From Roseobacter ponti (lineage in GTDB: Bacteria > Pseudomonadota > Alphaproteobacteria > Rhodobacterales > Rhodobacteraceae): 64,000 nucleotides of DNA. Below are positions 1-64,000 of this stretch, one piece after another (the first letter of the stretch is position 1; each line of letters starts with the position of its first letter). Both the position numbers and the translations under genes were made by a program. The notes below the pieces were generated by a model. That model did no database searches, had not been told where the DNA came from, and saw only the letters and a program-made list of their open reading frames with translations. The stretch lies in NCBI RefSeq assembly GCF_012932215.1, contig NZ_CP048788.1, positions 2,356,001 through 2,420,000 on the forward strand, in the 5' to 3' direction.

Positions 1-84
1 CACTGTCAGGGAGACATCATCCGTCGCCACCAGCGCGCCAAAGGATTTGCGCAGACCCTCAATGCGCAGCAGCGGCTCAGTCAT
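1..84 (-). CDS. livG: Branched-chain-type ABC transporter ATPase LivG, N-terminal 28 codons only
   Basis: Only the beginning of this gene lies in the window; it continues past the left edge. Reading the minus strand from an ATG at 84, the translation starts MTEPLLRIEGLRKSFGALVA, the typical N-terminus of LivG ATPases (first beta strand and the aromatic-loop region before Walker A). It overlaps the 3' end of livM by 8 nt, so it is the next gene of the same operon. In the Liv family LivG binds and hydrolyses ATP on the cytoplasmic side of the LivH/LivM pore. The nucleotide-binding motifs are outside the window, so activity cannot be judged. Confidence 0.85.
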   Translation of the reverse strand, partial: MTEPLLRIEGLRKSFGALVATDDVSLTV

Positions 85-1060
85 GCGCCACCTGCCGTCC
101 CGCCAGCGCGCCGATCATGCCGCCGCGGGCAAAAAGCACGACAAGAAGCAGCAGCAGGCCCAGATAGACATGCCAGAAATCCGACAGACCGCCCAGGATA
201 TGCTCGAGCAGAATAAAGAGTGCCGCCCCTGCCACCGGCCCGAAAAGCCGCCCCACACCGCCGAGGATCACGAAAATCATGATCTCCCCCGACATATGCC
301 AGCTCAGCATCGTCGGGCTGACAAAGCGGTTAAGATCGGCAAAAAGCGCGCCCGCCAGCGCTGTGACCGCGCCAGAGATCACAAAGGCCAGCAGCCGCAG
401 CCGGTAAGGCGACAGGCCAACCGTCTCGACCCGCTCAGGATTCTGACGGGCGGCGGAAAGCGCCAGACCAAAGGGGGACGCGGCAAATCGCCCGGCCCCC
501 CCGAGCACCAGCGCCAGAACAACAAAGGTAATGGCGAAAAACTGAATCGGGTCGAGCGTATTGAGCCCGGGAAAGCCGTTGCGCACATAGATCGACAGTC
601 CGTCCTCGCCGCCATAGGCAGGCCAGGAAATCGCGAAATAATAGAGCATCTGCCCGAACGCGAGCGTGATCATGATGAAATAGACGCCCGAGGTGCGCAG
701 CGAAAGCGCGCCGATGGCGAGGGCTGCAAGCGCGCCTGTGAGCACCGCGACGAGCCAGATCACCGGCATGCTTTTGGTGCCTTCGATCAGCAGCGGATTT
801 TCGAGGATCGGCGTGAAGGTCTGCGCGTGATGGGCAAGGATCCCCATAGCATAGCCGCCGATCCCGAAAAACGCAGCATGCCCGAGACTGACAAGGCCGC
901 CCAGACCCAGTGCGATGTTGAGCCCGACACCGGCGAGTGCCAGGATCGCGACCTTTGTGGTCAGCGTGATGATAAAGGGCTCGTCGAGCATGAGTGCTGT
1001 CAGCGCTGTGACGGGCAGCATCGCAAAGAGCACCAGATTTATGAGGAAACCGCGGGTCAT
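77..1060 (-). CDS. livM: Branched-chain amino acid-type ABC transporter permease LivM
   Basis: This 327-residue polytopic inner-membrane protein has the BPD_transp_2 signature near residues 52-72 (GLGGLVSLGHAAFFGIGGY), the hallmark of LivM-type permeases. The start at 1060 lies one base after the livH stop, so translation is probably coupled. It would form a heterodimeric pore with LivH. Because the operon also encodes kynurenine-pathway enzymes and an aromatic acyl-CoA ligase, the substrate is more likely tryptophan, kynurenine or anthranilate than leucine. That is inference from context; the sequence itself only shows the Liv family. Confidence 0.93.
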   Translation of the reverse strand: MTRGFLINLVLFAMLPVTALTALMLDEPFIITLTTKVAILALAGVGLNIALGLGGLVSLGHAAFFGIGGYAMGILAHHAQTFTPILENPLLIEGTKSMPVIWLVAVLTGALAALAIGALSLRTSGVYFIMITLAFGQMLYYFAISWPAYGGEDGLSIYVRNGFPGLNTLDPIQFFAITFVVLALVLGGAGRFAASPFGLALSAARQNPERVETVGLSPYRLRLLAFVISGAVTALAGALFADLNRFVSPTMLSWHMSGEIMIFVILGGVGRLFGPVAGAALFILLEHILGGLSDFWHVYLGLLLLLVVLFARGGMIGALAGRQVAHD

Positions 1061-1061
1061 G

Positions 1062-1979
1062 TCAGGCGCTCCCGTAAAGCCCGGTGGGCTTAAACAGCAG
1101 CACCGCCGCCATCAGAATATAGATCGACATGGAGGCCAGCGATGAGCCGACCGCCGTGGCCGCGGAGGGCTCCATAAAGGTGGCAAAGACCCCGGGCAGC
1201 AGGACGCCCCCGAGCGTGTCGGTAAGCCCTACCAGCAGCGCGCCCACGAGCGCACCGCGAATGGATCCGATGCCGCCGATGACGATGACCACAAACGCCA
1301 GGATCAGCACCGGCTCGCCCATGCCGACCTGCACCGACTGAATGGCGCCCACAAGCGCACCGGCGAGGCCAGCCAGCCCCGCGCCAAGGGCAAAAACAAG
1401 CGTGTAGAGCTTCGAGATATCCACGCCGAGCGCCGCGATCATTTCACGGTCGCTCTCACCTGCGCGGATACGGATGCCGATACGGGTGCGCGCGATGAGC
1501 TGAAAAAGCCCCAGCGCGATGAAAAGGCCCACGCCGATGATCACCAGCCGGTAGAGCGGGTATTCGATGCCGCCCGGCAGGGTCACCGGGCCCGACAGCG
1601 CGGGCGGAATATCGAGGAACAGCGGAAAGGAGCCAAAGAGCCAGCGCGTGCCTTCGGAGAAAATCAGAATGAGCGCAAAGGTCGCCAGCACCTGATCGAG
1701 ATGGTCGCGGTCATAAAGCCTGCGGATCACCACAAGCTCGACGATGGCGCCGGCGGCAGCAGCAGCTACCAGGCTCGCGATCAGAGCCAGAATGAACGAG
1801 CCCGTTGCACCGGCGACTGCGGCCGCTGCGAAAGCACCGACCATGTAAAGCGAGCCATGGGCCAGGTTGATCAGCCCCATGACGCCAAAGATCAGCGTCA
1901 GCCCCGCAGCCATCAGAAACAGCATCACGCCGAACTGAAGCCCGTTCAGCACCTGTTCTATCAGCAGAATGGTTGTCAT
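1062..1979 (-). CDS. livH: Branched-chain amino acid-type ABC transporter permease LivH
   Basis: The 305-residue product begins MTTILLIEQVLNGLQFGVML and carries the conserved LivH motif GVMGLINLAHGSLYMVGAF near residues 32-50, with about eight hydrophobic segments after it. The open frame extends to 2120, but the extra 47 residues are Arg/Pro-rich and not membrane-like. I therefore place the start at the ATG at 1979, which gives the usual family length and lies one base after the stop of the preceding small ORF. LivH is the second permease subunit of the operon's aromatic or amino-acid importer. Confidence 0.92.
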   Translation of the reverse strand: MTTILLIEQVLNGLQFGVMLFLMAAGLTLIFGVMGLINLAHGSLYMVGAFAAAAVAGATGSFILALIASLVAAAAAGAIVELVVIRRLYDRDHLDQVLATFALILIFSEGTRWLFGSFPLFLDIPPALSGPVTLPGGIEYPLYRLVIIGVGLFIALGLFQLIARTRIGIRIRAGESDREMIAALGVDISKLYTLVFALGAGLAGLAGALVGAIQSVQVGMGEPVLILAFVVIVIGGIGSIRGALVGALLVGLTDTLGGVLLPGVFATFMEPSAATAVGSSLASMSIYILMAAVLLFKPTGLYGSA

Positions 1980-1980
1980 A

Positions 1981-2265
1981 TCAGATCTGCACCACGAGGG
2001 CGCTCTGGCCGTTGTTCCGGGCCGGGGCAAAGGCCGTGGCCTGCCCGCAGGTTGCAGGCGCGCTGTTTGTGATAAAGCGGTCCGGGTCGCGCCCGCCGCC
2101 GGTATTAAGCGCGCGGGCATCGCCTTCGACCGCGCGCGTGTCCCTGCCCGAAATCGCAGTCAGAACGCTGCCGGCAGCACGGCAGTCGCGGGCGACGTCA
2201 GGCAGCCTGTCGGGAGTGCTGATGGGCAGCATGAGAAGGGTGGCCTCTGGTCGGGAAAGGGTCAT
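1981..2265 (-). CDS. Small hypothetical protein between livK-like gene and livH
   Basis: A 94-residue frame fills the gap between the binding-protein gene and livH and ends one base before the livH ATG, spacing that suggests it is translated in the operon. The product (start MTLSRPEATLLMLPISTPDR, end GQSALVVQI) has no signal peptide or membrane segment that I can see and two cysteines in its C-terminal half. I do not recognise the family. There is no strong Shine-Dalgarno sequence before the ATG, and the start lies only 8 nt from the stem-loop that follows livK, so expression is uncertain. It may be a small Roseobacter-specific protein or a chance frame. Confidence 0.45.
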   Translation of the reverse strand: MTLSRPEATLLMLPISTPDRLPDVARDCRAAGSVLTAISGRDTRAVEGDARALNTGGGRDPDRFITNSAPATCGQATAFAPARNNGQSALVVQI

Positions 2266-2273
2266 GGCGAAAC

Positions 2274-2299
2274 GGGGCGGCGTCGCGACACGCCGCCCC
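2274..2299 (-). terminator. Perfect stem-loop after the livK-like gene (attenuator or 3' stabiliser)
   Basis: GGGGCGGCGT at 2274-2283 is exactly complementary to ACGCCGCCCC at 2290-2299, giving a 10-bp stem with a 6-nt loop. In the reading direction of the operon it starts 8 nt after the livK-like stop codon. Only a short broken T run follows (GTTTCG), so partial termination or protection of the upstream mRNA is more likely than full termination. Confidence 0.75.
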
Positions 2300-2307
2300 T
2301 GCAGTCG

Positions 2308-3456
2308 TCAGTAGCTGCACTCTGCGGCATAGGCATCACCATGGTCGGTGAGGCTGGCGCCGATGATCTTATTGGTGAACACGTCACCCTCTTTGATCAC
2401 TTCACGCACGTAGAAATCCTGGATCGGGTGCTGGTTGGACCCGAAGCGGAAATTTCCGCGCACAGAGGCGAAATCGGCCTCCGCCAGGGCTGCCCGGAAG
2501 GCATCCGGATCGGTGACGCTGGCCTTACCCATCGCGCTCAGCAGCAGGTTTGCGGTGTCATAGCCCTGGCTTGCGTACAGCGACGGCAGGCGGCCGTATT
2601 CGGCCTGGAACGCCTCGACAAAGGCTTTGTTGGCTGCATTGTCGATGTCCTTGTTCCACTGACTGGTGTTTTTCACACCCAGAGCGGCCTCGCCCACGGC
2701 CTGCAGAATGCCCTGGTCAAAGCTGAACGCAGGGCCGATCACCGGCAGATCAACGCCTGAGCCTGCATATTGCTTGAGGAAGGAAATCCCCATGCCACCG
2801 GGCAGGAAGAAGAAGACAGAATCCGCTCCGGACGCGCGGATCTGCGCAATCTCGGCGGCGTAATCGGTCTGGCCAAGCTTGGTGTAGATCTCTCCCGCCA
2901 GTTCGCCCTCATACATGCGTTTGTAGCCGGTCAGCGCATCCTGTCCCGCCGGATAGTTTGGCGCGAGGATAAAGCTGTTGGCATAGCCTGCGTCATTGGC
3001 ATAGGCGCCGGCGGCTTCATGCAGGTTGTCGTTCTGCCAGGCCACGTTGAAATAAAGCGGATGACAGCCTTTGCCCGCCAGCGCCGAGGGACCCGCGTTC
3101 GGCGAGAGGTAAAACCTGCCCTGTGCCGTTGCAGCAGGCACCACGGCCATCGCGAGGTTAGACCAGATGATGCCGGTCATCACATCGACCTTCTCGGACT
3201 GGATCATCTTGTCGGCAAGCTGCACCGCGATCTCGGGCTTGCGCTGGTCGTCTTCGATCACGACCTCCAGGTTGTCATTGCCGGCCATTTTTGCCGCCAG
3301 CATAAAGCCGTCGCGCACGTCGATGCCAAGGCCCGCACCGCCGCCCGAGAGCGTGGTGATCATGCCGACCTTGACTTTCGCGCCATGGCCATCGGCAAAC
3401 CCGGCGGTGCCAAAGGCGGCAAGCCCCGCCGCGAGGATCAGTGATTTCAGTTTCAT
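2308..3456 (-). CDS. Liv-type ABC transporter periplasmic substrate-binding protein
   Basis: The 382-residue product has a clear signal peptide (MKLKSLILAAGLAAFGTAGFA, cleavage near residue 21) followed by KVKVGMITTLSGGGAGLG, the start of a peripl_BP_6/LivK-type binding fold. It should capture the ligand in the periplasm and deliver it to LivH/LivM. The start at 3456 has a good ribosome site (AAGGGAG about 10 nt upstream). It is co-directional with kynU, 73 nt downstream of that gene. Ligand specificity cannot be read from the sequence; the operon suggests kynurenine, tryptophan, anthranilate or a related aromatic compound. Confidence 0.92.
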   Translation of the reverse strand: MKLKSLILAAGLAAFGTAGFADGHGAKVKVGMITTLSGGGAGLGIDVRDGFMLAAKMAGNDNLEVVIEDDQRKPEIAVQLADKMIQSEKVDVMTGIIWSNLAMAVVPAATAQGRFYLSPNAGPSALAGKGCHPLYFNVAWQNDNLHEAAGAYANDAGYANSFILAPNYPAGQDALTGYKRMYEGELAGEIYTKLGQTDYAAEIAQIRASGADSVFFFLPGGMGISFLKQYAGSGVDLPVIGPAFSFDQGILQAVGEAALGVKNTSQWNKDIDNAANKAFVEAFQAEYGRLPSLYASQGYDTANLLLSAMGKASVTDPDAFRAALAEADFASVRGNFRFGSNQHPIQDFYVREVIKEGDVFTNKIIGASLTDHGDAYAAECSY

Positions 3457-3529
3457 ATCAGGTAACTCCCTTGTTTATGAGGCACTTGGCGGCCCCTGTC
3501 AGATGCCGGTGGTCCGGCTTGTGGTTCAT

Positions 3530-4720
3530 CTATGTGACCCGGTTGCGGGTCTTGAATTCCGGCCGGTCCCAGAGCCGATCATGCATGACCCGCGCGATGC
3601 GCGCCACCGCTTCGTCAACGTCGCCCGCATCAAGATAAAGCGGCGTAAAGCCGAACCGCATGATATCGGGCGCGCGGAAATCGCCGATCACGTCGTGGTG
3701 GATCAGCGCCTGCATCGCGGCATAGCCATTCTCGAAACGGAACGAGACCTGGCTGCCCCGCTGTGCACTGTCGCGCGGGCTGGCGAGCGCAAGCTGAGGC
3801 ACTGCGCGCCCGACACCTTCGATGAACCGCTCCTGCAGGGCGACGGACGCGGCGCGCACATCGGCCATGTCAACGCCATCCCAGGCCTTCATTGCAAACT
3901 CAAGCGTGGTCATCTGCAAAACCGGCGGGGTGCCCACCCGCATCCGCTCGATCCCGGCGCCCGGCTGATAATTCAGTTTGAATTCAAAGGGATCTCTGTG
4001 TCCGAGCCAGCCGCTGAGCGCGGGCTCGATGCTGTCTGCCAGATCCGGACGCACGTAGATAAAGGCCGGCGCCCCCGGTCCCCCGTTGAGGTATTTATAG
4101 GTGCAGCCCACCGCGAATTCAGCCTCCGAGCCGGCAATATCCACCGGGATCGCACCGGCGGAATGCGCCAGATCCCAGATCATCACGGCCCCCGCCTCCC
4201 GGGCCCGCGCGGTGATGGCATTCATGTCGTGCATCCGGCCCGTCCGGTAATCCACCTCGGTCAGCATGACTACGGCCACGGTCTCGTCGATGGCGTCGGC
4301 GACCGCTCCGGGCTCGACAGTGCGCAGCTCATAGCCGCGATCCAGCGTCGAAATCAGCCCTTCGACCATATAAAGGTCGGTCGGGAAATTGCCGGTGTCC
4401 GACAGGATGAGCCCCCTGTCGGGCCGCATTTTCAGCGCTGCCGCCACCGCCTGATAGACTTTGACCGAAAGCGTATCGCCCATCACCACGGATCCTGCGG
4501 GCGCACCTATGAGCCGGCCCACCATGTCACCCACCCGCGTGGGCTGCGCCATCCAGCCCGCCGTATTCCAGCCGCGAATAAGCTGCGCACCCCATTCTTT
4601 ATGAAGCATCTCTTCCAGTGCGCCGGGCACGCCCACAGGCATCGGCCCCAGCGAATTGCCGTCGAGATAAATAACCCCCTCCGGCATGTGGAACAGGTCT
4701 TTACGCGTTACATCAGTCAC
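3530..4720 (-). CDS. kynU: Kynureninase
   Basis: KynU is a PLP enzyme that cleaves L-kynurenine to anthranilate and alanine. The 396 residues match the family length. Recognisable are the N-terminal YLDGNSLGPMP segment (about 18-28), the PLP-contacting DLAHSAGA (183-190) and the Schiff-base lysine in TYKYLNGGPGAPAF (K209). The start is a GTG at 4720, immediately after the kynA stop, with GAGGGG upstream inside kynA acting as ribosome site. With kynA it forms the tryptophan-to-anthranilate route. The intervening formamidase (kynB) is not in the visible part of the operon. Confidence 0.95.
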   Translation of the reverse strand: MTDVTRKDLFHMPEGVIYLDGNSLGPMPVGVPGALEEMLHKEWGAQLIRGWNTAGWMAQPTRVGDMVGRLIGAPAGSVVMGDTLSVKVYQAVAAALKMRPDRGLILSDTGNFPTDLYMVEGLISTLDRGYELRTVEPGAVADAIDETVAVVMLTEVDYRTGRMHDMNAITARAREAGAVMIWDLAHSAGAIPVDIAGSEAEFAVGCTYKYLNGGPGAPAFIYVRPDLADSIEPALSGWLGHRDPFEFKLNYQPGAGIERMRVGTPPVLQMTTLEFAMKAWDGVDMADVRAASVALQERFIEGVGRAVPQLALASPRDSAQRGSQVSFRFENGYAAMQALIHHDVIGDFRAPDIMRFGFTPLYLDAGDVDEAVARIARVMHDRLWDRPEFKTRNRVT

Positions 4721-5551
4721 TTACAGGGCCCCTCTGACATGCCACAGCTCCGGAAACAGCTCAACTTCCAGCATTTTACGCAGATAGCCAACACCCGACG
4801 TGCCGCCGGTGCCGCGTTTGAACCCGATAATGCGCTCCACGGTCGTCACATGGTTGAAACGCCAGCGCCGGAAATAATCCTCCAGATCCACCAGTTTTTC
4901 GGCAAGTTCGTATATTTCCCAGTGGGTTGATGGCGAAACGTAAACTTTTTGCCACTGATCCTGCACGGTCGCCTGCGCCGTCCAGGCCGTGTCCGACGGC
5001 GCGCCGGAATGATCCTGATCTCCCAGCCTGTCGGCCAGCAGCGCAAGAGCGGTCTGATAGAGGCTCGGTTTTGTCATCTCCGCCTTCAGGGCCGCCATGG
5101 CTGCAGGCCGGTGCGCGTGCAGCTGCATCAGTTTTGCGTTCCGGTTGCCCAGCAGAAATTCGATCAGCCGGTACTGATGCGACTGAAACCCGGAGGAATT
5201 GCCCAGAGCAGGGCGAAACGCGGTGTATTCGCTGGGCGTCATCGTACGCAGCACATCCCAGGATCCGTTGAGCTGCTCAAAGATCCGTGCGACCCGGCTC
5301 AGCATCTTGAACGCCGGGCGCAATTCGCCGCTCTGCATGGTCTCGCGCGCCGCCTGCAACTCGTGAATGGCCAGCCGCATCCAGAGCTCAGAGGTCTGGT
5401 GCTGCACGATGAACAGCATCTCGTCATGCGCCTCCGAGCGCGGATGCTGGGCATTCAGAACCGGGTCGAGCTGCAGATAATCGCCATAGGACATATCGGC
5501 CGCAAAATCGAGTTTCGCACCCTGCGCCGGGTCGTCACCTCCGGAGCTCAT
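4721..5551 (-). CDS. kynA: Tryptophan 2,3-dioxygenase
   Basis: This haem enzyme opens the indole ring of L-tryptophan to N-formylkynurenine. The 276-residue product has the conserved [12 protein letters not shown] segment (about 21-32), the substrate-site histidine in [14 protein letters not shown] (H51), and the C-terminal [17 protein letters not shown] / [10 protein letters not shown] block that holds the proximal haem histidine and closes the active site. Its ATG overlaps the stop of the acyl-CoA ligase gene by 4 nt (ATGA), so the two are translationally coupled. It is the committing step of the catabolic operon. Confidence 0.95.
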
Positions 5552-7164
5552 GATGTCTCCCTCAGAGCAAACCGCCGGATCTTGCCCGTCGCCGTTTTCG
5601 GCAGTTCCGCGACAAAACGGATATCGCGCGGATATTTATAGGGGGCGATCTGCTCTTTGACATGGGTCTGCAGCGCCTCAACAAGATCGGCACCGGGTTG
5701 CGCGCCTTCCGTGAGCACCACATGCGCCTGCACGATACTGCCCCGTTCCGGATCGGGCGCGCCGACCACGGCGCATTCGGCCACATGGGCGTGCGACATG
5801 AGCGCCGCCTCAACCTCGGGCCCCGCGATATTGTAACCTGATGAGATGATCATATCGTCGTTGCGCGCGGCGAAATGCAGATAGCCGTCCTCGTCCATGG
5901 AAAAGCTGTCACCGGTGATGTTCCAGCCATCGGTCACATAGTCATTCTGCCGCGCATCGGCGAGATACCGGCAGCCGGTGGGGCCGCGTACCGCGAGCCT
6001 GCCCACGGTGCCGCGCGGGACTTCCGCGCCCTCGGCATCCACCACCTTTGCCTCATAGCCGCCGACCGGTTTGCCGGTGCAGGCCGCGCGGTGATCATCG
6101 AAACGGCTGGAGATAAAGATATGCAGCAGTTCGGTCGCTCCGATCCCGTCGAGCATCGGCTTGCCCGTCTGTTTCTGCCAGTCGTGATAGACAGGCGCGG
6201 GCAGTGTCTCGCCCGCGGACACAGCCGCACGCAGGCTGGAGAGATCGGCGCCCTCCTCCATCGCGGCCAGCATCGCACGATAGGCTGTGGGTGCGGTGAA
6301 ACACACAGTCGCGCGGTATTTCTCGATGATCTCGATCATATTGGGTGGCGAGGCGGTTTCCAGCAGGGTTGCCGCCGCTCCGAACCGCAGGGGAAAGATC
6401 GCAAGCCCGCCAAGCCCGAAGGTAAAGGCCAGCGGCGGCGAACCCACAAAGATATCCTCGGGTGTGACCCCCAGCACCTCGCGCGCATAGCCGTCGGCGA
6501 TGATCAGCAGATCGCGGTGAAAATGCATCGTGGCCTTGGGGCTGCCCGTGGTGCCGCTGGTGAAGCCCAGCAGCGCCACATCGTCCTGTGCTGTATCAAC
6601 GGCATCAAACTGCACCGGCTTTTCCAGCGCCAGGCGGTCAAGCTCCGCATCATGGTTGGAGGTTCCGTCAAACCCGACAACCGATCTGAGATAGCTGCTG
6701 GTTTTCGCGCAGGCGGTCAGCTCATCCATCAGCCGCGTGTCACAGAGCGCGTGGCTGATTTCGGCCTTGTCCACAATTCCGGAAAGCTCGCCTGCGCGCA
6801 GCATCGGCATTGTGTTGACGACCACGGCACCCGCCTTGGTCGCTGCGAGCCAGCAGGCGACCATCGCGGGGTTGTTCGCCGACCGGATCAGCACCCGGTT
6901 GCCGGGCTTTACGCGAAGGTTTTCGACCAGTGCACGCGCCAGCCGGTTGGTCCAGTCGGCGAGTTCCTTATAGGTCCGGCGCCGCCCGTTTCCGATAAGC
7001 GCGGTATGGTCGCCAAAGCCCCTGGCGACCATCGCATCGGTCAGTTCCACCGCGGCATTCAGTCGGTCAGGATAGTCAAAACCGTCGAGAATGAGATCCG
7101 GCCAGCTTTCTTCCGGCGGCAGATTATCGCGCGCAAAACTGTCGGTATGGGCGGAAGCGCGCAT
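5548..7164 (-). CDS. AMP-forming acyl-CoA ligase, probably 2-aminobenzoate (anthranilate)-CoA ligase
   Basis: A 538-residue member of the ANL adenylating superfamily. The ATP loop [10 protein letters not shown] lies at 201-210 and the catalytic A10 lysine is K528 in TATGKIRRF near the C-terminus, so the enzyme looks complete. Domain order and length fit the benzoate/2-aminobenzoate-CoA ligase group. Because it leads an operon whose next two enzymes make anthranilate from tryptophan, anthranilate is the most likely substrate, giving 2-aminobenzoyl-CoA for a ring-reducing or epoxidising route encoded elsewhere. The substrate is inferred; other aromatic or short-chain acids are possible. It is the first gene after the operator region at 7449-7487. 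Confidence 0.85.
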
Positions 7165-7509
7165 CAGATCAGCTCACCCTGAGATCGGGCCGGTTGTGAG
7201 CCCGAAAGTATCTGTACGCAGGTCGCTGCGCCTGCGGGCGCTTGTCTGAATACGATATTTTTACGGGAAAAATCCCATATCAATGCGCTTTCAGGATCAG
7301 ATTCACGATATATCCGTTCCTTTCGGCCCCGCGCGCGGGGCATCGGCTCAGCTGGTGACAGGTATCCGTTGATCTGCATCGCTCACTCCCGCCCGAAGGT
7401 GCCGCCACAGCGCTGCCGCACCTGCCTGTGACGTTAGGGTGAGTCGCTATTTGCTTCAAGAGCAAATATTTTAGACCTAAAGCAAATCAGCCATAAGTCC
7501 GCAGAGTGC
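7165..7509 (-). promoter_or_regulatory. Upstream region of the kynurenine/anthranilate operon
   Basis: These 345 bp separate the end of the UgpC-type gene from the acyl-CoA ligase start. I see no convincing gene. A 71-codon frame (7164-7379) ends with its TGA overlapping the ligase ATG, but its product is Arg/Pro-rich and has no good ribosome site. The part nearest 7440-7490 is AT-rich and holds dyads listed separately, so transcription probably starts there and leaves a leader of roughly 250 nt or more. Confidence 0.6.
7449..7487. promoter_or_regulatory. Candidate operator: ATTTGCT/AGCAAAT dyad plus third half-site
   Basis: ATTTGCT (7449-7455) and AGCAAAT (7461-7467) form a perfect 7-bp inverted repeat with a 5-nt spacer. 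A second copy of AGCAAAT follows at 7481-7487, exactly 20 bp (two helical turns) from the first. Between them sits TTTAG-AC-CTAAA (7470-7481), another dyad. This is the only AT-rich dyad cluster upstream of the kyn operon. The binding protein is unknown; no regulator gene for this operon is in the window. Confidence 0.55.
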
Positions 7510-8568
7510 TTATCTGATGCGCAGTCCGGTTTCCCTGTCAAAGATCATGGCACGACGCGGCTCAAAAGTGACATCGACGGTATCGCCCTCCGAGGCGCGG
7601 TCATCGCCGCGTTCTTCGACGATCATGCGCTCGCCGGTGGGTGTGTCGAGGTGCAGATAAGAAACCCCGCCCAGCGCTTCTGAAAGCTCAGCGCTCAGCG
7701 CGCCTTCCCCTCTGCGGACCTCCAGATGCTCGGGCCGCACGCCAAGCGTCACTTCTGTGCCTTCGGACGGCAGCGACGCCTCAACGGCGACGGTGCGGCC
7801 CAGTCCGGGCACCTCCACACCACCCGCCACGACCTTTCCGCCGAGGAAATTCATTGCAGGAGAGCCGATAAAACCCGCCACAAAGCGGTTGTCCGGATCA
7901 CGGTAAAGCTCGAGCGGCGCACCCACCTGTTCGATCTTTCCGGCCCGCAGCACGACGATTTTGTCGGCAAGGGTCATCGCCTCGACCTGATCATGGGTGA
8001 CATAGATCATCGTGGCCCCGATGTCCTTGTGCAGCCGCGCGATCTCCACACGCATTTCCACGCGCAGTTCCGCATCGAGATTGGACAGCGGCTCGTCAAA
8101 GAGAAACACCTCCGGGCCGCGCACGATCGCCCGCCCGATGGCGACCCGCTGGCGCTGCCCGCCGGAAAGCGCTTTGGGCTTGCGGTCGAGATAGGGGCCG
8201 AGCTTGAGAATATCCGAGGCCATCCCGACTTTCTCTTTGATCTCCGCTGCCGGCACCCCGTTCATCCTGAGACCAAAGCCCATGTTCTCGCCCACGGTCA
8301 TATGCGGATAAAGCGCATAGGTCTGAAAAACCATCGCGACGCCCCGGTCAGACGGATCAAGCCGCGTGACATCGCGCGCGCCGATGTGGATTTCGCCGGC
8401 GCTGGTTTCTTCGAGCCCCGCGATCATGCGCAGCAGTGTGGACTTGCCACAGCCCGACGGCCCGACAAAGACGCAGAATTCACCGTCTTCGATCTCAAGG
8501 TCGATCCCGTGGATCACCTGCACATCGCCATAGCGTTTGATCGCCTGTTTCAGCGTGACACCTGTCAT
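7510..8568 (-). CDS. ugpC: Sugar ABC transporter ATP-binding protein, UgpC/MsmK type
   Basis: A 352-residue CUT1-family ATPase with Walker A GPSGCGKST (36-44), signature LSGGQ (134-138), Walker B FLFDEP (155-160) and a C-terminal TOBE-type regulatory domain ending at the family's normal length. All catalytic motifs are intact. It lies 3 nt after the IclR gene on the minus strand, while the matching binding protein and permeases are divergent (9610-13106). It therefore energises the galactoside importer, at the inner face of the membrane, though UgpC/MsmK proteins are sometimes shared between several transporters. Confidence 0.93.
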   Translation of the reverse strand: MTGVTLKQAIKRYGDVQVIHGIDLEIEDGEFCVFVGPSGCGKSTLLRMIAGLEETSAGEIHIGARDVTRLDPSDRGVAMVFQTYALYPHMTVGENMGFGLRMNGVPAAEIKEKVGMASDILKLGPYLDRKPKALSGGQRQRVAIGRAIVRGPEVFLFDEPLSNLDAELRVEMRVEIARLHKDIGATMIYVTHDQVEAMTLADKIVVLRAGKIEQVGAPLELYRDPDNRFVAGFIGSPAMNFLGGKVVAGGVEVPGLGRTVAVEASLPSEGTEVTLGVRPEHLEVRRGEGALSAELSEALGGVSYLHLDTPTGERMIVEERGDDRASEGDTVDVTFEPRRAMIFDRETGLRIR

Positions 8569-8571
8569 GGA

Positions 8572-9363
8572 TTACGTCCCTGTTTTTTGCATGATTGAAT
8601 CGGGAAACCGCCAGGCCTGAGCATCAGCGGCGACGGACACTGCGACCCCGGCAAGACGCGGGGCCAGCGCTTCGAGCGCCTCAAGAGAGATGGTTTCCGT
8701 CGTGCCGGTGACCGACAGCGCGCCCAGCACCCTGCCCTGTCCGGTCAGAACCGGATGGGCGATGCAGATAATGCCGGGCTCGTGCTCTTCGCGGTCAAAG
8801 GCGTATCCGCGCCGGCGGATCTCGTGCAGCTCGGCTTTCAGAGCTGCGGGCGTGGTCAGCGTGTGATCGGTAAACCGGTGAAAAGACTGCTGCCGGATCA
8901 CGCGTTCAAGCTCTTCTTCCGGCAGAAAGGCCAGCATCGCCTTGCCCACCCCGGTGCAATAGGCCGGTCCGACCTTGCCTGCATCACTGAACATCTCAAC
9001 CGGCTGGGTCGCGTTGCGCTTGTCGACATAAAGCACCTGGGCATTGTCGAGCTGTGCCAGATGCACCGTATGCCCGACCTCAGCACTCAGCCTGTCCAGT
9101 GCAGGGCGCGCAATCGGTGCCAGCGAGCTTTGGGTCCAGGCGGCATGGGCCAGCCGGACAAGCCGCACGCCGGGGCTGTAGGTCTGATGCTCTGCATCGT
9201 ATTCCAGCATCCCCTGTGAGGTCAGCGTCTGCAGAAAGCGGTAGAGGGTCGCCTTGGGATAGCTGCTCTGCGCCAGCAAGGTGCCGAACCGCACCGGGCG
9301 GCCAAAGGCGGCCACCTGATCCAGTACATCCAGCGCTTTGCCAACGGTGCCGTCTCCGGACAT
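8572..9363 (-). CDS. IclR-family transcriptional regulator of the galactoside module
   Basis: The 263-residue product has an N-terminal winged helix-turn-helix (about 5-60, with KATLYRFLQTLTSQGML) and a C-terminal IclR effector domain. The open frame reaches back to 9489, but I start at the ATG at 9363 because it is preceded by a strong AGGGGAGG and yields the family's normal N-terminus. It is divergent from the binding-protein gene and co-directional with the UgpC-type ATPase 3 nt downstream, so it probably controls both transcripts. The effector is unknown; galactose, galactonate or a KDGal-pathway intermediate would fit. Confidence 0.92.
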   Translation of the reverse strand: MSGDGTVGKALDVLDQVAAFGRPVRFGTLLAQSSYPKATLYRFLQTLTSQGMLEYDAEHQTYSPGVRLVRLAHAAWTQSSLAPIARPALDRLSAEVGHTVHLAQLDNAQVLYVDKRNATQPVEMFSDAGKVGPAYCTGVGKAMLAFLPEEELERVIRQQSFHRFTDHTLTTPAALKAELHEIRRRGYAFDREEHEPGIICIAHPVLTGQGRVLGALSVTGTTETISLEALEALAPRLAGVAVSVAADAQAWRFPDSIMQKTGT

Positions 9364-9473
9364 GTCAGTGGCCTCCCCTAATAAGATGCACCCTGTTGCG
9401 AACCGGCGCTGCGCCGTCTGTCCGACGTCTCCCCCGGGTGCTTTGCCTCCTGCGACCACAGCCAAGAAGACTG

Positions 9474-9538
9474 TTGACAGTCTAGGCATATTGCGCTGTA
9501 GTTTTCAATATATAAAACTTGGTTCCAAATAATGAAAC
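9474..9538 (+). promoter_or_regulatory. Promoter and palindromes of the galactoside operon
   Basis: TTGACA at 9474-9479 and TGTAGT at 9497-9502 are separated by 17 bp and resemble a sigma-70 promoter pointing to the binding-protein gene. AGTTTT (9500-9505) and AAAACT (9514-9519) form a perfect dyad over the -10/+1 region. GTTCCA-AATAA-TGAAAC (9522-9538) is a second, imperfect dyad. One or both are plausible sites for the divergently encoded IclR regulator. Confidence 0.55.
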
Positions 9539-9609
9539 TCATTTGCAGGATCGTTGTCAGGAAACCGGGGGGACGAATACCAAAGCATACGTACCTTAGG
9601 GAGGACACA

Positions 9610-10866
9610 ATGCGTTTCACCACCAGATCAATGCTGATGGCACTGGCCGGCTCAACCATGCTTGCCGGTGCTGCTGCCGCCGAGCTTTCGGGAGAGCTCA
9701 AGATTTTCCTTGATACATCCAACCCCGCGCCGCGCGCGACGATGGAAAAGATGATTGCGGATTTCGGTGCGCTGCACCCCGATCTTGAGATTTCCACCAC
9801 CGTGATCGACCGCGAAGCCTATAAAACCCAGATCCGGAACTTTCTGACCGCCGACAGCCCGGATGTGGCGACATGGTATGCGGCCAACCGGATGACACCC
9901 TACGTGAACGCAGGCCTTTTCGAGGATGTCTCTGATCTCTGGGCCGAGCCCGAGATTGCCGAGAACCTGGCCTCCACCAAGGGTGCGATGACCATCGACG
10001 GAAAACAGTGGGGCGTGCCTTACACATATTACCAGTGGGGCATCTACTACCGCAAAGACATCTATGAAGAACTGGGCCTCTCAGAGCCCGCGACCTTTGA
10101 CGAGATGAAATCCAACTGTCAGGTGATCATCGACAGCGGTCGGGCCTGCTATACCATCGGCTCCAAGTTCCTCTGGACCGCCGGCGGCTGGTTTGACTAC
10201 CTCAACATGCGCACAAACGGGTTTGATTTCCACATGGCACTCGCCGCCGGCGAAGTGACGTGGACCGATGACCGTGTGCGGGCGACCTTTGCCAACTGGC
10301 GCGAACTCATCGACATGGGCGCCTATGTCGAGAACCACCAGAACTACTCCTGGCAGGAAGCCCTGCCCTTCATGGCCAATGGCGAGGCCGCGGCCTATCT
10401 GATGGGCAACTTCGCAGTGGCGCCGCTGCGCGAAGCGGGTCTGGATGACGACAAGCTCGACTTTTATCAGTTCCCGGCCATCAACCCGGATGTTGAACTG
10501 GCCGAAGACGCGCCCACGGATACCTTCCACATCCCGGCCAATGCCACGAATAAGGAAGCCGCGCGCGAATTCCTGCGCTATGTGGTCTCAGCCGACGTTC
10601 AGACCGAGATCAACAACGGCGCGAACCTCGGGCAGCTTCCCGTGAATGCCAGCGCCTCTGTGGATGATGACAAGTTCCTCAACGAAGGCTTTGCCATGCT
10701 CAGCTCCAACAGCCCCGGCGGTGTCGCGCAGTTCTTTGACCGCGATTATCCGGCGGAAATGGCTGCGGAAGCGATGCAGGGCCTGCAGGAATTCATGGTC
10801 TTTCCGGACAACCTCGACGACATCCTGAACCGTCTCGATAAGGTTCAGGCCCGGGTTTACAAGTAA
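9610..10866 (+). CDS. Sugar ABC transporter substrate-binding protein (CUT1 family)
   Basis: The 418-residue product starts with a signal peptide (MRFTTRSMLMALAGSTMLAG, cleavage after an AAA near residue 24) and continues as a family 1 extracellular solute-binding protein. The upstream frame to 9532 is ignored because GGGAGGACACA directly precedes the ATG at 9610. It heads an operon of two permeases, an alpha-galactosidase and galactose-catabolic enzymes, so the ligand is probably an alpha-galactoside (raffinose-, melibiose- or galactosylglycerol-like). The exact sugar cannot be read from the sequence. Confidence 0.92.
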   Translation: MRFTTRSMLMALAGSTMLAGAAAAELSGELKIFLDTSNPAPRATMEKMIADFGALHPDLEISTTVIDREAYKTQIRNFLTADSPDVATWYAANRMTPYVNAGLFEDVSDLWAEPEIAENLASTKGAMTIDGKQWGVPYTYYQWGIYYRKDIYEELGLSEPATFDEMKSNCQVIIDSGRACYTIGSKFLWTAGGWFDYLNMRTNGFDFHMALAAGEVTWTDDRVRATFANWRELIDMGAYVENHQNYSWQEALPFMANGEAAAYLMGNFAVAPLREAGLDDDKLDFYQFPAINPDVELAEDAPTDTFHIPANATNKEAAREFLRYVVSADVQTEINNGANLGQLPVNASASVDDDKFLNEGFAMLSSNSPGGVAQFFDRDYPAEMAAEAMQGLQEFMVFPDNLDDILNRLDKVQARVYK

Positions 10867-10873
10867 TCCCACC

Positions 10874-10901
10874 GGTCCGGGCGCACACCTGCGCCCGGAC
10901 C
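10874..10901 (+). terminator. Perfect stem-loop after the galactoside-binding-protein gene
   Basis: GGTCCGGGCGC (10874-10884) pairs exactly with GCGCCCGGACC (10891-10901), an 11-bp stem with a 6-nt loop that starts 7 nt after the stop codon. No T run follows, so this looks like an mRNA-protecting or partly attenuating structure inside the operon, not an end of transcription. Confidence 0.75.
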
Positions 10902-10985
10902 ACCGCCGCCACTGCGCGACACTGTCGATGGCACGCACCGGTCTGCGTGCTGCCGTGAGCGCCGCGCCAGAACGGGAGACTTCCG

Positions 10986-11912
10986 ATGCCAACAAGCCCT
11001 GCCGTACCGGATACCATGCCGCCACCGCGCAGCTGGTACAAGCGCAACGAGATCGCCGTCACGCCCTGGCTGTTTCTGGCGCCCGCGATCCTTTTTTTCG
11101 CCTTTTACGTAATCTGGCCGATTTATCAGTCGATCGTGATCTCCTTTTACGACTGGGACGGGCTTGGTGAGGCGCGTTTCATCGGCATGGAAAACTATGT
11201 CGAGCTGATGGACGACAGTGCCTTTGAGGTCTCGCTCTGGAACAACCTCAAATGGCTGCTGTTTTATCTGCTGGCCATACCCGGCGGGCTTTTCATCGCC
11301 CTCTTTCTCAACCAGACCGTGACCGGCATCCGCATCTATAAGTCTCTGTTTTTCTTCCCCTTCGTGCTCAGCCAGGTGGTCGTGGGTCTCGTTTTCTCCT
11401 GGTTCTATCTGCCCAATGAGGGCCTGCTGAACGGCGTGCTGGGCCTTGTCGGGCTGGGCCCTGTGAACGTCCTGGGCGATCCGACGATGGCCACCTACGG
11501 GATCATCGCCGCCGGTCTCTGGCCACAGACCGCTTATTGCATGATCCTTTATCTCACCGGCCTGAACGCCGTGGATCCCGAACAGATCGAAGCCGGGCGT
11601 CTGGACAACGCAAAGGGCTGGAAAATGCTGTGGTATATCATCATCCCGCAACTGAAACCCGCCACCTTTATTGCCTTTGTCGTCACCATCATCGGCGCGC
11701 TGCGGTCGTTTGATCTCATCTCGATCATGACTAACGGCGGCCCGTTCGGGCAGACCCGGGTGCTGAGCTTTTACATGTTCGAAAAAGCGCTCAGCGAATA
11801 TGGGTTCCGCATGGGCTATGGCGCCGCCATCGCCGTGGTGCTCTTTCTCATCATGCTGATCTTTATTGCTTACTTCCTGTGGTCCATGTGGTCCGAGGAG
11901 CGGGGCCGATGA
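10986..11912 (+). CDS. Sugar ABC transporter permease (MalF-like)
   Basis: A 308-residue inner-membrane protein with about six hydrophobic segments and the cytoplasmic EAA loop near residues 200-225 (EAGRLDNAKGWKMLWYIIIP), which docks on the ATPase. GGGAGA upstream of the ATG at 10986 supports the start. Its stop codon overlaps the ATG of the YjbR-family gene (ATGA), so the unrelated downstream gene is translationally coupled to it. With the permease at 12258 it would form the heterodimeric pore of the galactoside importer. Confidence 0.92.
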   Translation: MPTSPAVPDTMPPPRSWYKRNEIAVTPWLFLAPAILFFAFYVIWPIYQSIVISFYDWDGLGEARFIGMENYVELMDDSAFEVSLWNNLKWLLFYLLAIPGGLFIALFLNQTVTGIRIYKSLFFFPFVLSQVVVGLVFSWFYLPNEGLLNGVLGLVGLGPVNVLGDPTMATYGIIAAGLWPQTAYCMILYLTGLNAVDPEQIEAGRLDNAKGWKMLWYIIIPQLKPATFIAFVVTIIGALRSFDLISIMTNGGPFGQTRVLSFYMFEKALSEYGFRMGYGAAIAVVLFLIMLIFIAYFLWSMWSEERGR

Positions 11913-12256
11913 CCCGTATGGAGTTCGATACGCTCTGCGCAGAACGCCCCGGTGCTGTGCTGTCCGGTCCGGGTGAGCTCGATGCCTGGAAGGTCGGCGG
12001 CAAAATGTTCGCCTTTTTCGGGCACGAAGAAAAGCGCGCGGCCAACACGGACCATGTTGCGGTGAAATGCCCTGATGCCGAAACGGCCGCTATGCTCATC
12101 GACGCAGGTGCCGCTGTCAAAGCCCCCTATTTCCACCGCTCATGGGTGCAGCTCGACCTGCCCGCGCTGGCTCAGGACGAGGCGCGCCACCGTATCGCCG
12201 TGAGCTACGACACCATCCGTCGTGGTCTGCCCAGATCTGTCCGGGAGGCGCCCTGA
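11909..12256 (+). CDS. MmcQ/YjbR-family protein inserted between two permease genes
   Basis: This 115-residue soluble protein has the YjbR layout: an N-terminal MTRMEFDTLCAERPGA helix, the conserved WKVGGKMFAFFGHE strand pair (about 25-40), then VKCPDAETAAMLI and a HRSWVQLDL segment, ending with a helix. The family has a CyaY-like fold; DNA binding has been proposed but the biochemical role is unclear. The ATG at 11909 overlaps the upstream permease stop, and the next permease starts 2 nt after its own stop, so it is a true operon member. Why a YjbR protein belongs to a sugar importer is not known. Confidence 0.88.
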   Translation: MTRMEFDTLCAERPGAVLSGPGELDAWKVGGKMFAFFGHEEKRAANTDHVAVKCPDAETAAMLIDAGAAVKAPYFHRSWVQLDLPALAQDEARHRIAVSYDTIRRGLPRSVREAP

Positions 12257-12257
12257 T

Positions 12258-13106
12258 ATGTTTCCGACACCGATTGAAAAAACCTCCCGCTCCTGGCAGC
12301 TGACCTATCAGTCGCTGCTGCCGCTGGCGCTGATCATGTGGCTGCTGCCGCTCATCGCCGTGGCGATCTTCTCGATCAAGCCCGCGGTGGATTTCACACA
12401 GGGCAACTACTGGGGCATGCCCTCGTCCTTTGAGCTCTTCGCCAACTACGGCCAGGTCTTCACCAATTCCGACATGCCGCGCTATATGCTTAATTCGGTG
12501 CTGATCACCGTGCCGACGGTCATCGGGGCCGTGGCGCTGTCCTGCCTCGCGGGCTTTGCGCTGGGGATCTACAAATTCAAATCCAACATCTGGATCTTCT
12601 TCATGTTCGTGGCGGGCAACTTCGTGCCCTTCCAGATCCTGATGGTGCCGGTGCGCGACCTGACACTCGACATGGGGCTTTACAACACCAAGACCGGGCT
12701 TGTGCTCTTTCACATAGCCTTCCAGACCGGGTTCTGTACGCTCTTCATGCGCAATTTCATCCGCGCCCTGCCCTATGAGCTTATCGAGGCCGCGCGCGTC
12801 GAGGGCATCGCAGAGTGGAAGATCTTCTGGTACGTCGTCATCCCGCTGATGAAACCCGCGATTGCGGCACTTTCTGTGCTGATCTTCACCTTTATCTGGA
12901 ACGACTATTTCTGGGCCGTTGTGCTTACGCAGGGGCCGGAAAGCCAGCCTGTCACCGCCGGCATCACTTCCTTTAACTCGCAGTTCCGCGCGGCCTATCA
13001 CCTGATGAGCGCAGGCTCGATTGTGGCCGCCCTGCCCCCGGTGCTGATGTTCTTCCTGATGCAGAAACACTTTATCGCAGGCCTCACGCTGGGAGCTGTG
13101 AAGTGA
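12258..13106 (+). CDS. Sugar ABC transporter permease (MalG-like)
   Basis: A 282-residue CUT1 permease with six hydrophobic segments and the EAA loop EAARVEGIAEWKIFWYVVIP in the C-terminal half. The frame is open from 12222, but GGGAGGCG before the ATG at 12258 and the normal MalG-type N-terminus fix the start. The stop overlaps the GTG start of the alpha-galactosidase gene by 4 nt (GTGA), linking import and hydrolysis. It pairs with the permease at 10986 and the ATPase at 7510. Confidence 0.92.
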   Translation: MFPTPIEKTSRSWQLTYQSLLPLALIMWLLPLIAVAIFSIKPAVDFTQGNYWGMPSSFELFANYGQVFTNSDMPRYMLNSVLITVPTVIGAVALSCLAGFALGIYKFKSNIWIFFMFVAGNFVPFQILMVPVRDLTLDMGLYNTKTGLVLFHIAFQTGFCTLFMRNFIRALPYELIEAARVEGIAEWKIFWYVVIPLMKPAIAALSVLIFTFIWNDYFWAVVLTQGPESQPVTAGITSFNSQFRAAYHLMSAGSIVAALPPVLMFFLMQKHFIAGLTLGAVK

Positions 13107-15187
13107 AAACAAGCTGGCGGCTGGACGATGCGCGGCAGACGCTTCTGCTGACGTCCCTTATGGGGCGCATGCCGCAGATCGTCTACTGGGGCGCGCCACT
13201 GCCCCTGGATGAGGATCCGGATCAGCTTGTGCAGACCTCCGGGCTCGATGTGACCGGGGGGATGCTGGATGAAAACCCCGACCTTTCGATCTGCCCCGAA
13301 GCCTCGCGCAGCTTTCCCGGCCAGCCCGGCGTGGTCGTGCGCGATCAGGACGGCACGCCGCTTTTGCCGCGCTTTACCCTCGAGGCCGTGGAAGAAACCC
13401 CGCAGCATCTCAGGATAACCTGCACAGACAGTGACAACCGGCTGACCTATACGGCCGTCTTTGACCTGGATCCCGACACTCATGTGATCCGCGCCTCGGC
13501 AGAGTTGCAGGCCGACCGGCCCCTGCATCTGCACTGGCTCTCGGCGCCTGTGTTCCCTGCCCCGCAGCATTCGGATGAGATGATCGATTTTGCCGGCCGC
13601 TGGTGTGGCGAGTTTCAGATGAACCGCACCGCCTGGAGCCCCGGCATCCGTTACCGCGAAAACCGCACTGGCCGCACCGGACACGAGCATTTCCCGGGGC
13701 TGATCATCCCCGCCCGTGGCGCCACCAATGCCAGCGGCGAGGCCTGTGCCTTTCACTATGGCTGGTCGGGCGGGCACCGGATGATCGCGGAAGAGCTGCC
13801 CGACGGGCGCCGTCAGGTGCAGTTCGGCCACGCCGCGCGCATGCAGACGCAGGCGGCCACCAGCTTCCGCACCGCGCCGCTTTATGCCGTTTACTCCTCT
13901 GACGGGCTCAACGGGGCCGCCGTCTCTTATCAGCGGCACCTGCGCGACCGCATCGTCACCTGGACGGATAAAGAGGGCCTGCGTCCGGTGCATTATAACT
14001 GCTGGGAAGCCGTCTATTTCGACCACGACATGCCGCAGCTGAAAGACATCGCGGCCCGCGCCGCGGATCTGGGCGCCGAACGTTTCGTGCTGGATGACGG
14101 CTGGTTCGGGCAGCGTGATGACGACACCTCAAGCCTCTCAGACTGGGAGGTTGACCCGCGCAAATACCCCGACGGGCTCGGCCCGCTCATCGATCACGTG
14201 CACGGGCTGGGCATGAGCTTTGGCATCTGGTTCGAGCCCGAGATGATCAACCCCGACAGCAACATTCACCGCGCGCACCCCAACTGGGCACTGGGCGCCG
14301 AAGATCAGATCCTCGGACGCCAGCAAAAGGCGCTGAACATGGCGCTGCCCGACGTGCGCGATTTTCTGTATGACCGGATATCGGCGCTGCTCATCGCGCA
14401 TCCCGTTGACTACATCAAATGGGATCACAACCGGGTCCTGCCCTTTCCGGACGCCGCGCAGACCCACGGATCTTATGCGCTGATCGACAGGCTGCGCGCC
14501 GATTTTCCGCATGTGGAGATCGAAAGCTGTGCATCGGGCGGCGGGCGGATCGATTTCGGCATTCTCAGCCGCACCCAGCGGGTCTGGCTGTCCGACAGTA
14601 ACGACGCGCTGGAGCGGTTGCAGATCCAGCACAACGCCGCCCTTTTTCTGCCCGCCGCCGTCACCGGCAGCCATGTGGGGCCGCGCCGCTGCCATACCTC
14701 GGGGCGCGTGCTCGATATCGAATTCCGCGCCTGGGTCGCGGCACATCGGCACATGGGGTTCGAGATGGACCCGCGCGAACTGACGGATCACGAAGCACAG
14801 GTGCTGCGCGACGTCACCCGATGGTGGAAAGACAACCGCGCCTGGATGATGGCGGCGGACATCCTGCGCCTTGACGCCTCCGACGCAGCGGTGATTGCCG
14901 AACAGCAGCAGGCCCGGGACGGCAGCCGCTTCGTGGTCTTTGCCGGCAAGGCTGCAACCTCGGCTCAGATCGCGCCCCGGCCGCTGCGCCTCACACGGCT
15001 CGACCGCGAAGCACGCTATGAGGTGAGCCTGCGCAACCGCGCCTCGGCACCTGGTCTGTCGCGCGGCCGGATGGCGCTGAAAGACGCACCGGTGGTTCTG
15101 ACCGGTGCCGCTCTGATGCAGAACGGGCTCACTCTGCCCTGGTCCTTCCCGGAAACCATGTGGGTGCTGGAAGGAAAACGCCTGTGA
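13103..15187 (+). CDS. Alpha-galactosidase, glycoside hydrolase family 36
   Basis: A 694-residue GH36 enzyme that removes terminal alpha-linked galactose. The N-terminal beta-sandwich is followed by the catalytic barrel: RFVLDDGWFGQRDDD (about residue 330), the nucleophile D441 in YIKWDHNR, CASGGGRIDFG, and the acid/base D498 in WLSDSND. No signal peptide is present, so it acts in the cytoplasm on sugar brought in by the adjacent ABC system. The start is a GTG that overlaps the permease stop. Length and motifs agree with bacterial homotetrameric GH36 enzymes. Confidence 0.94.
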   Translation: MKTSWRLDDARQTLLLTSLMGRMPQIVYWGAPLPLDEDPDQLVQTSGLDVTGGMLDENPDLSICPEASRSFPGQPGVVVRDQDGTPLLPRFTLEAVEETPQHLRITCTDSDNRLTYTAVFDLDPDTHVIRASAELQADRPLHLHWLSAPVFPAPQHSDEMIDFAGRWCGEFQMNRTAWSPGIRYRENRTGRTGHEHFPGLIIPARGATNASGEACAFHYGWSGGHRMIAEELPDGRRQVQFGHAARMQTQAATSFRTAPLYAVYSSDGLNGAAVSYQRHLRDRIVTWTDKEGLRPVHYNCWEAVYFDHDMPQLKDIAARAADLGAERFVLDDGWFGQRDDDTSSLSDWEVDPRKYPDGLGPLIDHVHGLGMSFGIWFEPEMINPDSNIHRAHPNWALGAEDQILGRQQKALNMALPDVRDFLYDRISALLIAHPVDYIKWDHNRVLPFPDAAQTHGSYALIDRLRADFPHVEIESCASGGGRIDFGILSRTQRVWLSDSNDALERLQIQHNAALFLPAAVTGSHVGPRRCHTSGRVLDIEFRAWVAAHRHMGFEMDPRELTDHEAQVLRDVTRWWKDNRAWMMAADILRLDASDAAVIAEQQQARDGSRFVVFAGKAATSAQIAPRPLRLTRLDREARYEVSLRNRASAPGLSRGRMALKDAPVVLTGAALMQNGLTLPWSFPETMWVLEGKRL

Positions 15188-15202
15188 GCGCCCGACCCTT
15201 AT

Positions 15203-15253
15203 ATGCACAAACCGGTGCACACTCTGTGCACAGTCTGTGCACGCCAGGTGCAC
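15203..15253. repeat. Phased array of GTGCAC palindromes (11-bp period)
   Basis: The palindrome GTGCAC occurs at 15215, 15226, 15237 and 15248, that is four times at exactly 11-bp spacing, preceded by ATGCAC at 15203. The spacer sequences differ (ACTCT, AGTCT, GCCAG), so the hexamer, not the whole unit, is conserved. The array fills the 97-bp gap between the alpha-galactosidase and SDR genes. Sites repeated on one face of the helix suggest cooperative protein binding, but an RNA structure or a recent tandem duplication is also possible. Confidence 0.85.
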
Positions 15254-15284
15254 ATCAAAAATCAGCCCTGAAGGATCCGATGCC

Positions 15285-16055
15285 ATGACCGCCACTGCCA
15301 CCTTCCACGACCTGAAAGACGCCTCAGTTTACATCACCGGCGGCGGCTCGGGCATCGGCGCCGACCTCACCGACGGCTTCCTCGGACAGGGGGCAAAGGT
15401 CGCTTTCATCGGGCGCTCGGATGCCAGTGATTTCGTCGACGCGATGGCAGAGAAGCACGGGCGTGCGCCGCTTTTTCTGCAGGGCGATATCACCGACACT
15501 GACCGCCTGCGTGCCACCGTCGCAGAGGCCGCTGAGGCGCATGGCCCGGTGCAGGTTCTTGTTTCAAATGCAGCGAATGACAAACGTCACAACTGGCTGG
15601 AGCTGACGCCGGAGGAATGGGACAGCCTGCTTGCAGTGAACCTCAAAGCCTATCTTTTCGCAGCCCAGGCCGTGGCCCCCGGCATGATCAGCGCTGGCGC
15701 GGGATCGATCATCAATTTCAGCTCCATAAGCTATATGATGGGTAATGCGGGCTATCCTGCCTATACGGCGGCGAATGGTGGGATCACCGCGATGACCCGC
15801 AGTCTTGCGCGCGAACTGGGGCCCGACGGCATCCGGGTGAACGCGCTGGCTCCGGGCTGGGTTCTCACTGAAAAACAGCTCGAAAAATGGGCAACGCCGG
15901 AAGGGCTCGCCGCGCATCTCGACCGCCAGTGCCTGAAAACCCATCTGGAACCACGCGATATTGTGGATGCGGTGCTTTTCATGGCATCTGCAACCAGCCG
16001 CATGATGACCGGCCAGTGCCTGGTTGTGGATGGCGGCGTCGTGACAACCGGATAG
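15285..16055 (+). CDS. SDR-family sugar dehydrogenase, probably galactose 1-dehydrogenase
   Basis: A 256-residue short-chain dehydrogenase with the NAD(P) motif TGGGSGIG (19-26) and a typical C-terminus (DGGVVTTG). The C-terminal third (TEKQLEKWATPEG, RQCLKTHL) resembles sugar dehydrogenases such as Caulobacter XylB. Next to DgoK and DgoA it would oxidise galactose to galactonolactone, the first De Ley-Doudoroff step. Unusually, the catalytic YxxxK reads Y160-TAA-N164, with asparagine for the lysine. I start at the ATG at 15285 rather than 15237, because the longer frame would run through the GTGCAC array. Confidence 0.85.
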   Translation: MTATATFHDLKDASVYITGGGSGIGADLTDGFLGQGAKVAFIGRSDASDFVDAMAEKHGRAPLFLQGDITDTDRLRATVAEAAEAHGPVQVLVSNAANDKRHNWLELTPEEWDSLLAVNLKAYLFAAQAVAPGMISAGAGSIINFSSISYMMGNAGYPAYTAANGGITAMTRSLARELGPDGIRVNALAPGWVLTEKQLEKWATPEGLAAHLDRQCLKTHLEPRDIVDAVLFMASATSRMMTGQCLVVDGGVVTTG

Positions 16056-16062
16056 GAGAGCC

Positions 16063-16968
16063 ATGAGCGCGTCCGTATCACCTGACTGGATTGCCGTTGA
16101 CTGGGGCACCACGAACCTGCGCGCCTTTGCCATGCAGGGAGGAACGGTCGTGGATCAGGCGCAGTCGGATCAGGGCATGGGCGGGCTCACCACAGACGGG
16201 TTTGAGCCGGCACTGCGCGCCCTGATCAGCCCTTGGATTGCTGCCGGCAACCTGCCCGTGATCGCCTGCGGCATGGTCGGCTCACGTCAGGGCTGGGTCG
16301 AGGCCGCTTATCGTGCCGTGCCCTGCACACCGCTTGATACGGTCCTCACGCGCGCTCCGGCGTCGGGCGGGCTTGCGGTGCATGTGGTCTCCGGGCTGTC
16401 GCAGGCCGCACCACCTGATGTGATGCGCGGAGAAGAAACACAGATTGCAGGTTTTCTGCAGCTCAATCCGGGCTGGGACGGCGTGATCTGTCTGCCTGGG
16501 ACGCATACCAAGTGGGCGCATCTGAGCGCCGGCGAAGTTGTGAGCTTTCAGACCGTGATGACCGGGGAGCTTTTTGCCCTGCTCGGGCAGTCTTCGGTGC
16601 TGCGCCACTCGCTCGATCCTGACGGCTGGCACGATGCGGCCTTTGCAGAAGCGGTCGGTGACACCATGGCACATCCGGAGCGGCTGGCAGCACGGCTCTT
16701 TGGCCTTCGGGCAGGACAGCTTTTGCAGAGCACCGATGGTGCCATCGCCCGCGCGCGCCTCTCAGGTCTGCTGATCGGGTCCGAACTTGCGGCGACAAAG
16801 GCATACTGGCTGGGCCAGAACCTGGCCATTCTCGGCACGGGCGCGCAGGCCCGCGCCTATCGTGATGCGCTCGCCCTGCAGGGCGCACATGCCATTCCTG
16901 CCGATACGGACCGCGCGACGCTTGCCGGGCTTACCGCTGCCCGCAGATTACTCAGAGAGGCCACATGA
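16063..16968 (+). CDS. dgoK: 2-Dehydro-3-deoxygalactonokinase
   Basis: DgoK phosphorylates 2-keto-3-deoxygalactonate with ATP. The 301-residue product opens with the family's VDWGTTNLRAF phosphate loop (about 12-22) and contains ICLPGTHTKWAHL in mid-sequence, both characteristic of DgoK. It starts 7 nt after the SDR stop and overlaps the start of dgoA by 4 nt, giving the kinase-aldolase pair of the De Ley-Doudoroff pathway. No galactonate dehydratase or lactonase gene is seen in the window, so those steps must be encoded elsewhere. Confidence 0.93.
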   Translation: MSASVSPDWIAVDWGTTNLRAFAMQGGTVVDQAQSDQGMGGLTTDGFEPALRALISPWIAAGNLPVIACGMVGSRQGWVEAAYRAVPCTPLDTVLTRAPASGGLAVHVVSGLSQAAPPDVMRGEETQIAGFLQLNPGWDGVICLPGTHTKWAHLSAGEVVSFQTVMTGELFALLGQSSVLRHSLDPDGWHDAAFAEAVGDTMAHPERLAARLFGLRAGQLLQSTDGAIARARLSGLLIGSELAATKAYWLGQNLAILGTGAQARAYRDALALQGAHAIPADTDRATLAGLTAARRLLREAT

Positions 16969-17570
16969 CCCTTCCCCTCATCGCCATCCTGCGCGGGATA
17001 ACCCCCGCCGAAGCACCCGACATCTGCGCGGCTCTGATCGACGCCGGCATTACCACCATCGAAGTGCCGCTGAACTCGCCGGATGCGCCCGAGAGCATCG
17101 CAGCACTTGTGCGGCTTTATGGCGACCAGGCCGTGATCGGGGCCGGCACGGTGCTCAGCACCGCCGAAGTGCAGGTGGTTGCAGGGGCCGGTGGCAGGCT
17201 GATTGTCTCGCCAAACTGTGACCCGGAGGTGATCACCGCGACAAAGGCGCTTGGCATGCAGAGCTGGCCTGGCGTCTTTACCCCGACCGAAGCCATGGCC
17301 GCGCTCAAAGCCGGCGCCGACGGGCTCAAACTCTTTCCGGGTACTATGGCCGGCCCGTCCGGGCTGCAGGCGATGCGGGCCATCCTGCCCCCCGGTACAA
17401 AAGTTTACGCAGTGGGAGGCGCGGGCCCGGAGAATTTTTCGGACTGGATCACGGCAGGTGCTGACGGCTTCGGGATCGGTTCGGCCCTTTATAAACCGGG
17501 GATGTCAGCTGACGATGCGGCCGCGCGCGCCACAGACATTGTTGCGGCCTGCACCGCCGCTCTGAAATGA
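16965..17570 (+). CDS. dgoA: 2-Dehydro-3-deoxy-6-phosphogalactonate aldolase
   Basis: A 201-residue class I aldolase that splits KDPGal to pyruvate and glyceraldehyde-3-phosphate. It shows the family N-terminus LIAILRGITP, the catalytic glutamate region TTIEVPLNSP, and the Schiff-base lysine in GADGLKLFPG (about residue 125). It belongs to the same superfamily as Eda at 45289 but is distinguished by its partner dgoK, whose stop codon it overlaps. Its products enter lower glycolysis. Confidence 0.93.
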   Translation: MTLPLIAILRGITPAEAPDICAALIDAGITTIEVPLNSPDAPESIAALVRLYGDQAVIGAGTVLSTAEVQVVAGAGGRLIVSPNCDPEVITATKALGMQSWPGVFTPTEAMAALKAGADGLKLFPGTMAGPSGLQAMRAILPPGTKVYAVGGAGPENFSDWITAGADGFGIGSALYKPGMSADDAAARATDIVAACTAALK

Positions 17571-17811
17571 GCACCGGAATGCCGTCGGAGCACAGGTCTG
17601 TTCCCGGCGTCGGGTCGCCCGAAACGGATCGCAGGCCTCTGAAGCAACACATCAGGTGTGAGATCTGCAATACTGATACTGAAATATTTCTGGTCAGATA
17701 CAGCGCATGCGCAGAAAGCAACCCGGCGCCTGTGCGCAGACAGCACGCAGGAATAACCGCTGAGGCCTGCCGGCTCCTTTCCAGGCAGCGCACCGTTCCG
17801 GAGACGATACA
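17571..17811 (+). promoter_or_regulatory. Gap between dgoA and the GH42 gene, with an AT-rich palindrome
   Basis: No convincing gene lies here; an 82-codon frame across the gap has no recognisable features. The GC-rich first half gives way to an AT-rich stretch with a perfect 10-bp palindrome GAAATATTTC at 17681-17690, flanked by CTGA and TCAG. This is the best candidate for a separate promoter or operator for the beta-galactosidase gene. Confidence 0.45.
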
Positions 17812-19728
17812 ATGAAGCAGTCCCTTGGTGTCTGTTATTATCCCGAACACTGGCCGCGCAGCATGTGGGAATCGGATGCGGCGAACATGGTTGCCGCAGG
17901 GCTTTCATGGGTTCGCATCGGCGAGTTCGCCTGGAGCCGGATAGAGCCGCAGCCGGGTAGCTTTGATTTCGCCTGGCTGGATGACGCCATCAGCGTGCTT
18001 TCGGACGCAGGGCTGCGGATCGTTCTCGGGACACCCACCTGCACGCCGCCTGCCTGGATGGCCGATAAGTATCCCGATATGTTCGCCCATGACGCCCGGG
18101 GGCACATACGTGGTTTCGGCTCACGGCGGCACTACTGTTTCAGCCACGCGGGATACCGCGCCGAGGCCGGGCGGATCGCGGAAATTCTCGGGGACAGGTA
18201 CGGGCGCGACCCGCGCATTCATGCATGGCAGATTGATAACGAATACGGCTGTCACGACACGGTCCTCTCATGGTCGCCCGCGGCGCGGGATGCTTTCCGG
18301 CACTGGCTGGCCGCGACCTACGGCGACACGGATACGCTGAACACGGCCTGGGGCAATGTGTTCTGGTCAATGGAATACAGCAGTTTTGACCAGATCGGCC
18401 TGCCTAATCTGACCGTGACACAGCCCAATCCGTCGCATGAACTGGCCTTTCGCCGGTTCAGTTCTGATCAGGTGGTGCGCTGGCATGAGGTTCAGGTCGA
18501 TGCTCTGCGCGCGCGCACGGATGCGCCGCTCATTCACAACTACATGGGCCGGGTGCTGGATTTCGACCATTTCGACGTGGGCCGCTCCATTGATATCGCC
18601 AGCTGGGACAGCTACCCCATCGGTTTCCTGTCGGACCGGCTGGAGGCCTCGCCTGAGCGCCGCGCGCAGTATCTGCAGCAGGGCGACCCGGACATGCAGG
18701 CGTTCCACCACGACCTCTATCGCGCGGTCGGGCGCGACGGGCGCTGGTGGGTCATGGAGCAGCAGCCCGGGCCGGTGAACTGGGCCCCCTATAATCCCGC
18801 GCCTCTGCCCGGCATGGTGCGTCTGTGGACCTGGGAGGCCTTTGCCCATGGCGCCGAAGTGGTCAGTTACTTCCGCTGGCGTCAGGCCCCTTTTGCTCAG
18901 GAACAGATGCACGCAGGCCTGCGCCGGCCTGATGACGCACCCGCGCCCGGGCTCGACGAAGCCGCCCGGGTAGCACAGGAACTCAGCGAGATGCCCGCTG
19001 TTGAACAGGTTCAGGCGCCGGTTGCGCTGATCTTTGATTATCCGTCGGAATGGGCCTGGGCGACGCTGCCTCAGGGCGCCGATTTCAGCTACTTCCGACT
19101 GGTACTGGATTGCTACCGCGCGCTGCGGCGGTCGGGGCTCTCGGTCGATATTCTGCCTTCGTCTGCCAGGGCTTTCGACGGCTACCGGCTCGTTCTTGCG
19201 CCCGGCATCGCCTCGGTGCCGGATGCACTTTTCCGCGCGCTCGGGGACAGATCCGTCGTTTTCGGACCACGGATGAATGCCGTGACGCGGGAACTCACGA
19301 TCCCTGATCCGATGGGCCCCGCCGTGCCGGAGCTTGACGTCACCGTCACGCGTGTCGAAAGCCTGCCGCCAGGCACCCGGCGTGCCGTTGCAGGCGGTGG
19401 TGCTGTGCACCGCTGGATGGAAACGCTGGAAGGCTCCGCCACCGCAGTGATCAGTGATCTGCAGGGGGCGGCGGTGCTGGTAGGCGACGGCACAGCCTAT
19501 TATCTCGGCGGCTGGCCGGATCCGGAGCTGTGGAAACGTATAATCTCCGAGATCGCACCGAATGCCGGTCTTGACGTCTCAGAACTGCCTCCGGGACTGC
19601 GGATCAGGGATACAAAAACCCTAAGGTTTGCATTCAACTATGGATCAGAGGCGGTTGAATACAATGGTGAAACGATCCCCGCAGCAGGTGTCACATGGTG
19701 GCCACATCAGCCCATGGATTGTGCGTAA
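17812..19728 (+). CDS. Beta-galactosidase, glycoside hydrolase family 42
   Basis: A 638-residue GH42 enzyme for terminal beta-linked galactose. The family start GVCYYPEHWP is at residues 6-15, the acid/base glutamate is E144 in QIDNEYGCHD and the nucleophile is E316 in VMEQQPGPVNW. The trimerisation and C-terminal domains follow to a normal length. No signal peptide is visible, so it works in the cytoplasm. Together with the GH36 enzyme it lets the module use both alpha- and beta-galactosides. Its 3' end overlaps the convergent glk gene by 22 bp. Confidence 0.93.
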   Translation: MKQSLGVCYYPEHWPRSMWESDAANMVAAGLSWVRIGEFAWSRIEPQPGSFDFAWLDDAISVLSDAGLRIVLGTPTCTPPAWMADKYPDMFAHDARGHIRGFGSRRHYCFSHAGYRAEAGRIAEILGDRYGRDPRIHAWQIDNEYGCHDTVLSWSPAARDAFRHWLAATYGDTDTLNTAWGNVFWSMEYSSFDQIGLPNLTVTQPNPSHELAFRRFSSDQVVRWHEVQVDALRARTDAPLIHNYMGRVLDFDHFDVGRSIDIASWDSYPIGFLSDRLEASPERRAQYLQQGDPDMQAFHHDLYRAVGRDGRWWVMEQQPGPVNWAPYNPAPLPGMVRLWTWEAFAHGAEVVSYFRWRQAPFAQEQMHAGLRRPDDAPAPGLDEAARVAQELSEMPAVEQVQAPVALIFDYPSEWAWATLPQGADFSYFRLVLDCYRALRRSGLSVDILPSSARAFDGYRLVLAPGIASVPDALFRALGDRSVVFGPRMNAVTRELTIPDPMGPAVPELDVTVTRVESLPPGTRRAVAGGGAVHRWMETLEGSATAVISDLQGAAVLVGDGTAYYLGGWPDPELWKRIISEIAPNAGLDVSELPPGLRIRDTKTLRFAFNYGSEAVEYNGETIPAAGVTWWPHQPMDCA

Positions 19729-20636
19729 GCAAGACACCCGACCAGCGCCGCTTCATCCCGGGTAATCAGCGAAACACGCACCTGTGCCATCGTCTGTTTA
19801 ACCGTCGGCTGTCCGCCAAGCGCCTCAATAAAAACGTCTCGCGCAGGGCTGGCCAGCAACCCGCGCGCCACCGACCCCGCAAGGAAAATCCCACCGGTTG
19901 GCATGTAGAGAAGACGCAGATCCTGCACAAAGGCACCAAGCATACGCGCGTAGACTTCGGTGGAGGCCAGCGCGTCACTGTCACCCTCATCCGCCGCAGC
20001 CATCACATCACGCGCATCCCGTACCGGGCCGCCTGTTGCGGCGGCGTGAAGCTCGGAAAGCCCCGGCCCGCGCACCGCATCCTCTGCACAGCGCACCCAG
20101 GGCGCCACTCCGCCGATATAGGCCTGCATGATTCCGGCCACGCGGGTCGGCAGGCTGCTCAGACCGGCCTCAGCCCTGAGGCAGAAGGTCTGTCCGCCTG
20201 ACTGCAGCACCGGGCTCACGTTAAAGCCTGTCCCTGCACCGATGACGAGACGCTGCTCGGATGCAACCACCGGCCCGTCGAGCACAAGACTTGTGTCATC
20301 CTCACCCAGAACATCGAGAGCGTACCCCAGTGCGCTGAGATCATTCAGTAAATATACCGGACCACCATCACAGGCCTCTGCAAGATCCGCCGCATTAAAA
20401 CTCCAGCCGCGATTGGTCAGACGCGCGGCACCACCGCTTACAGGGCCGGCGACAGCGACGCTCAGCCCTTCAACACCACTGACGCCGGCACGTTCAAGAT
20501 AACTGCTCAAGGCACTGTCAAAACTGTCGAAGTCGTCATTCTGGTAGCGTTTGATCCGCGCACCATCGATGACGCCGTCCTGCGCTGCGGCAAAACGCAC
20601 ATTCGTGCCCCCGACATCGGCCAGAATAAGTGTCAT
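19707..20636 (-). CDS. glk: Glucokinase
   Basis: The 309-residue product begins with the phosphate-binding LADVGGTNVRFAAA and has the layout of the bacterial glucokinase (Glk) family, which makes glucose-6-phosphate from ATP and glucose. It is the last gene of the xylose operon, 12 nt after xylA. Its position suggests that glucose is handled together with xylose, perhaps because the same ABC system imports both. The gene runs into the convergent GH42 gene with a 22-bp overlap, leaving no room for a shared intergenic terminator. Confidence 0.92.
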   Translation of the reverse strand: MTLILADVGGTNVRFAAAQDGVIDGARIKRYQNDDFDSFDSALSSYLERAGVSGVEGLSVAVAGPVSGGAARLTNRGWSFNAADLAEACDGGPVYLLNDLSALGYALDVLGEDDTSLVLDGPVVASEQRLVIGAGTGFNVSPVLQSGGQTFCLRAEAGLSSLPTRVAGIMQAYIGGVAPWVRCAEDAVRGPGLSELHAAATGGPVRDARDVMAAADEGDSDALASTEVYARMLGAFVQDLRLLYMPTGGIFLAGSVARGLLASPARDVFIEALGGQPTVKQTMAQVRVSLITRDEAALVGCLAYAQSMG

Positions 20637-20648
20637 AGTCTTCAGTCC

Positions 20649-21953
20649 TCAGACAAAGCGGCTGACGTAATTTTCGAGAATTTCCTGACGGCCCGACCGT
20701 GGCTGCGGATCGATACCGCCTTTTTCCACCTCGGCGGCGATCTCCCCCAGCGTAGCAGTCGTGGCCCAGGTCTTTGCAGGCTCCCTGTCCCACCCGGCGT
20801 AGCGGTCCGCGCGGGCCGCTTCAAGCCCGCCGTCTTCGAGCATCGCAGCAGCCGCTTTAAAGCCGCGCGCGCAGACGTCCATCGCACCGGCGTGCGCTGC
20901 AATCAGGTCATTGGGATCAAGGCTCTGACGACGCAGTTTGGCATCGAAATTCGTGCCGCCCGTGCTGAACCCGCCGGCTTTGAGCACTTCGTAATAGGCA
21001 AGTGCGACCTCGGGCACATTGTTTGGAAACTGGTCGGTATCCCAACCCGACTGATAGTCATTGCGGTTCATATCGATCGAGCCGAAGATCCCGAGCGCCG
21101 CCGCCGTGGCCAGTTCATGCTCAAAGCTGTGGCCGGCCAGGATCGCGTGACCCTGCTCGATATTGACCTGCACCTCGTCTTCCAGTCCGAAGTCCTTGAG
21201 AAAACTGTATACGGTGGCCACGTCGTAATCATACTGGTGCTTGGTCGGTTCCTGCGGTTTCGGCTCAATGAGAACAGCGCCCTTGAAACCAATGCTGTGT
21301 TTATACTCAACCACCATCTGCAAAAACCGCCCGGCCTGGGCGCGCTCACGCGCGAGATCGGTGTTGAGCAGCGTCTCATACCCTTCGCGCCCGCCCCAGA
21401 GCACATAGTTCTCGCCGCCCAGCCTGTGGGTCGCATCGATGCAGTTCTTCACAGTCGCGGCCGACCAGGCAAAGACCTCCGGATCGGGATTCGTCGCAGC
21501 ACCTGCCATGAACCGGCGGTGCGAAAAAAGATTGGCCGTGCCCCAGAGCAGCTTTGTGCCCTGCGCGTCCATCTTTTCACCGATGTAATCGATGATCTCT
21601 TCGAAATTGCGTTTGCTTTCCGCAAAACTGTCGCCTTCGGGCCGGATATCGGCATCGTGCCAGCAGAAATAGGGCTGCCCCAGCAGCGCGAACATCTCAA
21701 ACGCCACATCGGTTTTCAGGCGCGCCAGATCCATCGTATCGCCAAACCATGGCCGCTCAAAGGTCTGACCGCCAAAGGGGTCGCCACCGGGCCAGGCAAA
21801 GCTGTGCCACCAGGCAACCGCAAAGCGCAGGTGATCTTCCATACGCTTACCGGCGACCATTTCGTCAGGGTCGTAGTGGCGATACGCCAGCGTGTCGGGC
21901 CCGGCATCAGGCGCAAAACGAACGGGATCGATGCCTTTGAAAAAATTAGTCAT
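20649..21953 (-). CDS. xylA: Xylose isomerase
   Basis: XylA converts D-xylose to D-xylulose with divalent metals. The 434-residue enzyme shows the catalytic histidine region [15 protein letters not shown] (about 49-63), [17 protein letters not shown], the metal-ligand segment [17 protein letters not shown] and [18 protein letters not shown]. The length fits the class II group. Its ATG overlaps the xylB stop by 4 nt, and AAGGAGG upstream lies within xylB. The product is passed to XylB and enters the pentose phosphate pathway. Confidence 0.96.
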
Positions 21954-23389
21954 AGGGCCTCCTTGAGGGCGGAATAGACAGCACGGTAACGGGCATGCGC
22001 ATCAGAAAACGCAGCCTGCAGCTTTGTATCAGGATCAATCCGGCGGTCCACCGGGGGCGGTGTGGCGATCTCAGCACCTGCCCCCGTGGCGGCCATCTGC
22101 CCCAGGCGCGCCGCACCGAAAGCACCACCAAAATCACCCGCGGCGGGCACGTCAACGGGCAGATCCAGCACAGTGGCCAGCATCTGCAACCAGTGGTCCG
22201 ACCGGCTGCCACCGCCCACAGCCACAAGGCTGTCGATCTGCGTGCCGGTGCTGCGCAGGGCGTCGTGGCAATCGGCAAAGGCAAAGCTGATGCCTTCCAG
22301 AACCGCGCGGGTGCCGGCGCTGCGGTCAGTGGCGTGGCCGAGACCCGCGAACGCACCCCTTGCAGCAGGATCATTGTGCGGCGTGCGCTCGCCCCCGAGA
22401 TATGGCAGGAAAACCGTCTCCGAGGGCGCCTGAAGCGCGCCGAGACCGGCTGTAAGGGTCTGCGCATCCGACTGCACGAGGCGCGCATACCAGTTCAGCG
22501 CATCGGTGCAGGCGAGGATCACCCCCATCTGGTGCCAGGCGCCGGGCAGCGCGTGGCAGAAGGTGTGCACGGCACTCGGTGCATCCGGCTGGTAGGCCCC
22601 GCTGGCGGCAAAGAGCACCCCTGAGGTGCCCAGAGACAGGAATGCCTGCCCGGGGTTTACAACGCCCATACCCACAGCCGAGGCAGCATTGTCACCTGCT
22701 CCGCCCGCGACAACGACGCCCGCGGCCAGCCCCCAGCGTTTTGCAAGCTCAGGCCGCAGTTCGCCTGAGACGTCGGAGCCTTCGACGAGACGCGGCATCT
22801 GCGCCCGACTGAGCCCGCTTTTGGCCAGAAGCCGGTCAGACCAGTCGCGAGCGCCGGTATCCAGCCAGGATGTGCCCGCGGCATCCGACATCTCCGAGAC
22901 AGCCTCCCCGGTCAGCCAGTAGCGCAGGTAATCCTTGGGCAGCAGAATCCTGTCACAGCGCGCAAAAGTCTCCGGCTCATGGGCGCGGACCCAGGCGACT
23001 TTTGGCGCTGTAAAGCCCGCAAAGACGATATTGCCGGAAATCTCCCTCCAGGCCGGATCCGCATCCATCTGTGCGGCCTCGGCATACGCGCGCGTATCGT
23101 TCCAGAGGATGCAGGGCCGCAGCACATCGCCTGCTTTGTCGATCAGCGTGGCGCCGTGCATCTGGCCGCTGAGCCCGATGCCACGCACGGCACCGAGGTC
23201 CTGCCCGGCCCCCAGCTCAGCCATCACTGCTTCGGCGGCCCGGAGCCAGTCGGAGGGGTTCTGTTCTGACCATCCAGAGGCCGGGCGCTGCACCTCCAGC
23301 GGTGCCGTCGCCTCGGCCAGAATGGCCTGGTGGTCGTCCGTCAGGACGGCTTTGAGCCCCGAGGTGCCGAGATCAAGACCAATATACAT
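21950..23389 (-). CDS. xylB: Xylulokinase
   Basis: A 479-residue FGGY-family kinase that makes xylulose-5-phosphate. It opens with [15 protein letters not shown] (phosphate loop), carries [13 protein letters not shown] as in xylulokinases, and ends with the second FGGY signature region ([14 protein letters not shown]). It lies 4 nt after the ABC ATPase gene and overlaps xylA. Transport, isomerisation and phosphorylation of xylose are therefore encoded on one transcript. Confidence 0.96.
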
Positions 23390-23393
23390 GCGC

Positions 23394-24155
<762 letters not shown>

Positions 24156-24166
24156 TATCTGTCCCC

Positions 24167-25489
24167 TTACTTCGAGTTGCTGCGGTAAAGAATGTCGAGA
24201 TAGACGGCCAGCACGAGGACCGACCCCACAACAATCTGCTGAATGGCCGCGTCAAAGCCGATGAGCACCATGCCGGTCTGCAGCGACTGCATGACCAGCG
24301 CACCGAGAACGGCACCATAGATCGTGCCGACACCGCCCGCCAGTGAGGTGCCGCCAATCACCGCAGCCGCAATCACATAGAGCTCGTCGAGTGTGCCAAG
24401 GGCGTTGGTCGCAGAGCCCAGACGCGCGGAGGCGACCACGGCCGAGAGCCCGGTCAGCGCGCCCATCAGAGCGAAAATCTTCACGGTCATGAAGCGTGTG
24501 TTGATGCCGGCGAGTTCGGCTGCTTCGGGGTTGCCGCCGATGGCATAGACATAGCGTCCAAAACGGGTGCGTGACATCAGAATGGTCATAAAAATCGCCA
24601 CCGCCATGAGGATCAGGACCGGAATGGCAAAGCCGTGGCTGATGAAGAGCCCGCCTTCAGGGACGGTGATGCCTTCGGCCTCGGCATAGCGGCGCACGAT
24701 GCCGCGCGGCCAGGGATAGGCGTTGACCAGCAGTACAGCCCCGATCACAGCACCACAGCCCACGAGGGCGAGGAACCCTTCAGCCCAGACCGGACGCTGG
24801 CGTATGTCGTGCACGCTGCGTTTGCGCCGGCCCATGATAATCAGGCCGAGAACCGCGGCGCAGCCAAGGATGCCGATGATCCAGCTGCCGGTTGACCCGA
24901 TGGCGCCATAAGGCCCCCCTCCCAGCAGAGAGAATGATTCGTCCACCGGCGAGATCGTCTCGCCGCGCGCCACAAGGAAGGCGGCACCACGCCACACGAG
25001 CAGGCCGCCGAGCGTGACGATAAAGGCGGGGATTTTGCCATAGGCAATGAGTGCGCCGTGAAAGGCACCGATAAAGCCACCGCATATCACACCGACGATG
25101 ATTGCGATAATCCAGATCAGCGGATGGCCGAGGCCCAGAAACTGCGGCAGGATGTTGACCTGCATGACACCCATGATGATCGCGCAAAAGCCCAGCACCG
25201 AGCCCACGGAGAGGTCAATATGGCGCGTGATAATCACCAGCACCATGCCCGTTGCCATGATCCCGATAGAGGCCGTCTGCACCGAAAGGTTCCACAGGTT
25301 GCGCGGCGTCAGAAAGGCGCCAAAGCCGTTAACAAGCTGGCCGTAAACGTGAAATCCGACCCAGATCAGCGCCAGAGCGCCAAGCATACCCAGCAGGCGG
25401 GTGTCGATTTCGGTCTCGCGGATGAAGCGGGCGAAGAAACCTTCTTTACTGGTACCGGGTGCGGATTTCTGTGAGGTCTGGTCGCTCAT
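24167..25489 (-). CDS. xylH: Xylose ABC transporter permease
   Basis: A 440-residue permease of the BPD_transp_2/CUT2 group with about ten hydrophobic segments. The conserved IDLSVGSVLGF motif lies near residues 91-101 and the ATPase-contacting GGNPEAAELAGI loop near 330. A charged insertion around residues 220-290 between membrane segments is typical of the XylH subgroup. It follows the stem-loop at 25568-25599 and precedes xylG, so it is expected to be expressed less than the binding protein. Confidence 0.92.
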   Translation of the reverse strand: MSDQTSQKSAPGTSKEGFFARFIRETEIDTRLLGMLGALALIWVGFHVYGQLVNGFGAFLTPRNLWNLSVQTASIGIMATGMVLVIITRHIDLSVGSVLGFCAIIMGVMQVNILPQFLGLGHPLIWIIAIIVGVICGGFIGAFHGALIAYGKIPAFIVTLGGLLVWRGAAFLVARGETISPVDESFSLLGGGPYGAIGSTGSWIIGILGCAAVLGLIIMGRRKRSVHDIRQRPVWAEGFLALVGCGAVIGAVLLVNAYPWPRGIVRRYAEAEGITVPEGGLFISHGFAIPVLILMAVAIFMTILMSRTRFGRYVYAIGGNPEAAELAGINTRFMTVKIFALMGALTGLSAVVASARLGSATNALGTLDELYVIAAAVIGGTSLAGGVGTIYGAVLGALVMQSLQTGMVLIGFDAAIQQIVVGSVLVLAVYLDILYRSNSK

Positions 25490-25567
25490 GGCCTGGCTCC
25501 GGACAGGGTGTGCAGTATGGTCCGCGCTATCGCGCGGGGGCTGCAGACCGAAAAATGAGAGTTTGGA

Positions 25568-25599
25568 GAACCGGGCGCGGTCAGTTGCGCGCCCGGTTC
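25568..25599 (-). terminator. Perfect stem-loop after xylF
   Basis: GAACCGGGCGCG (25568-25579) pairs exactly with CGCGCCCGGTTC (25588-25599), giving a 12-bp stem and an 8-nt loop. It begins 13 nt after the xylF stop in the reading direction, and is followed by TCTCCAAAC rather than a T run. It should stabilise xylF mRNA or terminate part of the transcripts before xylH. Confidence 0.78.
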
Positions 25600-25612
25600 C
25601 GGAGATCAGCGA

Positions 25613-26635
25613 TCAGCAGCCGGCAACGCCAGCCATTGCACCTTCGCAGACTTTGCTCTGCTCGATGTGACCGGCATCAATTGCCTTGCTGATGTTGTCT
25701 TTTGTGATCGGTGTGGGATCAAGGAAGATTGCGTTCATCTCGACGCCGTTCTCCCCACCGGACCATTTCACCGCACCGTCGATGTCTTCCATCGCGGTGC
25801 CGTTTGCGAGCGCCACGGCGATTTTTGCCGCTGCCGCACCGAGGTCACGGGAGTTTTTCCATACGGACACGGTCTGGGTGCCGCGGGCGACACGGTTCAG
25901 CGCCGCGTGATCGCCGTCCTGGCCACCAACCGGAACATCAAGACCCTGTGCTGCGAGTGCCGCAATCGCGCCGCCTGCCATACCGTCGTTCTGTGCCAGA
26001 ACAGCATCGACCTGGTTGTTGTTGGCGGTCAGGATCTGTTCCATGTTTTTCTGCGCGTTGTCAGGCTTCCAGCCGTCGGAGAAGGCTTCGCCGACGATGT
26101 TGATTTTACCTGCGGCGACATCGTCACCGATGACTTCCATCATTCCTTCGAGCAGGAAGCCCGCGTTGGGGTCACCCTTGTCGCCTTTGATGATGGCAAA
26201 GTTGCCTTCAGGCTGCGCACCTGTCACCGCTTCGGCGATGATGCGGCCCACGCCTTTGTTATCAAAGGTCAGGTAGAAGGCGCGCGGGTCTTCGATCAGA
26301 CGGTCATAGCCCACGACCGGAATTCCTTCGGCGTCAGCTTTATCAACCGCGGGGCCGATGGCATCTTTGTCCATGGCGAGGATGATCAGGGCATCCGCCC
26401 CCTGCGCGATCAGCGCTTCGACATCCGACAGCTGCTTGGCGGCAGAAGCCTGCGCGTCAGCGGACATATAAGTGGCACCGGCCGTGGCCAGAGCCGCTTT
26501 GATCGCCGCTTCGTCTGTTTTCCAGCGTTCTTCCTGGAAGTTGGACCAGCTGACACCGACCTTCAGGTCCTGTGCGACTGCAGCTGATGTGAAGGCCGTC
26601 GACAGCGCGGCAGCCAGAATAAGGGTCTTTTTCAT
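25613..26635 (-). CDS. xylF: D-xylose-binding periplasmic protein
   Basis: The 340-residue product has a signal peptide (MKKTLILAAALSTAFTSAAVA, cleavage near residue 21) and the XylF-type mature start LKVGVSWSNFQEERWKTD. Downstream motifs such as ADALIILAMDKDAIGPAVDKA and VVGYDRLI are shared with E. coli XylF. It captures xylose in the periplasm for XylH/XylG. It is the first gene of the operon, divergent from the ROK regulator across a 204-bp AT-rich promoter region. Confidence 0.94.
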   Translation of the reverse strand: MKKTLILAAALSTAFTSAAVAQDLKVGVSWSNFQEERWKTDEAAIKAALATAGATYMSADAQASAAKQLSDVEALIAQGADALIILAMDKDAIGPAVDKADAEGIPVVGYDRLIEDPRAFYLTFDNKGVGRIIAEAVTGAQPEGNFAIIKGDKGDPNAGFLLEGMMEVIGDDVAAGKINIVGEAFSDGWKPDNAQKNMEQILTANNNQVDAVLAQNDGMAGGAIAALAAQGLDVPVGGQDGDHAALNRVARGTQTVSVWKNSRDLGAAAAKIAVALANGTAMEDIDGAVKWSGGENGVEMNAIFLDPTPITKDNISKAIDAGHIEQSKVCEGAMAGVAGC

Positions 26636-26718
26636 TGTATCCTCCCGATGGGACAGCTCTTGTGACTGTTCATGCCGAGTCAGTTGAACGGCATAAACTA
26701 AAGGATCACGCGTTTTAA

Positions 26719-26736
26719 TTTAGTTGTCAAAATAAA
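26719..26736. promoter_or_regulatory. Candidate XylR (ROK) operator in the xylF-xylR divergent promoter
   Basis: TTTAGTTGTCAAAATAAA is an imperfect 18-bp palindrome (TTTA.TT....AA.TAAA) in the AT-rich stretch between xylF and the ROK gene. AT-rich palindromes of this size are typical ROK-family sites. Its position, about 85 bp from the xylF start and 105 bp from the regulator start, would allow control of both. Confidence 0.5.
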
Positions 26737-26839
26737 AATGTGCTTGAAATGCGAAAAAATTCGGCAAATCATGGGCTATGGACATCAATACCGGGTTTGG
26801 CGCTTCTGAATCAGGTCTTTATTTTAAGGAGCTGAATAA

Positions 26840-28102
26840 ATGAATGTGGAGATAACGCCCGGTGATACGGGCAGTCCCCCGACAGGGTGCGGTCCGATCC
26901 GCCCCGAATCAGAAGGGCCCGGCACGACCCTGCGCCACCGTGTCTTCGAGTGTGTGCGCTCTGCCGGTGCGGTTTCAAGGATAGATGTTGCTAAACAACT
27001 CGGCGTCAGCCCTGCCTCGATCACCGCCCTCGTGGGTGAGCTTCTCGACCTGGGTCTTTTGCAGGAACGCGCCGATGCGTCGCGCACTACGACACGTGGC
27101 CGCCCGCCGGTGGCACTCTCTGTACAGCCCGATGCGGGCTATGTGGTGGGCATCAAACTGTCGCGCACGCGGCACACGGCGCTTCTGGTGGATGCCGCCG
27201 GGCAGCCCCTGGCCGAAGCAAGCCTTGCCTGCAGCGATCGCAGGCGCAGCCTTGATCAGATACTGTCCGAGACCGAAAAAGTGCTGGACACCCTGCTCGG
27301 GCGCGCCGGGTTGCAGCGTGGTGACATCGCCTGCATCGGGCTGGGCATGCCGGGGATGATTGATCATGCCGCAGGGCGGCTCGTCTGGTCGCCGCTTCTG
27401 ACGGAACGCGACCGCCCTCTGCGCAGCCTCGCGGAGGACCGTTTCGGCGTGCCGGTCGCGGTGGACAATGACGCAAATCTGGTAACGCTCGCTGAGCTCT
27501 GGTTTGGCAAGGGCCGTGCCATGGCCGATTTTGCGGTCGTGACCATCGAACAGGGCGTCGGCATGGGGCTTGTGCTCAACCACCGCCTTTATCGTGGCGC
27601 AGGCTCGCTGGGCATGGAGCTTGGCCATACCAAGGTGCAGCTGGACGGGGCGCTGTGCAAATGCGGGCAGCGCGGCTGTCTGGAGGCTTACATTGCCGAT
27701 TATGCCCTGGTGCGCGAGGCCTCTACTGCGCTGGATGCCTCTGGCAGCGGCAGCACCGGAGACGAAGCGATGCTCGAGCAGCTCTTTGAGCAGGCCAAAG
27801 CCGGCAATGAAGCGGCAAGGGTCATTTTCCGGCGCGCGGGGCGGTTTCTGGCTCTGGGGCTGGCCAATGTCGTGAATCTGTTCGACCCGTCGCTGATCAT
27901 CATCGCAGGCGAGCGCATGCAGTACGATTATCTGTACGAGGACGACGTGATCGGCGAAATGCACCGTCTGTCGCTGAACCGCACCGGTCGCGCACCACAA
28001 CAGATCGAGACCCACGCCTGGGGCGATCTGATGTGGGCACGGGGTGCGGCGGCACTCGCCCTGTCGGAAATTGCCGATGCGATGGCCGAAGGACGCACAT
28101 GA
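26840..28102 (+). CDS. xylR: ROK-family transcriptional regulator, probable xylose repressor
   Basis: A 420-residue regulator: a winged HTH at about 31-85 (SRIDVAKQLGVSPASITALV), then a ROK sugar-binding/kinase-like domain with VAVDNDANLVTLAE and the zinc motif CKCGQRGCLEAY near residue 272. Divergence from xylF points to control of the xylose operon, with xylose or glucose as likely inducer. AAGGAG before the ATG at 26840 supports the start. Its stop overlaps the ATG of the CRTAC1-type gene, an unexpected coupling to an exported protein. Confidence 0.9.
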   Translation: MNVEITPGDTGSPPTGCGPIRPESEGPGTTLRHRVFECVRSAGAVSRIDVAKQLGVSPASITALVGELLDLGLLQERADASRTTTRGRPPVALSVQPDAGYVVGIKLSRTRHTALLVDAAGQPLAEASLACSDRRRSLDQILSETEKVLDTLLGRAGLQRGDIACIGLGMPGMIDHAAGRLVWSPLLTERDRPLRSLAEDRFGVPVAVDNDANLVTLAELWFGKGRAMADFAVVTIEQGVGMGLVLNHRLYRGAGSLGMELGHTKVQLDGALCKCGQRGCLEAYIADYALVREASTALDASGSGSTGDEAMLEQLFEQAKAGNEAARVIFRRAGRFLALGLANVVNLFDPSLIIIAGERMQYDYLYEDDVIGEMHRLSLNRTGRAPQQIETHAWGDLMWARGAAALALSEIADAMAEGRT

Positions 28103-29580
28103 AACCCGTCTGCCTCATGGCCACGCTGCTGATGGCTCAGCCGCTTGCTGCGGATGTGCTTTTCGAGGATCTCTCCGGCAATCTGCCTGCCCACACCTAT
28201 GCCGGCGGCTGGGAGCATTTCGTGGGCGGTGGTGTGGCGGTATTCGACTGCAACGGCGATGACCTGCCGGAACTGCTGGCCGCTGGCGGAGAGAACCCGG
28301 CGCAGCTGATGATCAACAGGGGCGGCATGCATTTTACCACCGCTCCCCTGCCCGCACTGACCGCGACCACCGGGGCCTGGCCGCTGGATGCGGATGGCGA
28401 CGGGCATCTCGATGTGATGGTGCTGCGGCTGGGGGAAAACCAGCTCCTGCGGGGCGACGGGGCCTGCGGTTTCACTCCGGCCAACGCCGGTCTTGGCTTT
28501 GACGGTGGTGATGCCTGGTCCACCGCCTTCAGCGCGGCCTGGATCGGCGGCGCGCTCGTCATGGCGGTGGGCAATTACGTGGACCGCGCCGATCCTGACG
28601 GGCCCTTTGAGGCCTGCGACAGTAATCGTCTGCACCGCCGGACGGATAACCGGTTCACGGCAGAGGTTCTGGAACCGGGGCACTGCGCGCTGTCGATGCT
28701 TTTTGCCCGGGATGCGACCGGCACCCCCCGGCTGCGTATCTCCAATGACCGGCATTACTATGTGCGCGACGGCTCAGAGCAGATGTATGACCCGGTCGCG
28801 GGCCGGTTTCTGGGCCCTGAGGATGGCTGGGAAACGGTGCGTCTCTGGGGCATGGGGATCGCCAGCCGCGACATCACCGGCGACGGACGTGCCGAGGTGA
28901 TGCTGACCTCGATGGGCGATCAGCTTTTGCAGATCGCGGGTGCAGACGGGCGCTACAGCCCTGCGCCCTATTCGCTCGGGACCTATGCGCAACGGCCGCA
29001 TCTGGGGGATGACGGGCGGCCTTCGACCGGCTGGCACGCAGAGTTTTCCGACGTGAACAATGACGGGCGAAGCGATCTGTTTATCGCCAAGGGCAATGTC
29101 GATCAGATGCCCGGGCTTGCAATGGAAGACCCGAATTCGCTGCTGATCCAGGGAGAGAACGGCATCTTTTCAGAGGCTTCCGTGGGCGCCGGCGTTGCAA
29201 GCATGGCGCGGTCGCGCGGGGCAGCACTTGCGGATCTTGATCTCGACGGCCTGCCCGATCTGGTAGTGGTGAACCGGCGCGCCCCGATGGAACTTTACCG
29301 CAACGTGACACCGGATGCCGGGCACTGGCTGGCGGTCAGCCTCAGAGCCCATGCCCCCAACACCCGTGCCGTTGGCGCGCTGGTAACAGTGACAACCCGG
29401 TACGGTGCCCGGGTGCAGGAGGTCACAACAGGCGGCGGTCATGGCGGCGGACAGTCAGGGCCGTTGCATTTTGGCCTCGGGTCTGAAGAGATGGCAGATG
29501 TGACGGTGGAATGGCCCGATGGCCGCGTGACGGGACCCGTGGCCGCAATCGCCGGCACCCGGATAACGCTCTCGCCCTGA
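28099..29580 (+). CDS. Exported CRTAC1-type beta-propeller protein (FG-GAP/VCBS repeats, ASPIC/UnbV end)
   Basis: The 493-residue product has a short signal peptide (MKPVCLMATLLMAQPLAA) and at least five calcium-type repeat loops: DCNGDDLPEL, DADGDGHLDV, DITGDGRAEV, DVNNDGRSDL and DLDLDGLPDL. These indicate an integrin-like beta-propeller. The C-terminal 100 residues (GHWLAVSL ... VEWPDGRVTG) match the ASPIC/UnbV domain. It would act in the periplasm or outside. The function of bacterial CRTAC1 proteins is not established. The ATG overlaps the xylR stop, and the 3' end faces the MauG-like gene with 3 nt between stop codons. Confidence 0.88.
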   Translation: MKPVCLMATLLMAQPLAADVLFEDLSGNLPAHTYAGGWEHFVGGGVAVFDCNGDDLPELLAAGGENPAQLMINRGGMHFTTAPLPALTATTGAWPLDADGDGHLDVMVLRLGENQLLRGDGACGFTPANAGLGFDGGDAWSTAFSAAWIGGALVMAVGNYVDRADPDGPFEACDSNRLHRRTDNRFTAEVLEPGHCALSMLFARDATGTPRLRISNDRHYYVRDGSEQMYDPVAGRFLGPEDGWETVRLWGMGIASRDITGDGRAEVMLTSMGDQLLQIAGADGRYSPAPYSLGTYAQRPHLGDDGRPSTGWHAEFSDVNNDGRSDLFIAKGNVDQMPGLAMEDPNSLLIQGENGIFSEASVGAGVASMARSRGAALADLDLDGLPDLVVVNRRAPMELYRNVTPDAGHWLAVSLRAHAPNTRAVGALVTVTTRYGARVQEVTTGGGHGGGQSGPLHFGLGSEEMADVTVEWPDGRVTGPVAAIAGTRITLSP

Positions 29581-29583
29581 GGC

Positions 29584-30915
29584 TCAGCGGTCGAGGGGCA
29601 ACCCGCTGGGCACGGCCTCAGGTATGCCAAGCCGCCCCGTGAGGGCCACCGGATCGGTCAGCGCCTCCAGAAACGCCACCAGGGCCGCCACATCGTCCGC
29701 TGAGAGGGTCACGGCGGGCATCGTGATGGCTGCGCGCAACGCGTCCTGCTCAGCCGCGCTTTCCACATGCTGCCAGTCCTGCACACCCGGCAGGTCCGGC
29801 AGAGCGACCCCCGCAGGATCAAAGCGCCCAAGACCCGCGACAGGGTCCGCGTGATAGGCGAGGAAGGCTGCAAGCTCTGTATGGCTTCCGGTATGCCCGT
29901 AAGGAGCAGTTGCCGTGACATTGCGCAGCGATGGCGTGCGGAACGCATAGGCATCCTCCGTCCGGCCCGTTACCCGCATCCGCCCGGTATCGCGCACGTG
30001 GTTTTCAAACCGCGCCGCTTTGCCCGGGCCGAACTGCGGCACGCCTGCTGCGTGAAAGCTGTGGTCGGTCTGAAACGGCCCGCTGTGACAGGCGGCACAT
30101 CCGGCGGGGCCGTAAAAGAGTTCCATTCCGCGGGCCGCTTCGCCCTCCAGCGCCACTTCGCCGCGCAGGTGTGCATCAAAGGGGCTGGTGTCTGAGCGCC
30201 ATTCAAAGGCGATGAAAGCGGCAATCGCATCGGAGATATCGGTGAAATCAATTGCCTCCTGAGCGGGAAATGCAGCAGAAATCAGCGGCTGATATCCCGG
30301 TGTCCCGGCCACCCGCGCGCTCAGCAGTGACCAGGCACCTCCGTCACCGGTAATCCGGCCCTGACGGACGGCCGCCGAGACGTCGTTTTCGCTGTAATGG
30401 CCGGCCATTTCATCGGCACTCAGCACCGGGAACATCGTCTGCGCCGACAGCAGGCTCGCAAATCCGGCGCTCATCTCCGCGCCCATCGGGGTCCGCAACC
30501 CGCCGGGTTTATCGGGATCGACCTCGATCCGGCCGTCGTGGAAAAGCACGGTAAACTCCCGCGCACCCAGGTTGAAAAGCGCCGGCGCATTACGCGGAAT
30601 GCGTTGTTCAGGCATGTTGTCCGGGTCGGCGCGCCGCTCAGGCCCCAGCCCGGTACCCCCCTCGCCGATCGATAATGACACGCCGTCCGCCGTGCCAAGC
30701 GTCGGATGGTGGCAGGTCGCGCAGGAGATATTGCGGTTGCCCGACAGAATGGGGTCGTAAAACAGCATCTGACCCAGACGCACCTGCGCCATATCGACGG
30801 CCACATAATCCGCATCGCGCACCGGCTCAGGTGAAGACGCCATGACCGCACCAGCGAGAGCGAGCGTGGCAAAAACGCAAAGCGTGCGCAGGTGGCGGCA
30901 GTTCTCCCACTGCAC
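29584..30915 (-). CDS. Di-haem cytochrome c peroxidase / MauG-like protein
   Basis: An exported protein with two c-type haem sites, CATCH and CAACH (the first about 65 and the second about 273 residues from this start), and the family blocks FHDGRIE, RTPMGAEMS and RTPSLRNVTATAPYGHTG. The family includes hydrogen peroxide-reducing peroxidases and MauG-like enzymes that oxidise partner proteins; I cannot decide between them. I prefer the GTG at 30915, which has AGGGA 7 nt upstream and gives a compact signal peptide. An upstream GTG at 30948, 3 nt after the pgm stop, is the alternative. It lies at the 3' end of the glycogen operon. Confidence 0.9.
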   Translation of the reverse strand: MQWENCRHLRTLCVFATLALAGAVMASSPEPVRDADYVAVDMAQVRLGQMLFYDPILSGNRNISCATCHHPTLGTADGVSLSIGEGGTGLGPERRADPDNMPEQRIPRNAPALFNLGAREFTVLFHDGRIEVDPDKPGGLRTPMGAEMSAGFASLLSAQTMFPVLSADEMAGHYSENDVSAAVRQGRITGDGGAWSLLSARVAGTPGYQPLISAAFPAQEAIDFTDISDAIAAFIAFEWRSDTSPFDAHLRGEVALEGEAARGMELFYGPAGCAACHSGPFQTDHSFHAAGVPQFGPGKAARFENHVRDTGRMRVTGRTEDAYAFRTPSLRNVTATAPYGHTGSHTELAAFLAYHADPVAGLGRFDPAGVALPDLPGVQDWQHVESAAEQDALRAAITMPAVTLSADDVAALVAFLEALTDPVALTGRLGIPEAVPSGLPLDR

Positions 30916-30951
30916 AGCTTTGTCCCTGTTTTCCGACGACCGCGTCACCTG

Positions 30952-34579
<3,628 letters not shown>

Positions 34580-34583
<4 letters not shown>

Positions 34584-36685
34584 GCCGGACCGGCACCTGT
34601 GTCACGCAGCGCCAGCGCCACGACCGCCGGGCCTTCGACGGTCATCTCAGGGTCGCTGAATGCATCAATGTCCGGTGTATCGCGGCTGGTATCCACGGCA
34701 ACGTACCACTCAAAGCCTGCCGGCGCGCCCGGGATGCTGACTTCTGCAGGTCCCTCTTCGCGGTTAAAGATGGCAAAGACCGTGTCATCGGTGACGGCAT
34801 GCTCCGGCGCTTCGCCCGATCCGCGATAGGTCACACAGAGGCAGGACAGCCCCGGGTCCCGCCAGTTCAGTGTGCCCCCGTCGAACCCGCGCCAATCCAC
34901 ATCCGGCAACCCGTCACCGGACCGTGTCGCCGCATGCAGGAAACGCGGCTGGCGCACGGCAGGATGCGCCCGCCGGAACGCGGAGAGCTCTGCAAAAAAC
35001 GCAGTCATCGCGTCATCCGCGGCCGGCCAGTCGATCCATGATATCGCGTTATCCTGGCAATACGCGTTGTTGTTGCCACCCTGCGAATTGCCGGTCTCGT
35101 CACCCGCCAGGATCATCGGAGTGCCCTGCGATAAAAACAGCGTCGCCATCATATTGCGCTGGCGCCGCCTGCGTCTTTCCAGAACGTCTTCATCGTCTGT
35201 GCCGCCTTCGACACCGCAGTTGTCAGAATGGTTGGCGTTGTGCCCGTCCTGGTTTTTCTCTTTGTTCGCCTCATTGTGGCGACGGTTGTAGGCGGTGATA
35301 TCGGCAAGGGTGAAGCCATCATGTGCTGCCAGAAAATTGACCGACGACCAGGACCGTCGCCCGTCGCGGTCGAACTCGCCCGCCGATCCGGTCAGCCGCG
35401 CGCCCAGTTCCTGCGCACTGTGCGCGTCGCCCTTCCAGAAGCGCCGGACCGTGTCGCGATAGGCATCATTCCATTCGGCAAAGGGCGGTGGATACTCTCC
35501 CAGTCGGTACCCGCCGGGGCCGATATCCCAGGGCTCGGCAATCAGCTTGACGCCTGCGAGCACCGGGTCCTGGCGGATGGCATCGAAAAACCCTCCGCGC
35601 GGATCAAAGCCATGGCTCTCGCGGCCAAGTGTTGTGGCCAGATCGAACCGAAAGCCGTCAACACCCATGTTCTGCACCCAGAACCGCAGGCTGTCGAGCA
35701 CCATACGCAGCACGTAAGGGTTTGACACATCGACAGTATTACCGGTGCCGGTGTCGTTCACGTAATAGCGTGGCTGTCCCTTGATGAGGCGGTAATAAGA
35801 CGCGTTGTCAAGCCCGCGGTAACAGATCGTCGGGCCGCGGTGATCGCCCTCGGCAGTGTGATTATAAACCACGTCGAGAATGACCTCGATGCCGGCGGCA
35901 TGAAAGCGCGCCACCATATCGCGGAAACCGGCGATACCCGCCGGCCCGAAATAACGCGGCTCGGGGGCAAAAAAGCCGATCGTGTTGTAGCCCCAGTAAT
36001 TGCTGAGCCCGCGGTCGAGCAGAAACCCGTCATTAAGAAAGGAATGCACCGGCAAAAGCTCGATCGCCGTGACACCAATCCGGTGCAGATGGTCGATGAT
36101 CGCGTTGGACGCGAGCCCCTCATATGTGCCCTGCACGGCCTCTGCCACATCCGGGTGCCGGCGCGTCAGTCCTTTGGCGTGGGCCTCATAGATCAGTGTT
36201 TCTTCCCAGGGCGTATCGGGGTGATCGCGGATAATCTCGAAGTGCGCCGGATCCGAGACCACCGAGCGCGGCACGAAGGCTGCGGAATCAACTGCAGAAA
36301 ACGACAGATCACCCGCTCCGGAGGATTTATCATAGCCGAGAATGGCCGGATTGTGCGCCCAGCTGCCGTGCATCTCACGGGTATAGGGGTCAAGCAGCAG
36401 TTTGTTGGGGTTGAACCGGTGCCCCCGTTCCGGCGCATAGGCCCCATGAACGCGGTAGCCATAAAGCGCACCGGGGAACAGCCCGGCCACATGCCCGTGC
36501 CAGATGTCGCCGGTCCGCTCCGGCAGTGTCAGCCGTGCGGTTTCCCGGCTGCCGTCCTCAGAAAAGAGGCAGAGTTCTATGCTGTCGGCATTGGCCGAAA
36601 AGACGGCAAAGTTCACGCCGTCGCCGTCGGGGTGCGCCCCGAGCCGGTGCGGTGAGCCGCCTGTTATCTGAGTGTTCACTGGCAC
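34580..36685 (-). CDS. glgX: Glycogen debranching enzyme
   Basis: A 701-residue GH13 isoamylase-type enzyme that hydrolyses alpha-1,6 branches in phosphorylase-limited glycogen. An N-terminal CBM48-like domain (GSPHRLGAHPDGDGVNFAVF) precedes the barrel with VYNHTAEG, MGVDGFRFDLATTLGRE (nucleophile) and LIAEPWDIGPGGYRLGEYP (acid/base). The frame starts with GTG at 36685; a second GTG two codons later is equally possible. It lies 12 nt after glgA and overlaps malQ. Confidence 0.95.
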
Positions 36686-36697
36686 CTGCCCCGATTG

Positions 36698-38140
36698 CTA
36701 CCCGCGCTGACGCAGCGCTTCATATAAGTCCATATAGGCCGAAGCAGACGTATCCCAGCCCACCGGATGCCGCATGGCGCGACGCATCATGCCCGTCCAG
36801 ACGCGCGGTTGCGCAAAGAGATCGCAGGTGCGTGTGACCGCGTGGATCAGCGCCTGCGCCGTCACCGGGGCGAACTGCACGCCGGTGGCGACACCTGCTG
36901 TCAGGGCTGCCTCATTGGCGTCAATTACCGTGTCGGCCAGACCACCGGTGCGCGCCACGACCGGCAGTGTGCCATAGCGCATGCCGTAAAGCTGCGTGAG
37001 GCCGCAGGGCTCGAACCGTGAGGGGATCAGGATGGCATCACTGCCACCCTGCATCAGATGCGACAGGGGCTCGTCATAGCCGATAATCACACCCACCGAT
37101 CCGGGATGCCGGTGAGAGGCAGCAACAAAGCCTGCCTCAAGGTCTTTGTCGCCGCTGCCCAGTACCGCAAGGCGCGCGCCGCGTGCGACAAGTGCGGGCA
37201 CCGCGTCCAGAAGCAGATCAAGGCCCTTCTGGGTGGTCAGACGGCTGATCACACAGAAAAGCGGCCCTGTAGGGTTTTTGTCCAGATCAAACCGGGTGAG
37301 AACTGTTTTGCGATTTCTGGTCTTGTTTTTGAGCGCTTTTGCCGAATAGCCCGCCGTCAGCGCCCCGTCTGTTTCCGGGTTCCAGACATCGGTGTCGATG
37401 CCGTTGAGGATGCCGGTCAGATCACCCGCACGGGCCTGCAAAAGCCCTTCCAGCCCCATGCCAAACTCGGGCGTCATCAGCTCGCGCGCATAGGTCGGGC
37501 TGACGGTCGTGATCGCATCACACATCGCAAGACCGGCCTTGAGAAACCCCAGACGGCCCCAGAATTCCGCGCCCTCCCGGTCAAAGTGGCGCTCGTCAAG
37601 ACCAAGCTCAGGCATCAGTGCCGGGTCAAAAAGCCCCTGAAACGCGATGTTGTGGATGGTCATCAGGGTCGGAGGCACAACGCCCGCCTGCTGGCTGAGA
37701 TAGGCCGGGATGAGCCCCGCCTGCCAGTCATGCGCATGTACGACATCCGGGCGCCAGCGCTCTGCCGCACCGGTCGCAACCTCGGCCGCGACCTGCGAGA
37801 GTGCCGCGAAACGCTGCGCGTTATCGGGCCAGTCTGCCCCGTCAGGTCCGAGATAGATCGAGCCCGCCCGGTCATAGAGATGTGGCGCATCGAGCAGCAG
37901 AAGATCCATGCCTTCGGCGCTTGCCGCCACAAGGGTCGCCGGGCCGCCCATCAGATCCGCCGATTGCCAGACCTCGGTGCCACCCTTCACCAGCGCCTTC
38001 AGCGCCGGGTAGGCCGGCAGCATCACCCGCGCCTCAGCGCCCAGCGGCTTCAGTGCGCCCGGCACGGCGCCGATCACATCAGCCAGCCCGCCGGTTTTGA
38101 CAAAGGGCGCGCATTCGGACGCGACGAAAAGGACCTTCAC
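36698..38140 (-). CDS. glgA: Glycogen synthase
   Basis: GlgA adds glucose from ADP-glucose to the growing alpha-1,4 chain. The 480-residue GT5 enzyme starts KVLFVASECAPFVKTGGLAD, with the ADP-glucose-binding KTGGL, and has the C-terminal RFEPCGLTQLYGMRYGTLPVV with the conserved glutamate. The start codon is GTG at 38140, one base after the glgC stop; no clear ribosome site is seen, so re-initiation after glgC is likely. Confidence 0.96.
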   Translation of the reverse strand: MKVLFVASECAPFVKTGGLADVIGAVPGALKPLGAEARVMLPAYPALKALVKGGTEVWQSADLMGGPATLVAASAEGMDLLLLDAPHLYDRAGSIYLGPDGADWPDNAQRFAALSQVAAEVATGAAERWRPDVVHAHDWQAGLIPAYLSQQAGVVPPTLMTIHNIAFQGLFDPALMPELGLDERHFDREGAEFWGRLGFLKAGLAMCDAITTVSPTYARELMTPEFGMGLEGLLQARAGDLTGILNGIDTDVWNPETDGALTAGYSAKALKNKTRNRKTVLTRFDLDKNPTGPLFCVISRLTTQKGLDLLLDAVPALVARGARLAVLGSGDKDLEAGFVAASHRHPGSVGVIIGYDEPLSHLMQGGSDAILIPSRFEPCGLTQLYGMRYGTLPVVARTGGLADTVIDANEAALTAGVATGVQFAPVTAQALIHAVTRTCDLFAQPRVWTGMMRRAMRHPVGWDTSASAYMDLYEALRQRG

Positions 38141-38141
38141 C

Positions 38142-39401
38142 TCAGAGATCCAGCTTATCGATCATCGGCTGTGTGATCAGGCAGATGCCATTGTCGGTCC
38201 GCCGGAAGCGTTTCGCGTCAAGCTCGGGATCCTCACCCACCACAAGACCGGTCGGGATGGTCACCCCGCGGTCGATTACAACATTGGTCAGACGCGCTTT
38301 GCGATTGATCTCCACATAGGGCATCGCCACGACGCCTTTCAGCTCGGAATAGGAATGCGTCCGCACACCCGTGAAGAGGAAACAACGGTCAAGCTGTGAG
38401 CCGGAAATGATGCAGCCCCCCGAGACCATTGATGAAACCGCGTGCCCGCGCCGCCCCTCTTCGTTGTGGATGAATTTCGCAGGTGGGGTGAGCTCGGAGT
38501 ACGTCCAGATCGGCCATTCTGTGTCGTATAGATCGAGATCCGGGTCAAAATCCGTCAGATCGATATTGGCCTGCCAGAAGGCATCTACCGTGCCCACATC
38601 GCGCCAGTAAGAGCCGTCTTCATTGTCCGTCCGAACGCAGGACCGGCTGAAAGGATGCGCGACGGCAAGGCCGTTCTTCACGATCCGCGGGATCACATCG
38701 CCGCCAAAATCATGGCCATAGTCCGGGTCGGCTGCGCATTCGTCCATGATCCGGAAAAGATATTCCGTCTCGAAGACATAGATCCCCATGCTGGCCAGCG
38801 CGTGATCGGGATCGTTGGGCATTGCGGGCGGATCTTTGGGCTTTTCGACGAACTCCAGGATGCGGTCTTCGGTATCGACGGCCATCACGCCGAAGGCGCT
38901 CGCCTCCATGCGCGGCACCTCGATACAGCCCACGGTCACATCCGCCCCGCTGTCCACGTGATGCTTGATCATCAGCGAGTAATCCTGCTTGTAGATATGA
39001 TCACCAGCGAGGATGACGATGTATTTTGGCGCATAGCCTTCGATAATGTCGCGATTCTGGGCGACGGCATCTGCGGTGCCCTTATACCAGTTCTCATCGT
39101 TCATCTGCTGAGAGGCGGGCAGAATATCGAGGCTTTCGTTGCGCTCGGCACGGAAAAAGCTCCAGCCGCGCTGCAGGTGGCGGATCAGCGAATGGGCCTT
39201 GTACTGGGTGGCAACCCCGATCCGGCGGATGCCTGAGTTAACCGCATTGGAGAGCGGAAAATCGATGATCCGGCTTTTGCCGCCGAAATACATCGCCGGT
39301 TTTGCGCGTCTGTCGGTGAGTTCATAGAGCCGGCTACCCCGTCCTCCGGCCAGCACGAAGGCCATCGTCTGGTGCGCGAGCCTTTGCGATTCATTGTTCA
39401 T
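38142..39401 (-). CDS. glgC: Glucose-1-phosphate adenylyltransferase
   Basis: GlgC makes ADP-glucose from glucose-1-phosphate and ATP, the regulated step of glycogen synthesis. The 419-residue protein shows the nucleotide loop [20 protein letters not shown] (about 17-36), [13 protein letters not shown], and VEKPKDPP with the sugar-binding lysine. The C-terminal left-handed helix domain is complete. The arginine- and lysine-rich N-terminal region that carries allosteric activator binding in this family is present. It follows glgB by 48 nt. Confidence 0.96.
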
Positions 39402-39449
39402 CGGTCGTCCTCCCTCATTATTCTGTGCCTCTCCCGGCCCGGCCGCCTC

Positions 39450-41645
39450 TCAGCGCTCAAGTTCGAAAAACAGCGTCGTAAGCGGCGGCAGCGTCACAGT
39501 GACCGAGACAGGGCGACCGGATGCCGCGATCTCTTCCGAGTGAACGCCCCCCATATTGCCGCGCCCGTCTCCTCCGTAGGCTTCGGCATTCGTGTTAATA
39601 CGCTCGGCCCACCGACCGGGTTCCGGCACACCGATCCGCCGCGCCGGTCTTTCCACTGGGGTGAAGTTCGACACCACAAGCACAGGCGGCGTGTCCCCGC
39701 GCCCCTTCCGCAACCATACAAGCACGGATTCGTCTGCATTGTCTTCCTCAACCCACTCAAATCCCTCAGGCTTTGCATCAAGCTCATAAAGCGCGGGCGT
39801 GGTGGTATAAAAGCGATTGAGATCACGCACCAGGCTCTGCATGCCCTTGTGGTTATGGTGATCAAGCAGGTGCCAGTCGAGGCTGCTGTCATGGTTCCAC
39901 TCAGCAGGCTGTGCAAATTCGCCCCCCATAAAGAGCAGTTTCTTGCCCGGATGGCCCCACATGAACCCGTAATAAGCGCGCAGGTTGGCGAATTTATCTC
40001 CGCCCTCGCCCGGCATGCGCGCCAGCAGCGAGCCTTTGCCATGCACGACCTCGTCATGGCTCAACGGCAGAATGAAATTCTCGCTGAAGGCATAGTGCAG
40101 ACCGAAGGTCATCTTTGAGTGGTGGAATTTGCGATGCACCGGGTCTTCGGACATATAACTCAGCGTGTCGTTCATCCAGCCCATGTTCCATTTGAATCCA
40201 AACCCCAGGCCGCCCGCATCCGCAGGAGCAGACACGCCCGGAAAGGCCGTCGATTCCTCGGCAATGGTCATAACCCCGTCGCTCTCGCCATAGGCGGCCG
40301 TGTTCATGTTTCGCATGAAATCGATGGCTTCGAGGTTCTCGCGACCGCCGTGTTTGTTGGGCACCCATTCGCCTTCTTTCCGCGAGTAATCGCGATAAAG
40401 CATCGAGGCGACCGCATCCACACGCAGCCCGTCGATATGATGTTCTTCCAGCCAGTAAAGCGCGTTGGCGATCAGGTAATTCGCCACTTCGGCGCGTCCG
40501 TAGTTATAAACCAGCGTGTTCCAGTCGGGGTGAAACCCTTCGCGCCGGTCGGCGTGTTCATAAAGAGCGGTGCCGTCGAAACGGCCAAGGCCGTGCGGGT
40601 CTTCGGGGAAGTGGCCCGGCACCCAGTCGAGGATAAGCCCGATGTCAGCTGCGTGACAGGCATCCACAAAGGCGCGGAATTCGTCAAACGTGCCGTGCCG
40701 GATCGTGGGCGCAAAGAGCCCGACAGGCTGATAGCCCCATGAGCCGTCAAAAGGAAACTCGGAGACCGGCATCAGCTCCAGATGCGTAAAGCCCAGGTCC
40801 CTGGCATAGCCGACAAGCTGCTCTGCATGCTCGCGGTAGCTCAGCGGTCTGTTGCCCTCTTCCGGCACGCGCCGCCAGGACCCCAGATGTACCTCATAGA
40901 CCGAGATCGGTTTATCGAACCGCTGCACGGCTCCCCGGCGTGACATCCAGGCGTCGTCCCGCCATGTGTACCCGCCGGTTTCCCGCACCACCGAGCCCGT
41001 GCGCGGCGGATGTTCTGACCCGAAGCCCACAGGGTCGGCTTTCTGTGGCATGAGCGTGCCGTTTGCATCGAGGATTTCGTATTTATAAATCTCGCCGTCG
41101 CCCACACCGGGCGTGAAAATCTCCCAGACACCGGTCGCCCCGCGTCTGCGCATCGGGTTGCGGCGCCCGTCCCAGGCGTTGAAATCCCCGATAACCGAAA
41201 CGCGCATGGCATTCGGTGCCCAGACCGCGAAATGCGTGCCCGCAACGCCCTGATGGGTCATCACATGGGCCCCCAGAACTTCCCAGAGCCTGCGGTGCGC
41301 GCCCTCGCCGATCAGGTGTTCATCAAGCTCGCCCATGACCGGGCCGAAACGATACGGATCGTCGGCAATCCAGGAGTGCCCGTCAGCGCCCACCGTCAGG
41401 TGATACTCAAACGGCTTCTTGCGGCGCGCGGCCACGCCTTCAAAGAGCCCCGGCGCATCCTCGACGGCTGCCAGTGCCACGATTTTGCGACCGGTTTTGA
41501 CATCCACCGCAGCCACGTCGGATGCGCCGGGCACAAAGACGCGCAGCGTGAGTTTTCCGTCCACCTCATGCAGGCCGAGGACCGAAAAGGGATCGGCGTG
41601 CCGGCCTGCGAGAAGCTCGTGTTTATCGTGATCTGAGAGGCTCAT
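39450..41645 (-). CDS. glgB: 1,4-Alpha-glucan branching enzyme
   Basis: A 731-residue GH13 branching enzyme with the two N-terminal carbohydrate-binding domains (ADPFSVLGLHEVDGKLTLRVF; HFAVWAPNAMRVSVIGDFN) and the catalytic barrel: GLRVDAVASMLYRDYSR (nucleophile aspartate), MTIAEESTAFPGVS (acid/base glutamate) and LPLSHDEVVHGKGS. It introduces alpha-1,6 branches into the polymer made by GlgA. It begins 33 nt after glgP on the same strand. Confidence 0.96.
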   Translation of the reverse strand: MSLSDHDKHELLAGRHADPFSVLGLHEVDGKLTLRVFVPGASDVAAVDVKTGRKIVALAAVEDAPGLFEGVAARRKKPFEYHLTVGADGHSWIADDPYRFGPVMGELDEHLIGEGAHRRLWEVLGAHVMTHQGVAGTHFAVWAPNAMRVSVIGDFNAWDGRRNPMRRRGATGVWEIFTPGVGDGEIYKYEILDANGTLMPQKADPVGFGSEHPPRTGSVVRETGGYTWRDDAWMSRRGAVQRFDKPISVYEVHLGSWRRVPEEGNRPLSYREHAEQLVGYARDLGFTHLELMPVSEFPFDGSWGYQPVGLFAPTIRHGTFDEFRAFVDACHAADIGLILDWVPGHFPEDPHGLGRFDGTALYEHADRREGFHPDWNTLVYNYGRAEVANYLIANALYWLEEHHIDGLRVDAVASMLYRDYSRKEGEWVPNKHGGRENLEAIDFMRNMNTAAYGESDGVMTIAEESTAFPGVSAPADAGGLGFGFKWNMGWMNDTLSYMSEDPVHRKFHHSKMTFGLHYAFSENFILPLSHDEVVHGKGSLLARMPGEGGDKFANLRAYYGFMWGHPGKKLLFMGGEFAQPAEWNHDSSLDWHLLDHHNHKGMQSLVRDLNRFYTTTPALYELDAKPEGFEWVEEDNADESVLVWLRKGRGDTPPVLVVSNFTPVERPARRIGVPEPGRWAERINTNAEAYGGDGRGNMGGVHSEEIAASGRPVSVTVTLPPLTTLFFELER

Positions 41646-41678
41646 CGTCTGCGCTCCTTTGTCTTTACTCGTGGCCGC

Positions 41679-44102
41679 TCAGGCCACGTCGCGGTCTCCG
41701 GATCCGGTGGCCAGCATGCTGCGCACGTTCCAGATGTCGCGGGCGTACCCGCTGATCGTGCGATCAGAGGAGAACCAGCCGACGCGGGCCGTGTTGAGCG
41801 CTGCAAGCCTGGTCCAGGACCGCGCATCCGCAAAGGCAGTGTCCACCACCCGCTGTGTGTCGAAATAGCTGTCAAAATCGCAGGTCACGAGGAAGTAGTC
41901 GTGGTTGAACAGACCATCCACGAGCCCGGCATAGCGGTCTTTGTCGGACGGAGAGAAAACGCCCGAGCGGATCTGTTCAAGCACCCGTCCAAGGCGCGGG
42001 CTTGCCTCAATCGCGTGGCGGGCATAGTCCGGTTCCATGCGGCGGGCGGCAACCTCAGCGGCGGTAAGGCCAAAAAGAAAGAAGTTCTCCGCCCCCACGC
42101 AATCGCGGATTTCGACATTGGCGCCGTCGAGCGTGCCGATCGTCGGCGCGCCGTTCAGGGCAAACTTCATATTGCCGGTGCCCGAGGCTTCCTTGCCGGC
42201 GGTAGAAATCTGTTCGCTCAGATCAGTGGCCGGGATCAGCACCTCGGCCATAGAGACGTTGTAGTTTTCCGGGTACACGACCTGAAGCAGCCCTTTGGTG
42301 GCCGGGTCCCCGTTGATCACAGCGCCTGCGTCATTGATCAGGCGGATGATCTCCTTGGCCACGACATAGCCAGGAGCGGCCTTGCCCCCGAAGATTTTGA
42401 CGCGCGGCGTCCATGCGCCGTTCGGGTTGTCGCGGATCTCGTTCCAGAGCGCGACGGTTTCCAGCAGATTCATAAGCTGGCGCTTGTATTCGTGGATCCG
42501 TTTGATCTGGACATCGAACATAGCTGCAGGGTCCACGGAGACACCGTCGCGGTCTTTGAGCCAGTCAGACAGACGCGCTTTGTTGGTGTCCTTGGCCGCC
42601 TGAAACCGGTCGATGAAGGCCGGATCATCCAGATGGGCGTTCAGCCCCTGAAGTTTCTCCAGATCATCAGGCCAGGCGGTGCCGATGGTGTCGTTGATCA
42701 GATTGCGCAGCGGCGGGTTACAGGCGTAAAGCCAGCGGCGTGGCGTGATGCCGTTGGTCTGGTTCACAATCCGCCCGGGGTAGGCCTGGTGCAGGTCGGC
42801 AAAAACGGTCTCCTTCACCAGTTCAGAATGCAGGGCCGAGACGCCATTGACGTGATGCGCCATGACAAAGGCCAGTTCGCCCATTTTAACCTCACCGTGC
42901 TCGATGATGCGCACCTGCTCGCCGGCTTCAGCGAAATGCGCAGCCTCGATGAGCTGGATGATCCGGTGATGACGCGGCAGCACCCTCGCAAAGAGATCCT
43001 CGGGCCAGCGTTCCAGCGCCTCAGGCAGCAGCGTGTGGTTGGTATAGGCGAGGCATCCGCGCGCGGTGCTGATGGCATCCGAGACCTCAAAGCTGTGCAG
43101 ATCCATCAGGATGCGCACCAGTTCAGGCCCGGCAATAGCGGGGTGGGTATCGTTGAGCTGAATGGCCACGTAATCCGGCAGCGATTTCAGATCGCCGCCC
43201 TCGCTGAGGAACCTGCGCACAAGATCCTGCAGGGAGGCGGAGGTGAAGAAATATTCCTGCTTAAGACGCAGTTCCTTGCCCACATCCGTAGTGTCGTCAG
43301 GGTAGAGTACGCGGCTGATCGTGCGGGCGAGCGCCTCGGGTGCGCTCGCAGCGATGTAATCTCCGCGGTTGAAGCTTTCGAGGTCAAAATTGCGGTCGGG
43401 TTTGGCGGCCCAGAGGCGCAGCGTGTTGGCCCAGCGACCTTCCCAGCCCACAACAGGCGTGTCAAAGGCCGATGCGATAACAGTCTCTTCCGGGTGCCAG
43501 ACGGCCTTGCCGTCCTCATCGGCAACATGGCCGCCGAAAAGGATCGGATAGTTCACTTCGGGCCGCTCGAACTCCCAGGCATGGCGCTGTTCAAGCCAGG
43601 TCTCGGCGGTTTCAACCTGCACGCCCTTGTCAAAATGCTGCTCGAAAAGCCCGTGCTCATAGCGGATCCCGTAGCCGTAGGCCGGAATACCGAGGGTCGA
43701 CAGGGAATCCATAAAGCAGGCCGCCAGCCGCCCGAGGCCGCCGTTGCCAAGCGCAGCGTCGGGTTCATCCGCGACGACCTTTTCATAGGTTTGGCCAAGG
43801 CTTTCCAGCGCCTCTGACGCCACCTCATCCATCTGCAGGTTGACCGCGACATCCTCAATCAGGCGCCCGATCAGAAACTCCATCGACAGGTAATATACGC
43901 GCTTTCCACGGGCCTCGTAGGTCCTGCGTGTGCTCTCAAACCAGGGATCGACCACCAGATCGCGCAGTGCCAGTGACAGGGACATGCGCCAGTCATAAAG
44001 CGATGCGTGCGGGGCATCCTTGCCCAGCGACGTTTTGAGGTGCTGCAGGATCGATGCCGCAAAATCCTGCGCCGAAACGGGGGGGGTATTGGGTGAAGAC
44101 AT
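41679..44102 (-). CDS. glgP: Glycogen phosphorylase
   Basis: An 807-residue GT35 enzyme that releases glucose-1-phosphate from glycogen. The PLP lysine lies in EASGTGNMKFALNG, and GNGGLGRLAACFMDS plus YGIRYEHGLFEQ near the N-terminus are the family's glucosyl-site motifs. It is the first gene of the glycogen operon. The 70-nt gap upstream holds two small inverted repeats, so an internal promoter or processing site there would allow expression separate from the sugar-kinase/edd/eda/gap genes. Confidence 0.96.
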   Translation of the reverse strand: MSSPNTPPVSAQDFAASILQHLKTSLGKDAPHASLYDWRMSLSLALRDLVVDPWFESTRRTYEARGKRVYYLSMEFLIGRLIEDVAVNLQMDEVASEALESLGQTYEKVVADEPDAALGNGGLGRLAACFMDSLSTLGIPAYGYGIRYEHGLFEQHFDKGVQVETAETWLEQRHAWEFERPEVNYPILFGGHVADEDGKAVWHPEETVIASAFDTPVVGWEGRWANTLRLWAAKPDRNFDLESFNRGDYIAASAPEALARTISRVLYPDDTTDVGKELRLKQEYFFTSASLQDLVRRFLSEGGDLKSLPDYVAIQLNDTHPAIAGPELVRILMDLHSFEVSDAISTARGCLAYTNHTLLPEALERWPEDLFARVLPRHHRIIQLIEAAHFAEAGEQVRIIEHGEVKMGELAFVMAHHVNGVSALHSELVKETVFADLHQAYPGRIVNQTNGITPRRWLYACNPPLRNLINDTIGTAWPDDLEKLQGLNAHLDDPAFIDRFQAAKDTNKARLSDWLKDRDGVSVDPAAMFDVQIKRIHEYKRQLMNLLETVALWNEIRDNPNGAWTPRVKIFGGKAAPGYVVAKEIIRLINDAGAVINGDPATKGLLQVVYPENYNVSMAEVLIPATDLSEQISTAGKEASGTGNMKFALNGAPTIGTLDGANVEIRDCVGAENFFLFGLTAAEVAARRMEPDYARHAIEASPRLGRVLEQIRSGVFSPSDKDRYAGLVDGLFNHDYFLVTCDFDSYFDTQRVVDTAFADARSWTRLAALNTARVGWFSSDRTISGYARDIWNVRSMLATGSGDRDVA

Positions 44103-44125
44103 TGTATCTCTTTGCTCTCATTCCG

Positions 44126-44163
44126 GACCCCGCCAGAGGGGTCGGTGATATCGGTAATCCGAT
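44126..44163 (-). promoter_or_regulatory. Two adjacent inverted repeats between the sugar-kinase gene and glgP
   Basis: GACCCC (44126-44131) pairs with GGGGTC (44138-44143), and ATCGG (44150-44154) pairs with CCGAT (44159-44163). Both lie in the 70-nt gap before glgP. Neither is followed by a T run in the operon direction. They may mark an mRNA-processing or partial termination point between the Entner-Doudoroff genes and the glycogen genes. Confidence 0.4.
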
Positions 44164-44172
44164 GTGTTTGTG

Positions 44173-45117
44173 TCAGTCCGGGTCAGGCCCGCTCAGTTCA
44201 TGTGACCAGGGCGGGTTGGCCCCGGCCCGTGAGACGGTGACGGCGGCCACGCGCGCGCCATGCTCAAGGGCGGATTTCATCCGGGGCCCGTCAATTTCTT
44301 CGAGGCCTGCGCGCGTCAGCAAACCGTCTGATGCCAGCGCAGCCAGAACGCCCGCATTGAACGTATCACCCGCACCCACAGTGTCCACCACCTCAACCCG
44401 GCGCGCGGGGGCTGTGACCATGGTTCCGTCTGAAAAAGAGGCAAATGCGCCCTCTCTGCCCCGGGTCACGATCACGATTTTCGGCCCGCGGGCGGCAATG
44501 GCCCCTGCTTTCTCGTCGAGCGGTCCCGGGCCCGGCAGGATCCATTCCAGATCCTCATCGGACACTTTCAGAATACCGGTCCGCCGGATCATGGCATCCA
44601 GACGCGCACGGTAACGGTCTTCGTCCCGGATGAAACCGGCGCGGATATTGGGATCCATCACAATGAGGCGCTCGTCCGCATCGCGCATCGCAAGCGCTGC
44701 ATAGAAATCGGCGCAGGGCTCGCTGATCAGGCTGATGCCGCCGAAATAGAGTGCGCCGATCTCATCGGGCAGATCGGGCAGCTGGTCAGGAAAGAGCGAA
44801 CGTCCGGCGGTATTCTCATCGTAAAACGTATAGGTGGCATGGCCGTCGGTCAGGCGCACGAAGGCCAGCGTCGTGGGGCGGTCAGAGAGAATACAGAACC
44901 GCGTATCCACCCTGCTGTTGCCAAGCGTTTCGCGCAGCTGTTCGCCAAAAAGGTCTTTGGAAAGACCGGTCAGGAACCCGGTGGGCACGTCAAGCCGGCC
45001 GAGGGCCACGGCAGTATTGAAGACCGCACCACCGGAATGGGGCACATAGCCGGTCCCGCCCGTCTGCACAGGGGCGGGGATCATATCGATCAGAGCTTCT
45101 CCGCAGCACAAAATCAT
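44173..45117 (-). CDS. PfkB-family sugar kinase, probable fructokinase
   Basis: A 314-residue ribokinase-fold protein with the N-terminal CCGEALIDMIP, the PfkB signature VVDTVGAGDTFNAGVLAAL (catalytic aspartate in GAGD) and a conserved SGGAVFNTAVALGRL substrate loop, as in bacterial fructokinases. The frame is open to 45186; I start at the ATG at 45117, which gives the normal N-terminus. The 171 bp between it and the eda stop hold no gene or clear signal. Located between eda and glgP, it would feed fructose-6-phosphate, via isomerisation, into the Entner-Doudoroff or glycogen routes. Substrate not proven. Confidence 0.85.
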   Translation of the reverse strand: MILCCGEALIDMIPAPVQTGGTGYVPHSGGAVFNTAVALGRLDVPTGFLTGLSKDLFGEQLRETLGNSRVDTRFCILSDRPTTLAFVRLTDGHATYTFYDENTAGRSLFPDQLPDLPDEIGALYFGGISLISEPCADFYAALAMRDADERLIVMDPNIRAGFIRDEDRYRARLDAMIRRTGILKVSDEDLEWILPGPGPLDEKAGAIAARGPKIVIVTRGREGAFASFSDGTMVTAPARRVEVVDTVGAGDTFNAGVLAALASDGLLTRAGLEEIDGPRMKSALEHGARVAAVTVSRAGANPPWSHELSGPDPD

Positions 45118-45288
45118 ATCGTCGTTCCCGGCACAGCGCGTTGCCGCGCGGCCGCCTTCTGTTGTCCGGCACTCCCGCCAGAGCACCCTTTTATCCGGTT
45201 GCTCCGGGGCGGTCGCTCCGGTTCCGGGCGGTTATAGAACCCGCGTCAACGCAGGCAAGGCCTTTGCATGCGTCATTGTCCCACTGCC

Positions 45289-45930
45289 TCAGCGACCAAG
45301 CGTTGAGGCCTCCCGCGCCAGCGCCTCAATACCGGCCCAGTCGCCGGAGGCCACCAGATCAGCAGGCGCAACCCAGCTGCCGCCCGCGCAGACCACATTC
45401 GAAAGCGACAGGTACTCCATCGCGTTCGACGGGCTGACACCCCCTGTCGGGCAGAAAGAGACCTGCGGCAGCGGCGCGCCGATGGCTTTGAGGGCCGGAG
45501 CACCGCCCGAGGCTTCTGCGGGGAAAAACTTCAGCATGTCATAACCACGCTCGAGAAGCTTCATCGCCTCTGTTGCGGTCGCGGCCCCCGCCAGCAACGG
45601 CAGATCCATCGCTTCGCAGGCATCGATGAGCGCATCTGTGGCACCAGGGGACACTCCGAACGTGGCACCCGCATCTTTGGCCGCACGCACATCTTCGGGC
45701 GTGATCAGCGTCCCGGCGCCCACCACGCCGCCTTTGACTTTGGCCATCTCAGCGATGACCTCAAGTGCCGCCGGCGTGCGCAGAGTGACCTCAAGGGCCG
45801 GCAACCCGCCGGCCACCAGCGCTTCGGCCAGCGGGCGCGCGCGGCTCGCGTCATTGACCACCAGCACCGGCACGATCGGTGCCATGCCGCAGATCTCTCG
45901 GGCGCGTCTGCTTGCGTCCTGTGGGGTCAT
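45289..45930 (-). CDS. eda: 2-Dehydro-3-deoxy-6-phosphogluconate (KDPG) aldolase
   Basis: Eda cleaves KDPG to pyruvate and glyceraldehyde-3-phosphate, the last step of the Entner-Doudoroff pathway. The 213-residue product has IVPVLVVNDASRARPLAEAL, the catalytic glutamate in ALEVTLRTPAALE, and the Schiff-base lysine in DMLKFFPAEASGG, with CPTGGVSPSN binding phosphate. It follows edd by 12 nt. It is homologous to DgoA at 16965, but substrate is indicated by the partner dehydratase. Confidence 0.95.
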   Translation of the reverse strand: MTPQDASRRAREICGMAPIVPVLVVNDASRARPLAEALVAGGLPALEVTLRTPAALEVIAEMAKVKGGVVGAGTLITPEDVRAAKDAGATFGVSPGATDALIDACEAMDLPLLAGAATATEAMKLLERGYDMLKFFPAEASGGAPALKAIGAPLPQVSFCPTGGVSPSNAMEYLSLSNVVCAGGSWVAPADLVASGDWAGIEALAREASTLGR

Positions 45931-45942
45931 CGGAAATCCTTT

Positions 45943-47748
45943 CTAAAAGAGCGCGCAGGCGCCGGTGTCTGCGGTGCCAACCTGGCGTCTGAAGGCTGCG
46001 AAAAGCTCGCGGCCGAGCCCGTGTTCATTATCCGACAGATCGGCGGTGGCTGCGGGCCTGTCCGACACGCCTTTGGTGATGATATCCAGCACACCGGTTT
46101 TTGCATCGACCCGCACGATATCTCCGTCTTTCAGCTTGCTGATCTCACCGCCATCGAGCGCCTCGGGGCTGACGTGGATGGCCGCCGGCACCGAGCCCGA
46201 CGCGCCGGACATCCGGCCGTCGGTTACCAGCGCCACGTTGATGCCCCTGGCCTGCAGGTTCTTCAGCAGCGGCGTCAGGCTGTGAAGCTCCGGCATGCCG
46301 TTGGCTTTCGGGCCCTGGAAACGCACCACGACGACTGTGTCGCTGTTAATCTCCTGCGCACGGCAGGCTGCCTTGACGCTCTCCTGATCATGGAAAACGC
46401 GCACGGGCGCTTCAATCACCTGATGCTCTTCTTTCACCGCAGAGACTTTCATCACCGCGTTGCCAAGGCTCCCGTTGAGCCGTCTGAGCCCGCCTGTCGC
46501 CTGAAACGGCTCCGCCGCAGGGCGCACGATTTTTTCGTTGAGGCTTCTGGTGGTGCCCGGCTCCCAGACCGCCTTGCCGTCGCGCAGTTTCGGCTCCTGC
46601 GTGTAAAGCTCCAGCCCGCCGCCGGCGACGGTTTTAGTATCATCGTGCAGCAGGCCGGCGCCCAGCAGCTCGTGGATCATATAGCCCAGACCGCCTGCGG
46701 CATGGAAATGGTTCACATCCGCAAGCCCGTTGGGATAGACCCGTGCGAGCAGCGGCGTGACGTCGGAAATCTCGGAGAAATCCTGCCAGTCGAGGATGAT
46801 CCCCCCTGCCCGCGCCATCGCCACAAGGTGAATGAGCAGATTGGTCGACCCGCCCGTGGCGTTAAGCCCGACGATCCCGTTCACAAAGGCCTTTTCATCG
46901 AGGATATCGCAGACCGGTGTGTAATCATTGCCCAGGTCCGACAGCGAAAGCGCCCGGCGCGCACCCTCTTTGGTCAGCGCATCGCGCAGCCCGGTGTTGG
47001 GCGTCACAAAGCTGCTGCCCGGCAGGTGCAGGCCCATGAACTCCATCAGCATCTGGTTGGTATTGGCAGTTCCGTAAAACGTACAGGTCCCCGGCCCGTG
47101 ATAGGCGCCCATTTCAGCGGCCATCAGCTCCTCACGGCCGACCTCGCCGGCGGCGAATTTCTGGCGGACCTGGCTCTTTTCCTCATTCGACAGGCCCGAA
47201 GTCATCGGCCCGGCCGGCAGAAAGACCGTTGGCACATGCCCGAAAGTCTGAGCCGCGATGACCAGCCCCGGCACGATCTTGTCGCAAACGCCCAGATAGA
47301 CCGCAGCGTCAAAGGTGTTGTGGCTCATTGCCACCGCCGTCGCCATAGCGATCACGTCGCGGGAAAACAGGCTGAGTTCCATGCCGGGCTCGCCCTGGGT
47401 CACGCCATCACACATCGCGGGCACACCGCCGGCAACCTGGGCTGTGCCGCCCGCCTCGCGCGCGGCGTCGCGGATCAGTTCGGGAAACCGTTCAAACGGC
47501 TGATGGGCGGAGAGCATATCATTGTAAGTAGTCACGATGCCCAGATTGCCCGCGCTTTTGTGCACCAGCGCGTCCTGATCGCTGCCCGCACCGGCATAGG
47601 CGTGGGCCTGACCGCTGCAACTGAGATGAGCGCGCGCCGGTCCCTTGACCCGCGCGGCCTCCATCCGCCTGAGATAATCTCCGCGCGGGCCCTGGCTGCG
47701 CTCGATGATGCGGTCTGTGACCCGTGAAATCGTATCGTTCAGTGACAT
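45943..47748 (-). CDS. edd: 6-Phosphogluconate dehydratase
   Basis: Edd dehydrates 6-phosphogluconate to KDPG. The 601-residue IlvD/Edd-family protein contains the iron-sulfur-associated segments GVPAMCDGVTQGEPGMELSL, GVCDKIVPGLVIAA, PGTCTFYGTANTNQMLMEF and GRMSGASGSVPAA. The C-terminal cysteine in GACALF is also as in Edd. It lies 45 nt downstream of gap, separated by a stem-loop overlapping the gap stop codon. Confidence 0.96.
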   Translation of the reverse strand: MSLNDTISRVTDRIIERSQGPRGDYLRRMEAARVKGPARAHLSCSGQAHAYAGAGSDQDALVHKSAGNLGIVTTYNDMLSAHQPFERFPELIRDAAREAGGTAQVAGGVPAMCDGVTQGEPGMELSLFSRDVIAMATAVAMSHNTFDAAVYLGVCDKIVPGLVIAAQTFGHVPTVFLPAGPMTSGLSNEEKSQVRQKFAAGEVGREELMAAEMGAYHGPGTCTFYGTANTNQMLMEFMGLHLPGSSFVTPNTGLRDALTKEGARRALSLSDLGNDYTPVCDILDEKAFVNGIVGLNATGGSTNLLIHLVAMARAGGIILDWQDFSEISDVTPLLARVYPNGLADVNHFHAAGGLGYMIHELLGAGLLHDDTKTVAGGGLELYTQEPKLRDGKAVWEPGTTRSLNEKIVRPAAEPFQATGGLRRLNGSLGNAVMKVSAVKEEHQVIEAPVRVFHDQESVKAACRAQEINSDTVVVVRFQGPKANGMPELHSLTPLLKNLQARGINVALVTDGRMSGASGSVPAAIHVSPEALDGGEISKLKDGDIVRVDAKTGVLDIITKGVSDRPAATADLSDNEHGLGRELFAAFRRQVGTADTGACALF

Positions 47749-47774
47749 CTGTCCGCCTCCTTCAGGATGCGTGG

Positions 47775-47799
47775 ACCTGACGCGTTGGCCGCGTCAGGT
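47775..47799 (-). terminator. Stem-loop overlapping the gap stop codon
   Basis: ACCTGACGCG (47775-47784) pairs exactly with CGCGTCAGGT (47790-47799), a 10-bp stem with a 5-nt loop. Its right arm includes the last codon and stop of gap, so ribosomes finishing gap would melt it. In the gap-to-edd direction no T run follows; on the plus strand one does (TTTTTG), but no gene ends there. An mRNA-stabilising or attenuating role between gap and edd is likely. Confidence 0.65.
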
Positions 47800-48801
47800 T
47801 TTTGAAAGTTCCGCCAGTCTGCGGCCGGTATCGATCATGCGGTTGGCAAAGCCCCACTCGTTGTCATACCAGCTCACGACCCGGATCAGCCCGTCTTTGG
47901 TCACGCTGGTCTGCGCAGGCGCAAAGGTCGAGGAATGCGGATCGTGGTTGAAATCGATCGAGACGAGGGGCTCAGGCGCATAGCCCAGAATGCCTTTGAG
48001 CGCGCCCTCGGAGGCTTCTTTCATCGCGTCGTTGATCGCCTCTTTAGTGGTGGTCTTTTCCGGCATAAAGGTGAGATCGACAAGAGACACGTTAGGTGTC
48101 GGGACACGGATCGCAGAGCCTTCAAGCCGGCCTTCAAGATGCGGCAGCACCAGCGAAATAGCCCGCGCCGCACCGGTGGAGGTGGGCACCATCGACAGCG
48201 CTGCAGCCCGTCCGCGGTAAGGATCTTTGTGCGCGGAGTCGTGCGACGGCTGATCCCCGGTATAGGCGTGGATTGTCGTCATATAGCCGGTTTTGATGCC
48301 CACAAGCTGATCAAGGACATGCGCAACCGGCGCGAGACAGTTGGTGGTGCAGGACGCGTTGGAGACGATCACATCGTCTTTGGTCAAATCCCTGTCGTTC
48401 ACACCGAAGACCACGGTGCGGTCCACATCGGTGCCGGGCGCCGAGATAAGAACCCGCTTTGAACCGTTCTCAAGGTGGGCTGCAGCCGCATCACGTTTGG
48501 TGAAAAACCCGGTGCACTCCATCGCCACATCGACCCCGTCCCAGGGAAGTTCGGCAGGGTTGCGGATCGCAGTGACGGTGATTTCTTTACCATTGACCAC
48601 CAGCGTGTCGCCTTTGACGGAGACCTCGCCGGGAAAGCGGCCATGTACCGAATCGTACTTCAGCAGATGCGCAAGTGTTTCAGGCGACGCCAGATCGTTG
48701 ATAGCGGTCACTTCGACGTCGGTCACGTTGTTTTCGATGATCGCGCGCAGCACGCCCCGACCGATGCGTCCGAAACCGTTAATTGCTGTTGAATGTGACA
48801 T
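47794..48801 (-). CDS. gap: Glyceraldehyde-3-phosphate dehydrogenase, type I
   Basis: A 335-residue NAD-type GAPDH with NGFGRIGRGVLRAI at the N-terminus, the catalytic cysteine in SNASCTTNCLAPVA and the C-terminal SWYDNEWGFANRM. It converts the glyceraldehyde-3-phosphate made by Eda, DgoA and glycerol breakdown to 1,3-bisphosphoglycerate. It leads the gap-edd-eda operon. The upstream region contains a LacI-type palindrome at 48855-48866, 54 bp before the start codon. Confidence 0.96.
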   Translation of the reverse strand: MSHSTAINGFGRIGRGVLRAIIENNVTDVEVTAINDLASPETLAHLLKYDSVHGRFPGEVSVKGDTLVVNGKEITVTAIRNPAELPWDGVDVAMECTGFFTKRDAAAAHLENGSKRVLISAPGTDVDRTVVFGVNDRDLTKDDVIVSNASCTTNCLAPVAHVLDQLVGIKTGYMTTIHAYTGDQPSHDSAHKDPYRGRAAALSMVPTSTGAARAISLVLPHLEGRLEGSAIRVPTPNVSLVDLTFMPEKTTTKEAINDAMKEASEGALKGILGYAPEPLVSIDFNHDPHSSTFAPAQTSVTKDGLIRVVSWYDNEWGFANRMIDTGRRLAELSKT

Positions 48802-48854
48802 CGTGGTCCTCCTGAAAGGTCATGCCGTGCCGGAATCTCCGGTCACAGCTCTTT

Positions 48855-48890
48855 GTTAGCGCTAACGAACATATTATGCACGAAAGTGCA
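48855..48890. promoter_or_regulatory. LacI-type operator (CceR-like) and dyad upstream of gap-edd-eda
   Basis: GTTAGCGCTAAC at 48855-48866 is a perfect 12-bp palindrome with the central CG of LacI-family sites. It resembles the sites assigned to CceR, the LacI-family regulator of central carbon metabolism in Rhodobacter sphaeroides, which controls edd/eda and gap. Next to it lies TGCAC-GAAA-GTGCA (48877-48890), and AAGTGC recurs twice more about 30-45 bp further upstream of gap at an 11-bp spacing. No cceR gene is in the window. Confidence 0.7.
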
Positions 48891-49012
48891 ATGGTTGATT
48901 CAGACCTGAAAGGCTGAAAAGTGCGTCATAAGTGCGCGGGTGGGTTTTCTGGTTCTGCAACATTATCCTGTCCGGGTCCCGGGCAACCGGTCACCTGATG
49001 GCCTAACGCGCG

Positions 49013-49026
49013 CCGGACCGGTCCGG
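49013..49026. repeat. 14-bp perfect palindrome downstream of the Fe-ADH gene
   Basis: CCGGACCGGTCCGG is self-complementary over all 14 bases and has no loop. It lies 30 bp beyond the alcohol dehydrogenase stop in the 254-bp gap before gap. GTCCGGGT also recurs at 48970 and 49021. It could be part of a GC-rich end-of-transcript structure for the glycerol operon or a protein site; no T run follows. Confidence 0.4.
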
Positions 49027-49055
49027 GTTCCACGGCTCCGGCAGGTCACGTACAC

Positions 49056-50201
49056 TTACATAGCCTGACGCACGACCGAAACCAGTTCGTCCGGGTTCAG
49101 CGTGCAGGGGTTTGCTTTCATGGATGAGGCCCCGGCGGCCTCTGCGGCGATTGCATTCAGATCGGTATCAGCCGTAAGCCATTCACCCAGACGTGGCATC
49201 TGCCAGGTGTCGAGAATGCGCCCGAGACCTGAAAAGGCGTCCTCTGCATCTGTCTGAAACGCGGAAGCGAGCCAGCCCCCGACCATACCGAAGCGCACCT
49301 GCGCCTCCGGAACGTCAGCCATGTGCGCCGCATTTGCCGCCAGAACCGGCCCCAGAAGCCGCCCGCAGATCAGGCCATGCGGAGCGCCAAGACGCCCGCC
49401 CAGCACACCTGCAAGCCCGTGAACGGCGCCGAGGCCCGAGTTGGCGAGCGCCAGACCGCCGGCAAGACTGCACCAGGCCATCGTGTCCCGGGCGTCTTTG
49501 TCCTCGCCCTGCTCCAGTCGCACGAGTGCGCGCAGTCCGGCCGGGATGGCCGCTTCGCAAAGCGCGTCTGTCATCGGGTTGGCGCGGGTGCTGAGCCAGG
49601 GCTCAATACACTGCGTCACCGCATCAAGCCCTGAGGCCAGCGTGACCTGCCGCGGCGCATGATCGGTCAGCGCAGGATCGACGATGGCCACGTCGGGCAG
49701 CATCCGGTCATCACGCAGGCTGACCTTGCGACCCGCCTCCGGCACCGAGATCACCGCGTTTCTGGTGACTTCCGCCCCGGTTCCTGCTGTCGTAGGCAGA
49801 GCGACAAAGGGCAGCGGCGGTTCGGTCAGCGGTTTTCCGGCACCGACCCCTTCGAGATGGTCCAGCACCGGCGTATTTGCCGGCAGCAGCGCGGCCAGTG
49901 CCTTGCCCATATCGATCACAGCACCGCCCCCGACAGAGACGACGACCTCCGCGCCGGCAGACCGCCCGGCATCAAGGGCCGCTTCCAGCGCCGGCAGATC
50001 AGGCTCGGCACGGCAGAGAACTGTTGTCACATCCGCGCCCGCCGCGCTGAGCGCAGATTCAAATCCGTCCACCCAGGGCACCGATGCCCCGCGCACCAGC
50101 AACACTTTACTGCCAAAGCCTGTGACAGCCGCAACCGCCTGATCTGCGGTGCCTCGGCCGAAGATAATTCGGCCGGCGGTCAAAAAGCTGAAAGGGGTCA
50201 T
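49056..50201 (-). CDS. Iron-containing (group III) alcohol dehydrogenase, last gene of the glycerol operon
   Basis: A 381-residue NAD(P)-dependent dehydrogenase with the cofactor loop GGGAVIDMGKA and metal region SGLDAVTQCIEPW, GAVHGLAG and GAPHGLICG. At the position of the second metal ligand (DALTH in E. coli FucO) this protein has DAVTQ, glutamine for histidine; the aspartate and two later histidines remain. It starts 24 nt after glpK, so a role in glycerol-derived alcohol or aldehyde metabolism is likely, but the substrate is not known. It is not part of the Rhizobium glpDSTPQUVK set. Confidence 0.88.
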   Translation of the reverse strand: MTPFSFLTAGRIIFGRGTADQAVAAVTGFGSKVLLVRGASVPWVDGFESALSAAGADVTTVLCRAEPDLPALEAALDAGRSAGAEVVVSVGGGAVIDMGKALAALLPANTPVLDHLEGVGAGKPLTEPPLPFVALPTTAGTGAEVTRNAVISVPEAGRKVSLRDDRMLPDVAIVDPALTDHAPRQVTLASGLDAVTQCIEPWLSTRANPMTDALCEAAIPAGLRALVRLEQGEDKDARDTMAWCSLAGGLALANSGLGAVHGLAGVLGGRLGAPHGLICGRLLGPVLAANAAHMADVPEAQVRFGMVGGWLASAFQTDAEDAFSGLGRILDTWQMPRLGEWLTADTDLNAIAAEAAGASSMKANPCTLNPDELVSVVRQAM

Positions 50202-50225
50202 GATCCCTGCCTTTCGGTGGGTCGG

Positions 50226-51713
50226 TCAGTACGCGAGGGTGGATTTCACAGCGCGCTGCCAGTTGCCGTATTTCGCATCGCGGTCAGCTTCATCCATCTT
50301 TGGTGAAAACGTGCGCTCCAGCCGCCAGCTGTCGGCAAATCCTTTGATGTCCGGGTAAAGCCCTGCGCGCTGTCCGGCAAGCCAGGCGACACCGAGCGCC
50401 GTGGTTTCCAGCACCTCCGGACGGTCCACCGGCGCGCCGATGATGTCGGAGAGAAACTGCATGGCCCAGTCCGAGGCGGACATGCCGCCATCAACGCGCA
50501 GGGTCGATCCTGCGCCCTCCCCCTGCCAGTCGGCTTTCATCGCCTCCAGCAGATCGCGGGTCTGATAGCCCACGCTTTCGAGAGCTGCTTTGGCGAATTC
50601 GGCGGGGCCGGAACTGCGCGTGAGACCATAAATCGCGCCACGGCATTCGGCGTTCCAGTAAGGCGCGCCAAGGCCCACGAAGGCAGGCACAAGCACCACA
50701 CTCTGATTCGGGTCAGCCTTTTCGGCCAGCGGATGCGTCTCGGAGGCTTCGCGGATGATCTGCAGGCCATCGCGCAGCCACTGCACGACAGCGCCGGCAA
50801 TAAAGATTGAGCCTTCGAGCGCATAGGTTGGTTTGCCGTCAAACTGGTACGCGATGGTGGTCAGCAAACGGTTTTCCGAGGTTACTGCAGTATCGCCGGT
50901 GTTCAGCAACGCGAAACATCCCGTCCCATAGGTCGATTTGAGCATGCCGGGCTCAAAGCAGGCCTGGCCGATGGTGGCCGCCTGCTGGTCGCCTGCGACG
51001 CCCAGGATGGGCACAGGGCGGCCGAAAAGATCGGGCCGCGTGGTGCCGAAGTCAGCCGCACAGTCGCATACCTCGGGAAGCATGTTCAGCGGGATGTCAA
51101 AGAGCTCGCAGATCGTGGTGCTCCAGCGCCCTTTATGAATGTCATAAAGTGACGTGCGAGCGGCATTGGTCGCGTCCGTCACATGGCGCGCGCCTCCGGT
51201 GAGCTTCCAGATCAGAAAAGTATCGACCGTGCCAAAGAGCAGATCGCCTTTTGCCGCGCTGTCGCGCGCGCCCTCAATGTTATCCAGGATCCACTTGAGC
51301 TTGGTCGCGGAGAAATACGGATCCGCCAGCAGTCCCGTGCGGGCAGTGATCATTTTGTCATGGCCCGCCTCGCGCAACTCACGGCAGTATTCAGCGGTGC
51401 GCCGGTCCTGCCAGACAATAGCGTTATAGACAGGTTTGCCGGTGTTCCTGTCCCAGACCACGACGGTTTCACGCTGGTTGGTTATACCGATTGCGGTGAT
51501 GTCATCCGGGCCGAGACCTGCTTTTTCCACGGCGGCGCGACAGGTGCCGGCGGTGGTCGACCACAGATCTCCCGGGTCGTGCTCCACCCATCCGCTATCA
51601 GGGAAGTGCTGAGGAAACTCCTCCTGTGCGGTCGCGGTGATCTTCATATCCGCGTCGAAAAGGATGGCGCGGGATGATGTCGTGCCCTGATCGATGGCCA
51701 GAATGTGGGTCAT
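50226..51713 (-). CDS. glpK: Glycerol kinase
   Basis: GlpK makes glycerol-3-phosphate. The 495-residue FGGY kinase opens [16 protein letters not shown] and includes [23 protein letters not shown]-type and the glycerol-site region [12 protein letters not shown]. The frame is open to 51782, but the ATG at 51713, with GGGGG upstream, gives the normal N-terminus and avoids the stem-loop at 51767-51797. It follows the binding-protein gene glpV and precedes the alcohol dehydrogenase. Confidence 0.96.
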
Positions 51714-51766
51714 GGTGCCCCCGGATGTTTGCCTTTGAATGTCGGGCGGCGCGCGGCCGCAGAAAA

Positions 51767-51797
51767 GCCGGGGCGCAGGCATGTGCTGCGCCCCGGC
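51767..51797 (-). terminator. Perfect stem-loop after glpV
   Basis: GCCGGGGCGCAG (51767-51778) pairs exactly with CTGCGCCCCGGC (51786-51797): a 12-bp stem with a 7-nt loop starting 14 nt after the glpV stop. TTTTCT follows in the operon direction, making it the most terminator-like of the four binding-protein stem-loops. It should reduce read-through into glpK. Confidence 0.8.
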
Positions 51798-51811
51798 CTG
51801 TGGTCAGAGAC

Positions 51812-53539
51812 TTAGTTCTCCCAGGACTTGATCAGCTCGTCGTAGCTGATGGTCTGGGGCTCTTCGTCTTCGTTCTCGAGCTTGGCAACAGGCGAGCCGG
51901 GCTGGCTGTACCAGTACTCCGGATCCTGCTCCTCGTTCATGACCGGGCCGATATCACCCTGGATACCTGCACGCTCAAGGCGCTCCATCACGCTTTCCTG
52001 TGCTTCACAAAGAGCATCGAGTGCTTCCTGAGGTGTTTTCGCACCGGACATTGCGTCGCCGATGTTCTGCCACCACAGCTGCGCAAGCTTGGGATAGTCA
52101 GGTACGTTTGTACCGGTGGGCGACCATGCCACACGTGCCGGCGAGCGGTAGAATTCCACCAGTCCGCCCAGTTTATTGGCACGCTCGGAGAAGTGATCGG
52201 AGCTGATCGTGGATTCACGGATAAAGGTCAGACCAACATCCGATTTCTTCAGATCAACCGTCTTGGACGTCACGAACTGTGCATAGAGCCATGCGGCTTT
52301 GGCACGGTCCACCGGAGTGGATTTCATGAGTGTCCAGGAACCCACGTCCTGATAGCCGACCTTCTGGCCGTCCTTCCAGTACACACCGTGCGGGCTGGGG
52401 GCCATACGCCATTTGGGCGTACCGTCCTCATTCATCACGGGCAGATCAGGCTTCACGGTCGCCGCGGTAAAGGCGGTGTACCAGAACATCTGCTGGGCCA
52501 CGTTGCCCTGTGCGGGGATCGGGCCGGCCTCGCCGAAGGTCATGCCGGCAGCGGCTGGCGGCGAATACTTCTGCAGCCATTCGATCGCCTTGGTCACCGC
52601 ATAAACGGCAGCCGCATCGTTGGTGGCACCGCCACGCGCAACGCAGGAGCCGACGGGCTGTGAGTTTTCGTTCACACGAATGCCCCACTCGTCTACCGGC
52701 AGACCGTTCGGCTCACCAACGTCGCCCATGCCTGCCATGGACATCCACGCGTCAGTGTAACGCCAGCCCAGGCTGGGATCTTTCTTGCCATAATCCATGT
52801 TGCCGAAGACATCGCCCTCGACACCAAGGTGGCTCAGGTCGCGACCGGTGAAGAATTCGGCGATATCTTCGTAGGCAGACCAGTTGACCGGAACGCCCAG
52901 TTCATAGCCAAAGGCTTCCTGGAAATCGGCCTTGTTCTTTTCGTCGTTGAACCAGTCATAGCGGAACCAGTAGAGGTTCGCGAACTGCTGGTCGGGCAGC
53001 TGGTAAAGCTTGCCGTCCGGAGCAGTCGTGAACTGGGTGCCGATAAAGTCATCCAGATCGAGACCGGGGTTGGTCACGTCAGCGCCCTCGCCCGCCATCC
53101 AGTCGGTCAGGTTGCGCACCTGCTGGTAGCGCCAGTGCGTGCCGATCAGATCGCTGTCGTTGACGTAGCCATCATAGATGTTTTCGCCCGACTGCATCTG
53201 TGTCTGCAGCTTTTCGACAACGTCGCCTTCGCCGATCAGGTCATGGGTGACCTGGATGCCGGTGATCGCAGTGAAGGCCGGTGCAAGGACCTGGCTTTCA
53301 TATTCGTGCGTGGTGATGGTTTCGGAGACAACTTTGATCTCCATGCCCTGGAATGGCGCTGCAGCATCGACAAAGAACTGCATCTCCGCTTCCTGGTCTT
53401 CGCGGCTCAGCACGCTCAGGCCGTTAATCTCGTTGTCGAGAAACGCCATCGCTGCTTCCATGTCCGCCCAGGCAGGCACCGCAAAAAGCGATGCCACCAT
53501 GGCGCCCATGGCCGTGGTCGATCTTAGTGAAAAGTTCAT
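51812..53539 (-). CDS. glpV: Glycerol ABC transporter substrate-binding protein
   Basis: A 575-residue exported binding protein with a signal peptide ending near AWA (residue 25) and a family 1 solute-binding fold. Its length and the Trp/Tyr-rich mature region (LYWFRYDWFNDEKNK; CVARGGATNDAAAVYAV) match GlpV of the Rhizobium-type glycerol importer. It delivers glycerol to the GlpP/GlpQ pore. It follows glpU by 72 nt with its own good ribosome site (GGGAGG) and is followed by a strong stem-loop. Confidence 0.92.
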   Translation of the reverse strand: MNFSLRSTTAMGAMVASLFAVPAWADMEAAMAFLDNEINGLSVLSREDQEAEMQFFVDAAAPFQGMEIKVVSETITTHEYESQVLAPAFTAITGIQVTHDLIGEGDVVEKLQTQMQSGENIYDGYVNDSDLIGTHWRYQQVRNLTDWMAGEGADVTNPGLDLDDFIGTQFTTAPDGKLYQLPDQQFANLYWFRYDWFNDEKNKADFQEAFGYELGVPVNWSAYEDIAEFFTGRDLSHLGVEGDVFGNMDYGKKDPSLGWRYTDAWMSMAGMGDVGEPNGLPVDEWGIRVNENSQPVGSCVARGGATNDAAAVYAVTKAIEWLQKYSPPAAAGMTFGEAGPIPAQGNVAQQMFWYTAFTAATVKPDLPVMNEDGTPKWRMAPSPHGVYWKDGQKVGYQDVGSWTLMKSTPVDRAKAAWLYAQFVTSKTVDLKKSDVGLTFIRESTISSDHFSERANKLGGLVEFYRSPARVAWSPTGTNVPDYPKLAQLWWQNIGDAMSGAKTPQEALDALCEAQESVMERLERAGIQGDIGPVMNEEQDPEYWYSQPGSPVAKLENEDEEPQTISYDELIKSWEN

Positions 53540-53611
53540 AGTGTCCTCCCAGACGTTATAAGAACTGTTTTTGCGGCCGCCCGGGGGTCCCGGACGGGCC
53601 AGTCTTCCCGT

Positions 53612-53884
53612 TCACACCCAGCGGAACACCGCCACGGCATAAACAAGGCACGCCAGCAGCGCATAGGGCTGTGGTGCGACCTCAAGACCCAGCCAGATCA
53701 GATTGATAAAGGCCGAGCCCAACAGCGTGATGAACAGACGATCACCCCGCGTTGTTTCAATCCTGAGAATGCCCGTGCGGGGCGTCTCAGGGTATTTGAT
53801 TGCAAGTATTGTAAAGATGACCAGCAGGCTTGCGATCACCGCAAAGAAGATTGCCGTCGGTACGGTCCATGCCATCCATGCCAT
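53612..53884 (-). CDS. glpU: Small membrane protein of the glycerol ABC operon (DUF2160)
   Basis: A 90-residue inner-membrane protein with an N-terminal hydrophobic helix (TVPTAIFFAVIASLLVIFTI), a charged loop (KYPETPRTGILRIETTRGDR) and two more helices. This is the DUF2160 layout, encoded next to glycerol ABC transporters and named GlpU in Rhizobium. Its role in transport is unknown. Its ATG follows the stop of the unknown gene at 53885 without a gap. Confidence 0.88.
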   Translation of the reverse strand: MAWMAWTVPTAIFFAVIASLLVIFTILAIKYPETPRTGILRIETTRGDRLFITLLGSAFINLIWLGLEVAPQPYALLACLVYAVAVFRWV

Positions 53885-54211
53885 TTAAAGAACCCTTTCT
53901 TCCAGCAGGTCATTGCTTCGTTTGTACTGGTATGACAGCGCGGTCAGCAGGCCAATGAAATGATCAAGGGTGTGCCATGCATTTTGCGCTGCGATGTCCT
54001 GATATTCCGTCAGGTCCTTACGAATATCCAGAACGTCGTCCTCCAGATCACCTGTCATCAGATCAGGCTCGCGGGTCATATCCCAACACTGACCACTGTC
54101 CATACACCAGTAGAGGCCGTCGGAAGGCGACAACTCTCTTGTACCCCCGGCTTCCAGAGCGTCAAAGACGCTGTTCGCCATTGCGCGGATCTCACTCAGA
54201 GCGACGCTCAT
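53885..54211 (-). CDS. Hypothetical 108-residue protein between glpQ and glpU
   Basis: A soluble acidic protein I do not recognise. It has an N-terminal helix (SEIRAMANSVFDALEAGG), a Trp/Cys-containing centre (GLYWCMDSGQCWDM) and a C-terminal helical half (AWHTLDHFIGLLTALSYQYK). The ATG at 54211 shares its A with the glpQ stop (TGATG) and has GGGAGG 5 nt upstream, so it is certainly translated with the operon. It is absent from the Rhizobium glpDSTPQUVK gene set as I know it. A cytoplasmic regulator or assembly factor for the importer is possible; nothing in the sequence proves it. Confidence 0.82.
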   Translation of the reverse strand: MSVALSEIRAMANSVFDALEAGGTRELSPSDGLYWCMDSGQCWDMTREPDLMTGDLEDDVLDIRKDLTEYQDIAAQNAWHTLDHFIGLLTALSYQYKRSNDLLEERVL

Positions 54212-55104
54212 CACACCCTCCCAAGGGCAAAGCCCTTGGCGATGTAGTTACGGACAAAATAGATCACCAGCGCGCCCGGAACGATGGTCAGCACACCGGC
54301 TGCCGCCAGCACGCCCCAGTCGATGCCCGCGGCCCCCTGCGTTCGTGTCATGATGGCAGCAATCGGCTTGGCGTCAACTGTTGTCAGCGTCCGGCTGAGC
54401 AGCAGCTCCACCCATGAGAACATGAAGCAGAAGAAGGCTGCGACGCCAATCCCGCTGGCGACCAGCGGCATGAAAATCCGCACGAAGAACCGCGGGAAGG
54501 AATAGCCGTCCAGATAGGCCGTCTCATCGATTTCTTTTGGCACACCGCGCATGAACCCCTCAAGGATCCAGACCGCCAGCGGCACATTGAAAAGACAGTG
54601 TGCAAGGGCAACCGCAATATGCGTATCAAAGAGCCCGACCGAGCTGTAAAGCTGGAAAAACGGCAGGGCGAAAACCGCAGGTGGCGCCATCCGGTTGGTC
54701 AGCAGCCAGAAGAACAGATGCTTGTCGCCCATGAAGGAATAGCGCGAAAAGGCATAGGCCGCAGGCAGTGCCACCGCGAGGCTGATCACCGTGTTCATCA
54801 CCACATAAATCAGCGAGTTCACATAGCCGATATACCAGCTCTCGTCCGTCAGGATTTTGACATAGTTTTCCAGCGTCAGGTTGCGCGGAAAGAGCGAAAA
54901 CTGCCCGAGGATTTCGGTGTTGGTTTTCAGGCTCATGTTCAGCAGCCAGTAGATCGGCAGCAGCAGGAACAGCAGATAGAGCGCCATGACGATGGTGGAG
55001 CCTTTGATCCGCGGTTTGCGGCGGCGAGTGGTTGCGACTTTTGCTTCAGTCACCTTGCCGGGAATGCCGGCAGCGCCGGGCGCCTGGATTGTTGTATCGG
55101 ACAT
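54211..55104 (-). CDS. glpQ: Glycerol ABC transporter permease GlpQ
   Basis: A 297-residue MalG-type permease with six hydrophobic segments after a basic cytoplasmic N-terminus (TTRRRKPRIKGS), and the EAA loop EIDETAYLDGYSFPRFFVRI. It forms the glycerol pore with GlpP. The ATG overlaps the glpP stop by one base (TAATG), and its own stop overlaps the next gene, giving continuous coupling through the operon. Confidence 0.92.
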   Translation of the reverse strand: MSDTTIQAPGAAGIPGKVTEAKVATTRRRKPRIKGSTIVMALYLLFLLLPIYWLLNMSLKTNTEILGQFSLFPRNLTLENYVKILTDESWYIGYVNSLIYVVMNTVISLAVALPAAYAFSRYSFMGDKHLFFWLLTNRMAPPAVFALPFFQLYSSVGLFDTHIAVALAHCLFNVPLAVWILEGFMRGVPKEIDETAYLDGYSFPRFFVRIFMPLVASGIGVAAFFCFMFSWVELLLSRTLTTVDAKPIAAIMTRTQGAAGIDWGVLAAAGVLTIVPGALVIYFVRNYIAKGFALGRV

Positions 55105-55976
55105 TAAACACCATCCCTTTTGTCGAGATTGGTCATCACGGTGTAGAAGACCCAGGAGATCAGCAGGATTACAAGAAAATACATGATCGAGAAGGCCGCT
55201 GCCGGTCCGAGATCAAACTGTCCCAGCGCCATTTTCACCAGATCGATACTGAGGAAGGTTGTCGCGTTGCCAGGACCGCCGCCGGTCACCACAAAGGGCT
55301 CTGTATAGATCATGAAGCTGTCCATGAACCGCAGCAGGATTGCAATCATCAGAACGCCGGCCATCTTCGGCAGCTCGATATAGCGGAAGACCTTCCAGCG
55401 GCTCGCCTGGTCGATCTTGGCCGCCTGATAATAGGCATCCGGGATCGACTGCAGCCCGGCATAGGCCAGCAGCGCCACAAGCGAGGTCCAGTGCCAGACA
55501 TCCATTACGATGACCGTGACCCAAGCGGCAAAGATATCCTGAGTGTAGTTATAGGAAATACCCATCTTATCAAGTGTGTAGCCAAGGAGACCAATGTCGA
55601 CGCGGCCAAAGATCTGCCAGATGGTGCCCACGACGTTCCACGGGATCAGCAGCGGCAGCGACATCAGCACCAGGCAGAAGGATGCCCAGAAACCGCTTTT
55701 GGGCATGTTGAGCGCCACATAGATGCCCAAGGGAATTTCAATCGCCAGAATGATCGCGGAGAAGGTGAGCTGACGCCAGAGCGCGTCCCACATGCGTTCT
55801 TCTTCGAGCATGACCTTGAACCACTCAAGGCCGGCCCAGAAGAACTGGTTGTTGCCAAAAGTATCCTGCACGGAATAGTTCACCACCGTCATCAGCGGGA
55901 TCACCGCCGAAAAGGCCACCAGTACGAGCACCGGCAGCACAAGAAACCACGCTTTCTGATTGACCGTCTTGTTCAT
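55104..55976 (-). CDS. glpP: Glycerol ABC transporter permease GlpP
   Basis: A 290-residue MalF-type permease with six hydrophobic segments; the EAA-type loop lies in SIPDAYYQAAKIDQASRWKV. It pairs with GlpQ. Its ATG shares a base with the glpT stop (TGATG). The N-terminus MNKTVNQKAWFLVLPVLVLV is directly membrane-inserting with no cleaved signal. Confidence 0.92.
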   Translation of the reverse strand: MNKTVNQKAWFLVLPVLVLVAFSAVIPLMTVVNYSVQDTFGNNQFFWAGLEWFKVMLEEERMWDALWRQLTFSAIILAIEIPLGIYVALNMPKSGFWASFCLVLMSLPLLIPWNVVGTIWQIFGRVDIGLLGYTLDKMGISYNYTQDIFAAWVTVIVMDVWHWTSLVALLAYAGLQSIPDAYYQAAKIDQASRWKVFRYIELPKMAGVLMIAILLRFMDSFMIYTEPFVVTGGGPGNATTFLSIDLVKMALGQFDLGPAAAFSIMYFLVILLISWVFYTVMTNLDKRDGV

Positions 55977-57061
55977 CAGGCCGCCTCCCCCTGAGGTGAA
56001 ACACGCCAGTCATCGGCGTAGACATTCACGCCCTTCAGATCGAACGTGACTCTGGATGTGCCGGAGGGGATTTCATCCCCTTCCCCGGCGATAGCACTCG
56101 CCTGCGTGCCGCCGACATCAAGGCGCACGATCTTGTGCCGCCCCACATCTTCAACCCGAAGGATTTTCGCCGGCAACCCGTTTTCCGCATCCGACAGACG
56201 GATAAATTCCGGGCGCACGCCAACCTGCGTCCTGCCGCCTGCGGGGGCAAACCCGGCGCCGAGAGGCATTTTTACGCCGTTGATCAGAGCGGTCTGCCCG
56301 TCGATCTGCGCATCAAAAAGGTTCATGCCCGGCGAGCCGATGAAATAGCCCACAAAAGTATGTGCGGGCCGCTCGAAAAGTTCCTGCGGCGTGCCGATCT
56401 GCACGACGCGACCGTCATACATGACAACAACTTTATCCGCGAAGGTCAGCGCCTCAGTCTGGTCATGGGTCACATAGATCATTGTGTGACCAAATTCGTG
56501 GTGCAGGGATTTCAGCTGCGTTCTGAGCTCCCACTTCATGTGCGGATCAATAACGGTGAGCGGCTCGTCAAAAAGGAGTGCGTTCACGTCTTCACGCACC
56601 ATACCACGGCCCAGAGAGATCTTTTGTTTGGCATCCGCCGTCAGACCACGTGCCTTGCGGTCAAGTTCGGCTTCCATGCCGATCATCTTCGCAATCTCGT
56701 TCACGCGGCTGGCGACATAAGAGGCGTCCTCGCCCCGGTTGCGCAGCGGAAAGGCCAGATTGTCGCGCACGGTCATCGTGTCATAGACGACCGGGAACTG
56801 GAAAACCTGCGCGATGTTGCGCTCCGCCGTCGGCGCGTGTGTCACATCCTGATCGTCAAAAAGAATGCGCCCCTGCGAGGGCTCCAGAAGGCCGGAGATG
56901 ATGTTGAGCAGCGTGGATTTTCCACAGCCCGACGCGCCGAGCAGCGCATAAGCCTCACCATCCACCCAGTCGTGATTGAGCTCTTTCAGCGCGAAATCAT
57001 CCTCCGATTTCGGATGGGACAGATAGGAATGGGCCAGATTATCCAGCGTGATCTTGGCCAT
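55976..57061 (-). CDS. glpT: Glycerol ABC transporter ATPase GlpT, degenerate signature motif
   Basis: A 361-residue CUT1-type ATPase with intact Walker A GASGCGKST (42-50) and Walker B NALLFDEP (160-167), but the ABC signature reads LTADAKQKISLGRG (about 140-153) where LSGGQ is expected. A C-terminal TOBE-like domain follows. Paired with GlpS, which has the full signature, it would give a heterodimer with one canonical and one degenerate ATP site. The gene overlaps glpS (TAATG) and glpP. Confidence 0.92.
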   Translation of the reverse strand: MAKITLDNLAHSYLSHPKSEDDFALKELNHDWVDGEAYALLGASGCGKSTLLNIISGLLEPSQGRILFDDQDVTHAPTAERNIAQVFQFPVVYDTMTVRDNLAFPLRNRGEDASYVASRVNEIAKMIGMEAELDRKARGLTADAKQKISLGRGMVREDVNALLFDEPLTVIDPHMKWELRTQLKSLHHEFGHTMIYVTHDQTEALTFADKVVVMYDGRVVQIGTPQELFERPAHTFVGYFIGSPGMNLFDAQIDGQTALINGVKMPLGAGFAPAGGRTQVGVRPEFIRLSDAENGLPAKILRVEDVGRHKIVRLDVGGTQASAIAGEGDEIPSGTSRVTFDLKGVNVYADDWRVSPQGEAA

Positions 57062-58149
57062 TATGCTGCCTCCGCATAGGGTGCGGCCGAAACCAGCTGC
57101 CCGTCTTTTGAAAAGAGATACACATGCGCCGGGTCCAGATAGACCGTAAGCGCCTGTCCGGGCTGCAGACTGTGCACGCCATGCACCAGACCCACCCAGC
57201 GTTCCCCCCGGTGATTAAGGTGCACAAAGGTTTCTGAGCCGGTGATTTCGGTGACCTCAAGCTTCGTGTCAAAGGTCATTGTACCGGCCATATGCGGGCT
57301 GAGCTCAAGATGGTTGGGCCGGAAACCGGCGGTATATTCGCCATCGGCCAGGCCGCTCGCACCCGCGGGCAGCGGTGTGCTCTGTCCGTCACCGAATTCC
57401 AGCAGGTCACCGCGCTTGCGGATCTGCAGGAAATTCATCGGTGGATCGGAGAAAACCCTTGCTGTGGTTGCATTTACCGGCTTTCGATAAACCGAAGGCG
57501 TAAGCCCGAACTGCGTGACCCTGCCCTCCCAGAGGGTGGCAGTGTGCCCGCCCAGAAGCAGCGCCTCTTCGGGCTCGGTGGTGGCATAAACAAAGATGGA
57601 GCCGGATTCCTCAAAGATGCGCGGGATTTCCGCGCGCAGCTCTTCACGCAGCTTGTAATCCAGGTTGGCCAGTGGCTCATCCAGCAGCACGAGACCTGCG
57701 TTTTTGACCAGCGCGCGCGCCAGGGCACAGCGCTGTTGCTGCCCGCCGGAAAGTTCCAGCGGCTTGCGGTCGAGCATCGGCGTCAGCTTCATCAGATCCG
57801 CCGTCTCGCGCACGCGGCGGTCGATCTCATCGCGCGACTGGCCCAGCAGTTTCATCGGAGAGGCGATGTTATCGTACACGGTCATTGAGGGGTAGTTGAT
57901 GAACTGCTGATAGACCATGGCCACCTTGCGGTCCTGTACGCGCATACCGGTGACATCCTCACCGTTCCATATGACACGACCGGTGGCCGGCACATCAAGC
58001 CCTGCCATCACCCGCATCAGCGTCGTTTTACCGGATGTCGTCGGGCCGAGAAGCACATTCATCGTGCCCTTCTGCAGCTCCAGATCGGTCGGATAGATAT
58101 GTGTCTCTCCGCCAACCGTCTTTGACACACCCTCCAGCGTCAAGGTCAT
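57061..58149 (-). CDS. glpS: Glycerol ABC transporter ATPase GlpS
   Basis: A 362-residue ATPase with Walker A GPTTSGKTT (35-43), signature LSGGQQQR (133-140) and Walker B LVLLDEP (153-159), all intact, and a C-terminal regulatory domain. It drives glycerol uptake together with GlpT. It begins 14 nt after glpD, with a run of seven G as ribosome site. Two different ATPase genes in tandem are characteristic of this glycerol importer family. Confidence 0.92.
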   Translation of the reverse strand: MTLTLEGVSKTVGGETHIYPTDLELQKGTMNVLLGPTTSGKTTLMRVMAGLDVPATGRVIWNGEDVTGMRVQDRKVAMVYQQFINYPSMTVYDNIASPMKLLGQSRDEIDRRVRETADLMKLTPMLDRKPLELSGGQQQRCALARALVKNAGLVLLDEPLANLDYKLREELRAEIPRIFEESGSIFVYATTEPEEALLLGGHTATLWEGRVTQFGLTPSVYRKPVNATTARVFSDPPMNFLQIRKRGDLLEFGDGQSTPLPAGASGLADGEYTAGFRPNHLELSPHMAGTMTFDTKLEVTEITGSETFVHLNHRGERWVGLVHGVHSLQPGQALTVYLDPAHVYLFSKDGQLVSAAPYAEAA

Positions 58150-58163
58150 GTCAGTCCCCCCCG

Positions 58164-59762
58164 TTATTCAGCGGCTTTCGCCTGCTGTTCTGTGCGCGCT
58201 GACGTCATGAATGCGTCAAGCGCTGCGATCTCTTCTGCGGAAAGGCGCAGCCCCAGTTTATTGCGGCGCCAGACCACATCCGCAGCAGTCCGCGCATATT
58301 CGTTTTTCATCAGCCAGAGCACTTCGCGTTCTGTCAGCGTCGCGCCGAAATCCCGTCCCAGTGCATCGGCATCGCTCGCGTCCTGCAGTATGCCACGCGC
58401 GTCAGTGCCGTATGCCCGCACGAGGCGGCGTGCCCAGAACGCTGACAGGAATGGATAATCAGCGCTGAGCTTCGTCACGAGCGCATCAAACCCGTCGACC
58501 GGAAAATCGCCACCCGGCAAAGGGACGCCCGCCGTCCAGTGCCCGGACGTCCCGGGAAAGAACGGCACGATCTTCTCCATCGCGTCCTCGGCCAGCTTGC
58601 GATAGGTCGTGATTTTCCCGCCAAACACGTTCAGGATCGGCGCGCCGGCCGCGTCATCAACTTTGAGCGTATAGTCGCGCGTCGCCGCCGTGGCACTTGA
58701 GGCGCCGTCATCATAGAGCGGGCGCACACCGGAATAAGACCACACGACATCGTCGGTGCTGATGTCTTTTTTCAGGTACTGGTTCACGAATGTGATCAGG
58801 TAATCACGCTCTTCCGGCGAACACTCCGGTTTTTTATCCGGCGCAGTGTGTTCGGCATCCGTTGTTCCGATCAGGGTGAAATCAGTCTCATAAGGAATGG
58901 CGAAAATGATCCGCCCGTCTGTGCCCTGAAAGAAATAGCACTTGTCGTGATCATAGAGCCTGCGCGTCACGATATGGCTGCCGCGCACAAGCCGCACGCC
59001 TTCGGTTGAATTGATCCGTACTTTTTCCTGAATGATATCGCCGACCCAGGGGCCGCCGGCATTGACCAGCATCCGAGCGCGCAGGGTGCGTGTCTCGCCG
59101 GTGTCCCGGTCCTCGACGGTGATCTCCCACAGATCATCAATGCGTGCAGCGGAAATAACTCTGGTGCGCACGAGAATTTCGGCGCCCCGCTGGTCCGCAT
59201 CGCGGGCATTGAGGACGACGAGGCGCGAGTCTTCGATCCAGCAGTCGGAGTATTCGTAGGCTTTCTCAAATTTGTCGTCGATGGGCGCGCCCTCAACGCT
59301 GTTTTTCAGATCAAGCGTTTTTGTTGCGGGCAGAATTTTGCGCCCGCCGAGGCTGTCGTACAGAAACAGCCCGAACCGGATCAGCCATGCCGGGCGCCGC
59401 CCCTTCATCCACGGCATCACCACGTTCAGAATACGCGATGTGGGTGTGTCACCCTCAAACCGCATATCCTGGTGATAAGGCAGCACAAAACGCATGGGCC
59501 AGCTGATGTGTGGCATGGCGCGCAGCAGCGTTTCGCGTTCCGCCAGAGCGTGGCGCACGAGGCGGATCTCGAAGTACTCCAGATACCGCAGCCCGCCGTG
59601 AAATAGTTTGGTGGAGGCCGAAGAAGTGGCCGACGCGAGATCATTCATTTCAGCGAGCTTCACAGACAATCCGCGTCCGGCCGCGTCACGCGCAATGCCG
59701 CACCCGTTGATGCCGCCGCCGATCACAAAAAGATCACAGATATCTGAGTTCTGCCCTGACAA
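58164..59762 (-). CDS. glpD: Glycerol-3-phosphate dehydrogenase (aerobic, FAD)
   Basis: GlpD oxidises glycerol-3-phosphate to DHAP and passes electrons to the quinone pool from the inner membrane. The FAD loop is DLFVIGGGINGCGIARDAAG, followed by SSASTKLFHGGLRYLEY, and a C-terminal helical domain (ARTAADVVWRRNKLGL). The frame is open to an ATG at 59855, but those 31 extra residues are Cys/Arg-rich and cover the promoter. I place the start at the TTG at 59762 (LSGQNSDICDLFV), with AAGGGGGGAA upstream, giving 532 residues. It is the first gene of the glp operon. Confidence 0.92.
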   Translation of the reverse strand: MSGQNSDICDLFVIGGGINGCGIARDAAGRGLSVKLAEMNDLASATSSASTKLFHGGLRYLEYFEIRLVRHALAERETLLRAMPHISWPMRFVLPYHQDMRFEGDTPTSRILNVVMPWMKGRRPAWLIRFGLFLYDSLGGRKILPATKTLDLKNSVEGAPIDDKFEKAYEYSDCWIEDSRLVVLNARDADQRGAEILVRTRVISAARIDDLWEITVEDRDTGETRTLRARMLVNAGGPWVGDIIQEKVRINSTEGVRLVRGSHIVTRRLYDHDKCYFFQGTDGRIIFAIPYETDFTLIGTTDAEHTAPDKKPECSPEERDYLITFVNQYLKKDISTDDVVWSYSGVRPLYDDGASSATAATRDYTLKVDDAAGAPILNVFGGKITTYRKLAEDAMEKIVPFFPGTSGHWTAGVPLPGGDFPVDGFDALVTKLSADYPFLSAFWARRLVRAYGTDARGILQDASDADALGRDFGATLTEREVLWLMKNEYARTAADVVWRRNKLGLRLSAEEIAALDAFMTSARTEQQAKAAE

Positions 59763-59837
59763 AAGTTCCCCCCTTCGGCAATGCGACTGGCAGATTGGTA
59801 GCGCAGCCCGACACACCGCGCAACCGGTTATTTTCCT

Positions 59838-59872
59838 TTTTGTTCGCTTTTCCACGAAACGAAAGCGCTTTC
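59838..59872. promoter_or_regulatory. Operator region between glpD and glpR
   Basis: GTTCG (59842-59846) and CGAAAC (59855-59860) form an imperfect dyad similar in half-site to GlpR operators (TGTTCG/CGAACA in E. coli). On the minus strand TTTCG is repeated in tandem next to it. GAAAGCGCTTTC at 59861-59872 is a perfect palindrome of LacI-family type. The region lies about 80-110 bp upstream of the glpD start and is the likely site for GlpR, possibly with a second regulator. Confidence 0.55.
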
Positions 59873-60058
59873 CTATTCTGGCGGCACCATTTTAGCCGAT
59901 GCACCCCATTGGCGTGTCGCATCATACGACTTCAGATTTCAGCTGGCTCTAAGTGGATGAACCCCAACATAGGATCTTTCACGGAGTTTTCTGTTTTTGC
60001 CAAAATCATTGCAAATGCGAGTGTATCCGGCTTACAAACCCTTCAGGAGACCTTATTT

Positions 60059-60823
60059 ATGGCGCAAACCTTCCGTCAACCGGACATTCTCAAGATCGTA
60101 AGACGCGATGGAAAGGCGACCGTCGAGAATCTTGCTGAGCATTTCGGCGTCACGCTTCAGACGATTCGCAGGGATCTGACTGACCTTGCGGAAGCGAACA
60201 AAATCGAACGCGTACACGGTGGTGCGATCCTGCCTTCGGGCACTACGAACATCGAATATGAAGAACGTCGCAAACTGAACCAGAGCGCAAAAATAGCAAT
60301 CGCCCGTACCTGCGCGAGGTATATTCCGGACGGATGTTCGGTATTTCTGAACATCGGGACAAGCACCGAAGAAGTGGCGCGCGCGCTCCTGTCGCACCGG
60401 GATCTCATGGTCGTCACCAATAACATGAATGTGGCGACAATTCTCACGGAGAGTCCTGAGTGTCAGATTATCGTGACCGGCGGCACGGTAAGGCGCGCTG
60501 ACAGCGGGCTGATCGGCAATGTGACCATTGATACGATACGGCAGTTCAAGTTTGATTTCGCGGTCATCGGTTGTTCCGCAATGGACGCGGATGGTGATCT
60601 GCTGGACTTCGACACCCAGGAGGTTGGCGTCAGCCAGACCATCATCGCGCAGTCACGCAAGACTTTTCTGGTGGCTGATCATTCGAAGTTCGCCCGTACA
60701 GCTCCTGCGCGGATTGCCTCGATGGAGTCGCTGACGACAGTCTTCACGGATGCGAAACTGCCCGAAAAACTGCGCATGAAATGCCGTGAATGGTCCACGG
60801 AAGTCGTTGTGGCAGACTCGTAA
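60059..60823 (+). CDS. glpR: DeoR-family glycerol-3-phosphate regulon repressor
   Basis: A 254-residue DeoR-type regulator with an N-terminal HTH (ENLAEHFGVTLQTIRRDLTDL), the family's RVHGGAI hinge and a sugar-phosphate-binding domain containing NIGTSTEEVA and VTGGTVRRADSGLIGN. The frame is open upstream to 59795, but AGGAGACC before the ATG at 60059 gives the standard start. It is divergent from glpD and should repress the glycerol operon until glycerol-3-phosphate binds. Its stop is 4 nt from the convergent creatininase-family stop. Confidence 0.93.
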   Translation: MAQTFRQPDILKIVRRDGKATVENLAEHFGVTLQTIRRDLTDLAEANKIERVHGGAILPSGTTNIEYEERRKLNQSAKIAIARTCARYIPDGCSVFLNIGTSTEEVARALLSHRDLMVVTNNMNVATILTESPECQIIVTGGTVRRADSGLIGNVTIDTIRQFKFDFAVIGCSAMDADGDLLDFDTQEVGVSQTIIAQSRKTFLVADHSKFARTAPARIASMESLTTVFTDAKLPEKLRMKCREWSTEVVVADS

Positions 60824-60827
60824 GAAA

Positions 60828-61598
60828 TTAAGCGTCCGGCAGCGGCGATCCGGCTACTGCTCTGAGCATTTCAATGAAACCGCGCACCTGATGACTGGCT
60901 GTCGTCCGACCCTTCTGTGCAGTTGCCAGATGGGCCTCCCCCACAACACCATCAGGATTGAGATCGCGTGCGATCCAGCCTGATGCAACCGGACCGGTCG
61001 GCGGGACGAGGCTGGTTTCAGCGCTCGACCGGAAATCTTTTGCGAACTCCATGCGGACGGTTTCCGGTCTGAACGCAAGCATCAGGGACGTTTCGACATC
61101 GCCCCCGTGCAGACCATGCGTGTTTTCCTGTTCTGAGTAAAGGTCTTCGGGCGCGCCGAAAGCGCCCCACTGGCAACGAACGGCCAGCATGGCAGCGTCG
61201 ATTCTCAGGCGTCGCACCAGGATCGACAAGAGATCAAGGTTTCCGCCATGACTGTTAACAATGACAATTTTCCGGACCCCGGCCCGGGCCACGGACATGC
61301 AGATTTCAGTCCATGTGCTCAGGGCGGTCTCAGCGCTGAGCGTCAGAGTTCCTGCAGCCCAGATATGTTCGTCTGACTTTCCGATTGCCTGCACAGGCAG
61401 CAACCGCAGGTCAAGATCGGCGGGATTCTGGCGTTGCAGCTCCTTAAGCATACCTTCGGCTATCATGCTGTCGGTGCCAAGAGGAAGATGGGGACCGTGC
61501 TGCTCAGTTGCGGCTGTTGGAAGGATCGCAATCGTTTGAATCGGATCGACGTCTTCGAAGTCTTTCGCGCAGGTTTCTGCCCAGATCGAAATTACCAT
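60828..61598 (-). CDS. Creatininase-family amidohydrolase
   Basis: A 256-residue protein with the family's metal-binding residues: E32, H34 and D43 in EQHGPHLPLGTDS, the NSHGGN motif, and the glutamate of LHGGDVETSLM. The family includes creatininase, formamide hydrolases of deazaflavin synthesis and MftE-type peptidases; I cannot assign a substrate. The frame is open to 61679, but AGAGGAAG precedes the ATG at 61598. It is convergent with glpR and 98 nt after the unknown gene at 61697, so it may or may not be co-transcribed with the GTPase cluster. Confidence 0.88.
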   Translation of the reverse strand: MVISIWAETCAKDFEDVDPIQTIAILPTAATEQHGPHLPLGTDSMIAEGMLKELQRQNPADLDLRLLPVQAIGKSDEHIWAAGTLTLSAETALSTWTEICMSVARAGVRKIVIVNSHGGNLDLLSILVRRLRIDAAMLAVRCQWGAFGAPEDLYSEQENTHGLHGGDVETSLMLAFRPETVRMEFAKDFRSSAETSLVPPTGPVASGWIARDLNPDGVVGEAHLATAQKGRTTASHQVRGFIEMLRAVAGSPLPDA

Positions 61599-61696
61599 CC
61601 GTGTCTTCCTCTTAAACCGCAGTCTGATCTGTGCAGCGTTTGGAAACAAAGATGTTCCATGCTTTTTCCTGCAAGGCAAGCAGCGCAGGAACGGTT

Positions 61697-62419
61697 TCAG
61701 GGCCGTCTGTGGAATGCATCGAGAACTGCGTCGAGATGTTCGGCCGGGAAAGCGAATGTTCCGTCCAGATCTTCGGTCCGGACGACTGCTACCGCAAGAT
61801 TATCAGCTAACCCGCCCGCCCGGAATACAACCCTTCCGTCCGCGTCAGCTGCGTCGCGCACATTTCGCAGCTTATCAATAACGTCCGGTTGACCGGTATT
61901 GACCGGCGCAACTCCGGGTCGGATTATGACCGATGCAACAGCAAAACCGGCACAAGCATCAAATCCTGAATTCAGGCAAAGGCGGTCAGTCCGACGAAGA
62001 TCATCGACAGGTACCCCTTCGGTCGAACTGCCTTTTGGAGATTTCGGCAGGCCAGCTATGACTTCCACCTGATCCGCGGCGGCTGTAAAAGCGTTCAGCA
62101 TATTCATTAATTCTGCCCCATCTTTACGGGACAGCGGCCGGCCGACAATGTCCTGGCCATTGTTGGCCCAGCCGCCCTTTGCAGAGTGAATGCTGTTGAT
62201 TCTCCGTTCTTCGGCATCAAGCACCAGATTTCCGGCCTTGGTTTCAAATGATAAAGTCCGCCTCAGAATTGTCTCGCTGACCTCATTGCAAAGCGCGTCC
62301 TCCAGAGTGACGCCCGCAGTCGCGCGGATAACACGGGTCTGCCTAATGTGCGACAGATCGATACTCCCAAGAGCGGACAACACAGAATCGAGGCGGGCCG
62401 CTTCGCCGTCATTCTTCAT
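61697..62419 (-). CDS. Hypothetical 240-residue protein of the GTPase/Roadblock cluster
   Basis: I do not recognise this protein. It is soluble, with no signal peptide or membrane helix. It has an N-terminal helical part (ARLDSVLSALGSIDLSH), a middle region with alternating strands (FETKAGNLVLDAEERRI; DQVEVIAGLPKSPKG) and a C-terminal part that again looks strand-rich. Its ATG overlaps the stop of the Roadblock-like gene by 4 nt (ATGA), so the two are translated together. A scaffold or second regulator for the neighbouring GTPase is the natural guess. Confidence 0.8.
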   Translation of the reverse strand: MKNDGEAARLDSVLSALGSIDLSHIRQTRVIRATAGVTLEDALCNEVSETILRRTLSFETKAGNLVLDAEERRINSIHSAKGGWANNGQDIVGRPLSRKDGAELMNMLNAFTAAADQVEVIAGLPKSPKGSSTEGVPVDDLRRTDRLCLNSGFDACAGFAVASVIIRPGVAPVNTGQPDVIDKLRNVRDAADADGRVVFRAGGLADNLAVAVVRTEDLDGTFAFPAEHLDAVLDAFHRRP

Positions 62420-62802
62420 GTGTCAGATCCAACGGTGCTGAGAAGACTGCAGGACGCCGAGAGAATTTCTCCGACGGGTGTTATTCCGAGCCATTGCAGG
62501 CAAACAGCTTCCTCCGGACTTTCCGGCGATGTTACGTACAAACGATTGTAGCCCTGCCCCGGGACAACTGCGTAAGAAATTCCTGCACTCTGAGGTGCGC
62601 CAAAAGCGCTTTTTACTGCTTCTGAAGTAATGGACAACAGCGCGCTGCAAGCCTCAGCGCACAGATCGTCCAACTGCTCCTGCGTTACGCCATTTCGGGC
62701 ACTTGATGCCAGAACCATCCGTGTTGAAAGATCAGCAAATGCGGCGATCTCACAACTTTCAAAACGCGTACGCAATTCTGATAGGCGTTCATGGATTGTC
62801 AT
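62416..62802 (-). CDS. Roadblock/LC7-like small protein
   Basis: The 128-residue product fits the Roadblock/LC7 order: helix (TIHERLSELRTRFESC), strand pair (EIAAFADLSTRMVLASSA), long helix (TQEQLDDLCAEACSALLSI), then strands (GYNRLYVTS; EAVCLQWLG). This is fold-level recognition from the pattern, not a strong family match. Roadblock proteins are known partners of small GTPases (for example MglB with MglA). I prefer the ATG at 62802 to the GTG at 62811; neither has a strong ribosome site. It lies 103 nt after the dynamin-like GTPase gene. Confidence 0.7.
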   Translation of the reverse strand: MTIHERLSELRTRFESCEIAAFADLSTRMVLASSARNGVTQEQLDDLCAEACSALLSITSEAVKSAFGAPQSAGISYAVVPGQGYNRLYVTSPESPEEAVCLQWLGITPVGEILSASCSLLSTVGSDT

Positions 62803-62829
62803 TTGTATCACCAGAAGCTGAACCTGTCG

Positions 62830-62846
62830 GGTAGCTTGTCGCTACC
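62830..62846 (-). promoter_or_regulatory. Small stem-loop and T8 tract between the GTPase and Roadblock-like genes
   Basis: GGTAGC (62830-62835) pairs with GCTACC (62841-62846) around a 5-nt loop, 28 nt before the Roadblock-like start. About 25 bp further lies an uninterrupted run of eight T (plus strand), rare in this GC-rich sequence. In the gene direction the run reads as A8 and precedes the hairpin, so this is not a canonical terminator; it may influence the relative output of the two genes. Confidence 0.4.
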
Positions 62847-62905
62847 GATGTCAGATACTAGACGCACAGATTTTTTTTCTGGTTAACACGGGTGAAAACA
62901 TCGGG

Positions 62906-63835
62906 TCAGGAGAATTTAGGCATAAAATCCGGATGATCATCGGCAGCGTCCCTGACCGTATCATCAACCCGATCCGCAGGATTCATCGTCGGCCGTCGTG
63001 GAGAGATATGGCCGGAAGAAAGCTGAGAGGGTGTCGGTTTACGCCCGGCCACCGGGACTTCCTCGCAACGGCGGGCTTCAGGCATCGACAGCCCTGCATC
63101 ACCAGATTCAAGATCACGACGCAGCTCCGCAACGATATCCAGAAAAGCATTTACGAAGTCTTCGGCGCCGCTTTCGGCCCATTTATCAGCACATTCTCCC
63201 GCATCACGCGCTTCTAGCAGTGAGATCATCTGACGTTGTGCAAACAAATCTTCCGTTTCTGAGAGTACGCGCCTGAACACACGCGATTTGTCACGCGATG
63301 AAGCAAGCATATCGGCGCGGGTCAGCAGAAGTATGGATTTTGACCGGACCTGTTCCGGCACGGATTCCCAGACGGCAGCTTCACTTTGTCGCCAGGCCTG
63401 CGTTGACGCGCTGCACCAGACAACACCGTCCGCAAGCGGCAGAACTCTTTCCCAAACCTCCGAGGACATGTTCGGATCGGAAATACCTGGCATGTCGATG
63501 ATATCTACAAGGCGGAGGATATCTTCTTCGGCAAACACACGGATGTAGGCCGTCTTTTCAGGATCTACAGGTCCGGTTCCGGTCATAGCGTACGGGGTTT
63601 CTTTACCATCTGTGTCGACGACCATGGCCTGTCCGGTGCCGAAACTGACCCACACCGGCGGCATCTGTGTCGCGACAATCTGAACGTGAAGCGGTTCTGA
63701 ACCGATCATCAGATTTGCCAGAGTGCTTTTACCCGCACTGAACTCACCCATGAGAGCGATCCGCGGGCGCCTCCCGTTACTCCTGTCGACGTTCTGCAGG
63801 AAAGCAGGGGGCATTTCGGCTTTCATTTCATTCAT
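62906..63835 (-). CDS. Dynamin-type mini-GTPase
   Basis: A 309-residue P-loop GTPase. Motifs in order: G1 GEFSAGKST (30-38), a G2 threonine in VATQMPP (about 57), G3 DMPG (114-117) and G4 TRAD (172-175). GEFSAGKST and the bulky switch region are typical of bacterial dynamin-family GTPases. Those proteins usually have 500 or more residues with a helical stalk and a membrane-binding tip; here the G domain ends near residue 240, followed by about 70 hydrophilic residues (SGHISPRRPTMNPADR). Its ATG overlaps the stop of an upstream gene cut by the window edge. Confidence 0.88.
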   Translation of the reverse strand: MNEMKAEMPPAFLQNVDRSNGRRPRIALMGEFSAGKSTLANLMIGSEPLHVQIVATQMPPVWVSFGTGQAMVVDTDGKETPYAMTGTGPVDPEKTAYIRVFAEEDILRLVDIIDMPGISDPNMSSEVWERVLPLADGVVWCSASTQAWRQSEAAVWESVPEQVRSKSILLLTRADMLASSRDKSRVFRRVLSETEDLFAQRQMISLLEARDAGECADKWAESGAEDFVNAFLDIVAELRRDLESGDAGLSMPEARRCEEVPVAGRKPTPSQLSSGHISPRRPTMNPADRVDDTVRDAADDHPDFMPKFS

Positions 63836-64000
63836 ACGCGGAATACTTTCTCAGAAGCTGCAGAGCTGCGGAAAGATCCCGTTTACCTGCAGTTGCTTCC
63901 TGTTTCTCAACAAATGCGGCGATCTCCGCTTCACCGCCTTCCCGGAGGCGGTCAAGTGTGTCGAATACAGATTCCTGTTCGGACAGAAACGCCTCGAAAT
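63828..64000 (-). CDS. C-terminal end of an unidentified protein upstream of the mini-GTPase (partial)
   Basis: The last 56 codons of an open frame enter from the right edge and stop at 63828, overlapping the GTPase ATG by 8 nt. The visible part (FEAFLSEQESVFDTLDRLRE, then AEIAAFVEKQEATAGKRDLS, ending LLRKYSAYE) is charged and strongly helical, likely coiled coil. It could be the helical stalk or a second GTPase that works with the mini-GTPase. Identity cannot be determined from this fragment. Confidence 0.7.
   Translation of the reverse strand, partial: FEAFLSEQESVFDTLDRLREGGEAEIAAFVEKQEATAGKRDLSAALQLLRKYSAYE

Follow-up and report, generated by a model that had tools for sequence, protein, structure and literature searches.

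A conserved eight-gene operon of Rhodobacteraceae that groups paired dynamin-type GTPases with a predicted Roadblock-fold protein and a kinase-FHA-phosphatase set

Results

Gene content of the locus

The window analyzed here is a 64,000-nucleotide stretch of the Roseobacter ponti genome (G000:C1:2356001-2420000), which we extended rightwards as locus L004. Four genes lie at its right end (Table 1). A preliminary description of this DNA had reported a 309-residue GTPase with the motifs GEFSAGKST and DMPG and two ORFs of 128 and 240 residues. All three are present, and the 4-nt overlap between the latter two, RB and CTD, is read directly in the sequence as ATGA; an alternative GTG start at 62811 would lengthen RB to 131 amino acids. 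The gene upstream of the GTPase had been described as helical. Its 8-nt overlap with the GTPase gene (63828-63835) stands, but the whole gene (G000:C1:2419828-2421924) encodes a complete dynamin of 698 residues that matches Pfam Dynamin_N (8.6e-13) over the curated cut-off.

Table 1 Features at the right end of the window (positions are those of the window)
Feature	Position	Strand	Product	Basis
CTD	61697-62419	-	240-aa partner protein	
RB	62416-62802	-	Roadblock/LC7-fold protein, 128 aa from ATG	predicted fold
GTP	62906-63835	-	stalkless dynamin-type GTPase, 309 aa	ORF, motifs, Pfam
DYN, 3' end	63828-64000	-	full-length dynamin-like protein, 698 aa, mostly beyond window	

The four-gene cluster described initially is also incomplete, as a second half and a second copy lie beyond the window. 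Upstream of DYN follow, in order, NTP (a 400-aa P-loop protein), a PP2C phosphatase (PP2C_2, 7.3e-11), an FHA protein (FHA, 1.9e-6), and a Ser/Thr kinase (Pkinase, 5e-29); the starts given for these genes are putative, being the longest ORF starts. A creatininase gene lies directly 3' of the operon. The record annotation names the GTPases "dynamin family protein" and labels both RB and CTD as "hypothetical protein". Because the upstream gene has its own G domain, the module is a dynamin pair with added regulators and not, as had been proposed, one dynamin split across several polypeptides.

Conservation of gene order

We collected 122 loci, comprising 42 wide loci from whole genomes and 80 named loci, the latter being the best 80 of 502 stretches that encode relatives of the GTPase in a scan of genome contigs. 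All were picked through the GTPase; they show which genes go with it and give no measure of how frequently the set is absent. The loci were scored with profiles, and 107 of them are distinct in the C-terminal 200 residues of their GTPase. All eight genes occur in order in at least 73 of the 107, and the core DYN-GTP-RB-CTD in at least 101, both lower bounds with some contigs stopping inside the operon. The neighborhood is conserved in relatives, as the preliminary description had anticipated. The six exceptions to the core comprise loci cut by contig ends (L040/L093 and L100), the rearranged L074, and L070, L072, and L075. CTD was not found in L070, in which RB is present; neither RB nor CTD was found in L072 and L075, which hold DYN-GTP. 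The kinase was not found in eight loci despite more than 3 kb of upstream sequence (L094, L108, L115, L124, L136, L139, L140, and L141); seven of these are in the dynamin tree, all in one clade.

Several arrangements depart from the standard operon. L074 reads RB-CTD-ABC-type ATPase-DYN-GTP (L074:5614-11448; ATPase by Pfam), L071 and L073 carry a second dynamin pair 3' of the core, and a Ruegeria plasmid has the order DYN-GTP-RB-CTD-DYN2-GTP2-kinase-FHA-PP2C by profile matches. These rearrangements argue that the gene order is not merely inherited. The conserved order suggests that the genes function together; it does not point to binding between their products. Among the families that flank the 80 named loci (best 80 of 502), the commonest, generic ABC ATPases, reaches 29 loci, on both sides and at mixed distances, and the next reaches 17. 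By this measure the module has no tie to the metabolic genes around it, which supports the earlier view that it has no function in sugar metabolism.

Of 295 genomes sampled from the family, 81 gave a GTPase match (E 1e-3). We kept 77 GTPase carriers after dropping four genomes with a best E near 1e-4; a few have variant pairs only (e.g. G004, L075). Samples of the class and phylum, with few candidates scored per genome, gave matches in 2 of 385 and 4 of 299 genomes, all of them members of the same family. The GTPase is also matched by 18 plasmid records, all from Leisingera, Ruegeria, or Rhodobacter. No relative was confirmed on viral contigs. The eight-gene set is thus a real system conserved in the Rhodobacter/Roseobacter group, for which we found no existing name.

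A diverged second copy and selection

A DNA search of the same genome revealed a second place, L005, with all eight genes in identical order. The two copies share 42% identity in GTP, 31% in NTP, and 29% in RB (local BLASTP); their CTDs can barely be aligned pairwise, yet both join one profile. In a tree of 106 dynamins the copies fall in different supported clades, and G266, another genome of the genus, holds one copy of each type. The divergence of the copies therefore predates the two genomes, and both copies were kept. The operon genes are under purifying selection: compared with the relative L076, dN/dS is 0.17 for GTP (83% identical), 0.24 for RB (79%), and 0.31 for CTD (71%). The eight genes range from 0.09 to 0.31, the phosphatase and kinase having the lowest values and CTD the highest.

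These data bear on an intracellular defense or stress response, in which the dynamins, on a signal from the kinase, would seal membranes or destroy them. The patchy spread and the plasmid records would fit such a role, as would the resemblance of the kinase to PADLOC PD-T4-6 kinases (3.9e-42) and a weak match of DYN to LeoA (7.8e-9); with the LeoA/LeoBC models, DYN gave weak partial hits of 7.8e-9 and 7.5e-7. However, we take the PADLOC kinase models to be generic Ser/Thr kinases, two anciently diverged operons are both retained in two genomes of the genus, dN/dS is low, the viral contigs gave no confirmed relative, and the flanks of the genome's own copies resemble, by eye, metabolic or transport genes. 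We consider a defense role unlikely.

The dynamin pair and a degenerate third GTPase

The assignment of a dynamin-type G domain to GTP holds: the protein matches Pfam Dynamin_N (2.1e-8) over the curated cut-off. It also matches MMR_HSR1 above cut-off, and its six Pfam matches up to E 1 include neither the Ras nor the Arf family. Its best PDB match is 5owv_C (4.5e-18, G domain), and DYN matches 5owv_A and 2j68; 5OWV is the Cj-DLP1/2 tetramer (PMC6104087). The G1 (GEFSAGKST), G3 (DMPG), and G4 (TRAD) motifs of GTP are kept in 122, 120, and 121 of the 122 loci, respectively. DYN has G1, DTPG, NRID, and the stretch WWKRWW, and its G1, G3, and G4 are kept in 119, 120, and 121 of the 122; the misses are L085, L118, and L120, each of which starts inside DYN at a contig end.

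Two further features of GTP are widespread, the stretch WC..TQAWRQSE (119/122) and a short PxR[VPI] motif in the C-terminal tail (115/122). A WWxxW motif marks DYN in 117 of 122 loci and, by analogy with the BDLP paddle, is a candidate membrane-contact site. DYN has no hydrophobic segment above cut-off in any of the 122 loci, and we infer its membrane binding from homology and this conserved motif.

Both proteins have a Dynamin_N-type G domain and their genes lie side by side, as in pairs of dynamin-like proteins (DLPs). A helical neck and trunk could be accommodated by DYN only, as GTP measures 276-355 amino acids in 105 of the 122 loci, which leaves no room for a trunk beside the G domain. 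GTP is therefore a dynamin-type G-domain protein and not a full DLP. Its ORFs reach 565-631 amino acids in the variants L068, L072, and L073, which suggests that stalklessness is a derived state.

NTP keeps its P-loop in 87 of 113 cases. In each of the 25 standard-operon rows that were aligned, out of the 113, DxPG is absent from the corresponding columns, and the string occurs anywhere in NTP in 16 of 113, including L072 and L073, two-pair variants whose NTP-related GTPases keep DxPG. Together with the match of Ruegeria GTP2 to the NTP profile (3.2e-84), these observations indicate that NTP is probably a pseudo-GTPase derived from the GTPase of another dynamin pair.

RB and CTD

The preliminary description had called the 128-residue protein Roadblock-like from its sequence, and fold prediction bears this out. 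The predicted order helix-two strands-helix-three strands-helix agrees with solved Roadblock structures across most of the domain's length, and the closest fold is 3kye, a Roadblock/LC7 domain from Streptomyces avermitilis. The Pfam Robl_LC7 profile gave weak matches in 2 of 79 rows of the RB family (best E 0.15, none significant). Residues 150-240 of CTD are weakly longin/Roadblock-like. To our knowledge, the partners of Roadblock proteins are Ras-like and include no dynamin G domains. Proteins with Roadblock and longin folds are described as often building heteromeric GAPs or GEFs (PMC9481161).

RB and CTD may instead be structural subunits with no regulatory effect, for example adaptors that tie the dynamin pair to an FHA/kinase complex. 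Roadblock folds can also be scaffolds, as in Ragulator, and of the eight genes the three that change fastest are those for RB, CTD, and the FHA protein (dN/dS 0.24-0.31). The present data do not separate a scaffold from a GAP or GEF, and we regard a purely structural role as possible but on the unlikely side.

Small ORFs were also seen in variant loci. In L070 (L070:1-3837), an extra dynamin pair lies upstream of the operon, and after it comes a 118-aa ORF with no Pfam match, which appears Roadblock-like by eye. ORFs of 131-138 amino acids lie directly 5' of DYN in two variant operons (L163:9543-9956 and L068:7206-7601); the one in L068 has no Pfam family, and the one in L163 has no match to the eight operon profiles.

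Flagellar and photosynthetic associations

In 11 of the 122 loci (L056, L068, L094, L102, L113, L115, L124, L127, L130, L139, and L154), motB and flgE follow 3' on the same strand, with motB 60-142 nt past CTD in ten and 1.7 kb past it in L130. In the tree these loci are split between the Tabrizicola group and L068, which lie apart, although the label count of one change, set against only four other rows, is compatible with a single origin. Such linkage would fit a flagellar or polarity module whose GTPases and Roadblock protein would position or control the flagellum, comparable to MglA/MglB or FlhF; Roadblock proteins are described as serving MglA/MglB polarity (PMC9481161). However, motB was not found in 111 of the 122 loci, and FliF is present in 52 of 77 carriers vs 165 of the 218 remaining genomes (Fisher p 0.18), leaving 25 carriers without it. 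Carriers are not enriched for flagella, and the polarity role in the preliminary description seems quite improbable.

Remodeling of the photosynthetic (intracytoplasmic) membrane in anoxygenic phototrophs was also considered. Photo_RC occurs in 40 of 77 carriers, including the genome of the window, vs 82 of 218 others (Fisher p 0.03, a value that allows neither for kinship nor for the use of two traits); for both traits, lists were matched by hand. The excess is small and could reflect shared ancestry, and 37 of the 77 carriers have no Photo_RC. We doubt this role strongly.

Discussion

The presence of two adjacent dynamin-type GTPases recalls Campylobacter jejuni Cj-DLP1/2, BDLP, LeoABC, and DynA/B. 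Side-by-side pairs are reported to make up most bacterial DLPs, and the C. jejuni pair is described as forming a lipid-binding hetero-tetramer that tethers liposomes and draws them into tubules (PMC6104087). Unlike pairs of the Cj-DLP1/2 type, the operon has one stalkless partner and a degenerate third GTPase, and genes for the Roadblock protein, its partner, a kinase, an FHA protein, and a PP2C phosphatase join the pair. MglA/MglB likewise includes a Roadblock protein (PMC9481161), a GAP acting there on a Ras-like GTPase, whereas the GTPase of the operon is of the dynamin type and its carriers show no flagellar enrichment.

Operons that combine Roadblock and GTPase genes are also known from the Streptomyces conservon CvnABCD, which has a histidine kinase and a small GTPase. 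The operon resembles it in joining Roadblock, GTPase, and kinase, and the closest fold to RB comes from S. avermitilis; it differs in having a Ser/Thr kinase with FHA and PP2C proteins, and a dynamin. Kinase, FHA, and PP2C genes are encoded together in the threonine-phosphorylation pathway of T6SS (PpkA/Fha/PppA) as well, but here the trio is linked to dynamins, and by eye no secretion or T6SS genes were seen beside L004 or L005. In Maritimibacter sp. 55A14, another PP2C gene and another kinase gene, separated by two larger ORFs, adjoin the operon on the opposite strand (L097:12554-20701). This set adjoins an EF-G-like protein (EFG_IV 2e-35); a P-loop-like stretch there is without the usual Lys.

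The eight-gene set suggests a regulated membrane-remodeling machine, and a signal-controlled, Roadblock-regulated bacterial dynamin system is the explanation toward which we lean, with modest confidence. Several observations weigh against it: the Robl_LC7 profile matches are not significant, the known Roadblock partners are Ras-like, DYN lacks a hydrophobic segment, and some loci have no RB, CTD, or kinase found. Gene content, motifs, the predicted RB fold, and a linkage that is conserved but also rearranged are observed; we infer every contact, the direction of regulation, and the membrane action in the following model. DYN would be the mechanical dynamin, which binds and bends or tethers membrane, with stalkless GTP as its paired G-domain partner. 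RB, probably as a dimer or a heteromer with CTD, would bind the G domain of GTP and set its nucleotide state as a GAP, GEF, or adaptor. NTP, having lost its G3 motif, may serve as an inactive scaffold, and a phospho-switch made up of kinase, FHA protein, and PP2C phosphatase may gate the system as a whole. OdhI and GarA are FHA switch proteins with a phosphosite. A KTRLLG-type motif is conserved in the FHA protein (71/100), and its Thr is a candidate phosphosite by analogy with these switches; the FHA protein matches the NCBIfam OdhI model at 2.8e-4, far below that model's cut-off.

It is tempting to go further and propose a dynamin-superfamily GTPase under a dedicated Roadblock regulator, with RB and CTD as a heteromeric GAP or GEF, gated by Ser/Thr phosphorylation, in which one of two ancestral pairs gave rise to a stalkless switch and a pseudo-GTPase. 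We advance this fuller version tentatively, with less than even confidence. If it is true, the partnership of Roadblock proteins with GTPases, so far tied to Ras-like GTPases, reaches dynamins. The role of bacterial dynamins is described as poorly understood (PMC6104087); how they are switched on and off is, in our judgment, even less so. In the operon, which is present in cultivated Rhodobacterales, a candidate Roadblock regulator and a candidate pseudo-GTPase come together with a kinase-FHA-phosphatase set, which makes dynamin control directly testable.
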